Part shown: positions 1 through 40,629 of the stretch, piece after piece | Layout: each line of letters begins with the position of its first letter | Position numbering within the stretch: the stretch's first letter is position 1 | Source of the DNA: Burkholderiales bacterium | GTDB taxonomy: Bacteria; Pseudomonadota; Gammaproteobacteria; Burkholderiales; Casimicrobiaceae | DNA length: 40,629 bases | Direction of reading: 5' to 3' | Assembly: GCA_020851255.1 (NCBI GenBank) | Contig: JADZDA010000309.1 | Coordinates: 1 to 40,629 of the forward strand | Made by a program: the position numbers and the translations under genes | The notes under the pieces: model-generated | Databases searched by the model: none | Told to the model about the DNA's origin: nothing | The model's input: only the letters and a program-made list of their open reading frames with translations

Positions 1-208
1 GTCCGGAGCGGCGGCAACCGGGTCCGGAGCGGCGGCCGCAGCGGCGGCCGACCATTGGGAGGAACTGCGCCGCGAACTCGCGCGCTGCACGCGCGACAGC
101 CTGATCTCGCGGATCGCCTGCGAGCAGCGGCTGCGCGCGCGCTACTGCGACGGACACTGGGGCAGCGTTGCCGAGTGCCCGTCCGGCCGGCAGGATCACG
201 GCAACTAG
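1..208 (+). CDS. C-terminal end of a Cys-rich-tail membrane protein (Zn-ribbon paralogue 1), partial
   Basis: The window opens inside a reading frame (codons from base 2) that ends at TAG 206-208. The visible part is an Ala/Gly-rich linker followed by a compact Cys-rich module: Trp-Glu-Glu-Leu, then Cys-Thr-Arg, IACEQRLRARYCDGHWGS, AECPSG and a terminal HGN. The same module ends the proteins at 2414-3688 and 9695-10537, both of which start with a Zn ribbon and have one membrane helix. I infer the missing N-terminus is similar. The start lies outside the window. The module's function is unknown to me; four cysteines at conserved spacing suggest disulfides (if periplasmic) or metal binding. Confidence 0.75.
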   Translation, partial: SGAAATGSGAAAAAAADHWEELRRELARCTRDSLISRIACEQRLRARYCDGHWGSVAECPSGRQDHGN

Positions 209-366
209 GGCCAGTCAACACGATGGCCGCGCCCGTGCGCGCACGCGGCGGCCCCGGGGTCCCGAACCGGCGCCCCGATCGTCGGCGCAGCCGGCGTTTG
301 GTCGCGGCGGCCGCGGCTTCGTCGCATGGTGCGGTGGGCGGGCCTCGCGCCCCGGGGCGGTTTCGG

Positions 367-372
367 TAGACT
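367..372 (+). promoter_or_regulatory. Possible -10 element of the subtilase gene (TAGACT)
   Basis: TAGACT sits about 95 bases before ATG 467 in otherwise very G+C-rich sequence, preceded by GG. A nearly identical GGTTAGACT occurs before the GST gene at 38988-38994. No good -35 hexamer is visible at 16-18 bases, so this is weak. The rest of the 209-466 gap shows nothing else I can support. Confidence 0.25.
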
Positions 373-466
373 GCGCGCCCTGGAGTTCCCCCGCGACGCA
401 GACCCCGTCGCGGCGCCTCGCGCTCGTCGCGCCGGCCCCGGCCGCCGGGCCCAACGGAGACACGCC

Positions 467-2320
467 ATGCCCGCAACCCGCTTCCGGCTCATCGCCGTCG
501 CGGCGATCACCGCCGCCTTCGGCCTGCCTGTCCCGGCGCAGACGCCCGCGGCGAAACCGCGCATCGAGAAGGCCGCCGACCTGCCGCGCTTCGAGTACCG
601 GCTGGACGGCCGCGTCGAGGACCTGATCGCCGATCCCGCGAAGTTCGCACCGTTCGCCGCGGCGGTCCGGCGCGACGCGCAGTCGGTGCTCGACCGCTAC
701 GACATCGCCGACAAGGCCACCGAGCGCTCGCTCGTCGGGACGATCCTGCAGATCGACTGGCTCTCCGGGCGCCACGACGACGCGATGCGCGGCCTCGAAC
801 GCGTGCGGGCGCTGGAGGACAAGCCGGCGGACAAGCTGACGTCCGGCCTGCTGCTGCGCTCGGTAGACGCGGCGCGCCGCGCGGGTGGCGCCGCCGGAAC
901 GGACGCCTTCCGCGCCGACGTCGGCCGGCGGCTGCGCGCGGAGCTGGACGCGCTTCCCTACGCGGTCGCCGAGAACAACGTCAAGGGCGCGAAGACCTCT
1001 GCGGAGATCGTGAGCGAGGCGCTGATCCTCGGCCAGATCCGCGACGTGGTCCAGCCGATCGTCGACAGGAGCGGCGCGCTGTCGTCGGATTTCGCGCCGG
1101 GCGTCGTCGCGGCCAAGTACCGGCTCGCGCTCCAGCTCCCGCTCAAGCCGGTGCTCGTGGAGACCTACACCGCCTATCTCGCCGCGAACAAGGTCGACAA
1201 GCCCGACATCTGGGCGAAGCGCGACGCGGCGCTGCCGTCGGGTCGCGAGCACGCGATCGTTCCGATCGCGGTGTGGGACAGCGGCGTGGACATCGCGCTG
1301 TTCCGGGATCGACTGGTCCGCGACTCGACCGGCAGGCCGGCGCTGATCGCCCACGACCGGTACTCGGTGCCCGCCCAGGGCGAGCTCTACCCGCTGCCGC
1401 CCGAGCTCAAGGATCGGATACCGCGGATGAAGTCGCGGCTCAAGGGTTTCTCCGACCTCCAGGCGAACGTCGACAGCACGGAAGCCGCGGAGGTCAAGCA
1501 GTTCCTGTCGAATCTCAAGCCCGCCGAGTACAAGGCGGCCGTCGAGGAACTCTCCGCCGCCGGCAACTACATCCACGGCACGCACGTCGCCGGCATCTCG
1601 ATGGCCGGCAATCCGTACGCGCGCCTCGCGGTCGCGCGCATCGAGTTCGGCCACACCCTGCAGCCCGATCCGTGTCCGAGTCGCGAACTCGCGCTGCGGG
1701 AGGCCCGGGCCACGACCGAGACGATCTCGTTCTTCCGTCGCCACGGCGTGCGGGTCGTCAACATGAGCTTCGGCGGCAGCGTCGGCGACCTCGAGGGCCA
1801 GCTCGAGCAGTGCGGGACCGGAGCGACGCCCGACGAACGCCGCCGGATCGCGCGCGAATGGTTCGACCTCGGCAAGCAGGCGTTCGTCGAGGCGATGGCT
1901 TCGGCACCCGAGATCCTGTTCGTCGCCGCGGCGGGCAACGAGAACCAGGACTCGTCGTTCGCCGAGGCGGTGCCGGCGGACATCGTGCTGCCCAACCTGA
2001 TCACCGTCGGGGCGGTGGACAAGTCCGGCGACGAGGCGTCGTTCACGAGCTACGGGCCGACGGTCGTCGTCCATGCGAACGGCTACCTGGTCGAAAGCGT
2101 CATTCCCGGCGGCGACCGCATCCCCGAATCGGGCACGTCGATGGCGGCGCCGCAGGTGACCAATCTCGCGGCGAAAGTCCTCGCGGTGAACCCGAAACTC
2201 TCGCCGCCGCAGGTCGTGGCGCTGATCCGCGAGCACGCCGAGCGCACCGCCGACGGTCGCCGGGTGCTGATCGACGCCGCACGGACGCTCGCCGCGGCCG
2301 AGGCGCGCCGCGGCGGCTAG
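467..2320 (+). CDS. Secreted subtilisin-like serine protease (peptidase S8)
   Basis: 617-residue predicted exported endopeptidase. The N-terminus is a signal peptide (basic start, hydrophobic run, cleavage near PVPAQ). The S8 triad is visible: Asp271 in VWDSGVD, His373 in HGTHVAG, Ser558 in SGTSMAAP, with the oxyanion Asn in AAAGNEN. About 250 residues precede the catalytic Asp and look like a propeptide or dedicated N-terminal domain. The Asp-His spacing (about 100 residues) is much larger than in classical subtilisins. Start chosen at ATG 467 because GGAGA lies just upstream and the signal peptide begins there; the frame is open 47 codons further upstream but that stretch is Arg-rich with no signal. 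Substrate unknown. It is flanked by two Zn-ribbon paralogues in the same orientation. Confidence 0.9.
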   Translation: MPATRFRLIAVAAITAAFGLPVPAQTPAAKPRIEKAADLPRFEYRLDGRVEDLIADPAKFAPFAAAVRRDAQSVLDRYDIADKATERSLVGTILQIDWLSGRHDDAMRGLERVRALEDKPADKLTSGLLLRSVDAARRAGGAAGTDAFRADVGRRLRAELDALPYAVAENNVKGAKTSAEIVSEALILGQIRDVVQPIVDRSGALSSDFAPGVVAAKYRLALQLPLKPVLVETYTAYLAANKVDKPDIWAKRDAALPSGREHAIVPIAVWDSGVDIALFRDRLVRDSTGRPALIAHDRYSVPAQGELYPLPPELKDRIPRMKSRLKGFSDLQANVDSTEAAEVKQFLSNLKPAEYKAAVEELSAAGNYIHGTHVAGISMAGNPYARLAVARIEFGHTLQPDPCPSRELALREARATTETISFFRRHGVRVVNMSFGGSVGDLEGQLEQCGTGATPDERRRIAREWFDLGKQAFVEAMASAPEILFVAAAGNENQDSSFAEAVPADIVLPNLITVGAVDKSGDEASFTSYGPTVVVHANGYLVESVIPGGDRIPESGTSMAAPQVTNLAAKVLAVNPKLSPPQVVALIREHAERTADGRRVLIDAARTLAAAEARRGG

Positions 2321-2335
2321 GCCCGGGTTCCGGGC
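2321..2335 (+). other. Hairpin directly after the subtilase stop codon
   Basis: GCCCGG-GTT-CCGGGC is a perfect 6-bp stem with a 3-base loop starting at the first base after the TAG stop. There is no T tract, so it is not a canonical intrinsic terminator; it could stabilise the mRNA 3' end or assist termination. Confidence 0.4.
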
Positions 2336-2413
2336 CGACGCCGGCGGAGCGTCTCCGCGCGCCCATTCGGTGCGAATGTTGCTTCATCGCCTCATTCGAG
2401 GCGGGAGCGACCG

Positions 2414-3688
2414 GTGGATGGGCGAGCGACTGACGCGCAACGGCATTCCGTGACGGACCCGGGGACGGCGGGCGCGGGCGTTCGCCCGGCCGCCTGCCGC
2501 CTCTGCGGCGTCGCCGTCGTGCCCGGCGCGCGCTTCTGCGTGAATTGCGGCGCGATACAGCAGCGGGCGGCGTCGTCCGTTCCGTCGTTGCGGGTGCCGG
2601 CCGGCGCGCCGTTCTCGGCGGCGCTTCCGCCGCTGCCCGGCGCCCAGGGCGCGGGGTCGGGGCCTGACGCGACGCGAGCGGGTGGCGGGGCAGGCGATAA
2701 CGCAGCGTCGACGCCTACGCCCGTCGCCGTCGATTCCGAGGCCGTCGTCGCGGAGAGCACCGTGGCACCGATCGCAGGGCCGGACGCACGCGAACCCGGG
2801 ACGGACGGTGTCCCGGAGGTCGGTGTGGACGGACCGGCCGCGTCCGACGCACCCGGAGCGGACTTGAGCACGCCGCCAGGCGAAGAGGCGCCGATCTTCG
2901 CGAGCGCCCCGGATGCCGCTCCACCTGCAGCCGACGCGGGGCACACGCCGCCCGTGGGACCCGGCACGCCGGCCCGGTCCGGACGCGTGCGCCCGAAGGT
3001 CACCTTCGGCCGGACCGAGACGGAGTCCGCGCCGGCGCCTGACGACAAGGGAAAGGTCGCACGAGGCGAGCGGCTGGTCGCCTGGCTCGCGCTGGGCGTG
3101 CTGGTCGTGACCGCCGGGTTCTTCGTCCACCGGATCGTGTCCGGCACGCTCCAGGAGGCGGCCGCGCCACCGCAGCAAGCTCCGCGGCCGGCGCTCGCCG
3201 GTCCCGAGGCGCCGCGGCCGCCCGAGGCCGCCGAATCCGCCGCGCCATCGGCGCGTCCGTCCACGACGGCGCAACCGTCGTCCGAATCACCGGCGCGCGC
3301 GACCGCGCCGGTGCCCGAACCCGCGGTCCTCAAGTCGGAGGAGGTAGGAATGGCCGCCGCCGCGCGCGCGCTCAAGCCCGCCGCGCCGCGCACGGTGACA
3401 GCCCCCCCCGCGCCGACGCCCGGGGCGCCTTCCCCGCCGGCCGCCGACGTTCCCGCGCCCGTGCCGGTGGCCGTCGCGCCGCCCCCCGCCGCGGAAACGC
3501 CACGACAGGGGCCCGCGGCGCCCGTGTCGCGCTGGGCGCAGATGGCCGCCGACCTCTCGGCCTGCGCGAGCGGCAACTTTTTCGAACGCGTCGGCTGCGA
3601 GCACCGCGTGCGGGCGCGGTACTGCGAAGGTTGGTGGGGCAGCGTCGCCGAGTGTCCCAGCGGCCGCCAGGCCGACTACGGCAACTGA
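2414..3688 (+). CDS. Zn-ribbon, single-pass membrane protein with Cys-rich C-terminal module (paralogue 2)
   Basis: 424 residues from GTG 2414. A CxxC...CxxC zinc ribbon lies near the N-terminus (Cys28, Cys31, Cys42, Cys45). It is followed by a long Ala/Pro/Gly-rich low-complexity region, a membrane helix at about 220-240, another Pro/Ala-rich linker, and a C-terminal module of about 50 residues (Trp, CASGN, GCEHR, RARYCEG, WWGS, AECPSG) shared with the proteins ending at 208 and 10537. Topology predicts a cytoplasmic Zn ribbon and an exported Cys-rich tail. GTG 2414 has GGAG upstream; GTG 2450 in frame is an alternative that keeps the ribbon. Function unknown; the architecture resembles Zn-ribbon proteins often left as hypothetical in betaproteobacteria. 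Confidence 0.8.
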   Translation: MDGRATDAQRHSVTDPGTAGAGVRPAACRLCGVAVVPGARFCVNCGAIQQRAASSVPSLRVPAGAPFSAALPPLPGAQGAGSGPDATRAGGGAGDNAASTPTPVAVDSEAVVAESTVAPIAGPDAREPGTDGVPEVGVDGPAASDAPGADLSTPPGEEAPIFASAPDAAPPAADAGHTPPVGPGTPARSGRVRPKVTFGRTETESAPAPDDKGKVARGERLVAWLALGVLVVTAGFFVHRIVSGTLQEAAAPPQQAPRPALAGPEAPRPPEAAESAAPSARPSTTAQPSSESPARATAPVPEPAVLKSEEVGMAAAARALKPAAPRTVTAPPAPTPGAPSPPAADVPAPVPVAVAPPPAAETPRQGPAAPVSRWAQMAADLSACASGNFFERVGCEHRVRARYCEGWWGSVAECPSGRQADYGN

Positions 3689-3755
3689 TCCTGATCCTGC
3701 GTCGAGTACGCACGCGACCGCCGGCGGCGTGCGGACCCTGCAGCGGAGCCCCGGG

Positions 3756-4511
3756 TCAGCCGCGACCCACGTAGGGCATCTTCGTGGCCATGAGGGTCAT
3801 GAAGAGCACGTTGGCGTCGAGCGGCAGCCCCGCCATGTGCACGATCGCCTCGCCCACGTGCTCGACGTCCATCAGCGGCTCGATCGCGATCTCGCCGTGC
3901 GCCTGCGGCACGCCGGTCGCCATCTTCGCCGCCATCTCGGTGGATGCGTTGCCTATGTCGATCTGCCCGCAGGCGATGTCGTAGCGCCGGCCGTCGAGCG
4001 CGGTCGCCTTGGTCAGGCCGGTGATCGCGTGCTTGGTCGACGTGTACGGCGCCGAGTTCGGGCGCGGCGCGTGCGCCGAGATCGAGCCGTTGTTGACGAT
4101 GCGCCCACCGCGGGGCGACTGCGACTTCATCACGCGGAACGCCTCCTGCGTGCAGAGGAACGCGCCGGTCAGGTTGATGTCGACGACGCTGCGCCACTGG
4201 TCGTAGGTCAGGTCCTCGAGCGGCAACGGCGGCGCGCCGATGCCGGCGTTGTTGAACAGGAAGTCCACGCGGCCCCAGGCTTGCACGGTCGCGGCGAACA
4301 GCGCGCGCACGCTCGCCGGCTGCGCGACGTCGGTCGCCACGGCGAGCGTCCGTCCCGCGGGCGCCTGGGCGGCGACCGCGTCGAGCGGTTCGCGGCGCCG
4401 GCCGGCCAGCGCGACGCGCCAGCCGTGGCGGACCAGGGCGAGCGAGGCGGCCTTGCCGATGCCGGTGCCGGCACCGGTGACGACGGCGATCTTCGTAGCG
4501 GTCATGATCAT
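3756..4511 (-). CDS. Short-chain dehydrogenase/reductase (SDR)
   Basis: 251-residue classical SDR predicted to use NAD(P)(H) to oxidise or reduce an alcohol/carbonyl substrate. The nucleotide-binding TGAGTGIG is at 12-19, NNAG at 87-90, and the catalytic tetrad is Asn113, Ser143, Tyr156, Lys160 (YTSTK). The family is complete in length. Two Met codons (4511 and 4505) are separated by one Ile codon; neither has a clear Shine-Dalgarno sequence, so the start is uncertain by two residues. The C-terminus is somewhat extended after the core fold. Substrate cannot be told from sequence; no neighbouring pathway genes point to one. It stands alone on the minus strand, convergent with the Zn-ribbon gene. 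Confidence 0.9.
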
Positions 4512-4608
4512 GGAATCGCCCGGGGCGCGGTCTGGGTGTGCGTGCGCGCCGGCCGGGTCCGCCGGCGAGACCGGTGCGACGGCCGGGGGAACGCGATCGA
4601 CGCCGGGT

Positions 4609-5100
4609 TCAGCGGTACGACGCGCTGCGCGCCTGCATCGCGGAAGTCGCGGGGGCGACGATGCGAGTCGCCGGTCCGCCTGCGCCGGACGACGACGCCG
4701 CGGGCGAGGCGGCGGCGACGCCGGGGCGCCCCCCGACGCCGGTGATGCCCGCCGACGGCCGGGAGTAGGTCTGCAGGCCGGCCACGATTTCGTCGGCGGT
4801 CGCGGGGCGCCCGCCGCTCGTCCCGGTGGCGGTGCCCGAAACCGGGGCGCAGTGCTCGGCTTCGAACCACACCAGGTGTTCGCCCCGGGTCCGCAGCGCT
4901 TCGCGCCCCGGCGACCCGAAGTCCACGGCACCGTCGAACGGCGCCGTCCAGTCGCGATAGACGATCGTGTCCTTCGCGTCGTAGATCGTGTAGCAGACGC
5001 GGGCATGCGCCGGCGCGGCGACCAGGGCGCAGGCCGCCGCGAGCGTGGCGAGCGCGATCCGGCGCGGGTTTCGGTACGGGTCCGGCTTCGATGTCGTCAT
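4609..5100 (-). CDS. Small exported hypothetical protein
   Basis: 163 residues. A basic start, hydrophobic core and AHA-R junction near residue 34 form a signal peptide. The mature part begins [18 protein letters not shown], followed by a segment rich in Gly/Ala/Ser after about residue 90. AGGAG lies 7 bases before ATG 5100, supporting the start. Two cysteines in the conserved first half (CYTIYD and EHCAP) could form a disulfide. The first half reads like a small periplasmic domain that I have seen only in hypothetical proteins; the second half looks disordered. No function assigned. Confidence 0.65.
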
Positions 5101-5173
5101 GGCGGAACTCCTGCGTCTGCGCGATTGCCCCGATTCAACCGCGAACCGGGCGGTCTGTCCATGGCCGCCGGCG

Positions 5174-7282
5174 TCAATCGTCGCGGAACTTGACCTTCGA
5201 GGCCCGGACGACGCTGCCGTCCAGCGTCCCCTTGACCTCGACCGAGCGGCCGTTCGCCAGATCGGAGGCGCTGCCGTCCTCGAAGGTCGCGCCGCCCGCG
5301 TCGATCGCCCGGCCGGCGACCTTGAAGTTCGAGCGCGAGACGAACGATGAGATCGTGCCCTTCACCTCGACCTCGCCGCCCTCGTCCTCGTCCTCGAACG
5401 AGACCCGGGTCGCCTTGACGATCCCGGACACCAGCGGTCCGCGGACCTTGACGTGGCGCCCGTTGGCGAGATCGCCGGCGGTGCCGTCGCTGAACTCCGC
5501 GTTGCCCGCGTCGACCGGCTGCCCGTCGACGCGGAAGTTCGAGCGCGACACGAAGTTCTGGATCGTACCCTCGATCTCGACGGTGGTATCGCCGGCCGAC
5601 GAGGCGAATTTCACCTTGGTCGCGCGCAGCGCGCCGCCCACGATCGGGCCGGAAGCCTCGACGGTGCGGCCGTCGGCGAGGTCCGACGCGGCGCCGTTCT
5701 CGAACTCGGCGCCGCTCGCGTCGACCTGTTGTCCGGCGACGACGAAATTCGACCGGGAGACGAACGCGCTGATCGGGCCGCTGACCTTGACGCTCGTTCC
5801 CTCCGGCGGATCCGACGATGCGATCTCGACCCGGGTCGCGAGCAGGACGCCCGCGCTCGGCACGCCTTCGACTTCGACACGGAGCCCGACGCGCAGGTCG
5901 CTCGCCTTGCCGCCCTCGAACTTCGCGCCGGTCGCGTTCACGCGCTGGCCGGCGACCGTAAAGTCGGAGACCGACAGGTAGGCGCTGATCGTGCCTTCGA
6001 TCTTCACCGTCGGATCCCCCGGGGGCGGCGCGTCGACGGCGCGCCGCTCGACCCGCTGCGCCACGAGACCCGACGCTCCGCGGTAGGCCTTCACCGAGAC
6101 CCGGTCGCCGATCGCGAGTTTCGCGAGCCCGAAGCCCGGCTCCGGCGGCTGGCGCTTGTCCTCGAACTGCGTCGAGGCGACCACCGCGATCTTCTCGCCC
6201 GCGACGGTGAACGAGCGGCCGGCCGGATCCACCGACTGCACGTTGCCGTCGAGATCGACGTTGGCCTGGGTCTCGAACTCGACCTTGCTCGCGATGACGA
6301 CGCCCGCCTCGAGCCGGCCCTCGACCTCGACGCGCACGCCGTCGGCGAGGGCGGCGGCGCTGCCGTCCTCGAACGTGGCGCCGCGCGCGTCGACCTGCTG
6401 GCCGGCGACCCGGAAGCTCGCGAGGCTCGTGTAATCGGAAACGAAACCCTCGATCTCGACGCGCTGCGCGTTCTGGCCCGGCAGCGGCGAGGTGACGATC
6501 GCGATCGAGGTCGCCGCGAGATCGCCGCCGGCGGCCGGCATCGTGCCCGCGACGCGGACCGTGACGCCGTTGGCGAGCCCCGCGGGAATCGAGGCGGCGG
6601 CGAGCGTCGTGTAGACGACCACCTGCGAACCGACGGAGAACCGGCGCGCGACCGGATCGAGCGAGGTGACCGCGCCGACCACTTCGACGTCGACGCGCGG
6701 CGCGGGAACATCCGCCGTGATCCGAACCCAGGTCGCGTACAGCGATGCGGGGCCGGTCCTTAGCCCGCTCACTTCGACCTTCTGGCCGAGCATCGCGTCG
6801 AACAAGCCGCCCTCGTAGACGGTGAGCGGGTCGGTGCGGACCGACTGGCCGACGACGGTGAACGTCCGCGCCGTGGCATCGACGCCATCGACGACGCCGG
6901 TGATCTCGGACCGGTAGCTCACCGACGTCGCGATCGCCGTCCCGTCGGCGTTCACCTTGCCGTCGACGGCGACCACCATGCCGACCCGCAGGTCGGCGAG
7001 CGTCGCGGCCGCGCCGTTCACGCTGATGGCCGCGCCCGCGACCGACACGGTCTGCCCGTTGACGACGATCGCGCCCGGCGCGGTCGCGGTGAGGATGCCC
7101 GACGAGAGCAGGCGCGCATCGCCGGTGCCGACGATGCCTCCGCTCGCGAAGTTCTCGCCTCCGCCTCCGCAGCCACCGAGCGCGAGCGCGATGACCGCGG
7201 CGAGAGCGGCGAACGGGCGCGACCCGAGCGACAGGAGGGACAGGAGGGACGGGCAGGAGAGCAGGCGCGTGGACGGTTTCAT
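5174..7282 (-). CDS. DUF5666 repeat lipoprotein (nine repeats)
   Basis: 702-residue predicted lipoprotein: lipobox LGGC at Cys38 followed by a GGGG linker. The remainder is about nine tandem copies of a roughly 65-75-residue beta-rich unit typical of DUF5666, with the pattern V.I.G.I...F.V.G..V.A.GA.F..G.A..L..G..V.V.G......A..V. Repeats 6-9 are most alike and share FVSRSNF or close variants, then VDA and DLANGR, suggesting recent tandem expansion; repeats 1-3 are the most divergent. It probably sits on the membrane facing the periplasm or the surface; the role of DUF5666 proteins is unknown. Its ATG overlaps the stop of the upstream DUF6502 gene (ATGA, 7279-7282), so the two are very likely translationally coupled. 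Confidence 0.85.
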   Translation of the reverse strand: MKPSTRLLSCPSLLSLLSLGSRPFAALAAVIALALGGCGGGGENFASGGIVGTGDARLLSSGILTATAPGAIVVNGQTVSVAGAAISVNGAAATLADLRVGMVVAVDGKVNADGTAIATSVSYRSEITGVVDGVDATARTFTVVGQSVRTDPLTVYEGGLFDAMLGQKVEVSGLRTGPASLYATWVRITADVPAPRVDVEVVGAVTSLDPVARRFSVGSQVVVYTTLAAASIPAGLANGVTVRVAGTMPAAGGDLAATSIAIVTSPLPGQNAQRVEIEGFVSDYTSLASFRVAGQQVDARGATFEDGSAAALADGVRVEVEGRLEAGVVIASKVEFETQANVDLDGNVQSVDPAGRSFTVAGEKIAVVASTQFEDKRQPPEPGFGLAKLAIGDRVSVKAYRGASGLVAQRVERRAVDAPPPGDPTVKIEGTISAYLSVSDFTVAGQRVNATGAKFEGGKASDLRVGLRVEVEGVPSAGVLLATRVEIASSDPPEGTSVKVSGPISAFVSRSNFVVAGQQVDASGAEFENGAASDLADGRTVEASGPIVGGALRATKVKFASSAGDTTVEIEGTIQNFVSRSNFRVDGQPVDAGNAEFSDGTAGDLANGRHVKVRGPLVSGIVKATRVSFEDEDEGGEVEVKGTISSFVSRSNFKVAGRAIDAGGATFEDGSASDLANGRSVEVKGTLDGSVVRASKVKFRDD
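5177..6009 (-). repeat. Tandem DUF5666-coding repeats 6-9 (most similar units)
   Basis: The 3' third of the DUF5666 gene codes for four consecutive units of about 67-71 residues that repeat nearly the same motif order: FVSRSNF (AYLSVSDF in the first), VAGQ or similar, VDA, A.F..G, DLA.GR, and a closing A.KV.F. Boundaries are approximate. These units are candidates for recent intragenic duplication. Confidence 0.6.
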
Positions 7283-8199
7283 GTTCGGTTCTTCGGTGGT
7301 TGCCCGGAACGGGTCGGCGGCGCCCCCACGCCGTCGCCGGGAGTTTCGTGGTCGGGGAACGGCTCGGCGTAGAAGTACACGCCCATCCGCATCCGCATTC
7401 TCGCGCCCTTCGGCGGCGGGTCGTCGCGCTCGAGCGCCATCCCGTCGACGTTGAGCGCCTGCAGCGCGCCCATCGCGAGCACCTCGGCGCGCGCGGCGAG
7501 CTTGTCGATGGCGGCCGGCGAGAGCTCGTCGTAGTAGACGCTGCGCTCGAGGAACGCCGTTCCGGTCGTGCCGAGGTTGTGCACGCCGGCCGCCAGATGG
7601 TCGTGCAGCGCCTCGCCGAAGTAATAGGCCTTCGCGTCGATCTCCCGGCCCGGGACGAAGCCGCGGGTCACCAGGTGGACCCGGTCCTGCTCGTCGACCC
7701 GGGCGACGCCCAGCCGGACGAGTTCGTCAAGGACCGATCGGGGCCGCACGTTCTTGCTGACCGATTCGACCAGTGCGGCGAACGAGCGCTCGGCGCCGGA
7801 CCGGGGCGTCCGGGGCAACGCGAGCGGGCGGCCCTTCGCGTCGCAATAGGCGCGTTCGCCCAGCCAGCGCGCGACGATCTGCGTGCCCAGCGTCAGTCCC
7901 GGTGGTGTTGCATCGGCGGGCCGAGGCTCGCGCAGCAGTCGCCGGATGTCCTTGCGGTGGACGCCGGTCAGCAGCGTGAGCCGGCTGTCGGTCGGCCGCT
8001 TGCCGCCCAGCGCGAATTCCCGCGAGGCCGTCTCGACGTAGACTTCCTTCAGGAGATCGGTCAGGAACGGGTAGGTGATGCCCTGGGAAACCAGCAGGCG
8101 TATCACCGGCCTCAGGATCCGCCGGACGGCCGCCACCACGCTCTCGCGCGGAGCGAGCGGCGGCGTGCCGCTGGCGTCGGGATTGGGCGGATCGGGCAA
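7279..8199 (-). CDS. DUF6502 family protein, partner of the DUF5666 lipoprotein
   Basis: 306 residues, soluble, no signal peptide. The segment from about 20 to 80 (AVRRILRPVIRLLVSQGI, TDLLKEVYVE, TGVHRKDIRRLL) looks like a helix-turn-helix-type region. The middle contains GTQIVARWL, and a later part has YYFGEALHDHLAAGVHNL. The whole matches the DUF6502 family as I know it, which often lies next to DUF5666 genes in betaproteobacteria. A DNA-binding regulatory role is an inference from the helical N-terminus. It is the first gene of a two-gene unit; its TGA overlaps the ATG of the DUF5666 gene by four bases. It is transcribed divergently from creA with about 110 bases between starts. Confidence 0.75.
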   Translation of the reverse strand: MPDPPNPDASGTPPLAPRESVVAAVRRILRPVIRLLVSQGITYPFLTDLLKEVYVETASREFALGGKRPTDSRLTLLTGVHRKDIRRLLREPRPADATPPGLTLGTQIVARWLGERAYCDAKGRPLALPRTPRSGAERSFAALVESVSKNVRPRSVLDELVRLGVARVDEQDRVHLVTRGFVPGREIDAKAYYFGEALHDHLAAGVHNLGTTGTAFLERSVYYDELSPAAIDKLAARAEVLAMGALQALNVDGMALERDDPPPKGARMRMRMGVYFYAEPFPDHETPGDGVGAPPTRSGQPPKNRT

Positions 8200-8312
8200 G
8201 GGGCCGGGCGTAGGGGCGGGAATCGCGCGGGAAAGTTTCCCACAAACCGCCCGGCAGGGCGAGGGCTGTCCGCCGGGGATGTCCCGGGCGGGGCCGCAGC
8301 GGAGATTCGGGG

Positions 8313-8822
8313 ATGAGCGGGTGTACGAACAGGCGGAGTCGGGTGGGTCTGGGTCTGGGTCTGGGGTTCGGCGGGATGCTGCTGGCGGCCGCGACGCCGG
8401 CTGCGGCCGAGGAGGTCGGATCGGTGGATACCGCGTTCCAGCTGCTCGGGCCGGACCACAAGGTCGTCGTCGAGGCGTTCGACGACCCCAAGGTCGAAGG
8501 CGTGGTCTGTTACGTCTCCCGCGCGAAGACCGGGGGGTTGAAGGGCGCGATCGGGCTGGCCGAGGACCCCGCCCGCTTTTCGGTCGCCTGCCGGCAGTCG
8601 GCGGTCCTGCGGTTCCGGGAACCGCTGCCGCGGCAGGAGGAGGTGTTCCGCGAGAGCGCGTCGCTGGTCTTCAAGCACGTGCGCGTCGTTCGCATCGTCG
8701 ACGCGAAGCGCAACACGCTCGTGTACCTCACCTACGCCGATCGCCTGATCGACGGACATCCGGACAACGCGGTGACCGCGCTGCCGGTGCTCGACGGCGC
8801 GATCCCGCTCAAGGGCCGCTGA
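8313..8822 (+). CDS. creA: CreA family periplasmic protein
   Basis: 169 residues. The N-terminus has a signal-like hydrophobic stretch ending ATPAAAEE. The mature region carries CreA hallmarks: VGSVDTAFQLLGPDHKVVVEAFDDPKV, with GVVCYVSRAKTGG, SVACRQ and a C-terminal TYADRLIDG...ALPV. The family is a conserved exported protein of unknown biochemical role. The length fits the family, with two conserved cysteines able to form a disulfide. It is convergent with the HExxH lipoprotein gene, with a hairpin between them. Confidence 0.9.
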   Translation: MSGCTNRRSRVGLGLGLGFGGMLLAAATPAAAEEVGSVDTAFQLLGPDHKVVVEAFDDPKVEGVVCYVSRAKTGGLKGAIGLAEDPARFSVACRQSAVLRFREPLPRQEEVFRESASLVFKHVRVVRIVDAKRNTLVYLTYADRLIDGHPDNAVTALPVLDGAIPLKGR

Positions 8823-8841
8823 CCGGCGGAGTTCCCGCCGG
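8823..8841. terminator. Hairpin between convergent creA and HExxH-lipoprotein genes
   Basis: CCGGCGG-AGTTC-CCGCCGG is a perfect 7-bp stem with a 5-base loop, immediately after the creA stop and just before the stop of the opposing gene at 8846. It lacks a T tract on either side, so I call it a possible bidirectional terminator with modest confidence. Confidence 0.4.
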
Positions 8842-8845
8842 CGCG

Positions 8846-9541
8846 TCAGCGCGTCGGACCGCACTCCCGGGCGAGCTTCTCGTACTCTTCCGGTGTGTCG
8901 ATCGCGGCGTGGCGGAGTGCGAGGTCGGCGCGCGCTTCGGCCATGAACGCTTCGAGGTGCGCGGCGAGTTCCGCGCGGATCGCCTGCTGCGCCTCGGCCA
9001 TCGTCGACGCGTAGCGGACCGCTCCGCCGATCCGCTCGTCGAGTTCGCGCGCCAGACGCGTCGCCGATTCGGCGGCGTAGGTCTCGAACACTTCGACATG
9101 GCGCCGCTCGTGCTCGACGATCAGCGGCTCGCGGCACGGGTCGCCCCGATACTCGCGCGCCACGTACACGGTCATCGGCGCGGTCGTCACTTCGACACGT
9201 ACCCGGGCCCGAGCGCAGACGCGACCGCGGCGCGGATCCTCGAGGCCCTCGAGATCGAGTGTCGAGCGATAGCCGAACTTGGCGTGCGTGAGGCCGACGG
9301 TCCGGTGCTGCGCGGACGAGGGCTCGGCGAGCCGTGCGATCTCGACGTAGGCGAGCGAATAGTCCTCCTTCGCCTCGACCGGGGCCGTGACGACGTCGAA
9401 GCGGGCGGCGGGGAGCGACTCGCAACGGCTCTCGAATCCCGCGAAGGCGGGCAGCCCCGTCCCGGGTGCCAGCCGATCGCATCCGCCGAGCGCGGCGAGC
9501 GCGGCGGCGGCGAGCAACGTGTGCAAGGCGGAACCGGCCAT
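8846..9541 (-). CDS. Lipoprotein with HExxH zincin-like motif
   Basis: 231 residues. Lipobox LGGC at Cys21 after a short signal. In the mature part YVAREYRGDP is followed by IVEHERRHVEVFETYA: His144-Glu145-x-x-His148 matches the HExxH zinc-protease signature, then a long helical region rich in Ala/Glu/Arg. The fold resembles DUF922-type predicted secreted Zn-dependent proteases, but I cannot confirm the third zinc ligand. It would be a membrane-anchored periplasmic hydrolase; substrate unknown. TAGGAT lies six bases before the ATG, so a leaderless or near-leaderless transcript is possible. Divergent from Zn-ribbon paralogue 3. Confidence 0.7.
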   Translation of the reverse strand: MAGSALHTLLAAAALAALGGCDRLAPGTGLPAFAGFESRCESLPAARFDVVTAPVEAKEDYSLAYVEIARLAEPSSAQHRTVGLTHAKFGYRSTLDLEGLEDPRRGRVCARARVRVEVTTAPMTVYVAREYRGDPCREPLIVEHERRHVEVFETYAAESATRLARELDERIGGAVRYASTMAEAQQAIRAELAAHLEAFMAEARADLALRHAAIDTPEEYEKLARECGPTR

Positions 9542-9617
9542 CGGGCGATCCTACCGGAAGCGCGGCGTGCCGCGACCCGGGTGACGGCTGGCCCCCGGTC
9601 GCCACCGACGGGCGGAC

Positions 9618-9646
9618 TTGCCTGGCATCAATGACAATGTCATAGT
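9618..9646 (+). promoter_or_regulatory. Sigma70-type promoter of Zn-ribbon paralogue 3
   Basis: TTGCCT (9618-9623), a 17-base spacer, and CATAGT (9641-9646) in a locally A+T-rich patch, about 49 bases before ATG 9695. The spacer contains the inverted repeat TGAC-AAT-GTCA (9632-9642), which may be an operator. The same CATAGT with 17-base spacing is found before the LysM gene at 11827-11855. Confidence 0.55.
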
Positions 9647-9694
9647 CGGCCGGCCGCTCCCGCCACCGACCGCACCGCCGCCCTCCGCATCGCG

Positions 9695-10537
9695 ATGGTT
9701 TCCGTCCGCCGCTGCGCGATCTGCAGCCAGCCGGCCCTGCCGGGAGGCCGCCTTTGCGAGCCGTGCAAGTCCGCCCTCAAGCGGGCGCGCGACACGACCC
9801 AGTCCGAGGTGATACTGCCGCCGCGGCGGCAAAGGCGTCGCCCGGAACGGCGAGAGTCGCTGACGCCGGGCGGAGATCCGCGGCCGAACGAGGGCGTGGC
9901 AGTACAGCGTACCCCGGCGCTACCCGCTCGGCCGGCGGAGCCCGCCTCGCGCGATCTGCGTTACGGCGCGGCGGTCGCGGCGCTGGCCCTGCTCGCGCTG
10001 ATCGCGAGCGGTGCCTGGGTCGCTCATGTCCGCGGGGCCGGCGGCGAGGTCGCCCCGCGCTACGCGGTCGAAGACCGGGCCACCGCCGAGGACTCGGTCC
10101 GGGTGGCCGTGCGAGTCGACGAACTTCGTCCCGATTCCGCCCCCGGCGTTTCGACCTCTTCCCCGGCCCCGGTCGACCCGGGCCGGTCGGTGGCGCCGGC
10201 CGCGGAGGCGCGTCTCGGACCCCCGGCGCGGGGAACCGCGAACCGGCACACGCTCGCGATCGCCACCCCGGACACGGCGCCGCAGGGACCGGCCGGATCG
10301 CCGCCGGCGCCGCTGGAGGCGGACCCGCCAGCGGTCGCGACGGCGGGCCGGGTCGAGATCGCCCGCACCGAGCCGGATCGCTGGCAGGCGCTCGCCGATA
10401 CGCTCGCCGCCTGCCCGACGTCGGACGTGTTCGCCCGTACCGTATGCGTGCAATCGGCCCGCATCGAGCACTGCACCGGTGCGTGGGGACGCTCGCCGCT
10501 GTGCCCGCCGCCGGTCGAGCGCGACCACGGCAATTGA
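9695..10537 (+). CDS. Zn-ribbon, single-pass membrane protein with Cys-rich C-terminal module (paralogue 3)
   Basis: 280 residues. The N-terminal zinc ribbon has CxxC...CxxC at Cys7, Cys10, Cys21, Cys24, followed by a basic stretch, a membrane helix at about 89-111, a Pro/Ala-rich exported linker, and a C-terminal module WQALADTLAACP, TVCVQSARIEHCTGAWG, LCPPP, ending in DHGN. The module aligns with those ending at 208 and 3688 but is more diverged (RYC becomes EHC). Predicted topology is cytoplasmic ribbon, periplasmic tail. ATG 9695 lies downstream of a good promoter. No function known; the three paralogues in 10 kb suggest a local family. Confidence 0.8.
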   Translation: MVSVRRCAICSQPALPGGRLCEPCKSALKRARDTTQSEVILPPRRQRRRPERRESLTPGGDPRPNEGVAVQRTPALPARPAEPASRDLRYGAAVAALALLALIASGAWVAHVRGAGGEVAPRYAVEDRATAEDSVRVAVRVDELRPDSAPGVSTSSPAPVDPGRSVAPAAEARLGPPARGTANRHTLAIATPDTAPQGPAGSPPAPLEADPPAVATAGRVEIARTEPDRWQALADTLAACPTSDVFARTVCVQSARIEHCTGAWGRSPLCPPPVERDHGN

Positions 10538-10564
10538 CGGCGGCGCGATCGGCGCGGCCGCCGC

Positions 10565-11329
10565 TCAGGCGTCCGCCGGCGACCCGCCGACGGCGCGCGC
10601 GCGGGCCTCGACGTTGCGGAAGCCGTCGCACGCTTTCCTGCGGCCGAGGAAATACGGCATCGACCGCCAGGTGAGGCGCGCGTGGCGGACGAGCCGCCGG
10701 AGCCAGGATAGCGCCGGCGCCGGGTCGGGTGTGCGCGACGCGAGTTCCCCGAGATCGACGACCCAGCCCTCCGCGGTACCGATGCCTTCGAGCTCGACGT
10801 CGACGGGTTCGGCCGGCCCCACCGCGTCGGCGCCGATCCGGCGGTAGAGCGGCGCGGTCATCAGCAGGTACTCGGGCATCGGCACGCGGACCTTGAGCAG
10901 TCGATGCACGATGATGACGTCGACGCCGGCGAGTTCGGTCATCCGCCGGATCTTGCGCACCGCGACCTCGCCCAGGTGCCCGACGAGCTTGATCCGCAGC
11001 GATCCCGCCTGCTGGCAACCGTCGCAGGGGCAAAGGGTGTTCCGCGCGAGGTCCGCGGCGCGGCGGTGGAACGCCGAGTGGATCGCCGCCACGCGCGCTG
11101 CGATCCACGCCTCGCCGACCGCGGTCGCGCCGTCCAGCGGGCGGTGGAAGAACGCCGCGTCGCCTTCGAGCTTGGCGAGTTCGAGCTCGGGGCCGGCCGC
11201 GTCGATGACCGACTCGATCAGTTGCGACACGACGTCGTGCGCGTGCGCGAGGCTCACGGCGTGCAGCCTCATGAACCGCGTGTAGCCGGCGATGTCGGCG
11301 ATCAGCAGCAGCGACGAGTGGACGGACAT
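10565..11329 (-). CDS. DUF2652 family, class III cyclase-like protein
   Basis: 254 residues. It starts SLLLIADIAGYTRFMR and continues with KLEGDAAFF, matching the two metal-binding regions of class III nucleotidyl cyclases in the form seen in DUF2652. A CPCDGC cluster follows at about 125-132, then IKLVGHLGEV; both fit DUF2652. The full set of base-specifying and transition-state residues of active cyclases is not evident, so catalytic activity is doubtful and a nucleotide-binding or regulatory role is possible. The last 50 residues are basic and probably separate. No signal peptide. Convergent with Zn-ribbon paralogue 3 across 27 bases that hold a GGCGGC/GCCGCC inverted repeat. Confidence 0.75.
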   Translation of the reverse strand: MSVHSSLLLIADIAGYTRFMRLHAVSLAHAHDVVSQLIESVIDAAGPELELAKLEGDAAFFHRPLDGATAVGEAWIAARVAAIHSAFHRRAADLARNTLCPCDGCQQAGSLRIKLVGHLGEVAVRKIRRMTELAGVDVIIVHRLLKVRVPMPEYLLMTAPLYRRIGADAVGPAEPVDVELEGIGTAEGWVVDLGELASRTPDPAPALSWLRRLVRHARLTWRSMPYFLGRRKACDGFRNVEARARAVGGSPADA

Positions 11330-11393
11330 GGCGGGACGCCCGGATTCGATCCGCCCTGATACGGCGCCTCCGGTCGTCCGGATGCGCCTCGCG

Positions 11394-11693
11394 CTATTTC
11401 GTGCGCACGATCACGGCGACGATCCGCTGGGTGTCGATCACGGCGTCGAAGAACTCGCGTCCGGCGATCTCCGACAGGTGCACGACCTTCGGCGAGACGA
11501 CCTTGACGACGCCGGTCAGTTCGTCGGACGGGCCGAGCTTGACGGTCACCCGCTTGCCCTTCTGGGCGACGAGCAGCTTCTCGAGCGTGTCGTCCTGCGA
11601 AACCGTGAACGTCTGGGCGGCGATCGGGGTGGTGGACATGGCGAGCGCGAGGAGGAGAGCGCCGGTCAGGGCGCGCGGGGTTGGGCGGGTCAT
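11394..11693 (-). CDS. Small exported protein with beta-barrel-like (LSm-like) core
   Basis: 99 residues. Signal peptide with cleavage near PIAAQ. The remaining 70 residues (LLVAQKGKRVTVKLGPSDEL, then TGVVKVVSPKVVHLSEI and a closing IVAVIVRTK) have the strand pattern of an SH3/LSm-like small barrel, as in other exported proteins with a G.V..V....V.L motif. This is an inference from sequence pattern only. Stop TAG and start ATG are clear; no operon partner. Confidence 0.6.
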   Translation of the reverse strand: MTRPTPRALTGALLLALAMSTTPIAAQTFTVSQDDTLEKLLVAQKGKRVTVKLGPSDELTGVVKVVSPKVVHLSEIAGREFFDAVIDTQRIVAVIVRTK

Positions 11694-11826
11694 CGGCGTT
11701 CCGGCGAGGAGTAGGCGCAGCCTGGGAGTCTAGCGGGATGCGCGCCTCCCGGGGTGCGGGGCGCGCGGTCGGGGCGTACCGGGCGGGCACGAATATTCGC
11801 GGCGATGCGCCCGAACGCCGGTCCGG

Positions 11827-11855
11827 TTGGCATTCGCGCGGGGGACGTGCATAGT
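11827..11855 (+). promoter_or_regulatory. Sigma70-type promoter of the LysM lipoprotein gene
   Basis: TTGGCA (11827-11832), exactly 17 bases, then CATAGT (11850-11855), about 60 bases before the start at 11917. The -35 matches TTGACA at 5 of 6 positions. This is the best canonical promoter in the window. The rest of the 11694-11916 gap shows nothing else that I can support. Confidence 0.65.
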
Positions 11856-11916
11856 TGCGCCTTCGCGCGTTCCCGCGGAGCGGTTTCGTCCGCCCCGCCC
11901 TACGACCCCGGTTCCC

Positions 11917-12864
11917 ATGGCCATGACCCGATCGAGTGCCTCCCGACTGTTCTACGCCGCGCTCGCTGCGCTGGGAGTCGCCGCCTGCGCGACACCCGAG
12001 GGCGGCCAGCCGCCCACGCCGCCGGCGGCGGGGCCGGCGGCGAAGGAGCCGGTGCGGCCGAGTGCCAGCCCTGCGATTCCCGCGACACCGGCGCCCGAGG
12101 TGCCGGCGGCCGACGCGAAGCCGGCCGCGCAGAAGCTCGCGCTCCAGGCGGTCGACCAACTGCAGACCGGCGACGAGGCCGCGGCGAGACAGACCATCGA
12201 GCAGGCGCTCAAGCTCGATCCGGCCAACGAACTCGCCAGGAACCTCCTCGCGCAGATCACCGCCGACGCCCAGCGCGAACTCGGCGCGGTGTTCTTCCGC
12301 TACACGGTCCAGCAGGGGGAATCGATGTCGCGACTCGCCCAGCAGTACCTGGGCGACCGGTTCCGCTTCTGGATCCTCGCGAAGTACAACGAGATGGCCA
12401 ATCCGTCGCGCCTCGCGGCCGGACAGGTCATCAAGATCCCGGGCAAGGCGCCGGCCACGCCGCCGGCGGCGACGGCGCCCGACGCCCCGGCACCGAAAGC
12501 GGCGGCCCCCGAACCCGAGCCCAAGCCGGAGCTCGCCGACGCGATGAAAAAGGGCGCCGAGCAGGAGAAGGCCGGCAACCTCGAGGCCGCCTACGCGACC
12601 TATCTCGACGCCGCGACCCGCTACCCTTCGAGCACCGAGGCCGCGCGCAAGCGCGACCAGTCGCGCACCGCGCTGGTCCGCGGGCTGGACCGCGAGGCGT
12701 CGCAGGCGTTCCAGCGCCAGAACCTCGACCTCGCGATCGCGAAGTGGGATCGCATCCTCGAACTCGACTCGAACAACCGCAAGGCGCGGCTCGAGCGCGA
12801 GCGGGCGCTGGACCTCAAGAAGCGGATGACCGAGAAGTTCGGCGGCAAACCGGCGCCCAAGTAA
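11917..12864 (+). CDS. LysM-domain lipoprotein with TPR-like C-terminus
   Basis: 315 residues. Lipobox VAAC at Cys24 (start ATG 11917; ATG 11923 two codons later is equally possible). After a Pro/Ala linker comes a first helical repeat region (about 70-115), then a LysM domain at about 127-175 (FRYTVQQGESMSRLAQQYLG, LAKYNEMANP, GQVIKIPG), a second Pro-rich linker, and a C-terminal stretch with TPR-like helices (AYATYLDAATRYP, LDLAIAKWDRILELDSNN). LysM binds peptidoglycan, so this is probably an outer-membrane lipoprotein holding the cell wall and offering TPR surfaces for partners. The start lies downstream of the promoter at 11827. Convergent with the TPR lipoprotein gene. Confidence 0.85.
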   Translation: MAMTRSSASRLFYAALAALGVAACATPEGGQPPTPPAAGPAAKEPVRPSASPAIPATPAPEVPAADAKPAAQKLALQAVDQLQTGDEAAARQTIEQALKLDPANELARNLLAQITADAQRELGAVFFRYTVQQGESMSRLAQQYLGDRFRFWILAKYNEMANPSRLAAGQVIKIPGKAPATPPAATAPDAPAPKAAAPEPEPKPELADAMKKGAEQEKAGNLEAAYATYLDAATRYPSSTEAARKRDQSRTALVRGLDREASQAFQRQNLDLAIAKWDRILELDSNNRKARLERERALDLKKRMTEKFGGKPAPK

Positions 12865-12930
12865 GGCGGAACCGGAGGTTCGGCGGAGCCGGGTGCGCGG
12901 CCGCAGTCCGGTCGAGCCGCCGGTGACGAG

Positions 12931-13968
12931 TTACCTGGCCGGCATCCTCGACAGTTTCTCCTGCGCCGCCTTGGCTTCCCGCAGGCGCGTCGCGGCGCGG
13001 GCGTTCTGCGGATCGGCCTTCAGCGCGGCCTCGAACCGGCGGATCGCGCCGGCGAGGTCGGTACGCATCAGCTTGACCCCTTCGTTGTAGGCGTCCTCGC
13101 CGATCGCCTTCCTGATCGCGGCGATCCGCGCGGTCCAATCCGCCTGCGGCTCGCCGCGCAATGCGATCGCCTGCTCGTAGAGCGAGATCGCCGCTTCGCG
13201 CTGACCCTTGCCTTCGTTCTCCTTCGCTTTCTCGGCGACGGCCGCGCCGACCCGCTGGCGTCCGGCCCGGTCCCGCGGATGGGTGTCGACCCAGGCCTTG
13301 AGCTCCCGGAGTGCGCCGGACGTGTCGCCCGCGCGCAGCATCTCCAGGCGCTGGTCGAGGTCGTAGACGTCGCGCGCGTCGGTGGCCGGCGGCGCGCCCG
13401 CCGTCCCGGTCGCCAGTGCGCCGGCCGCGGGCGGCGCGGTTCTGGCCGCCCTCGCGTCGGCGAACAGATCCTCGACGCGGACGCGGGCGGCGCGTCCGGA
13501 CTGCGCCCGCGCCATGTTCTGCCGGTCGATGTCGCGCAGCGCGCGCGTGGCCTCGGCGTTGCGCGGTTCGAGGGCCAGTGCGCGCAGGTACTCCGACGAG
13601 GCGCGCCCGTTGTCGCCGGCGCGCGCCGCCGCGCGGGCGGCCTCGAGGCGCTCGTTCACGCCCCTGCGGATCTCCGCCCGCAGCGCCTCGATCTCCCGGC
13701 GCAGGGCGTCGTCCTCCGGGTGCAGCAGCGCGATGACGTGCAGGTGATCGCGGGCGGTCGCGAGATCGCCGGCCGCGCGCGCCGCACGCGCCTGTTGGCG
13801 GTGACGGCGCGCGGCGTCTTCCCGCGGCCCTTCGATCGGCCGCATCACGCGGGGCGTCGGCGAGGGCGACGGCGACGGCTCGTCGGAGACCTCCGGCGTC
13901 TGCGCGCAGGCGGCGACCAGGGCGGCCGCCGCGACCGGCGCCGCGCGGGCGAGGACCCGGCGCGTCAC
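12931..13968 (-). CDS. TPR-repeat lipoprotein
   Basis: 345 residues. Lipobox VAAC at Cys21, then a Pro/Ser linker and several TPR-like helical pairs: ARAAGDLATARDHLHVIALL, ARAGDNGRASSEYLRALALE followed by PRN, and near the C-terminus LAGAIRRFEAALKADPQN. Probably a periplasm-facing scaffold. Its ATG overlaps the stop of the upstream deacetylase gene by four bases (13965-13968), so the two are likely translationally coupled and part of the kinase-deacetylase-TPR unit. It resembles the C-terminal half of the LysM protein on the opposite strand, with which it is convergent. Confidence 0.8.
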   Translation of the reverse strand: MTRRVLARAAPVAAAALVAACAQTPEVSDEPSPSPSPTPRVMRPIEGPREDAARRHRQQARAARAAGDLATARDHLHVIALLHPEDDALRREIEALRAEIRRGVNERLEAARAAARAGDNGRASSEYLRALALEPRNAEATRALRDIDRQNMARAQSGRAARVRVEDLFADARAARTAPPAAGALATGTAGAPPATDARDVYDLDQRLEMLRAGDTSGALRELKAWVDTHPRDRAGRQRVGAAVAEKAKENEGKGQREAAISLYEQAIALRGEPQADWTARIAAIRKAIGEDAYNEGVKLMRTDLAGAIRRFEAALKADPQNARAATRLREAKAAQEKLSRMPAR

Positions 13969-14996
13969 GGCCGCACCACCGGCAGCGCGGTCACGAGCTT
14001 CGACTTGAACGCGTCCAGGTCGTCACCGCCGAAGACCATCGAGCGCCTCAGCATCGCGTGCGGCGCGAAGAATCCGTTGCCGCCCGGCGTCACCGTGACG
14101 CCCAGCTTGACGCCCTTGCCGCGCAGGTACTCGACGACGACGTCGTTGACGTCGCCGTACGGGTAGGCGTAGGTGACCGTCGCCTCGCCCAGCCGCTCGC
14201 GGATGACGTCGACCGGCGCCTCGACCTCGCGCTTGATGCGCTCCCGGTAGCGCGCGTCGTTCTCGTCGGCGAGGCGCATCGTGAGGTTCGCATGCGTCTT
14301 CGAATGCGGCTGGATGTCGACGAGACCACTCGCGGTCATCTCCTTCATCTGCGGCCAGGTCAGCGCGTCGGACGCGCCGACGAAGTCCGTGTAGAGGAAG
14401 ACGGTGGCGGGGAAATTGAACTTCCTGAGGACCGGCCAGGCGATGTCGTAGGTCGAGCGGTAGCCGTCGTCGATGGTGATGACGACCGATTTCCTCGGCA
14501 GCGCGATCTTCCCGTCGAGGAAATCGACGAGCTTCGCCATCGGGATCACCGAGTAGCCGTTCTGCGCGAGGTAGCGCATCTGCGCCTCGAACGAGGCGGC
14601 GGTGAGGGTCATCGAGCTCGCGCGCGAACCGAAGCGGTGGTAGCACAGGATCGGGACGGTCTGGAAGCTCGCCGGCTCGATGCCGCCCGGGTTGAGCGGG
14701 GCGAGCGGGATGGCGACCGCGCGCCCGGCCCGCGCCTCGTCCTGCCGGTTGAATTCGGCGATCTCGAAGCGCCGGGAGCGGTCGCCCAGATAGCGTTCGG
14801 CGAGCGAGGCGAAGTCCTCCCCGGCCCGGGGCACCACCACGACGAAGGCGGCGTCCCGCGCGACGACCGGACCCGGTTCGACGGGCGGGGCGTGGCCCGA
14901 CGGCGCCGCCGGCGGCACGGACGGGGCCGGACGTTCGGGGGTCTCGGCGCAGCCGGCGAGCACCGCGGCGAGCGCCAACAGCACGAGCGCGCGCAT
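13965..14996 (-). CDS. Polysaccharide deacetylase (NodB) lipoprotein with LysM-like N-terminus
   Basis: 343 residues. Lipobox LAGC at Cys16. Residues about 50-100 look like a diverged LysM (ASLAERYLGD, EIAEFN, GRAVAIPL). The NodB catalytic domain follows: metal/base aspartates in TIDDGYRS (Asp176, Asp177), zinc histidines in HSKTHANL (His231, His235), and later YPYGD. Carbohydrate esterase family 4 enzymes remove acetyl groups from N-acetylated glycans such as peptidoglycan, poly-N-acetylglucosamine or chitin oligosaccharides; the LysM-like part makes a wall substrate more likely here. It lies four bases after the Ser/Thr kinase stop and overlaps the TPR gene, so all three form one operon. 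Confidence 0.88.
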   Translation of the reverse strand: MRALVLLALAAVLAGCAETPERPAPSVPPAAPSGHAPPVEPGPVVARDAAFVVVVPRAGEDFASLAERYLGDRSRRFEIAEFNRQDEARAGRAVAIPLAPLNPGGIEPASFQTVPILCYHRFGSRASSMTLTAASFEAQMRYLAQNGYSVIPMAKLVDFLDGKIALPRKSVVITIDDGYRSTYDIAWPVLRKFNFPATVFLYTDFVGASDALTWPQMKEMTASGLVDIQPHSKTHANLTMRLADENDARYRERIKREVEAPVDVIRERLGEATVTYAYPYGDVNDVVVEYLRGKGVKLGVTVTPGGNGFFAPHAMLRRSMVFGGDDLDAFKSKLVTALPVVRP

Positions 14997-15000
14997 CGCG

Positions 15001-16650
<1,650 letters not shown>

Positions 16651-16772
16651 GCGCAGGGTCCTCCGGCCGGACTCGATTGGGCGCCGGCACGCGCCCGCGG
16701 AGGATACTGCGACGCACGACTCGCGCATAGGGCCGGCGCCGGTGTCCACACCGCCCGGACCGACCCCCGGCC

Positions 16773-16802
16773 TTGATGCGCGGCCCGCATCCCCTGTACT
16801 CT
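16773..16802 (+). promoter_or_regulatory. Possible promoter of the cyclase-FHA gene
   Basis: TTGATG (16773-16778), 18-base spacer, TACTCT (16797-16802), ending 22 bases before ATG 16825. The match is moderate. The 174-base divergent region also carries TATCCT on the minus strand before the kinase gene, but with no visible -35. Confidence 0.35.
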
Positions 16803-16824
16803 TGCGTCCTCCCCGCCCCCGAGC

Positions 16825-17718
16825 ATGAGCACTCCTCCCGCCACCCGACAGGCCGCCGTCCTGTTCGCCGACATCGCCGGCAGCACCAAGCTCTACGAGA
16901 GCCTCGGTGACGCCGAGGCGCTCGCGACCATCAGCAAGGCGCTCGACGTGATCCGGCAGATCTGCGAGGACCACGGCGGGCGCATCGTCAAGACCATCGG
17001 CGACGAGGCGATGGCGATCTTCCCCAACGCCGCCAACGCGTCCTACGCGTCGATCACGATGCAGACGCAGGTCTCGGCGATGAAGACGAGCAAGGGAGCG
17101 CCGCTCGCCATCCACGCCGGGTTCCACTACGGGCCGGTCATCGACGACGGCAAGGACGTCTTCGGCGACTCGGTGAACCTCGCGGCCCGCCTGACCGAGC
17201 TCGCCAAGGCCGGGCAGACGCTCGTGTCCGCGGAAACGGTCGGCGTCATGTCGCCGTCGCTCAAGTCGCGCACACGCACGCAGGACAGCCACACGGTCCG
17301 GGGCAAGCAGAACGACATCGCGGTGTTCGAGCTGATCTGGCAGGAGTCGCCCGAGGAACTGACGGCGATGGCGCCGCGTGCGACCACGAAGGCCGCGAAG
17401 CTCACGCTCACGCACGGCGGGCGCACGATCGATCTCGGCCCGACGGTCAACCTCTACACGATGGGGCGCGACGCCGCGAGCGATCTGGTCGTCGGCGACC
17501 GCATGGCCTCGCGCCAGCACGCCCGCATCGAGCGCAGGCGCGAGAAGTTCATCCTCATCGACCACAGCACCAACGGGACCTATTGCACCGTGCACGGCGA
17601 GAGCGAGGTCGAGCTGCGCCGCGAGGAGTTCACGTTGCGCGGCCGCGGCCGGATCGTGTTCGGCCATCCCTACGCCGAGGACCCGTCCGAGTCGGTCGAG
17701 TTCGACGTCCCGGGCTAG
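16825..17718 (+). CDS. Class III adenylate/guanylate cyclase fused to an FHA domain
   Basis: 297 residues, soluble. The cyclase domain (about 8-165) keeps metal aspartates Asp16 (FADIAGST) and Asp60 (KTIGDEAM), Lys56 at a position that favours ATP, and the transition-state Asn/Arg pair in DSVNLAARL, so it looks catalytically competent for cAMP formation. Residues about 185-297 form an FHA domain (YTMGRDAASDLVV, SRQHARIE, STNGTYC), which binds phosphothreonine peptides. Divergently transcribed from the transmembrane Ser/Thr kinase: the kinase or its targets are plausible FHA ligands, linking phosphorylation to cyclic-nucleotide output. That link is inference from adjacency and domain logic. 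Strong family match; nucleotide specificity unproven. Confidence 0.9.
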   Translation: MSTPPATRQAAVLFADIAGSTKLYESLGDAEALATISKALDVIRQICEDHGGRIVKTIGDEAMAIFPNAANASYASITMQTQVSAMKTSKGAPLAIHAGFHYGPVIDDGKDVFGDSVNLAARLTELAKAGQTLVSAETVGVMSPSLKSRTRTQDSHTVRGKQNDIAVFELIWQESPEELTAMAPRATTKAAKLTLTHGGRTIDLGPTVNLYTMGRDAASDLVVGDRMASRQHARIERRREKFILIDHSTNGTYCTVHGESEVELRREEFTLRGRGRIVFGHPYAEDPSESVEFDVPG

Positions 17719-17788
17719 ACCCGCCGCGCGCGGGCGGTCCCGCGCCCCCGCGCTTGCCAGCCGGCGTCCGCCGGGCAAGAATCCGCCG

Positions 17789-18772
17789 ATGATCGCGCCC
17801 GCGGGCACCGTCTCCTTCGATCCGCCGGACACCTGGGGCGGCCCCCTGGTCGACGCCGCCGTCGCGCCGCCGACCGCCACGTCCGACACGATCCGCCTCC
17901 CCGGCGTCGAAGGCGAGGCGCGCACCGTCGTCCGCCCCGCGCTCGCCGTGCTGTTCCGGGTCGCCGTCGGGCCGCGCGCCGACGCCTACGTCCCGCGTTT
18001 TCTCGACTACGAGCGCGGGGGTGGCCCGCGCGCCGGCTGGCACTGGCCCGCGTTCCTCGCCGGCCCGGTCTGGGCGTTCTACCGGAAGCTGTGGATCGCC
18101 GGCATCGTGTTCTCGGTCCTGCCGCTGGGCGGAGCGTTCGCCTTCTCGTCGTTCGGCGGCGCGCTCGACGGGATCGGCGGCCTCTGGTGGGCGGTGCTCG
18201 CGCTCGCGGTCTGGTTCGTTCCGGCCGTGCTGCCGGCGTTGTCGGCGCACGCGCTGGTCTACCGCCGGGTCCAGGGCGCCGTCGCGGAGGCCGAGACGCA
18301 GACGAAGAGCGCCTCGAAGGCGGTCGAACGGCTCGCCCAGGCGGCACCGGTGTCGCTCGCCGCGGCGATCGCGTTCGGCGGCGGCGCGCTCGCGGTCACC
18401 GTCGCTGCGCTGGGTCCGCCGATCCGCGCCGAGCACGAGGCGCATGCGACGCGCGACGCGCTCGCCGCCAGCCTCGCCGACGTGCGACTGGTCCAGGACG
18501 CCGTCGTGTCCGCCTGGCGCAAGAGCGGCACGTTCGCGCATGCGACCCATGTGGGCGCGCTGCTCGCGCGCGGGGAACGCGGCGCGGTCGAGTCGGTCAC
18601 GGTGAGTCCCGAGACCGGCCGCGTCCGCGTGACGTTCGGGCCGTCGGTGCCCGGCGCCGCCGGCAAGTCGATCCTGCTCCAGGCGGCGGTCGACGACCAG
18701 CAGCGCGTCTCGTGGATCTGCGTCCCGGTCGACATCCCGTCGCGATTCCTGCCCGACGGCTGCCGCCGCTGA
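17789..18772 (+). CDS. Membrane protein with DUF2628-like segment and pilin-like C-terminus
   Basis: 327 residues from ATG 17789. Residues about 60-160 read like DUF2628 (WHWPAFLAGPVWAFYRKLW) with two or three hydrophobic helices. After a soluble stretch comes another hydrophobic helix (about 185-210), then an exported region: LVQDAVVSAWRKSGTFA, VSPETGRVRVTFG, GKSILLQAAV, WICV and a closing FLPDGCRR. This last part matches the C-terminal domain of type IV pilins (PilA-like) including the terminal disulfide loop. A DUF2628-pilin fusion is known in Proteobacteria; its role is unclear. No pilus genes are nearby. Convergent with brkB; a CCGGCGCC/GGCGCCGG inverted repeat (18780-18805) spans the junction. 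Confidence 0.75.
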   Translation: MIAPAGTVSFDPPDTWGGPLVDAAVAPPTATSDTIRLPGVEGEARTVVRPALAVLFRVAVGPRADAYVPRFLDYERGGGPRAGWHWPAFLAGPVWAFYRKLWIAGIVFSVLPLGGAFAFSSFGGALDGIGGLWWAVLALAVWFVPAVLPALSAHALVYRRVQGAVAEAETQTKSASKAVERLAQAAPVSLAAAIAFGGGALAVTVAALGPPIRAEHEAHATRDALAASLADVRLVQDAVVSAWRKSGTFAHATHVGALLARGERGAVESVTVSPETGRVRVTFGPSVPGAAGKSILLQAAVDDQQRVSWICVPVDIPSRFLPDGCRR

Positions 18773-18779
18773 CGCGCCC

Positions 18780-18805
18780 CCGGCGCCGGCTCAACCGGGC
18801 GCCGG
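18780..18805. terminator. Inverted repeat at the convergent pilin-like/BrkB junction
   Basis: CCGGCGCC (18780-18787) and GGCGCCGG (18798-18805) form an 8-bp stem with a 10-base loop. It overlaps the last codons of the minus-strand BrkB gene. No T tract, so only a possible factor-assisted terminator. Confidence 0.3.
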
Positions 18806-19711
18806 TCCCGCGCGCTCGATGCGCCGCTCGTAGATCGCGATCACCTGCGCGCCGATCAGCAGCACCGTGGCCGCGATCTCGAACGAGAGCAGCAGGGCGA
18901 TGGTCGTGGCGAAGGACCCGTAGACGATGTTGATCTGCGACAGCGTCGCGAAGTACCAGACCAGCAGGCGCCGGGTGATTTCCCACAGCAGGCCGGCGAC
19001 CACGCCGCCGATGAGCGCGTGCCGGACCCTGAGCCGCCCCGCCGGCATCACGAGGTAGATCGCGGTCAGGAGCAGGATCTCGCCGGCCACGCCGATCAGG
19101 TAGACGAGCCCGATCGACAGCCGCCCGAACGTGCGCAGCTCGCCGAACGCGCGCAGCTCGCTCGCCGCCTGCGCCTGCAGCGCGCCCGAGACCACCGTGA
19201 TGACGATGAGCCCGGCGCCGAGCACGACGATGAACGCGTACGGCAGCAGCGCCGACGACAGCCACGACCGTGCGCGTTCGCGCTGGCGGTGGTGGAAGAT
19301 CACGCCGAACGCGCTCTCGAGGACGCCGAACGCGAGCGAACTGAAGAACAGCAGCGTCGCGAGCATCACCCAGGAGAGCGCCTGCCGGTGCCTGAGGAAC
19401 GTCGCCAGGTCCTCGACGATCGCCTCGCCGTGCGCCGGCACGACGAGGTCGAGGACCTGGACGAGCGACGCGATCAGCGCCTCGGGATCCAGGACATGCG
19501 ACAGCGCCACGACCAGCAGGATCACCAGCGGCACGATCGAGAGCAGCGTGTAGTAGGCGACGGCCCCGGCGAGCAGCAGGCCGTGGTGGCGGCGGAACTC
19601 GGCGAAGACCTCGCGGGTGAAGCGCCACGGATGGCGCGCGATCTGCGCGGCCGGCGAGACGTATCGGCCTAGCCGCGCCCGGACCCGGGGCGGTTGCGCG
19701 GCGTGTTCCAT
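18791..19711 (-). CDS. YihY/BrkB family inner-membrane protein
   Basis: 306 residues with about six membrane helices: LLLAGAVAYYTLLSIVPLVI (family signature), then a second near ALSWVMLATLLFFSSLAF, and further helices through LLLSFEIAATVLLIGAQVIA. Known as BrkB/RbnBN family, formerly annotated as ribonuclease BN; the true role (possibly transport or virulence-related in some species) is not established. Start at ATG 19711 shares its A with the TGA of the upstream nnrU-like gene (TGATG), so the two are probably cotranscribed and translationally coupled. Length fits the family. Confidence 0.88.
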   Translation of the reverse strand: MEHAAQPPRVRARLGRYVSPAAQIARHPWRFTREVFAEFRRHHGLLLAGAVAYYTLLSIVPLVILLVVALSHVLDPEALIASLVQVLDLVVPAHGEAIVEDLATFLRHRQALSWVMLATLLFFSSLAFGVLESAFGVIFHHRQRERARSWLSSALLPYAFIVVLGAGLIVITVVSGALQAQAASELRAFGELRTFGRLSIGLVYLIGVAGEILLLTAIYLVMPAGRLRVRHALIGGVVAGLLWEITRRLLVWYFATLSQINIVYGSFATTIALLLSFEIAATVLLIGAQVIAIYERRIERAGPAPG

Positions 19712-20277
19712 CAGCGCGCGAACGGTCCGATCGCCGCGCCGAAGAGCGGACCGTGCGCCCACGCCAGGACGATCGTCGCCGGCACGCCCAGGCCCACGGC
19801 GATCGCGTCGTGCAGCAGCCTGGGCTCGAACGGCCGCGCGGTGCCGCGCGCGCAGGCCGAGACGAGGTCGACGAGCGCCCAGGCGAGGAACGCACCGAAG
19901 AGGACCACGCTGCGCGCTTCGCCATTGGCCGCGAGGTGCAGGCCGGCCCACAGGATCGTGCCGGCCAGCATCGGATGGCGGACGGTCCGCCGGATGTAAC
20001 CCGAGAGCTTGGACGCGGCGAGCAGGGTCAGGGCCACCGCCATGACGACCGGCGAGAGCGCGGCCGCCCAGGGTCGTGCCGTGGTGAACGCCGGCTCGGG
20101 ACCCGCCCGGGCGTAGCCGGCGACGATGGCGATCAGTCCGGCGAGTGCGACCAGCGAGAAGGCGGCCCGGTAGCCGCGCTCGCCCAGCCGGGCCGCGAGC
20201 GCGGCGCGCCAGGGCGCGACGACCGGGATCAGGTGGACGCCGAGGAACAGGACCAGGCCGGCGACGAGCAGCGACAT
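19711..20277 (-). CDS. NnrU family membrane protein
   Basis: 188 residues, five to six predicted membrane helices (LLVAGLVLFLGVHLIPVV at the start). The family motif around IRRTVRHPMLAGTILWAGLH and LHLAANGE is clear. NnrU proteins were named from denitrification clusters and are related to isoprenylcysteine-methyltransferase-like membrane proteins; no nitrogen-oxide reductase genes are present here, so a denitrification role is not supported by context. Cotranscribed with the BrkB gene downstream (one-base overlap). Confidence 0.85.
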   Translation of the reverse strand: MSLLVAGLVLFLGVHLIPVVAPWRAALAARLGERGYRAAFSLVALAGLIAIVAGYARAGPEPAFTTARPWAAALSPVVMAVALTLLAASKLSGYIRRTVRHPMLAGTILWAGLHLAANGEARSVVLFGAFLAWALVDLVSACARGTARPFEPRLLHDAIAVGLGVPATIVLAWAHGPLFGAAIGPFAR

Positions 20278-20332
20278 GGGAACGGACCGCGTGGTGGCGG
20301 CCCGCTACTCTACTGGAATGCGGCCGCGCGCG

Positions 20333-21808
20333 TCAGCGCGGCGGCGGAACGCACATCGCGACCGCGTCGGGACCGTAGCCTTCGGCGGTCCAGCCCGCCG
20401 CCAGCATCGAGGCGCGGACGGCGGCGGACGTCGTGTAGCGGTGATTGACGTCGCGGCGGCCGTTGAATACGCGCCAAAGAGGCGCGGTGCCGACCGGGCA
20501 GGCGCCGTCCGCCGGATCGGGCAGCGCGACGACGAAGACCTCCGGGGATTCGAGGGTCCAGGCGCCCGCGTGGCGCTCGAGCACCGCGCGGCACTCGTCG
20601 GGCGAGGCGGAATAGAAGTGCGAGTCGATGCCGGCTTGCGCCGAGCCGTAGTAGCGGCACACCGGCGAGCGCCGCTCGCCGGCGCGTGTGCCCGGCGCCT
20701 CGACGGCGAAGCGCTCGCCGGTCCGTGCCCAGCCGGCGAAAGCGCCGGCGTCGAGCGCGGCGATCTCGGCCGCGTCGGCGGTGACGAAGTAGTGGTCGAC
20801 GTCGGCGCGGCGGTACTCGATCGCGTCGCGCGAGCCGCCCCCGGTGCCGGGCGCGACGGCCCGCGCGGAGTCGGGGTCGACGAGCAGCGACGAGACGTCG
20901 ACCGCCTCGAAGTCGGTGCCCCGCAGCGCGGTCAGCGCGTGCAGGTCGTCATCGCTCCAGCGCGGGTCCGGTGCGCCGGACACGTACCAGGACGAGCCGT
21001 TGTCGGCGAGCATCATCCCGTAGACCTTGAGCGCGGTGACGATCGGGCGGACCGATGCGGGGAAGCGGGTCGCGTCGACGCCGGACCTGAGCCGGAACCG
21101 CTGGCCCATCGGCGGGAACTGCGCGCCGGAGAGGCTCGACGCCTCGTGCCGCGCGGGCCAGGTCCATTCGCCGCGGGTCCGCGGCGCGGTGAAGCGCAGC
21201 GCGTGCGCGATCTCGCCCGCGGCGGTCTCCTCGTAACGCACGAGCCCCGGCAGGATCGGCAATCCCGCGGCGTCCGCCGATGTCCATCCGCGCGGTCGCA
21301 GCGCGTGACCGGCGAGGTCGAAGATCGCGCCGGAACCCGCGCGCCAGGACCCGTCGGCGTTCGGGTACGCGGCGTAGAGCTCGTAGAGCCGGCAATCGCC
21401 GGCGTCGACGACGAGCACGTGCCGGTCGCCGGTCGCGTTCGGCCCCCCCTCGATCGGCGCGCCCGCGGGTATCGGGTAGGGGCCGGGATCGCTCTCGTCG
21501 TCGTAGGTGAACGATAGGCGCACGCGCGCGGTTCCCGGCGGCGCGACGACGTAGGGGATGCCGTTGGGCGCGCCGTTCCAGACGGTGCCGAAATCCGGAT
21601 GCAGCGGCCGGGTCGCGCCGATCTCCGCGATCCAGGCGTCGGACTGCGCATGGACCGGGAGCGTATCGACGCGCGTGTTCCACACGCTGTCGGGCGGAAA
21701 GACCTCGCAGCCGCCGATGCGCGGCCCGGCCGCGGCGGCCGCCGCCGCGACGAGCGCGAGACCCGCCGTCGCCGCGCGGGCGGCCCTCAGTCGTCGTCGG
21801 CCTGCCAC
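20333..21808 (-). CDS. Exported protein with unknown N-terminal domain and C-terminal DUF5648
   Basis: About 491 residues from GTG 21808, chosen because it gives a short signal-like N-terminus (basic start, Ala/Leu run) before GPRIGGCEVFPPDSVWNTRVD; the frame is open far upstream but overlaps the 21787-22437 gene. The first 320 residues form one domain with PNGIPYV, FTYDDESDPGPYP and YGMMLADNGSSWY; I have no family name for it. The C-terminal 160 residues match DUF5648: HYFVTADAAEI, GWARTGERF, VCRYYG, SHFYSASPDEC, WRVFNG and HRYTTS. DUF5648 is a beta-rich surface repeat often fused to secreted enzymes or adhesins. Likely secreted; function unknown. Start confidence is low. Confidence 0.7.
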   Translation of the reverse strand: MAGRRRLRAARAATAGLALVAAAAAAAGPRIGGCEVFPPDSVWNTRVDTLPVHAQSDAWIAEIGATRPLHPDFGTVWNGAPNGIPYVVAPPGTARVRLSFTYDDESDPGPYPIPAGAPIEGGPNATGDRHVLVVDAGDCRLYELYAAYPNADGSWRAGSGAIFDLAGHALRPRGWTSADAAGLPILPGLVRYEETAAGEIAHALRFTAPRTRGEWTWPARHEASSLSGAQFPPMGQRFRLRSGVDATRFPASVRPIVTALKVYGMMLADNGSSWYVSGAPDPRWSDDDLHALTALRGTDFEAVDVSSLLVDPDSARAVAPGTGGGSRDAIEYRRADVDHYFVTADAAEIAALDAGAFAGWARTGERFAVEAPGTRAGERRSPVCRYYGSAQAGIDSHFYSASPDECRAVLERHAGAWTLESPEVFVVALPDPADGACPVGTAPLWRVFNGRRDVNHRYTTSAAVRASMLAAGWTAEGYGPDAVAMCVPPPR

Positions 21809-22437
21809 GCGACGCAGAACGGACGCGGGATGCCGTCCAGTCCGGTGGCGAGCCGCACGCGCACGAAGCTCGACAATTCGCCGAAGGTCGCCCGGAGTCC
21901 GCGCGCGCCGTCCGGCTTCGACATGACGTTCCAGCGGGCGCGCCGCGGGATCGGACGCGACCGCACGACCAGGCCCAGCGGCAATTCGTCGAGCTTCGGA
22001 TCGCGGCTCATGTACGCGCCGTGCGGGACGAGGGCGTCGACCTCCAGCGGGTTGCGGTTCCATTCGCGGTTCACCTGCGCCGCGAGTTCGCAGGCGCGGG
22101 CGACGATCGCCTTGGCCCGCATCCGCGGCAGCGGCTCGACGATGCGGGCGGCCGCGAGCGCCATCATCCGGGGCGTGATCTCGAATTCCGCGCCGCCGGC
22201 GTCGGGCCGGACGATCATGCCCTCGGCCATCAGGTCGTCGAACAGCGGACCCGCCTCGACGGTGTCGACGCCGAAATCCTGGCGCAGGACGGTCGGCCGG
22301 ATGCGCGCACGCTCGGGGGGCAGGCCGGCGATCCGCGCGACCACGCGCATCGCGGCGGTCCTCACGCGGATCGGATCCATGCCGAAGTAGCGGCGATCGC
22401 TGACGAGCGTGTGCGGCTTGGGGGCGGTCCTGGGCAT
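21787..22437 (-). CDS. Winged-helix plus degenerate nucleotidyltransferase-like protein
   Basis: 216 residues, no signal. Residues about 45-90 (LRQDFGVDTVEAGPLFDDLMAEGMIV, FEITPRMMAL) look like a winged helix. Residues about 105-170 (ALVPHGAYMSRDPKLDELPLGLVVRSRP) resemble the minimal nucleotidyltransferase motif GSxxRxD..L.DIDL, but the catalytic Gly-Ser is Gly-Ala and the acidic pair is Glu-Leu-Pro, so enzymatic activity is probably lost. This is inference from motif shape. It is upstream of, and overlaps by 22 bases, the DUF5648 gene if the GTG start there is right. An A+T-rich patch (22471-22490) with CATAGT on this strand lies about 35 bases upstream. Confidence 0.55.
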   Translation of the reverse strand: MPRTAPKPHTLVSDRRYFGMDPIRVRTAAMRVVARIAGLPPERARIRPTVLRQDFGVDTVEAGPLFDDLMAEGMIVRPDAGGAEFEITPRMMALAAARIVEPLPRMRAKAIVARACELAAQVNREWNRNPLEVDALVPHGAYMSRDPKLDELPLGLVVRSRPIPRRARWNVMSKPDGARGLRATFGELSSFVRVRLATGLDGIPRPFCVAWQADDD

Positions 22438-22470
22438 CGGGGATTCGCGGGGTTCGGACGGGGTCGGCGG

Positions 22471-22490
22471 ACTATGACATTAGCATAGGA
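22471..22490 (-). promoter_or_regulatory. A+T-rich patch with CATAGT, possible promoter of the 22437 gene
   Basis: On the minus strand the patch reads CTAATGTCATAGTC; the core AATGTCATAGTC recurs at 9637-9648, where CATAGT is a good -10. No convincing -35 lies 17 bases upstream here. On either strand the sequence contains the inverted repeat CTATG/CATAG (22473-22489). The patch is unusual in a region that is otherwise nearly all G+C. The remaining 22438-22690 sequence shows nothing else supported. Confidence 0.35.
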
Positions 22491-22690
22491 CGGCGGCGAG
22501 TGCCGCGCGCCGGCCGCATCGGGCCGGATTCGGCGCGCGGCTGTTGCGTCGATGCCAGCGACCGGACGCGCCGCCCGGTCCTGCGCCGGACACTGCCGGA
22601 CACCGCCGGACCGCGGCCGTGGCACACTCCGCCGTCCGGGGGCGCCGGGCGGGTACGGCGAGCCCCGCGGGCTTCGTGCAGGAGGTAACC

Positions 22691-23671
22691 ATGCTCGACC
22701 GCCTGGGAATGTCCCTCTCGCTCGCCGCCGCGCTGGGGGTCGCCGCCGGCGCCGCGGCCCAGTCGCCTCCGAAGGCGCGCTATTACGACGTCGTCGCCGG
22801 CTCCGGGCCGCACGACGTCGCCGCGGCGCCCGCGCCCGGAGGCCCGGTCTACTACACCGGCCAGCGCCACGGCACGCTCGGCATCCTCGATCCGAAATCG
22901 GGCGTGGTGCTCGAAGTGAAGCTCGGCGCGCGCTCCGCGCCGCACGGGGTCATCGTCGGGCCCGACGGCGCGCCCTGGATCACCGACAGCGGATTGAACG
23001 CGATCGTGCGCGTCGATCCGGTCACGCACGCGGTGAAAACCTGGGAGCTTCCGGCGGAGGCCGCGCGCGCGAACCTCAACACGGCGGCGTTCGATCGCCG
23101 GGGCCGGATCTGGTTCACCGGCCAGTCCGGGTGGTACGGTCGCCTCGACCCGGCCACCGGCGACATGAAGGCCTGGCCCTCGCCGCGCGGGTACGGACCC
23201 TACGGCATCACGACCACGCCCGGCGGGGACATCTGGTACGTCTCCCTCGCCGGCAATCACCTCGCGCGCGTCGACATCGACAGCGGCGCGGCGACCCCGA
23301 TCGACCCGCCGACCACGCGCCAGGGCGCGCGCCGCGTGTGGTCGGACTCGAAGGGCCGGTTGTGGATCTCGTACTGGAACACCGGGCAGGTCGGCGTGTA
23401 CGACCCGGCGACCAATGCCTGGCGCGAATGGAAGCTGCCGGGGGAGCGGCCGCAGGCCTATTCGGTGTGGGTCGACGACCGCGACGGCGTCTGGCTCACC
23501 GAGTGGAGCGCGAACGCGGTCGTGCGCTTCGATCCGGCGACCGAGAAGTTCACGAGCTGGCCGTCGGATCGCGGGCGCGCGAACGTCCGCCAGATGCTCG
23601 GACGCGCGGGCGAGGCCTGGGGCGCCGAATCGGGAACCGACCGCCTGGTCGTCATTCCGGTTCCGCGCTGA
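22691..23671 (+). CDS. Exported Vgb-like (virginiamycin B lyase family) beta-propeller
   Basis: 326 residues. A near-ideal AGGAGGTAACC ribosome site precedes ATG 22691. A signal peptide ends near GAAAQSPP. The mature protein is built of six to seven repeating four-strand blades with GPHDVAAAP, GPDGAPWITDSG, IVRVDP, GRIWFTGQ, GGDIWYVSL, GRLWISYW, DGVWLTEWSANAVVRFDP and others. The family includes streptogramin B lyase, but most chromosomal members are periplasmic propellers of unknown function. I would not call this a resistance gene. Its 3' end overlaps the convergent glf gene by 20 bases. Confidence 0.85.
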   Translation: MLDRLGMSLSLAAALGVAAGAAAQSPPKARYYDVVAGSGPHDVAAAPAPGGPVYYTGQRHGTLGILDPKSGVVLEVKLGARSAPHGVIVGPDGAPWITDSGLNAIVRVDPVTHAVKTWELPAEAARANLNTAAFDRRGRIWFTGQSGWYGRLDPATGDMKAWPSPRGYGPYGITTTPGGDIWYVSLAGNHLARVDIDSGAATPIDPPTTRQGARRVWSDSKGRLWISYWNTGQVGVYDPATNAWREWKLPGERPQAYSVWVDDRDGVWLTEWSANAVVRFDPATEKFTSWPSDRGRANVRQMLGRAGEAWGAESGTDRLVVIPVPR

Positions 23672-24791
23672 GGCCCTCGGGCGGGCGGGCGCCCAGCTTC
23701 GCGATCACGCGCGCGGCGGCGGTCAGCGCGGCGCCGACCGCCTGGTCCATGTTGTAGTAGCGGTATTGCGCCAGCCGCCCGACGAACGTGACGTCGGTTT
23801 CGGCGTCCGCGAGTTCGGCGTAGCGGCGGTAGAGCGCATCGTTCGCGGGTGTCGGGATCGGGTAGTAGGGCTCGCCGGCGGCGCACGGGAATTCGCGCAG
23901 GATCGTCGTGCCCGGATGGACCTGTCCGGTGAAGTGCTTGAACTCGGACACGCGCGTCCAGGGGCGATCGTCTGGATAGTTCACCGTGCCGACCGGCTGG
24001 AGGCGCCCGGTGTCGGGCAGGTGCTCGACGACGAACTCGAGCGAGCGGTACGGCAGCGGTCCGTGGCGCCGTCCGTAGAACTCGTCGATCGGGCCGGTCC
24101 ACACGAGGTGGCGACACTCGATGGCGCCCCGGATCTGCGCCCAGTCGCGCCCGAGCTCGACGCTGACCCGCCGGTGGTCGAGCATGCGCTCGAACAGTTG
24201 CGCGTAACCGCCGGCCGGCTGCGCCTGGTGGCGGTCGGTGAAATAGCGGTCGTCGTCGCCGGTGCGCACCGGAATGCGCCTTGCGACCTGCGGTGCGAGC
24301 TCCGCCAGATCGAGTCCCCATTGCTTGCGGGTGTACCCGCGGAACAGCCGCTCGCACAGGTCGCGTCCTACGCGACCGAGCACGACGTCCTCGCTCGTGC
24401 GTTCCTGGTCGCGCGGCTCGCGGACGCGCTCGAGGTGGGCGGCGACGCCGGCCTCGTCCAGGTCGAGGCCGTAGAGCCGGTTGATCGTCGTGCGATTCAC
24501 CGGCACTGGTACGAGAACGCCGCCCACGTCGGCGAGCACGCGATGCTCGTAGGGCCGCCAGCCGGTGAAACGCGACAGGAACGCGACGATGCGATCCGAG
24601 TTCGTGTGGAACGCGTGCGGTCCGTAGGGGTGGACCCGCACGCCGTGCGCGTCGACGGTGTCCCACGCGTTGCCGCCGATGTGCGTCCGACGCTCGACGA
24701 CATGGACGCGCAGGCCCGCCTCGGCGGCGACGCGCGCGAGCGTCGCGCCGGCGAAGCCGGCGCCGACCACCAGGACGTCGACGCGACTCAT
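23652..24791 (-). CDS. glf: UDP-galactopyranose mutase
   Basis: 379-residue flavoenzyme that interconverts UDP-galactopyranose and UDP-galactofuranose for surface glycans. FAD-binding GAGFAG at 10-15, the ERRTHIGGNAWD segment, YGPHAFHT, GYTRKQWG, the late FKHFTGQ and a final YYNMDQAV are all signature regions; length is normal for bacterial Glf. ATG 24791 overlaps the stop of the DUF707 gene by four bases, so they are translated together. The pair suggests Galf incorporation into a surface polysaccharide. No glycan polymerase or export genes are present in the window. Confidence 0.93.
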   Translation of the reverse strand: MSRVDVLVVGAGFAGATLARVAAEAGLRVHVVERRTHIGGNAWDTVDAHGVRVHPYGPHAFHTNSDRIVAFLSRFTGWRPYEHRVLADVGGVLVPVPVNRTTINRLYGLDLDEAGVAAHLERVREPRDQERTSEDVVLGRVGRDLCERLFRGYTRKQWGLDLAELAPQVARRIPVRTGDDDRYFTDRHQAQPAGGYAQLFERMLDHRRVSVELGRDWAQIRGAIECRHLVWTGPIDEFYGRRHGPLPYRSLEFVVEHLPDTGRLQPVGTVNYPDDRPWTRVSEFKHFTGQVHPGTTILREFPCAAGEPYYPIPTPANDALYRRYAELADAETDVTFVGRLAQYRYYNMDQAVGAALTAAARVIAKLGARPPEGLSAEPE

Positions 24792-25729
24792 CCGGCGCGC
24801 GCTTCCCGTCCGCGCGGCACGCGCGCGGCCAGTGCCCGGAGCGTTTCCGCCGGCAGCCACCGGCGCCACGCGTAGGCCGGATCCCGCCCGGGAACACCGT
24901 CCGCCGGATGCGCGTCGCGCCACGCCGTGACGGCGTCGGTATCGTCGGCCAGCAGGCGCATCAGACGCGATGCGTCGTCCGGGATGCCGGCGTCGAGGAA
25001 GCGCCCGGTGCCGTCGGCGGCGGCGTAGACGCGGACGTCGGTGTGCGGCGAGAGGCCGTAGCGGGTCATGACGGCCGCCCGCTCGACGGCCGCGTCGCGG
25101 GTGCCGCCGGGGAGCCGCGCGTACGCCGGTCCTCCCGCAGGCCTCGTGTGCGTGACGACCGCGTCGTCGACGATCGCGCAGCGGCGCAGGCCCGTGCCCA
25201 GCAGTCGCGGCCAGACGAACGACAATCCCCAGCCGGTGCGGTTCGCGTCGAACGTGGGCAGGCAGCGCTCCAGCGCGTCGACGCGGAAGCACGGTGCCAT
25301 GATCTCGACGAAGTTCGTGTAGCGCGCGCACAGCGAGGGCATGCACAGCGTCGGCGCGTAGTTGACGTGGCTCGACCAGCCGAGCGCGGGCTGCGCCAGG
25401 TCCAGGTCCAGCGAACGGACGCGGTCGAAGAGCCGCTCGATCTGGTCCTGCGTCGTGGCGAGATCGTCGTCGGGCAGCCAGATCCACTCGTAGTCGCGCC
25501 AGCGGCGTTCGCGTTCGAGCAACCGTTTCAAGCCGGGGTACTTGTCGCCGGCGTCGTCGATGCGCGGGTGCGGCCCGTCCCGGAAGCGCTGCGGGTCGGA
25601 CCCGTAATACGAGACGATCAGGTCGAACGTTCGTTCGCCGCCCGGCTCGATCCACCTCTCGTGCAGCGACCGATCGCCCGCGCGCACGACGACGAGGTGA
25701 CGCCGCCTCGTAGGCCCGGGCACCGTCAT
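24788..25729 (-). CDS. DUF707 family protein, likely glycan-related
   Basis: 313 residues from ATG 25729, chosen because it places the conserved HLVVVRAGDRSLHERWI at the N-terminus; a longer start at 25903 would add an Arg-rich unstructured leader and would lie upstream of a possible TACACT -10 (25856-25861). The core has RTFDLIVSYYG, DYEWIWLPDDDL, CFRVDAL and GWGLSFVWPRLLG. The DxD-like LPDDDL and overall pattern fit DUF707, thought to be glycosyltransferase-like. Coupled to glf by an ATGA overlap, so a role in building or transferring a galactofuranose-containing glycan is plausible (inference). Confidence 0.75.
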   Translation of the reverse strand: MTVPGPTRRRHLVVVRAGDRSLHERWIEPGGERTFDLIVSYYGSDPQRFRDGPHPRIDDAGDKYPGLKRLLERERRWRDYEWIWLPDDDLATTQDQIERLFDRVRSLDLDLAQPALGWSSHVNYAPTLCMPSLCARYTNFVEIMAPCFRVDALERCLPTFDANRTGWGLSFVWPRLLGTGLRRCAIVDDAVVTHTRPAGGPAYARLPGGTRDAAVERAAVMTRYGLSPHTDVRVYAAADGTGRFLDAGIPDDASRLMRLLADDTDAVTAWRDAHPADGVPGRDPAYAWRRWLPAETLRALAARVPRGREARAG

Positions 25730-25965
25730 CGTGATGGACGCGCGGTCCCCGGCCGGGATCGGGATTCGGGAGGGCCGGGTCGCGGGTCGCGCATCGTCGT
25801 CTCGGGCGAGCGCGGCGCCGGCCGCCGCCCGGCGCGCGTACCGCGTCCGCCCCCGAGTGTAGCGAACTCGCGCGACACGCTCGTCGAGTGGAACCGAAGT
25901 CACTTTCCTTCCCGTGCCGGCGCCCCCATCATTCCGGCATTGCGAACGGCCGGCGGGAGAGGGTG

Positions 25966-26292
25966 ATGCGAGCGGTGACCGATGCGAGCTTCAAGGAGGA
26001 TGTGCTGGACGAGGCGCTGCCGGTGCTCGTCGATTTCTGGGCGCCGTGGTGCGGCCCCTGCCGCGCGGTGGCGCCGGTGCTCGACGCGCTGGACCAGGAA
26101 CTGGCCGGGCGGCTCAAGATCGTGAAAATGAACGTCGACGACAATCAGGCGGTGCCCGGCGCGCTGGGTGTGCGCAGCATCCCGACGCTCGTCGTGTTCA
26201 AGGACGGGCAGCCGGTGCAGGGCGCGGTCGGCGCGCTGTCGAAGGCGCAGATGCTCGAATTCGTGACGCCGCACCTCGCGCCGGACGCCTGA
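25966..26292 (+). CDS. trxA: Thioredoxin
   Basis: 108 residues, cytoplasmic. Redox motif WCGPC (Cys29, Cys32) in VDFWAPWCGPCRAVAP, conserved NVDDNQAVPGALGVRSIPTL with the cis-proline, and the usual alpha/beta ending. Standard thioredoxin length. ATG 25966 has GGGAGAGG just upstream. It reduces disulfides of target proteins using thioredoxin reductase. It could be the main or a secondary thioredoxin; the window cannot decide. Divergent from the DUF707-glf pair. Confidence 0.92.
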   Translation: MRAVTDASFKEDVLDEALPVLVDFWAPWCGPCRAVAPVLDALDQELAGRLKIVKMNVDDNQAVPGALGVRSIPTLVVFKDGQPVQGAVGALSKAQMLEFVTPHLAPDA

Positions 26293-26334
26293 GCGGCGCG
26301 CATCGTCGCTGCCGCTCCCCGGGCCGCCGGCCGG

Positions 26335-27132
26335 ATGGCACGCGCCGCCGGGATCGTCGTCGGCGAATCCGCCGGCGTGCGCACGCTGCATTTCGGTTCC
26401 CGCTGGATCCAGGGGGCGATGCGCCTGCAGCGGCCGTGGGCGCTGGAGCTCGATTACACGCGCGCGATGCTCGTTCCGCTCGCGCTCGGACCGGCGGCGC
26501 CCTGGCCCGCCCGGATCCTGATCGTGGGCCTGGGCGCGGGATCGTTCGTGCGCTGGTTCTGGCGGCATCGGCCGCTGTCGCGCATGACGGTGGTCGAGAT
26601 CGACGCGCGCGTCGTCGACGTGGCCCGCCTGCATTTCAAGCTGCCAAACGACGAGGGGCGCATCGCGATCCGGATCGGCGACGCGGCCGATGTCGTGCCT
26701 CGCCTCGAGCCCGGCTACGACCTCGTGCTCGTCGACGGCTTCGACGCGCTCGGTCGCGCGGGGCGCCTCGATCATCCGGCGTTCTACGCGGCGTGTCGCG
26801 CGGTCATGGGCGCCGGTCCGGGGGGCGGGGTAGGCCCGGGGCGAGCCGGCACTCGTGTCGATCCCGGGCACTCGCGCGGGTCCGGCGGTCCGTCGTTCCT
26901 CGCGGTGAATCTCCTCGCGCGCACGCGCGGCGTCGCGCCGGCGCTGTCGCGTCTCGCCTCGGCGTTCGGCGACGAGGTGAAGGTGCTCGCGCCCTGCGCG
27001 AGCGGCAACACGGTCGCGATCGCCGGTCGCGGCGCCGACTGGGGCTCGGCGCCGGGGCGCGCCGCCGCGGCCGACGCACTCAAACGGGAGACCGGCCTCG
27101 ACCTCAGGTCGGCGGTCGCCTCGCTCGCGTAA
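26335..27132 (+). CDS. Spermidine-synthase-like methyltransferase-fold protein
   Basis: 265 residues. A short N-terminal beta region is followed by a Rossmann methyltransferase-like fold: ILIVGLGAGSFVRWF, MTVVEIDARVVDVAR, IGDAADVV and YDLVLVDGFDA. The order fits the spermidine/spermine synthase superfamily (aminopropyl transfer), though the catalytic segment is VDGFD rather than VDSTDP, so substrate may differ. An unusual Gly/Arg-rich insert of about 25 residues (about 160-185) splits what is normally APGG-x-AVNLL. Starts 42 bases after trxA in the same direction and may be cotranscribed. Confidence 0.7.
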   Translation: MARAAGIVVGESAGVRTLHFGSRWIQGAMRLQRPWALELDYTRAMLVPLALGPAAPWPARILIVGLGAGSFVRWFWRHRPLSRMTVVEIDARVVDVARLHFKLPNDEGRIAIRIGDAADVVPRLEPGYDLVLVDGFDALGRAGRLDHPAFYAACRAVMGAGPGGGVGPGRAGTRVDPGHSRGSGGPSFLAVNLLARTRGVAPALSRLASAFGDEVKVLAPCASGNTVAIAGRGADWGSAPGRAAAADALKRETGLDLRSAVASLA

Positions 27133-27182
27133 CATCGAGGCCGCGCGCCCCGCGCAGTCCGGGGCGTTCAAGGCTCCCGACC

Positions 27183-27971
27183 GTGTCCTCGACGACGTCC
27201 TCCCATGGCCGCCGCAAGGTGCTCCGCTCGCTGGTCAAGCGGGCGGCGATACCGCTCGCCGACGCGAGCGGAAGCTACGCGGTCCAGCACCTGCCGGAGT
27301 GGATGGCGAAGTCCGGCTTCGACTTCGCGCGCTGGCGGCGGATCTGGACGGCGCGCAATCCCGGCAACGACCGCGCCGATCTCGCGCGGCTGGTCGCGTT
27401 CATCGAGCACGCGGCGATCGTCGAGGGCGAGGCGCTGCCCGGCAGCGTGGCGGAGCTCGGCGTCTACCGGGGGACGACCGCCAGGCTGCTGCACGAACTG
27501 CTGCCCGGCCGCACGCTGTGGCTGTTCGACACGTTCGAAGGCTTCGACGAACGCGATGTGGCGGGCGACCCCGGCGCGACCTCCGGGTCGTTCCGTTTCA
27601 CCGACACCTCGCTCGAGGCGGTGCTGCGTCACATCGGCCGGTCGACCCGCGTGCGGGCTTGCAAGGGCCGCTTCCCCGAGACCGCCGTCGCCGTGCCGGC
27701 CGGCGAGCGTTTCGCGTTCGTCCATCTGGACGCGGACCTGCAGAAACCGACGGCCGACGCGCTCGAGTTCTTCTACCCCAGGATGGTGCCCGGCGCCGTC
27801 CTGATGGTCCACGACTACGGCAGTCGTGCCTGGCCGGGCGTCGCCGCGGCGGTCGACGCGTTCTTCGCCGACAAGCCGGAATCGCCGGTCCGGATCCCCG
27901 ACCGGTCCGGGTCGGTGGTCGTGCGCAAGTCGAAGGCGCCGGTGCAACGCGCGGGACGCAGCCCCGGTTGA
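27183..27971 (+). CDS. TylF/MycF family class I methyltransferase
   Basis: 262 residues from GTG 27183, supported by homology-like start and position 50 bases after the preceding stop. After a basic N-terminus (about 30 residues) comes GSVAELGVYRGTTARLLHEL (SAM-binding), WLFDTFEGFDERD, FAFVHLDADLQKPT (metal-binding Asp residues), and VLMVHDYGSRAWPGV. These are TylF/macrocin-O-methyltransferase signatures; such enzymes methylate sugar hydroxyls in glycans or antibiotics. Given glf nearby, a surface-glycan methylation role is possible. TAACAT (27130-27135) upstream could be a -10. Confidence 0.85.
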   Translation: MSSTTSSHGRRKVLRSLVKRAAIPLADASGSYAVQHLPEWMAKSGFDFARWRRIWTARNPGNDRADLARLVAFIEHAAIVEGEALPGSVAELGVYRGTTARLLHELLPGRTLWLFDTFEGFDERDVAGDPGATSGSFRFTDTSLEAVLRHIGRSTRVRACKGRFPETAVAVPAGERFAFVHLDADLQKPTADALEFFYPRMVPGAVLMVHDYGSRAWPGVAAAVDAFFADKPESPVRIPDRSGSVVVRKSKAPVQRAGRSPG

Positions 27972-28104
27972 GTCGCGACGCCGCGCCGGGGTCGCGCGGG
28001 CCGCGTCCGGTGGCGGTGAGTCTCGACTCGGCCGCCGGGTGTGGGCATCATCGCGTCTCGATCAACGCAGGGTCGCGTCCGCCGCGACCGATGCAGGAGC
28101 CCCG

Positions 28105-28695
28105 ATGAGCCGCCGATTCCACGAAATCCCCGTCCTGCTGCTCGTGGCCGCGCTGGCCGTCGCCGCGCCTGCGTTCGCGCAGGGGAAGGAGGGCGAGGCA
28201 TGCCGGTCCGAGGCGATCGCCAGGGACAAGAACCCCGATTTCGGGACCGCCTACGAGGCGGCGGAGAAGCGTGCGAAAGCCTGGGCCGCGGACGCCGCGG
28301 TCGCGCGCCTCACGCACACGACGCTCGGCCCGATCGACGCCGAGGCCCGCAGCGCCAACTGGTATTTCGTCTGGTTCTCGCCGTCGGCGAACGCGAACGT
28401 GTCGATCACCATCGCCAACGGTTCGATCACCTGCTGGGGCATGAAGGGGCCGGCGGGCCGGATGCCCAAGCTCGCTCCCGCGTTCACCCGCGACGTGAAG
28501 CAGCTGCTCGCGGTCGCGGCGGAGAAGGGCGGCGCGGCGTTGCTGAAGGACGGCTACCAGCCACGCGTCGAGATGAGCGCCGGCGCGCAGGCCGAGGCCT
28601 ACTGGTACGTGAACTACGAGCACCCGCAGAAGCGCGGGTCGCTGACCGTGATCTTCGACGCGAACTCCGGCAAGTTCCTCAAGGCGCTCCGGTAG
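28105..28695 (+). CDS. Exported hypothetical protein with PepSY-like end
   Basis: 196 residues. A clear signal peptide with cleavage near AFAQG. The mature protein has ACRSEAIARD, WYFVWFSPSANANVSITI and ITCWGMKG (two cysteines, possibly a disulfide) and ends in KRGSLTVIFDANSGKFLKAL, a strand-turn-strand pattern like PepSY-type domains. No enzyme motif. GGAGCCCCG upstream supports ATG 28105. Function unknown; no operon partner is obvious, with the aldo/keto reductase starting 52 bases downstream. Confidence 0.7.
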   Translation: MSRRFHEIPVLLLVAALAVAAPAFAQGKEGEACRSEAIARDKNPDFGTAYEAAEKRAKAWAADAAVARLTHTTLGPIDAEARSANWYFVWFSPSANANVSITIANGSITCWGMKGPAGRMPKLAPAFTRDVKQLLAVAAEKGGAALLKDGYQPRVEMSAGAQAEAYWYVNYEHPQKRGSLTVIFDANSGKFLKALR

Positions 28696-28747
28696 CACGC
28701 ACGTGCGCCGCCGGCGACCGACGCGCCCGCGTACACGACTTCGCCCT

Positions 28748-29785
28748 ATGCGCCGCCGCACGCTGCCCGGCAGCGACCTCGACGTCTCGATCGTCTGCCT
28801 GGGCACGATGACCTGGGGCGAGCAGAACGACGAGAAGGACGCGCACGCACAACTCGATCTCGCGCTCGCGCGCGGGGTCAACTTCATCGACACGGCCGAG
28901 ATGTACCCGGTGCCACCGACGCCGGCGACCCAGGGTCGCACCGAGGAGATCCTGGGCGCGTGGATCCGCCGGCACGGGCGCGACGGCCTGGTGATCGCGT
29001 CGAAGGTCGCCGGCCCCGGGCGCCGCGACTGGATCCGCGGCGGGCGCACGAACCTGACCCGCGAGGCGATCGCCGAGGCGGTGGACCTGTCGCTGCGTCG
29101 GCTGGGCATCGATGCGATCGACCTCTACCAGATCCACTGGCCGCAGCGGAACCTGGGCACGATCGCCGGAAAACCGTTCGACCCGGCCGACGAGCACGGC
29201 GGACCGCCGATCCGCGAGCAGGTCGAGGCCATGGCCGCCCAGATCGCGGCCGGCAAGGTGCGTCACTGGGGGCTGTCGAACGAGACCTCGTGGGGCGTCT
29301 GCGAGTTCCGGCGGATCGCGCGCGAGCTGGGCGTGCCGCCGCCGATCACGCTGCAGAACTCGGCGAGCCTCGTGTCGCGCGGCGCGGATGGCGATCTCGC
29401 CGAGGTCCTGTACCGCGAGGCGATGTCGCTGCTCGCGTACAGCCCGCTCGCCGGCGGCATGCTGACCGGCAAGTACGCCGGGGGTGCGCGACCACCGGGC
29501 GCGCGCTACACCGTGTTCGCGAACGTCGGCGGCCGCTACCGGACGCCGCTGGTCGAGGCGGCGGCCGCGAACTACGCCGCGCTCGCGCGCGAGCGCGGCC
29601 GCACGCCCGTCGAGCTCGCGCTGGGCTGGCTCGCGAGCCGCCGCTATCTCGGCGCGATCGTCGTCGGCGCGACTCGCCTCGACCAGCTCGACGAGGACAT
29701 CGCCGCGGCGCAGGTCGAACTCGACGCCGGAACGCTCGAGCGGATCGCCGCGCTGCAGGCCCGCTACCCGAATCCGGCGGGCTGA
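28748..29785 (+). CDS. Aldo/keto reductase (Tas-like)
   Basis: 345 residues, NADPH-dependent carbonyl reductase of the (beta/alpha)8 type. LGTMTWGEQN, FIDTAEMYPVPP (Asp48, Tyr53), VIASKV (Lys), QIHWPQRN, HWGLSNETSWG, LLAYSPLAGGMLTGKY and GAIVVGATRLDQL cover the catalytic tetrad and cofactor site and match Tas-like members best. Length is normal. ATG 28748 is preferred over upstream in-frame codons with Arg-rich sequence. Physiological substrate unknown. Confidence 0.9.
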   Translation: MRRRTLPGSDLDVSIVCLGTMTWGEQNDEKDAHAQLDLALARGVNFIDTAEMYPVPPTPATQGRTEEILGAWIRRHGRDGLVIASKVAGPGRRDWIRGGRTNLTREAIAEAVDLSLRRLGIDAIDLYQIHWPQRNLGTIAGKPFDPADEHGGPPIREQVEAMAAQIAAGKVRHWGLSNETSWGVCEFRRIARELGVPPPITLQNSASLVSRGADGDLAEVLYREAMSLLAYSPLAGGMLTGKYAGGARPPGARYTVFANVGGRYRTPLVEAAAANYAALARERGRTPVELALGWLASRRYLGAIVVGATRLDQLDEDIAAAQVELDAGTLERIAALQARYPNPAG

Positions 29786-29956
29786 ACGCGGCGAGTCGTT
29801 CGCGCGCTGGGCGTGGCGTACGGGCGAGGCGACTTGGACGTACGCGTCGTTCGCTCCCGATGGGCGGCCGCTCGCGGCGAGCAGCGGACGCGACGGACAT
29901 CGCGACCGAGCGCACGGACTCGTCCGCGTGTCCGGGACGGCGGATCAGGCGGTAAC

Positions 29957-30916
29957 ATGGCGGCTCGCGCGCCGACGAACCCCATGCCCACGCCCGCCAC
30001 CGTCGCCCGCACGCTCGCCGAGGCGCTGCCCTACCTGCGCGCCTACCACGGCCGGACGATCGTCGTGCGCTTCGGCGGGCGCGCGATGACCGACCCGGCG
30101 CTCAAGCAGACGTTCGCGCGCGACGTCGCCTTGCTGCGGCTGGTCGGGATGAAGCCGATCGTCGTCCACGGCGGCGGATGGCGGATCGACGACCTGCTGG
30201 CGAAGCTGGGCATCGCGGTCCGTCGCCACGACGGCGTCCGGATCACCGACGAGCGCACGCTCAATGTCGTCGAGATGGCGCTCGACGAGCTCAACCAGGA
30301 ACTCACCGGGCTCGTGAACCAGCACGGCGGGCGCGCCGTCGGCGTCAACGGGCAGGACGGCCGCTTCATCCGCGCGCGCCGCCTCGCGCCGGCCGCCGGT
30401 CCGGGCGGGTCGCGGGTCGACCTGGGCCATGTCGGCGAGGTCGAGGCGATCGACACCGAACTCGTCGCGCTGCTGCTGTCGCGCGGTTTCGTGCCGGTGG
30501 TCATGCCGCTGGGCGTCGACGAGGCCGGCACCGCCCTGCACATCAATTCCGACCGGCTCGCCGGCGCGCTCGCCCGCGCGCTCGCGGCCGAGAAGCTGGT
30601 GCTGATGACCAACGAGTCGGGCATCGTCGATCGGCAGGGGCGGCCCGCCTGGATCCTGACCGCGCGCGAGGCGGAGGGGCTGCTCGCCGACGGCACCGTG
30701 CCGCCGGAGCGCGCGCCGCGCGTCGCGGCGGCGATCGACGCGGTGCGCAGCGGCGTGCGCTCGGTCCACCTGATCGACGGCGGCGTGCCCAGCGCGCTGC
30801 TGCTCGAAGTGCTGACGGCCGACGGCGTCGGCACCGCCATTCGCTCCGACGACGGCCCGCATTTCCTCGACGACAGCCGCGCCTATCTGCTGAGTCCGCA
30901 GGGCGACGCGGCGTGA
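29957..30916 (+). CDS. Acetylglutamate-kinase-like protein lacking both catalytic lysines
   Basis: 319 residues from ATG 29957 (or 310 from ATG 29984). The amino-acid-kinase fold is clear: VVHGGGWRIDDLLAKLGI, GVRITDERTLNVVEMAL, LVNQHGGRAVGVNGQDG, LHINSDRLAGALA, EKLVLMTNESGIVD and SVHLIDGGVPSALLLEVLT. Compared with ArgB, the N-terminal catalytic Lys (VIKYGGNAM) is Arg38 here (VVRFGGRAM), and the second Lys in the conserved SGGM(L/I)PK loop is Arg255 in a fully replaced loop (PPERAPR). HGGGPQ is HGGGWR. Substrate Arg in GVRIT and the Asn/Asp of INSD remain. It may be a diverged or inactive paralogue, or act on another substrate. Its stop overlaps the NCS2 permease start (GTGA). Confidence 0.8.
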   Translation: MAARAPTNPMPTPATVARTLAEALPYLRAYHGRTIVVRFGGRAMTDPALKQTFARDVALLRLVGMKPIVVHGGGWRIDDLLAKLGIAVRRHDGVRITDERTLNVVEMALDELNQELTGLVNQHGGRAVGVNGQDGRFIRARRLAPAAGPGGSRVDLGHVGEVEAIDTELVALLLSRGFVPVVMPLGVDEAGTALHINSDRLAGALARALAAEKLVLMTNESGIVDRQGRPAWILTAREAEGLLADGTVPPERAPRVAAAIDAVRSGVRSVHLIDGGVPSALLLEVLTADGVGTAIRSDDGPHFLDDSRAYLLSPQGDAA

Positions 30917-32466
30917 ACGACGCCCGGGGCGCGCGGTTCCGCTACCGCGCGGTCGCGCGCGGCGACTGGAACGGCTTTTTCGCGCTCGCGGTCGACAATC
31001 TCGCGATGCTGGCGGCGATGGCCGGCATCCTCGTCGGGGCGTTTCACATGCCCGCGGACGTCGTGCTGGGGAGGATGCTGCCCGGCACGGCGCTCGGCGT
31101 GCTCGTCGGGGACCTCGCCTACGCGTGGCTCGCCTGGCGGCTCGCGCGGCGCGAGCGGCGCCACGACGTGTGCGCGATGCCGCTGGGCGTCGACACGCCT
31201 TCGCTGTTCGCGCTCACGTTCGGCGTCGTCGGGCCGGCGTACGCGACGACGGGGGATGCGCAACAGGCCTGGGCGGTCGGCATGGCGGTGATGGTGATCA
31301 TGGGCGTGGCGAAGCTCGGTGCGGCGTTCGCCGGCGACGCGCTGCGCCGCACCGTTCCGCGGACCGCGCTGCTCGCCGCGCTCGCGGGGGTCGCGATCGC
31401 GCTGATCCTCTATTTCCCGTTCGTGAAGATCGCCGCGGAGCCGATCGGCGGTTTGGTCGCGTTGGGCGTGGTGCTGATCGCGCTGGTCGGCAGACTCAGG
31501 CTCCCGCGCGAGTTTCCGGTCGTCGTGGTCTCGGTCGTGCTCGGGCTCGCCGCGTGGTTCGTCGCGCGGCGCCTGGGCTACGAGCCGCCGCCGCTGCCCG
31601 CGGGCGGCGCCGGTCCGGGCCTCGCCATTCCCTGGCCGACCGCGGCGTTCGTCGACGGACTGTCGATGGCGATCGGTTACGTCCCGCTGGCGCTGCCGGT
31701 CGCGCTCGCCACCGTCGTCGGCGGCATCGACAACACCGAGTCGGCCGCCGCGGCCGGCGATCGCTACGCGACACGCGACATCCTGCTCGTCGAGGGCGCG
31801 GCCACGCTCGTGGCCGGCGTGTGCGGCGGCGTGATCCAGACCACGCCGTACATCGGGCATCCGGCGTACAAGGCGATGGGTTGCCGTGCCGGCTACGTGA
31901 TCGCCACCGGGCTCGCGCTGGGCGTGGGGGCGGCGACCGGATGGCTGGGCGCGCTGATCGCGTTGCTCCCCGACAGCGTGATCGTGCCGGTGCTGGTGTT
32001 CGTCGGTCTCGAAATGGCCGAGCAGGCGACCGCGACGGCCGAGCCGCGTCACCTGAAGGCGGTCGCGATCGCCGTCGTCCCGGTGCTCGCGAACCTCGTC
32101 TCCATCCAGACCGGCATGCTGGTCGGCGCCGCGCACGTCGACGTGGCCGCCCTGCCCGAGGACCTGCGGCGCACGATGACCGCCACCACGATGCTCGGCA
32201 ACGGGTTCATCGTGACCTCGATGCTCTGGTCGGCGTGGCTGATCGACGTGGTCGACGGCCGCCATGGCCGGGCGGCGGTCTACGCCATCGTCGCCGCGGC
32301 GGCGACGATGGTCGGGCTGATCCACTCGCCGTTCCCCGACGGGCGCTGGTTCGTGCCCGGCGGCGCGGGCGTGCCCGCGTCGGTGTCGGCGTTCGCGATC
32401 GCCTACGCGCTGCTCGCCGCGCTGACCTGGCTGGCGGGGCGCTGGCGCGGCTGGGCCCGGCGCTGA
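30913..32466 (+). CDS. NCS2/AzgA-type nucleobase permease
   Basis: 517 residues with about 12 or more hydrophobic helices, starting at GTG 30913 inside the preceding stop (GTGA overlap). Motifs of nucleobase:cation symporter-2 proteins are seen: [17 protein letters not shown] near the N-terminus, [16 protein letters not shown] (AzgA-like E/D site), and [21 protein letters not shown]. AzgA/NCS2 proteins import purines or related bases with a cation. The precise substrate cannot be read from sequence. Tight coupling to the acetylglutamate-kinase-like gene suggests joint function, which is unusual. Confidence 0.85.
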
Positions 32467-32504
32467 CCCGGACTCCCGGCCGGCGCCCCGTACGCGGCGG
32501 AGAT

Positions 32505-32517
32505 GCTGCATTGCAGC
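32505..32517. promoter_or_regulatory. Palindrome just upstream of the serC -10
   Basis: GCTGCA-T-TGCAGC is a perfect 13-base palindrome lying where the -35/spacer of the serC promoter would be. It could be an operator; nothing in the window names the regulator. Confidence 0.35.
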
Positions 32518-32521
32518 GTAT

Positions 32522-32530
32522 TGGTACAAT
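32522..32530 (+). promoter_or_regulatory. Extended -10 promoter of serC-serA (TGG-TACAAT)
   Basis: TG at 32522-32523, one base, then TACAAT 32525-32530 (5 of 6 to TATAAT). The start codon follows 36 bases later. Extended -10 promoters need no good -35, which fits its absence here. Confidence 0.55.
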
Positions 32531-32566
32531 CCCGCAGCCCCCCGACCCGTCCAGCGAACACGAACC

Positions 32567-33646
32567 ATGCGCATCCACAATTTCAGCGCCGGCCCCGCCG
32601 TGCTCCCCGAACCTGTCCTGCGCCGCGCCGCGGACGAGATGCTCGACTGGCACGGCAGCGGCATGTCGGTCATGGAGATGAGCCATCGCGGCAAGGAGTT
32701 CATCGCGATCGCCGAGAAGGCCGAGGCCGACCTGCGCTCGCTGCTCGCGATCCCGCCCGCCTTCAAGGTGCTGTTCCTGCAGGGCGGGGCGATCGGCGAG
32801 AACGCGATCGTGCCGATGAACCTCCTCGGCGGGCGGACCTCGGCCGACTACGTGAACACCGGCGAGTGGTCGAAGAAGTCGATCAAGGAGGCGAAGAAGT
32901 ACGGCAAGGTCAACGTCGCCGCGACCTCCGAGGCGGCGAACTACACGACGATTCCCGCGCGCTCGACCTGGAACCTCGATCCGGGCGCCGCGTACGTGCA
33001 CATCTGCGGCAACGAGACCATCGGCGGCGTCGAGTACCCCGAGCTGCCGGACGTCGGCGGCGTGCCGCTGGTGGTCGACGCGTCGTCGCACATCCTGTCG
33101 CGGCCGATCGACTGGTCGCGCGCCGGCGTCGTCTACGGCGGCGCGCAGAAGAACATCGGCCCGGCCGGGCTGACGCTGGTGATCGTGCGCGAGGACCTGC
33201 TCGACCGCGCGCTGCCGATCACGCCGTCCGCCTTCCACTGGAAGGAGCAGGCGGAGGCGGAGTCGATGCTCAACACACCGCCGACCTACGCGATCTACAT
33301 CGCCGGACTGGTGTTCGAATGGCTGATCGGCGAGGGCGGCGTCGCGGCGATCGAGCGGCGGAACATCGCCAAGGCGAAGCTCCTCTACGACTTCCTGGAT
33401 CGCAGCGGGTTCTACACCAACCCGGTCGCGCGCGAGTTCCGGTCGCGGATGAACGTGCCGTTCAAGCTCCGCGACGAGAAGCTCGACGACGCGTTCCTCA
33501 AGGGCGCGAAGGAGCACCGGATGGTGCAGTTGAAGGGGCACCGGTCGGTCGGCGGGATGCGCGCGTCGATCTACAACGCGATGCCGGTCGACGGCGTCCG
33601 GGCGCTCGTCGACTACATGGCCGACTTCGAGCGGCGCCACGGCTGA
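32567..33646 (+). CDS. serC: Phosphoserine aminotransferase
   Basis: 359 residues. Converts 3-phosphohydroxypyruvate plus glutamate to phosphoserine with PLP; also used in pyridoxine synthesis. [41 protein letters not shown], and the PLP lysine Lys195 in [12 protein letters not shown] are typical. [15 protein letters not shown] near the end binds phosphate. Length matches the family. First gene of a two-gene serine operon with serA, 13 bases apart. Confidence 0.96.
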
Positions 33647-33659
33647 CGCGGACCCCGAC

Positions 33660-34856
33660 ATGACCACCTACCGGATCCTCACGCTCAACGCGATCTCGCC
33701 GCAGGGGCTGCATCGCTTCCCGTCGTCGCGCTACACGGTCGGCAAGTCGGTCGACCGGCCCGACGCGATCGTCTGCCGGTCGGCCGACCTGCACGCGATC
33801 GACATCCCGGCGAGCGTCAAGGCGATCGGCCGTGCCGGCGCCGGCACCAACAACATCCCGGTCGCGAAGTTGAGCGAACGCGGCGTGCCGGTCTTCAACG
33901 CGCCGGGCGCGAACGCGAACGCGGTCAAGGAACTGGTGTTGGCGGCGCTGCTGCTCTCCGCGCGCAACCTCGTGCCCGCGCTCGCCTACGTGGCGAAGCT
34001 CGACCGCAACGCCTCCGACCTCGAGGCGCGGGTCGAGGAGGGCAAGAAGCAGTTCGCCGGCGTCGAGCTGCCCGGCAAGACGCTCGGCATCATCGGCCTG
34101 GGCGCGATCGGAGGACTGGTCGCCGACACCGCGCTCAAGCTCGGCATGAAGGTGATCGGCTTCGATCCGGAGATCACCGTCGAGGCGGCCTGGCGGCTGC
34201 CGTCGTCGGTGCGCAAGGCCAATTCCATCGAGGAAGTGCTCAAACACGCCGACTTCGTGACGCTGCACGTGCCGCTGCTGCCGGTCACGCGCCACCTGAT
34301 CGACGCCAAGCGGCTCGCGGTCGCGAAGGCGGGCGCGTCGCTGCTCAATTTCTCGCGCGAGGCGGTCGTCGACGAGACCGCGGTGGTCGCGGCGCTGCGC
34401 GGGGGCAGGCTCGAGACCTACCTGTGCGATTTCCCTACCGCCGCACTGGTCGGCGAGCCGGGCGTCGTGGCGCTCCCGCACCTGGGCGCCTCGACCGCGG
34501 AGGCCGAGGAGAACTGCGCCGTGATGGTCGTCGACCAGGTCCGCGAGTACCTCGACCACGGCACGATCCAGAACGCGGTGAATTTCCCGAACGTCGAAAT
34601 GCCGCGCGAGTCGCCGTTCCGCGTCGCGATCGCCAACGCGAACGTGCCCAACATGCTCGGGCAGATCAGCTCGACGATGGCGAAGCACGGCCTCAACATC
34701 CACAACATGATCAACAAGTCGCGCGGCGAGATGGCCTACACCCTCGTCGACGTCGACAGCCCGGCCGGCGAGGATTCGATCCGCTCGATCGCCTCGATCG
34801 GCGGCGTGCTGGCGGTACGTTCGATCCCGGGCGTGTCGGCGGGCGGCGCTGCCTAG
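33660..34856 (+). CDS. serA: D-3-phosphoglycerate dehydrogenase (short ACT type)
   Basis: 398 residues. Oxidises 3-phosphoglycerate to 3-phosphohydroxypyruvate with NAD, the first committed step of serine synthesis and the substrate source for SerC. NAD fold with GLGAIG (146-151), VKAIGRAGAGTNNIPV, and catalytic His274 in LPHLGAST. The C-terminal 80 residues are an ACT domain (ANVPNMLGQISSTMAKHGLN, NKSRGEMAYTLVDVDS), which usually carries serine feedback control. Starts 13 bases after serC. This short ACT-bearing form is normal for some betaproteobacteria. Confidence 0.95.
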   Translation: MTTYRILTLNAISPQGLHRFPSSRYTVGKSVDRPDAIVCRSADLHAIDIPASVKAIGRAGAGTNNIPVAKLSERGVPVFNAPGANANAVKELVLAALLLSARNLVPALAYVAKLDRNASDLEARVEEGKKQFAGVELPGKTLGIIGLGAIGGLVADTALKLGMKVIGFDPEITVEAAWRLPSSVRKANSIEEVLKHADFVTLHVPLLPVTRHLIDAKRLAVAKAGASLLNFSREAVVDETAVVAALRGGRLETYLCDFPTAALVGEPGVVALPHLGASTAEAEENCAVMVVDQVREYLDHGTIQNAVNFPNVEMPRESPFRVAIANANVPNMLGQISSTMAKHGLNIHNMINKSRGEMAYTLVDVDSPAGEDSIRSIASIGGVLAVRSIPGVSAGGAA

Positions 34857-34918
34857 CGACGGGCGCGAAAGCCCCGCGCGGTCTTGCGGAGCGCACGCCG
34901 TCGCACGGCGCGGCGCAC

Positions 34919-35500
34919 CTAGGGCAGCGACTTGACGATCGCGAGCGTGTCGCGGAACGCCGGGTCGTCGGCGCCGCCGCACCACTCGAAGAGGATCGTC
35001 TCGGTTCCGGCGATCGTGCAGCCCGACGCGCGCATCCGGTCGAGCGCGAGCCGCCGGTCGTCGGCGCGGATCGCGCGCGAACCGGTGGCGTCGGCGGCGA
35101 CGAACACCCGGTAACCGTCCGCGGCCAGCGCGGCCGCCGTCTGCATCACGCAGACGTGCGTTTCCATGCCGGCGATCACGACCTGGTCGCGCCCGCGGGC
35201 GGCGAGCCACGCGCCGAACCCGGGCTCGTCGGCCGCGCCGAAGCGGGTCTTGACCCGGATGGCGTCCGGCGCGAGCGCGTCGCGCAACGGCGCGATCAGG
35301 GGCCCGATGCGGTCCGGCGCGTGCTCGGTCGCGAGCACGGGGATCGCGAGCCGACCCGCGACCCGCATCAGCGCGAAGGTCCGCGCGACGACCGCGTCCG
35401 CCCCGGCGATCGCCGGCGCGAGCCGCTCCTGGATGTCGACGACCAGGAGCAGCGAGCGATCGCGCTCGAGGCGCGTGGAGGCTCGCACGGGTCCGTTCAT
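34919..35500 (-). CDS. Isochorismatase-family cysteine hydrolase
   Basis: 193 residues. Catalytic triad visible: Asp22 (LVVDIQERL), Lys84 (RVKTRFGA), Cys117 (METHVCVMQTA). The fold covers nicotinamidases, isochorismatases and N-carbamoyl amidases; short members such as this one often act in small-molecule amide or ester hydrolysis, sometimes in a YcaC-like role. Substrate not determinable. It is 61 bases downstream of the Crp/Fnr-type gene in the same direction and could be under its control or cotranscribed. Convergent with serA. Confidence 0.9.
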   Translation of the reverse strand: MNGPVRASTRLERDRSLLLVVDIQERLAPAIAGADAVVARTFALMRVAGRLAIPVLATEHAPDRIGPLIAPLRDALAPDAIRVKTRFGAADEPGFGAWLAARGRDQVVIAGMETHVCVMQTAAALAADGYRVFVAADATGSRAIRADDRRLALDRMRASGCTIAGTETILFEWCGGADDPAFRDTLAIVKSLP

Positions 35501-35561
35501 GGCATCGGCCGGCGGGAAAGGAGCGGCCGACTATACACGGCCGCGCCACGGCCCCCGGGGG

Positions 35562-36227
35562 CTACGCGACCGTGCCCGTCGCCGCGGCAGCGGCGGCCGG
35601 CGCCGCGCGTGCCCGCCTGCGGCCGTCGATGCGACTCGGGCACTCGCGCGATTCCAGGAATCGCCGCTCGACGACGACGCTGCCGCGCCGATGCCGGACG
35701 ACGACCGCGTCGCGTCGCAGTTCGCCGAGCGCGCGCGACACGCTCTCGGGGGCGGCTCCGACGATCGCGGCGAGGTCCTTGAGCGAAGGCAGCGGGCAGT
35801 CGTGCGCATCCGACGGCCCCGTCGCGTCCTTCGTCGCGATCATCGCAAGCAGGTGGCGCAGCCGATCGGCGAGCGTGCCGGTCTTGAGCAGCACGAGATC
35901 GACCGACTTGCGCTGCTGCCAGCGCACGGACTCGGCGAGCAGCGCGGCGCGATCGCGCCCGGCGATGGGCACCCGGCGTACGCGACAGGCCGTCACCGCG
36001 CGCGCGGACAGCCGCTGGGAGAGGACATCGAGCGATTCGAGCCCGACGCGGTCGCCGGGTCCGGCGAAATAGATGGCGATGTCGCCGCCTGCGTGGGCGA
36101 GGTCGAGGCGTATCGCGCCGCTGTCGATCGTCCACAGCGAGCACGGATCGCCCGCGCGGTAGAGGTACGTGCCCGGCAGCAGGGTACGGGTCGCGACGGG
36201 CGCTTCGGTGGAATTCGGGGCATGCAT
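35562..36227 (-). CDS. Crp/Fnr-family transcriptional regulator
   Basis: 221 residues. An N-terminal cyclic-nucleotide-binding-like beta roll (LLPGTYLYRAGDPCSLWTID, GAIRLDLAH, YFAGPGDRVGLES), a long helix, and a C-terminal winged helix (LPSLKDLAAIVGAAPESVSRALGELRRD, then VVVRHRRGSVVVE). There is no N-terminal Cys cluster, so it is not an Fe-S FNR-type oxygen sensor. Residues 200-221 are a low-complexity Ala/Arg tail. Directs transcription of unknown targets; the adjacent hydrolase is a candidate. cAMP binding is possible, and the window has a putative adenylate cyclase elsewhere, but direct evidence is lacking. The 175-base gap to the next gene downstream in the window shows nothing else supported. 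Confidence 0.85.
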   Translation of the reverse strand: MHAPNSTEAPVATRTLLPGTYLYRAGDPCSLWTIDSGAIRLDLAHAGGDIAIYFAGPGDRVGLESLDVLSQRLSARAVTACRVRRVPIAGRDRAALLAESVRWQQRKSVDLVLLKTGTLADRLRHLLAMIATKDATGPSDAHDCPLPSLKDLAAIVGAAPESVSRALGELRRDAVVVRHRRGSVVVERRFLESRECPSRIDGRRRARAAPAAAAAATGTVA

Positions 36228-36402
36228 GGGCGTTCCTCGGGCGGGTTCCGCCGGGCGCCGCCGCGTAGGGCGCGCACCGGGCGGGATCCCGCCGGCAGTC
36301 GTCTACGGCACCGCGGTCTCGGCCGCGGCGATCAGGAGTCCGGGCGGGCACCGGCGCGACCGCCGGGTGCCATGACGGACTGCGGCGCTCGTGGCGCCGC
36401 GA

Positions 36403-36828
36403 TCAGGCGGCGATCGGCGGGGCCCGTGCCTCGGCCGGCGCCCAGCGCGTGGGCGTCCGTGGGTCGGGGCGATCGACCGACGCTGCCGATGCGGCGTCGG
36501 ATTCGGCCGCGGAAACGGGCGCGGTCGGCGCGAGGGGCGCGTCGGTGCCGGCGCCGACCGCGCACACCGGGCAGGCGGACCCGGTCGCGTCGGGCAGGGC
36601 CCCGGATCGCACCGGCGGCGCGACGTCGACGAGCCGGCCCTCGGGCGAGACCCGGACCCAGCGGGTCTGGGTACCGGTGCAGAGCGCGCTCGCGTCCGGC
36701 GATCGTGTGTTCGCGCCGATGTGCGCCTGCGCGGCGACCGGCAGGAGCAACTGCACGGCGACCGCCAGGGCGGCGAGCGCCCGTGCGCAGCGGGAGCGGG
36801 CGATCGGGTGCACGGGGTTCGGCGTCAC
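36403..36828 (-). CDS. DUF2946-like exported protein
   Basis: 141 residues from GTG 36828, which gives a compact signal peptide (basic start, ALAALAVAVQLLLPVAAQA). The mature part has ALCTGTQTRWVRV and ACPVCAVG; these two Cys motifs are the DUF2946 signature. The rest is Pro/Ala-rich. DUF2946 proteins are often linked to copper or heme handling, but context gives no support here. A longer in-frame start upstream would add an Arg-rich stretch lacking a signal and is rejected. Function unknown. The 36829-37080 gap shows only the dodecin promoter. Confidence 0.6.
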   Translation of the reverse strand: MTPNPVHPIARSRCARALAALAVAVQLLLPVAAQAHIGANTRSPDASALCTGTQTRWVRVSPEGRLVDVAPPVRSGALPDATGSACPVCAVGAGTDAPLAPTAPVSAAESDAASAASVDRPDPRTPTRWAPAEARAPPIAA

Positions 36829-37013
36829 GATCCGGCGATTGTACGGGCCGCGCGTCTCGTTCCCTTGAGGTCGCTCAAGCCGCCGCCCCTCGGCGCGCGC
36901 GTCTCGCGGCGCGCAGGTCGATTCGCGCCCGCGCGCGCGGTCCGGGGGACCGCCCCACCGGCGTACCGGGGCGTCCTGCGGCGCTGCGCCATGCCGTCGC
37001 GCGGCCGACCGCG

Positions 37014-37019
37014 TATGAT
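37014..37019 (+). promoter_or_regulatory. -10 element of the dodecin gene (TATGAT)
   Basis: TATGAT matches TATAAT at 5 of 6 positions, 61 bases before ATG 37081. No clear -35 is present. Confidence 0.4.
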
Positions 37020-37080
37020 CGTCGGGCGTCCGTCGAGGCCTCAACGCGGCCGCGCGGACCGACCAACACCGGAGGGAACC

Positions 37081-37314
37081 ATGGCGAAGAAGGGCAGTGC
37101 GGGCTCGAACGACGGCGTCTATCGCGTCACCGAGGTCATCGGAACGAGCAAGGTGTCGTGGGAGGACGCCGCGAAGAACGCGGTTTCCGCGGCGGCGAAG
37201 TCGCTGCGCGAGCTGCGGATCGCGGAGATCACCAAGCTCGACATGAAGGTCGAGAGTGGCAAGGTCGTCGCCTACCGGGCGCGCGTCAGCCTCTCGTTCA
37301 AGTACGATCCCTGA
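37081..37314 (+). CDS. Dodecin, flavin-binding protein
   Basis: 77 residues. Full-length dodecin: YRVTEVIGTSKVSWEDAAKN, AVSAAAKSLRELR, and a final VESGKVVAYRARVSLSFKYD. Forms a hollow dodecamer that stores or buffers flavins and protects against photodamage. GGAGGG lies just before the ATG. A 9-bp hairpin follows its stop. Confidence 0.93.
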   Translation: MAKKGSAGSNDGVYRVTEVIGTSKVSWEDAAKNAVSAAAKSLRELRIAEITKLDMKVESGKVVAYRARVSLSFKYDP

Positions 37315-37329
37315 GAGGTCCGACCGGGT

Positions 37330-37353
37330 ATCGCGGACCAGGGCGTCCGCGAT
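37330..37353. terminator. Perfect 9-bp hairpin after dodecin
   Basis: ATCGCGGAC-CAGGGC-GTCCGCGAT: 9-bp perfect stem, 6-base loop, 15 bases after the dodecin stop and 35 before arfB. No T tract. A 3' stabilising or factor-assisted terminator hairpin is likely. Confidence 0.5.
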
Positions 37354-37388
37354 CCCCGCCGGCCGTCGCGCGCCGCTCGCCTTAGAGC

Positions 37389-37790
37389 ATGACCGGGTTC
37401 GATCCGCGCGAGTGCACGTGGACCGCGATCCGTGCGAGCGGTCCGGGCGGGCAGAACGTCAACAAGGTCGCAACCGCCGTCGTGCTCCGTTTCGACGTGC
37501 GGGCTTCGTCGCTGCCCGAGCGGGTGAAGGTCCGGCTGCTCGCGCTGGGCGACGCGCGCGTATCGTCCGACGGTGTGGTCCGGATCAAGGCCCAGCGATT
37601 TCGTACGCTCGAACGCAATCGGCAGGACGCCTGCGCGCGGCTCGCGGCGCTGGTCGCCGAGGCGTCCAAGGTCGTGGTGGCGCGTGTCGCGACGCGGCCG
37701 ACCCGCGCCTCGCAGCGGCGCCGCGTCGATGCGAAGGTCGTGCGCGGACGCGTGAAGGCGGACCGGCGCCGCGTGCGGGACGCCGGCTGA
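37389..37790 (+). CDS. arfB: Alternative ribosome-rescue factor (peptidyl-tRNA hydrolase)
   Basis: 133 residues. The N-terminal GGQ domain (RASGPGGQNVNKVATAVVL, GGQ at 20-22) hydrolyses peptidyl-tRNA on stalled ribosomes. The C-terminal Arg-rich tail (PTRASQRRRVDAKVVRGRVK) matches the ArfB (YaeJ) tail that enters the empty mRNA channel. It is shorter than release factors and lacks their codon-reading domain, which supports ArfB. ATG 37389; probably transcribed on its own or by read-through from dodecin. Confidence 0.93.
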   Translation: MTGFDPRECTWTAIRASGPGGQNVNKVATAVVLRFDVRASSLPERVKVRLLALGDARVSSDGVVRIKAQRFRTLERNRQDACARLAALVAEASKVVVARVATRPTRASQRRRVDAKVVRGRVKADRRRVRDAG

Positions 37791-37835
37791 CGCCTGGATG
37801 CGGCCGGAGTCGCGGGCGTCGCGCGGCGCGAAGCC

Positions 37836-38885
37836 TCAGTACGGGACCAGTTCGACGCGCCGGTTCTTCGCTCGCCCGTCCTCGGTCGTGTTGGGCGCGA
37901 CCGGCGCGGCGAACGACACGCCGACCGGGACCAGCGCCTTCGAGTCGACGCCGTGCCTGCCGGTCAGCGCGGCCACGACCGCCGCGGCACGTCGCTCGGA
38001 CAGCGACTTGTTCGACTCGGAGCCGCCGACGTTGTCGGTGTGTCCGACGACGAGCAGCCGCGTCCCGGACTTCGCCTTCGCGAGCTTCGCCATCTCGACC
38101 AGCGTGGGTTCCGATTCGGGCTTGACGTCGGCCTTGTTGGTGTCGAAGAGGATGCCGTAGAGCGCGACGCGGCCCGCGGTCGCGAGCGCCTTCTCCATCT
38201 CGTCGGCCTTGACCGTCACCATCCGGTTGTCCATGCCCTTGGTCTCGATCACGTCGACACGGGCGATGACCGTGCCGGGGTCGATGCCCTTGGCCGGGTC
38301 CTTCCAGCTCGCCGTCATCGCCGCGCAGTAGATCGTGACGTAGAGCTCGCCCGCGGCGCCCTCGGGCGGCTTTTTCATCGCGAGGTAGCGGTAGTCGTCC
38401 GAGCCCGGCATCGAGTAGCGCTGGATGCCGTAATCGACTTCGGTCGTGTACACCTGCGCGAGGAAGCGGCCGTAGCCGTTGTCGAGCGTGTTCTGCGGTC
38501 CGGTCGGCTTGCCGCCGCTCGCGCCCTCGAACAGCGGCTGGAAGCCCCTGGAGGCGAGGTCGCCCTGGTAGCCGCGCAGGCACTCGAGCGTCGAGGCGTC
38601 CTTCGGCAGCCGGTAGAAGATGGTCGTGCGCGCGCCTTCGGCATCGATCTTCTTCCACGGCAGGATCTTCTGCGTGTTGTAGTCGAACACGACCGGCGCG
38701 AGCGCGATCTGGTGGGCGTCGAAGGACTTCGCGCCGTAGCGCAGGATCTCGGAGCCGGCGATCCGCTTGAGGATCGGATGGTCCTTGGATCCGGCGACGT
38801 CGGCCGCCACGGCATGGGCGGCGGCGGACGCCGCGATCAGGGCGGCGGCGAGGCGGAAGGCGAGGGTCGTGGTCGGCTGTCGCAT
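37836..38885 (-). CDS. OmpA-family protein with DUF4892-like N-terminal domain
   Basis: 349 residues from ATG 38885. Signal peptide with cleavage near AVAAD. N-terminal domain: KDHPILKRIAGSEILRYGAKSF with YRLPKD, LECLRGYQGDL, resembling DUF4892. The C-terminal 110 residues are an OmpA domain that binds peptidoglycan: FDTNKADVKPES, VVGHTDNVGGSESNKSLSERRA, KNRRVELVPY. Likely a periplasmic or outer-membrane anchored wall-binding protein. Longer in-frame starts are Pro/Arg-rich and lack a signal. Divergent from the GST gene. Confidence 0.88.
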   Translation of the reverse strand: MRQPTTTLAFRLAAALIAASAAAHAVAADVAGSKDHPILKRIAGSEILRYGAKSFDAHQIALAPVVFDYNTQKILPWKKIDAEGARTTIFYRLPKDASTLECLRGYQGDLASRGFQPLFEGASGGKPTGPQNTLDNGYGRFLAQVYTTEVDYGIQRYSMPGSDDYRYLAMKKPPEGAAGELYVTIYCAAMTASWKDPAKGIDPGTVIARVDVIETKGMDNRMVTVKADEMEKALATAGRVALYGILFDTNKADVKPESEPTLVEMAKLAKAKSGTRLLVVGHTDNVGGSESNKSLSERRAAAVVAALTGRHGVDSKALVPVGVSFAAPVAPNTTEDGRAKNRRVELVPY

Positions 38886-38987
38886 GGGCGCGGGACGTGG
38901 TGTCGGGAGACGGGGCGGCGCGGACGGCCGCGGGGCCGGCCACTGTAGCCCAATTTCCGCGCTCCGGCGGCGCCGCACGCCGATCGG

Positions 38988-38994
38988 TTAGACT
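38988..38994 (+). promoter_or_regulatory. Possible -10 of the GST gene (TTAGACT)
   Basis: GGTTAGACT, about 41 bases before GTG 39036; the same TAGACT element is seen before the subtilase gene (367-372). No recognisable -35. Confidence 0.3.
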
Positions 38995-39035
38995 CCTCGC
39001 GCCGGCAGGCACCGTCGGCGCCCCCGGGAGACCCC

Positions 39036-39647
39036 GTGAAACTCTATTACTCGCAGACCTCGCCGTTCGTGCGCAAGGTGCTCGTCGCCGCGCACGAACT
39101 CGGCCTCGCCGACCGCATCGAGAAGCTGCCGGCCTCGGCGCATCCGGTCGACCGCGACCGGGCGCTGGTCGCGCGCAATCCGCTGGGCCAGGTGCCCACG
39201 CTGGTGACCGACGACGGTGACGTGCTCTACGACAGCCGCGTCATCTGCGAATACCTGAGCGAACTGGCCGACGGCGAGGTCGTGCCCTCGGACGGCGAGG
39301 CGCGCTGGCGCGCGCTCGTCGACCAGTCGCTCGCCGACGGCATCCTCGATGCGGCGGTGATCACGCGCTACGAGATGGCGGCGAGGCCCGAGGCGCTGCG
39401 CTGGAGCGACTGGATCGCCGGGCAGCTGGACAAGGTCGCCTGCGGACTCGCGGAGCTCGAGCGCCGCGCCCCGGACTTCGGCGATCGCATCGACGTCGGC
39501 ACGATCGCCTACGGCTGCGCGCTCGGCTACCTCGACGTCCGCTTCGCATCGCTCGCCTGGCGTGACGGGCACCCGAACACCGCTGCGTGGTTCGAGTGGT
39601 TCGGAGGCCGCGACTCGATGGTGGAGACCCGCCCGCCCGCCGGCTGA
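39036..39647 (+). CDS. Glutathione S-transferase
   Basis: 203 residues from GTG 39036. The thioredoxin-fold N-domain has KLYYSQTSPFVRKVLV (Ser/Tyr/Cys-type active site near residues 6-9), NPLGQVPTLVTDDGDVLYDSRVICEYL (the glutathione gamma-glutamyl site), and an all-helical C-domain with DWIAGQLDKV and YLDVRFASLAW. Length fits bacterial GSTs. Likely detoxification or stress role; substrate unknown. Stop 39647 is followed by a 212-base leader to cysS. Confidence 0.9.
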   Translation: MKLYYSQTSPFVRKVLVAAHELGLADRIEKLPASAHPVDRDRALVARNPLGQVPTLVTDDGDVLYDSRVICEYLSELADGEVVPSDGEARWRALVDQSLADGILDAAVITRYEMAARPEALRWSDWIAGQLDKVACGLAELERRAPDFGDRIDVGTIAYGCALGYLDVRFASLAWRDGHPNTAAWFEWFGGRDSMVETRPPAG

Positions 39648-39729
39648 GCGCGGCGCGCGGCCTCGCGCCGATTCGACCGGCGACCCGGGGGCCGCGCCGG
39701 GCGCCTGGCCTGCCGGCGCCGGCTGCGGA

Positions 39730-39735
39730 TACCAT
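39730..39735 (+). promoter_or_regulatory. Possible -10 of the cysS leader (TACCAT)
   Basis: TACCAT with 7 bases to A39743 of the leader ATG, so transcription could begin at or just before that A, making the leader ORF leaderless. The -35 is weak (TGGCCT, 39706-39711, 18-base spacer). The sequence fits but does not prove this. Confidence 0.4.
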
Positions 39736-39742
39736 AGCCGGC

Positions 39743-39796
39743 ATGCGCTGCCGCTGTCGCGACCCGCGAACCCGATCGCCCCGGCGGCGGGGCTGA
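39743..39796 (+). CDS. Cys-containing leader peptide of cysS
   Basis: 17-codon ORF MRCRCRDPRTRSPRRRG with TGA 39794-39796. Cys codons TGC (39749) and TGT (39755) are at positions 3 and 5. It lies between the only plausible cysS promoter and a strong intrinsic terminator, in the same direction as cysS. This is the layout of amino-acid attenuators, where ribosome stalling at the codons of the regulatory amino acid blocks terminator formation. Translation has not been shown; a start with no upstream Shine-Dalgarno fits a leaderless transcript. The peptide is otherwise Arg-rich, as is common by chance at this G+C, so the evidence is the arrangement rather than the composition alone. Confidence 0.6.
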   Translation: MRCRCRDPRTRSPRRRG

Positions 39797-39837
39797 TCCG
39801 CGCCCCCCGCGACCCGAACCCCCGCCGTAGCCGCCGG
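39781..39837 (+). promoter_or_regulatory. Predicted antiterminator in the cysS leader
   Basis: CCGGCGGC at 39781-39788 (inside the leader ORF) is identical to the terminator right arm and is the exact complement of the terminator left arm GCCGCCGG at 39830-39837, so the two can form an 8-bp antiterminator that excludes the terminator. CGGCGGGG (39785-39792) can instead pair with CCCCGCCG (39820-39827), leaving the terminator free. A ribosome at the leader stop would cover the first segment; a ribosome stalled at the Cys codons would leave it free. Thus low charged tRNA-Cys should favour cysS expression. Confidence 0.55.
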
Positions 39838-39854
39838 CCCCCCGGCGGCTTTTT
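39830..39854 (+). terminator. Intrinsic terminator (attenuator) upstream of cysS
   Basis: GCCGCCGG (39830-39837), loop CCCC, CCGGCGGC (39842-39849), then TTTTT (39850-39854): perfect 8-bp stem with a U tract, ending five bases before the cysS ATG. It is the only U-tailed intrinsic terminator I see in the window. It is too close to cysS to be an ordinary terminator for the GST gene, since no promoter fits between it and the start. Confidence 0.85.
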
Positions 39855-39859
39855 CGTTC

Positions 39860-40629
39860 ATGGCCCGACCACTCTCGCTGTACGACAACTGGGAACGGCG
39901 CCTGCGCCCGTTCCAGCCGCTCGCCGCCGGCGCGCCGGTGGGCCTGTACACCTGCGGCCCGACCGTCTACGACTACCAGCACATCGGGAACTTCCGCACG
40001 TTCCTGTTCGAGGACGTGCTCAAACGCGTGCTCGCGTGGAACGGCTATCGCGTGAACCACGTGATGAACATCACCGACGTGGGCCATCTCACGTCCGACG
40101 CCGACACCGGCGAGGACAAGATGGAGAAGGGTGCGCGCCGGACCGGCAAGACCGCGTGGGAGGTGGCCGCCTACTACACCGACGCGTTCCTGGCCGACAT
40201 GAAGCTGCTGCGCATCGGCGACCCGACGGTCCTGTGCAAGGCGACCGACCATATCGCCGAGCAGATCGCGTTCATCACTGACATCGAGCGCAACGGCTAC
40301 GCGTACCGGACCTCCGACGGCGTCTATTTCGACACCGCGAGGCTCGACGACTACGGCCACCTCGCGCGACTCGATGTCGCGGGCCTCGAGGCCGGCAAGC
40401 GCGTCGACCTGGGCGAGAAGCGCAACGCGACCGACTTCGCGCTGTGGAAGTTCTCGCCGCCTGGCGAGACGCGGCAGATGGAGTGGGATTCGCCCTGGGG
40501 CCGCGGTTTCCCCGGCTGGCACATCGAGTGCTCGGCGATGGCGCAGAAGTACCTGGGCGACTACTTCGACATCCACTGCGGCGGCGAGGACCACATCCCG
40601 GTCCACCACACCAACGAGATCGCGCAGAC
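39860..40629 (+). CDS. cysS: Cysteinyl-tRNA synthetase, N-terminal part (runs off the window)
   Basis: First 256 codons; no stop in the window. Ligates cysteine to tRNA-Cys with ATP. Zinc and active-site residues: Cys32 ([11 protein letters not shown]), HIGN 41-44 (HIGH motif), Cys224 (GWHIECSAM), His249 and His250 (PVHHTNE). The KMSKS motif lies beyond the window. [14 protein letters not shown] and MNITDVGHL are unlike the CGMTVYD..HLGHAR and NITDIDDK forms of most betaproteobacteria, and closer to CysS types seen in other phyla, so transfer is possible. No Shine-Dalgarno is visible before ATG; the terminator hairpin occupies that space. Confidence 0.92.

Follow-up and report, generated by a model that had tools for sequence, protein, structure and literature searches.

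The window (the whole stretch of DNA that was analysed, 40,629 nt from a member of the Burkholderiales) runs out within cysS, the gene for cysteinyl-tRNA synthetase, and the 5' part of this gene is preceded by a compact leader carrying a -10-like hexamer, a short ORF with two Cys codons and a GC-rich hairpin followed by a run of T (Table 1). The first-pass annotation, made from the sequence alone, had called the downstream gene cysS and had described a 17-codon ORF with Cys codons at positions 3 and 5, a perfect hairpin with TTTTT five bases before the cysS ATG, and an 8-nt copy of the right arm of the terminator inside the leader ORF. All of these are in the sequence as stated, exactly to the base, and the gene call agrees with the Pfam match. 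The terminator string at 39830-39854 is GCCGCCGG-CCCC-CCGGCGGC-TTTTT with a perfect 8-bp stem, five bases lie between the T run and the cysS ATG at 39860, and no Shine-Dalgarno sequence was found between the hairpin and this ATG in the window. The leader ORF is translated as M R C R C R D P R T R S P R R R G, followed by the stop codon.

Table 1. Features of the cysS leader and Pfam-annotated neighbouring genes in the window
Feature	Position	Strand	Basis
Crp-like regulator	35562-36224	-	Pfam
Dodecin (C-terminal part)	36391-37311		Pfam
RF-1 domain protein	37389-37787		Pfam
OmpA-family protein	37836-38975	-	Pfam
-10-like hexamer TACCAT, predicted promoter	39730-39735	+	sequence; TANNNT also before uORF ATG in relatives
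Leader ORF MRCRCRDPRTRSPRRRG, 17 codons, predicted leaderless	39743-39796	+	sequence; Cys-blind rule
Segment 1 region tested (ORF start through Cys codons), can pair with segment 2	39743-39760	+	duplex energy
Cys codon 3 (TGC)	39749-39751	+	leader ORF sequence
Cys codon 5 (TGT)	39755-39757	+	leader ORF sequence
Segment 2, putative antiterminator arm CCGGCGGC, identical to terminator right arm	39781-39788	+	sequence, folds
Competing segment, exact reverse complement of 39820-39827	39785-39792	+	sequence
Partner of competing segment	39820-39827	+	sequence, folds
Intrinsic terminator hairpin, with outer A-T pair 39829/39850	39829-39850	+	sequence, terminator scan, relatives
Terminator left arm (segment 3)	39830-39837	+
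Terminator right arm (segment 4)	39842-39849	+
T5 tract of terminator	39850-39854	+	sequence
cysS, cysteinyl-tRNA synthetase, 5' part, runs off window	39860-40629	+	Pfam PF01406 tRNA-synt_1e, E 1.2e-71

Taken singly, no part of the leader is more than mildly unusual for DNA this rich in GC. For the window, an ATG uORF with at least two Cys codons arose in 24 of 1000 dinucleotide shuffles, and one terminator-like site was found in 1.6 kb compared with a mean of 0.6 in shuffles. Shuffling of 39743-39829 produced the 8-mer CCGGCGGC in 149 of 5000 trials, and the + strand of the window carries this 8-mer 21 times. The window alone is a weak case; once the sequences of its relatives are added, the combination of parts is far from chance.

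The genomes of the window's family were searched with the CysS protein, and a match was obtained in 62 of 64 (G070 and G087 are without cysS). An intrinsic terminator was found before cysS in 33 of the 62, in six of the seven genera of the family (g1 6/22, g2 16/16, g3 4/7, g4 2/2, g5 4/4, g6 0/10 and g7 1/1), and before one copy in G043, a genome of another family that has cysS twice, giving 34 of 64 loci in total. In these counts G082 (hairpin at -103..-77) and G083 (-104..-80) stand as loci without a terminator, and L034 (JAAFJO, with an identical leader and taken as a duplicate of G063) and L035 (JAGRIO) are left out. In the 34 terminator loci the maximum number of Cys per ATG uORF averaged 3.38, compared with 0.55 in shuffled sequences, and at least two Cys were present in 28/34, whereas the 30 loci without a terminator gave 0.27 compared with 0.31 shuffled, and at least two Cys in 2/30; these two loci, G010 and G026, each carry two Cys in an ATG uORF although they are without a terminator.

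The uORFs were also chosen by a rule blind to Cys (a TANNNT hexamer, 4-10 nt and ATG), which was defined after the leaders had already been inspected. This rule gave a uORF in 31 of the 34 terminator loci, and all 31 contained Cys, which accounted for 112 of 751 residues (14.9%) compared with 4.7 and 4.1% in the other frames. On the 30 loci without a terminator it gave two uORFs, neither with Cys; this run, and that on the three terminator loci lacking a candidate, carried an additional filter (6-45 codons, 230 nt before cysS) absent from the 34-locus run, in which the 31 chosen uORFs had 12-35 codons. No uORF was obtained by the rule in G031, G061 and G072 in spite of their terminators; G072 has a uORF with four Cys and no hexamer of the rule's form, and in G061 not a single ATG uORF contains Cys. 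Among 23 cysS loci from other families of the order, the rule gave four uORFs, two of them with Cys and none with a terminator, and one of the 23 had a terminator without a Cys uORF. The combination of terminator and Cys uORF was absent from the 79 loci L035-L113, in a screen where uORFs needed at least two Cys and a few loci had less than 200 nt of upstream sequence. A DNA search of the 64 family genomes with the G028 leader gave 12 matches in 11 genomes, and beyond the leader itself only its terminator part was matched. The first-pass annotation had proposed that relatives be aligned and inspected for conserved Cys codons and covarying arms. Run across the family, this comparison showed a Cys uORF by the rule in 31/34 loci with a terminator and in none of the 30 terminator-less loci, which supports its claim of attenuator-type control of cysS.

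The hexamer lies 5-10 nt before the uORF ATG in 31/31 leaders, with a spacing of exactly 6 nt in 18/31. In the window TACCAT ends 7 nt before the leader ATG, and a strict sigma-70 scan detected no promoter. Like the parts, their order and the enrichment in Cys, this spacing is read directly from the leaders, and it suggests that transcription starts at or beside the uORF ATG; the leader ORF is thus probably leaderless. Tandem Cys are present in 21/31 leaders at variable positions, and the window leader has a non-tandem C-R-C at positions 3-5, two Cys in 17 codons. Example leaders are MTKSLSCCCAPICICCCAHRRVCSQ (G028) and MHYPLIACCCRCRC... (G063 and its apparent duplicate JAAFJO010000003.1). In 30/31 leaders the uORF stop is found 13-38 nt before the terminator.

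The complementarity of each leader to its own terminator left arm was analysed in 30 of the 31 leaders (G007 was left out, and the values for G034, which has unread bases in its leader, are unsure). When 25 windows were slid along the leaders, the complementarity peaked over the last 12 nt of the uORF, with a mean of -8.42 kcal/mol compared with -5.95 kcal/mol in shuffled sequences (z -6.3). Such a position fits attenuation, since segment 2 would be covered by a ribosome that has reached the stop codon, and the sequences lend some support to a putative antiterminator at the uORF stop codon as a feature of the group. Leaders paired better with their own arms than with swapped arms over the whole region (p 0.0016), the last 8 codons (p 0.031) and the last 16 nt (p 0.0034), and within genus g2 (p 0.0078 and 0.0044), but no difference was detected outside g2 (p 0.53 and 0.19) or within each arm type (p 0.12 and 0.21). 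An alignment of 15 g2 leaders revealed no consensus pairing apart from the terminator.

For single leaders the signal was weaker. The 2:3 duplex reached p 0.05 in 5/30 leaders and was no better than the shuffle mean in 8/30; in the window its energy was -19.5 kcal/mol (shuffle p 0.066), and that of the 1:2 duplex was -18.9 kcal/mol (shuffle p 0.044, a duplex with p <0.05 in only 4/30 leaders). The candidate antiterminator duplex of the near relative G001 was not better than shuffles (p 0.79); what favours the antiterminator first proposed for the window is the complementarity across the group. In fold models of the leaders, pairing of the left arm was 0.67 with a stalled ribosome compared with 0.37 with a ribosome at the stop codon, and was higher in 24/30, although more of the RNA is left free in the stalled model; the stalled-state value of 0.67 is only slightly above the 0.64 of shuffles (p 0.079).

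For the window, the fold model with a stall at Cys3 paired 39781-39788 with 39830-39837 before the right arm emerged, and with a stall at Cys5 a pairing of 39782-39791 with 39819-39827 formed in place of the antiterminator. A competing helix had been claimed between 39785-39792 and 39820-39827: the complementarity is there, but the folds use the shifted register just given. Once the right arm was present, the terminator formed in the three full-length states modelled (0.97), and the switch would therefore have to be kinetic in the window. In G028, G033 and G064 the terminator was excluded in the stalled state (0.00-0.04).

Taken together, we consider it probable that the leader is a cysteine-responsive, ribosome-mediated transcription attenuator of cysS, a reading that the sequences support well for the family; it is also likely for the window, although the element may be losing strength there. 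Transcription would begin at the ATG of 39743 or beside it, and the leader ORF would be translated from the 5' end of the transcript. With charged tRNA-Cys plentiful, the ribosome would reach the stop codon and cover segment 2, upon which the terminator would form and transcription would end before cysS. With charged tRNA-Cys scarce, the ribosome would stall at one of the Cys codons, codon 3 being the most favourable, and mask segment 1; segment 2, left free, would pair with the emerging left arm, and RNA polymerase would continue into cysS. With about 10 nt between its end and the cysS ATG in the window, the hairpin may also hinder translation of cysS.

It is possible that the attenuator is eroding in the window's subclade, and the fullest form of this idea, which we consider unlikely, is that the device works in relatives with long Cys runs and has decayed in the subclade into a relic that now gives constant partial termination. 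The window and the three genomes nearest to it in the CysS tree (G001, G014 and G019) have only 2, 2, 1 and 0 Cys respectively in the leader, compared with 3-8 in the 15 chosen g2 leaders, G019 is without the ATG and the T run, and the terminator is absent from 16/22 g1 and 10/10 g6 genomes. However, the right arm, the T run and the -10 hexamer persist in G000 (the window), G001 and G014, and the 1:2 and 2:3 segments of the window are among the stronger ones of the set (p 0.044 and 0.066). In L007 (G019), at approximately 100 nt upstream of cysS, the hairpin is largely kept, the T run has become TTCCTC and the uORF ATG is lost.

Somewhat less probable again is a translational attenuator, in which the hairpin would block ribosome access to cysS instead of, or besides, ending transcription. 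The short distance of about 10 nt from the hairpin to the cysS ATG in the window, with no Shine-Dalgarno sequence between them, would suit this arrangement, but in the 34 loci the hairpin is followed by a tail rich in T (5 or more T in 8 positions, as the terminator finder requires), and the gap from hairpin to cysS ATG varies over these loci from 9 to 100 nt.

A hairpin serving only as the terminator of the upstream gene, next to a Cys uORF present by chance, is very improbable, although the GST gene upstream in the window is on the same strand and the single parts are only mildly unusual. The upstream genes were identified by anchored frames and Pfam, which replaced longest-ORF calling, unreliable in GC-rich DNA. 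They proved to be GST in the window, GNAT in G014 and G035, a subtilase in JAAFJO and a divergent PMT-type gene in G007 and G020. Because the neighbours differ, the hairpin is not just the terminator of one of them, and with a Cys uORF behind a -10 hexamer in 31/34 loci with a terminator and 0/30 without, this explanation was rejected. A T-box, riboswitch or protein-binding leader is the least probable of all, given the lack of consensus pairing beyond the terminator in the 15 g2 leaders, and a T-box or other known RNA was rejected as a search of 39500-40100 against Rfam gave no match up to E 5.

In a sample of 24 genomes from other families of the order, only G043 has a copy of the CysS type of the window's family (67%), and the best matches in the other 23 were at 40-49% identity; G043 carries both types. 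At E 1e-70, a match to this CysS was obtained in 17/399 genomes of the order and 4/369 of the class, the window's own included. The family's CysS thus belongs to another lineage than the CysS of most of the order, which suggests gene replacement or transfer. Besides G043, eight such loci lie outside the family and were judged by eye, not with the terminator finder: G181 and G281 have a Cys uORF and a terminator-like hairpin, G296, G267 and G381 have uORFs that end in Cys and no visible terminator, and G663, G543 and G779 have neither a Cys uORF nor a terminator.

In a CysS tree of 63 rows (G031 hand-labelled as having a leader, L035 present twice, also as JAGRIO, and 3/16 g2 genomes included), leaders are found on deep branches, and many genomes of g1, g3 and g6 lack one. 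As labelled, the tree needs 12 leader changes, six of which are forced by well-supported branches. We read the presence on deep branches, the scattered absence and the 12 changes as pointing to an old leader with repeated losses.

Classical trp, his and pheST attenuators of enteric bacteria work through alternative pairing of segments 1:2, 2:3 and 3:4. The same segment logic would apply to the cysS leader, whereas the enteric leaders have Shine-Dalgarno sequences and respond to other amino acids. The closest known case is uORFC-8-2, a probable ribosome-mediated attenuator before cysS in Rhodobacterales (Brewer et al. 2021, PMC8632094). Its first stem holds the Cys codons and its second is a terminator with a U run, and it shares with the leaders of the family an AUG uORF with Cys, the terminator with a U run, the cysS gene and the same proposed logic. 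It is described from Alphaproteobacteria with tandem Cys usually at codons 14-15, whereas the window leader carries a C-R-C at 3-5 in place of the tandem Cys of uORFC-8-2. The present leaders are taken to be betaproteobacterial, going by the relative JAAFJO010000003.1, vary among relatives in the number and position of Cys, and have a uORF predicted to be leaderless. The first-pass annotation had stated that no example for cysS was known from a betaproteobacterium, and none was found among the titles and abstract openings of the literature searched, with most subscription papers outside the search, but the kind of control itself was already known from uORFC-8-2. What sets the present leaders apart is the probable leaderless ORF.

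Leaders of actinobacteria show a further likeness. ORFs with Cys runs precede the cys operon or cbs in actinobacteria, and no conserved terminator hairpins were reported in Mycobacterium (PMC1262725); leaderless polycysteine short ORFs are described in mycobacteria (Canestrari et al. 2020, as cited in PMC9031893), and Cys-codon ORFs of this sort are mentioned in M. tuberculosis in PMC9094748 and PMC13236596. The short Cys-rich uORF, its leaderless nature (in mycobacteria) and attenuation depending on cysteine supply are common to both (PMC1262725, PMC9031893), and the leaders of PMC1262725 differ from those of the window's family, in which an intrinsic terminator precedes cysS. The leaderless attenuator trpL of Sinorhizobium meliloti likewise has a transcript that starts at the ATG of the leader ORF, but it responds to Trp, controls trpE(G) and belongs to another class (PMC7298713).

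If the attenuator reading holds, predicted cysteine attenuation of cysS extends to a second proteobacterial group, in a synthetase whose lineage differs from the one seen in most families sampled from the order. Within the family the leader would exist in intact, minimal and decayed versions besides having been lost, and therefore the origin, shrinkage and loss of an attenuator could be studied with sequences already known.

Two sets of variants depart from the common plan. In G007 (L012:1434-1488) the uORF MSSCRRCSRSAAF... extends through the terminator; its first Cys codon overlaps the left arm where this begins, and its second lies in the loop, which makes it a possible minimal attenuator. 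In L183, L184 and L186 (G296, G267 and G381 respectively), at approximately 100-200 nt upstream of cysS, Cys runs stand directly at the uORF stop (..CYCCCC, ..RCCC and ..SSCCRC, read by eye), and no clear intrinsic terminator was seen by eye in the three genomes. These three leaders resemble the actinobacterial cys leaders of PMC1262725, and this terminator-less form may use Rho or translation. We put forward, tentatively and with more doubt than confidence, that the leaderless polycysteine attenuator of one cysS lineage has been reworked into the classical four-segment form in most leaders, a minimal form in G007 and a terminator-less form in G296, G267 and G381; if true, a change of attenuator mechanism could be observed within orthologous leaders of a single gene.

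Codon choice differs between the leaders and the gene behind them: TGT accounts for 60 of the 112 Cys codons in the 31 leaders, compared with 4 of 67 in the partial cysS genes of the same loci, a partial sample in which many loci covered only ~100 nt of cysS.
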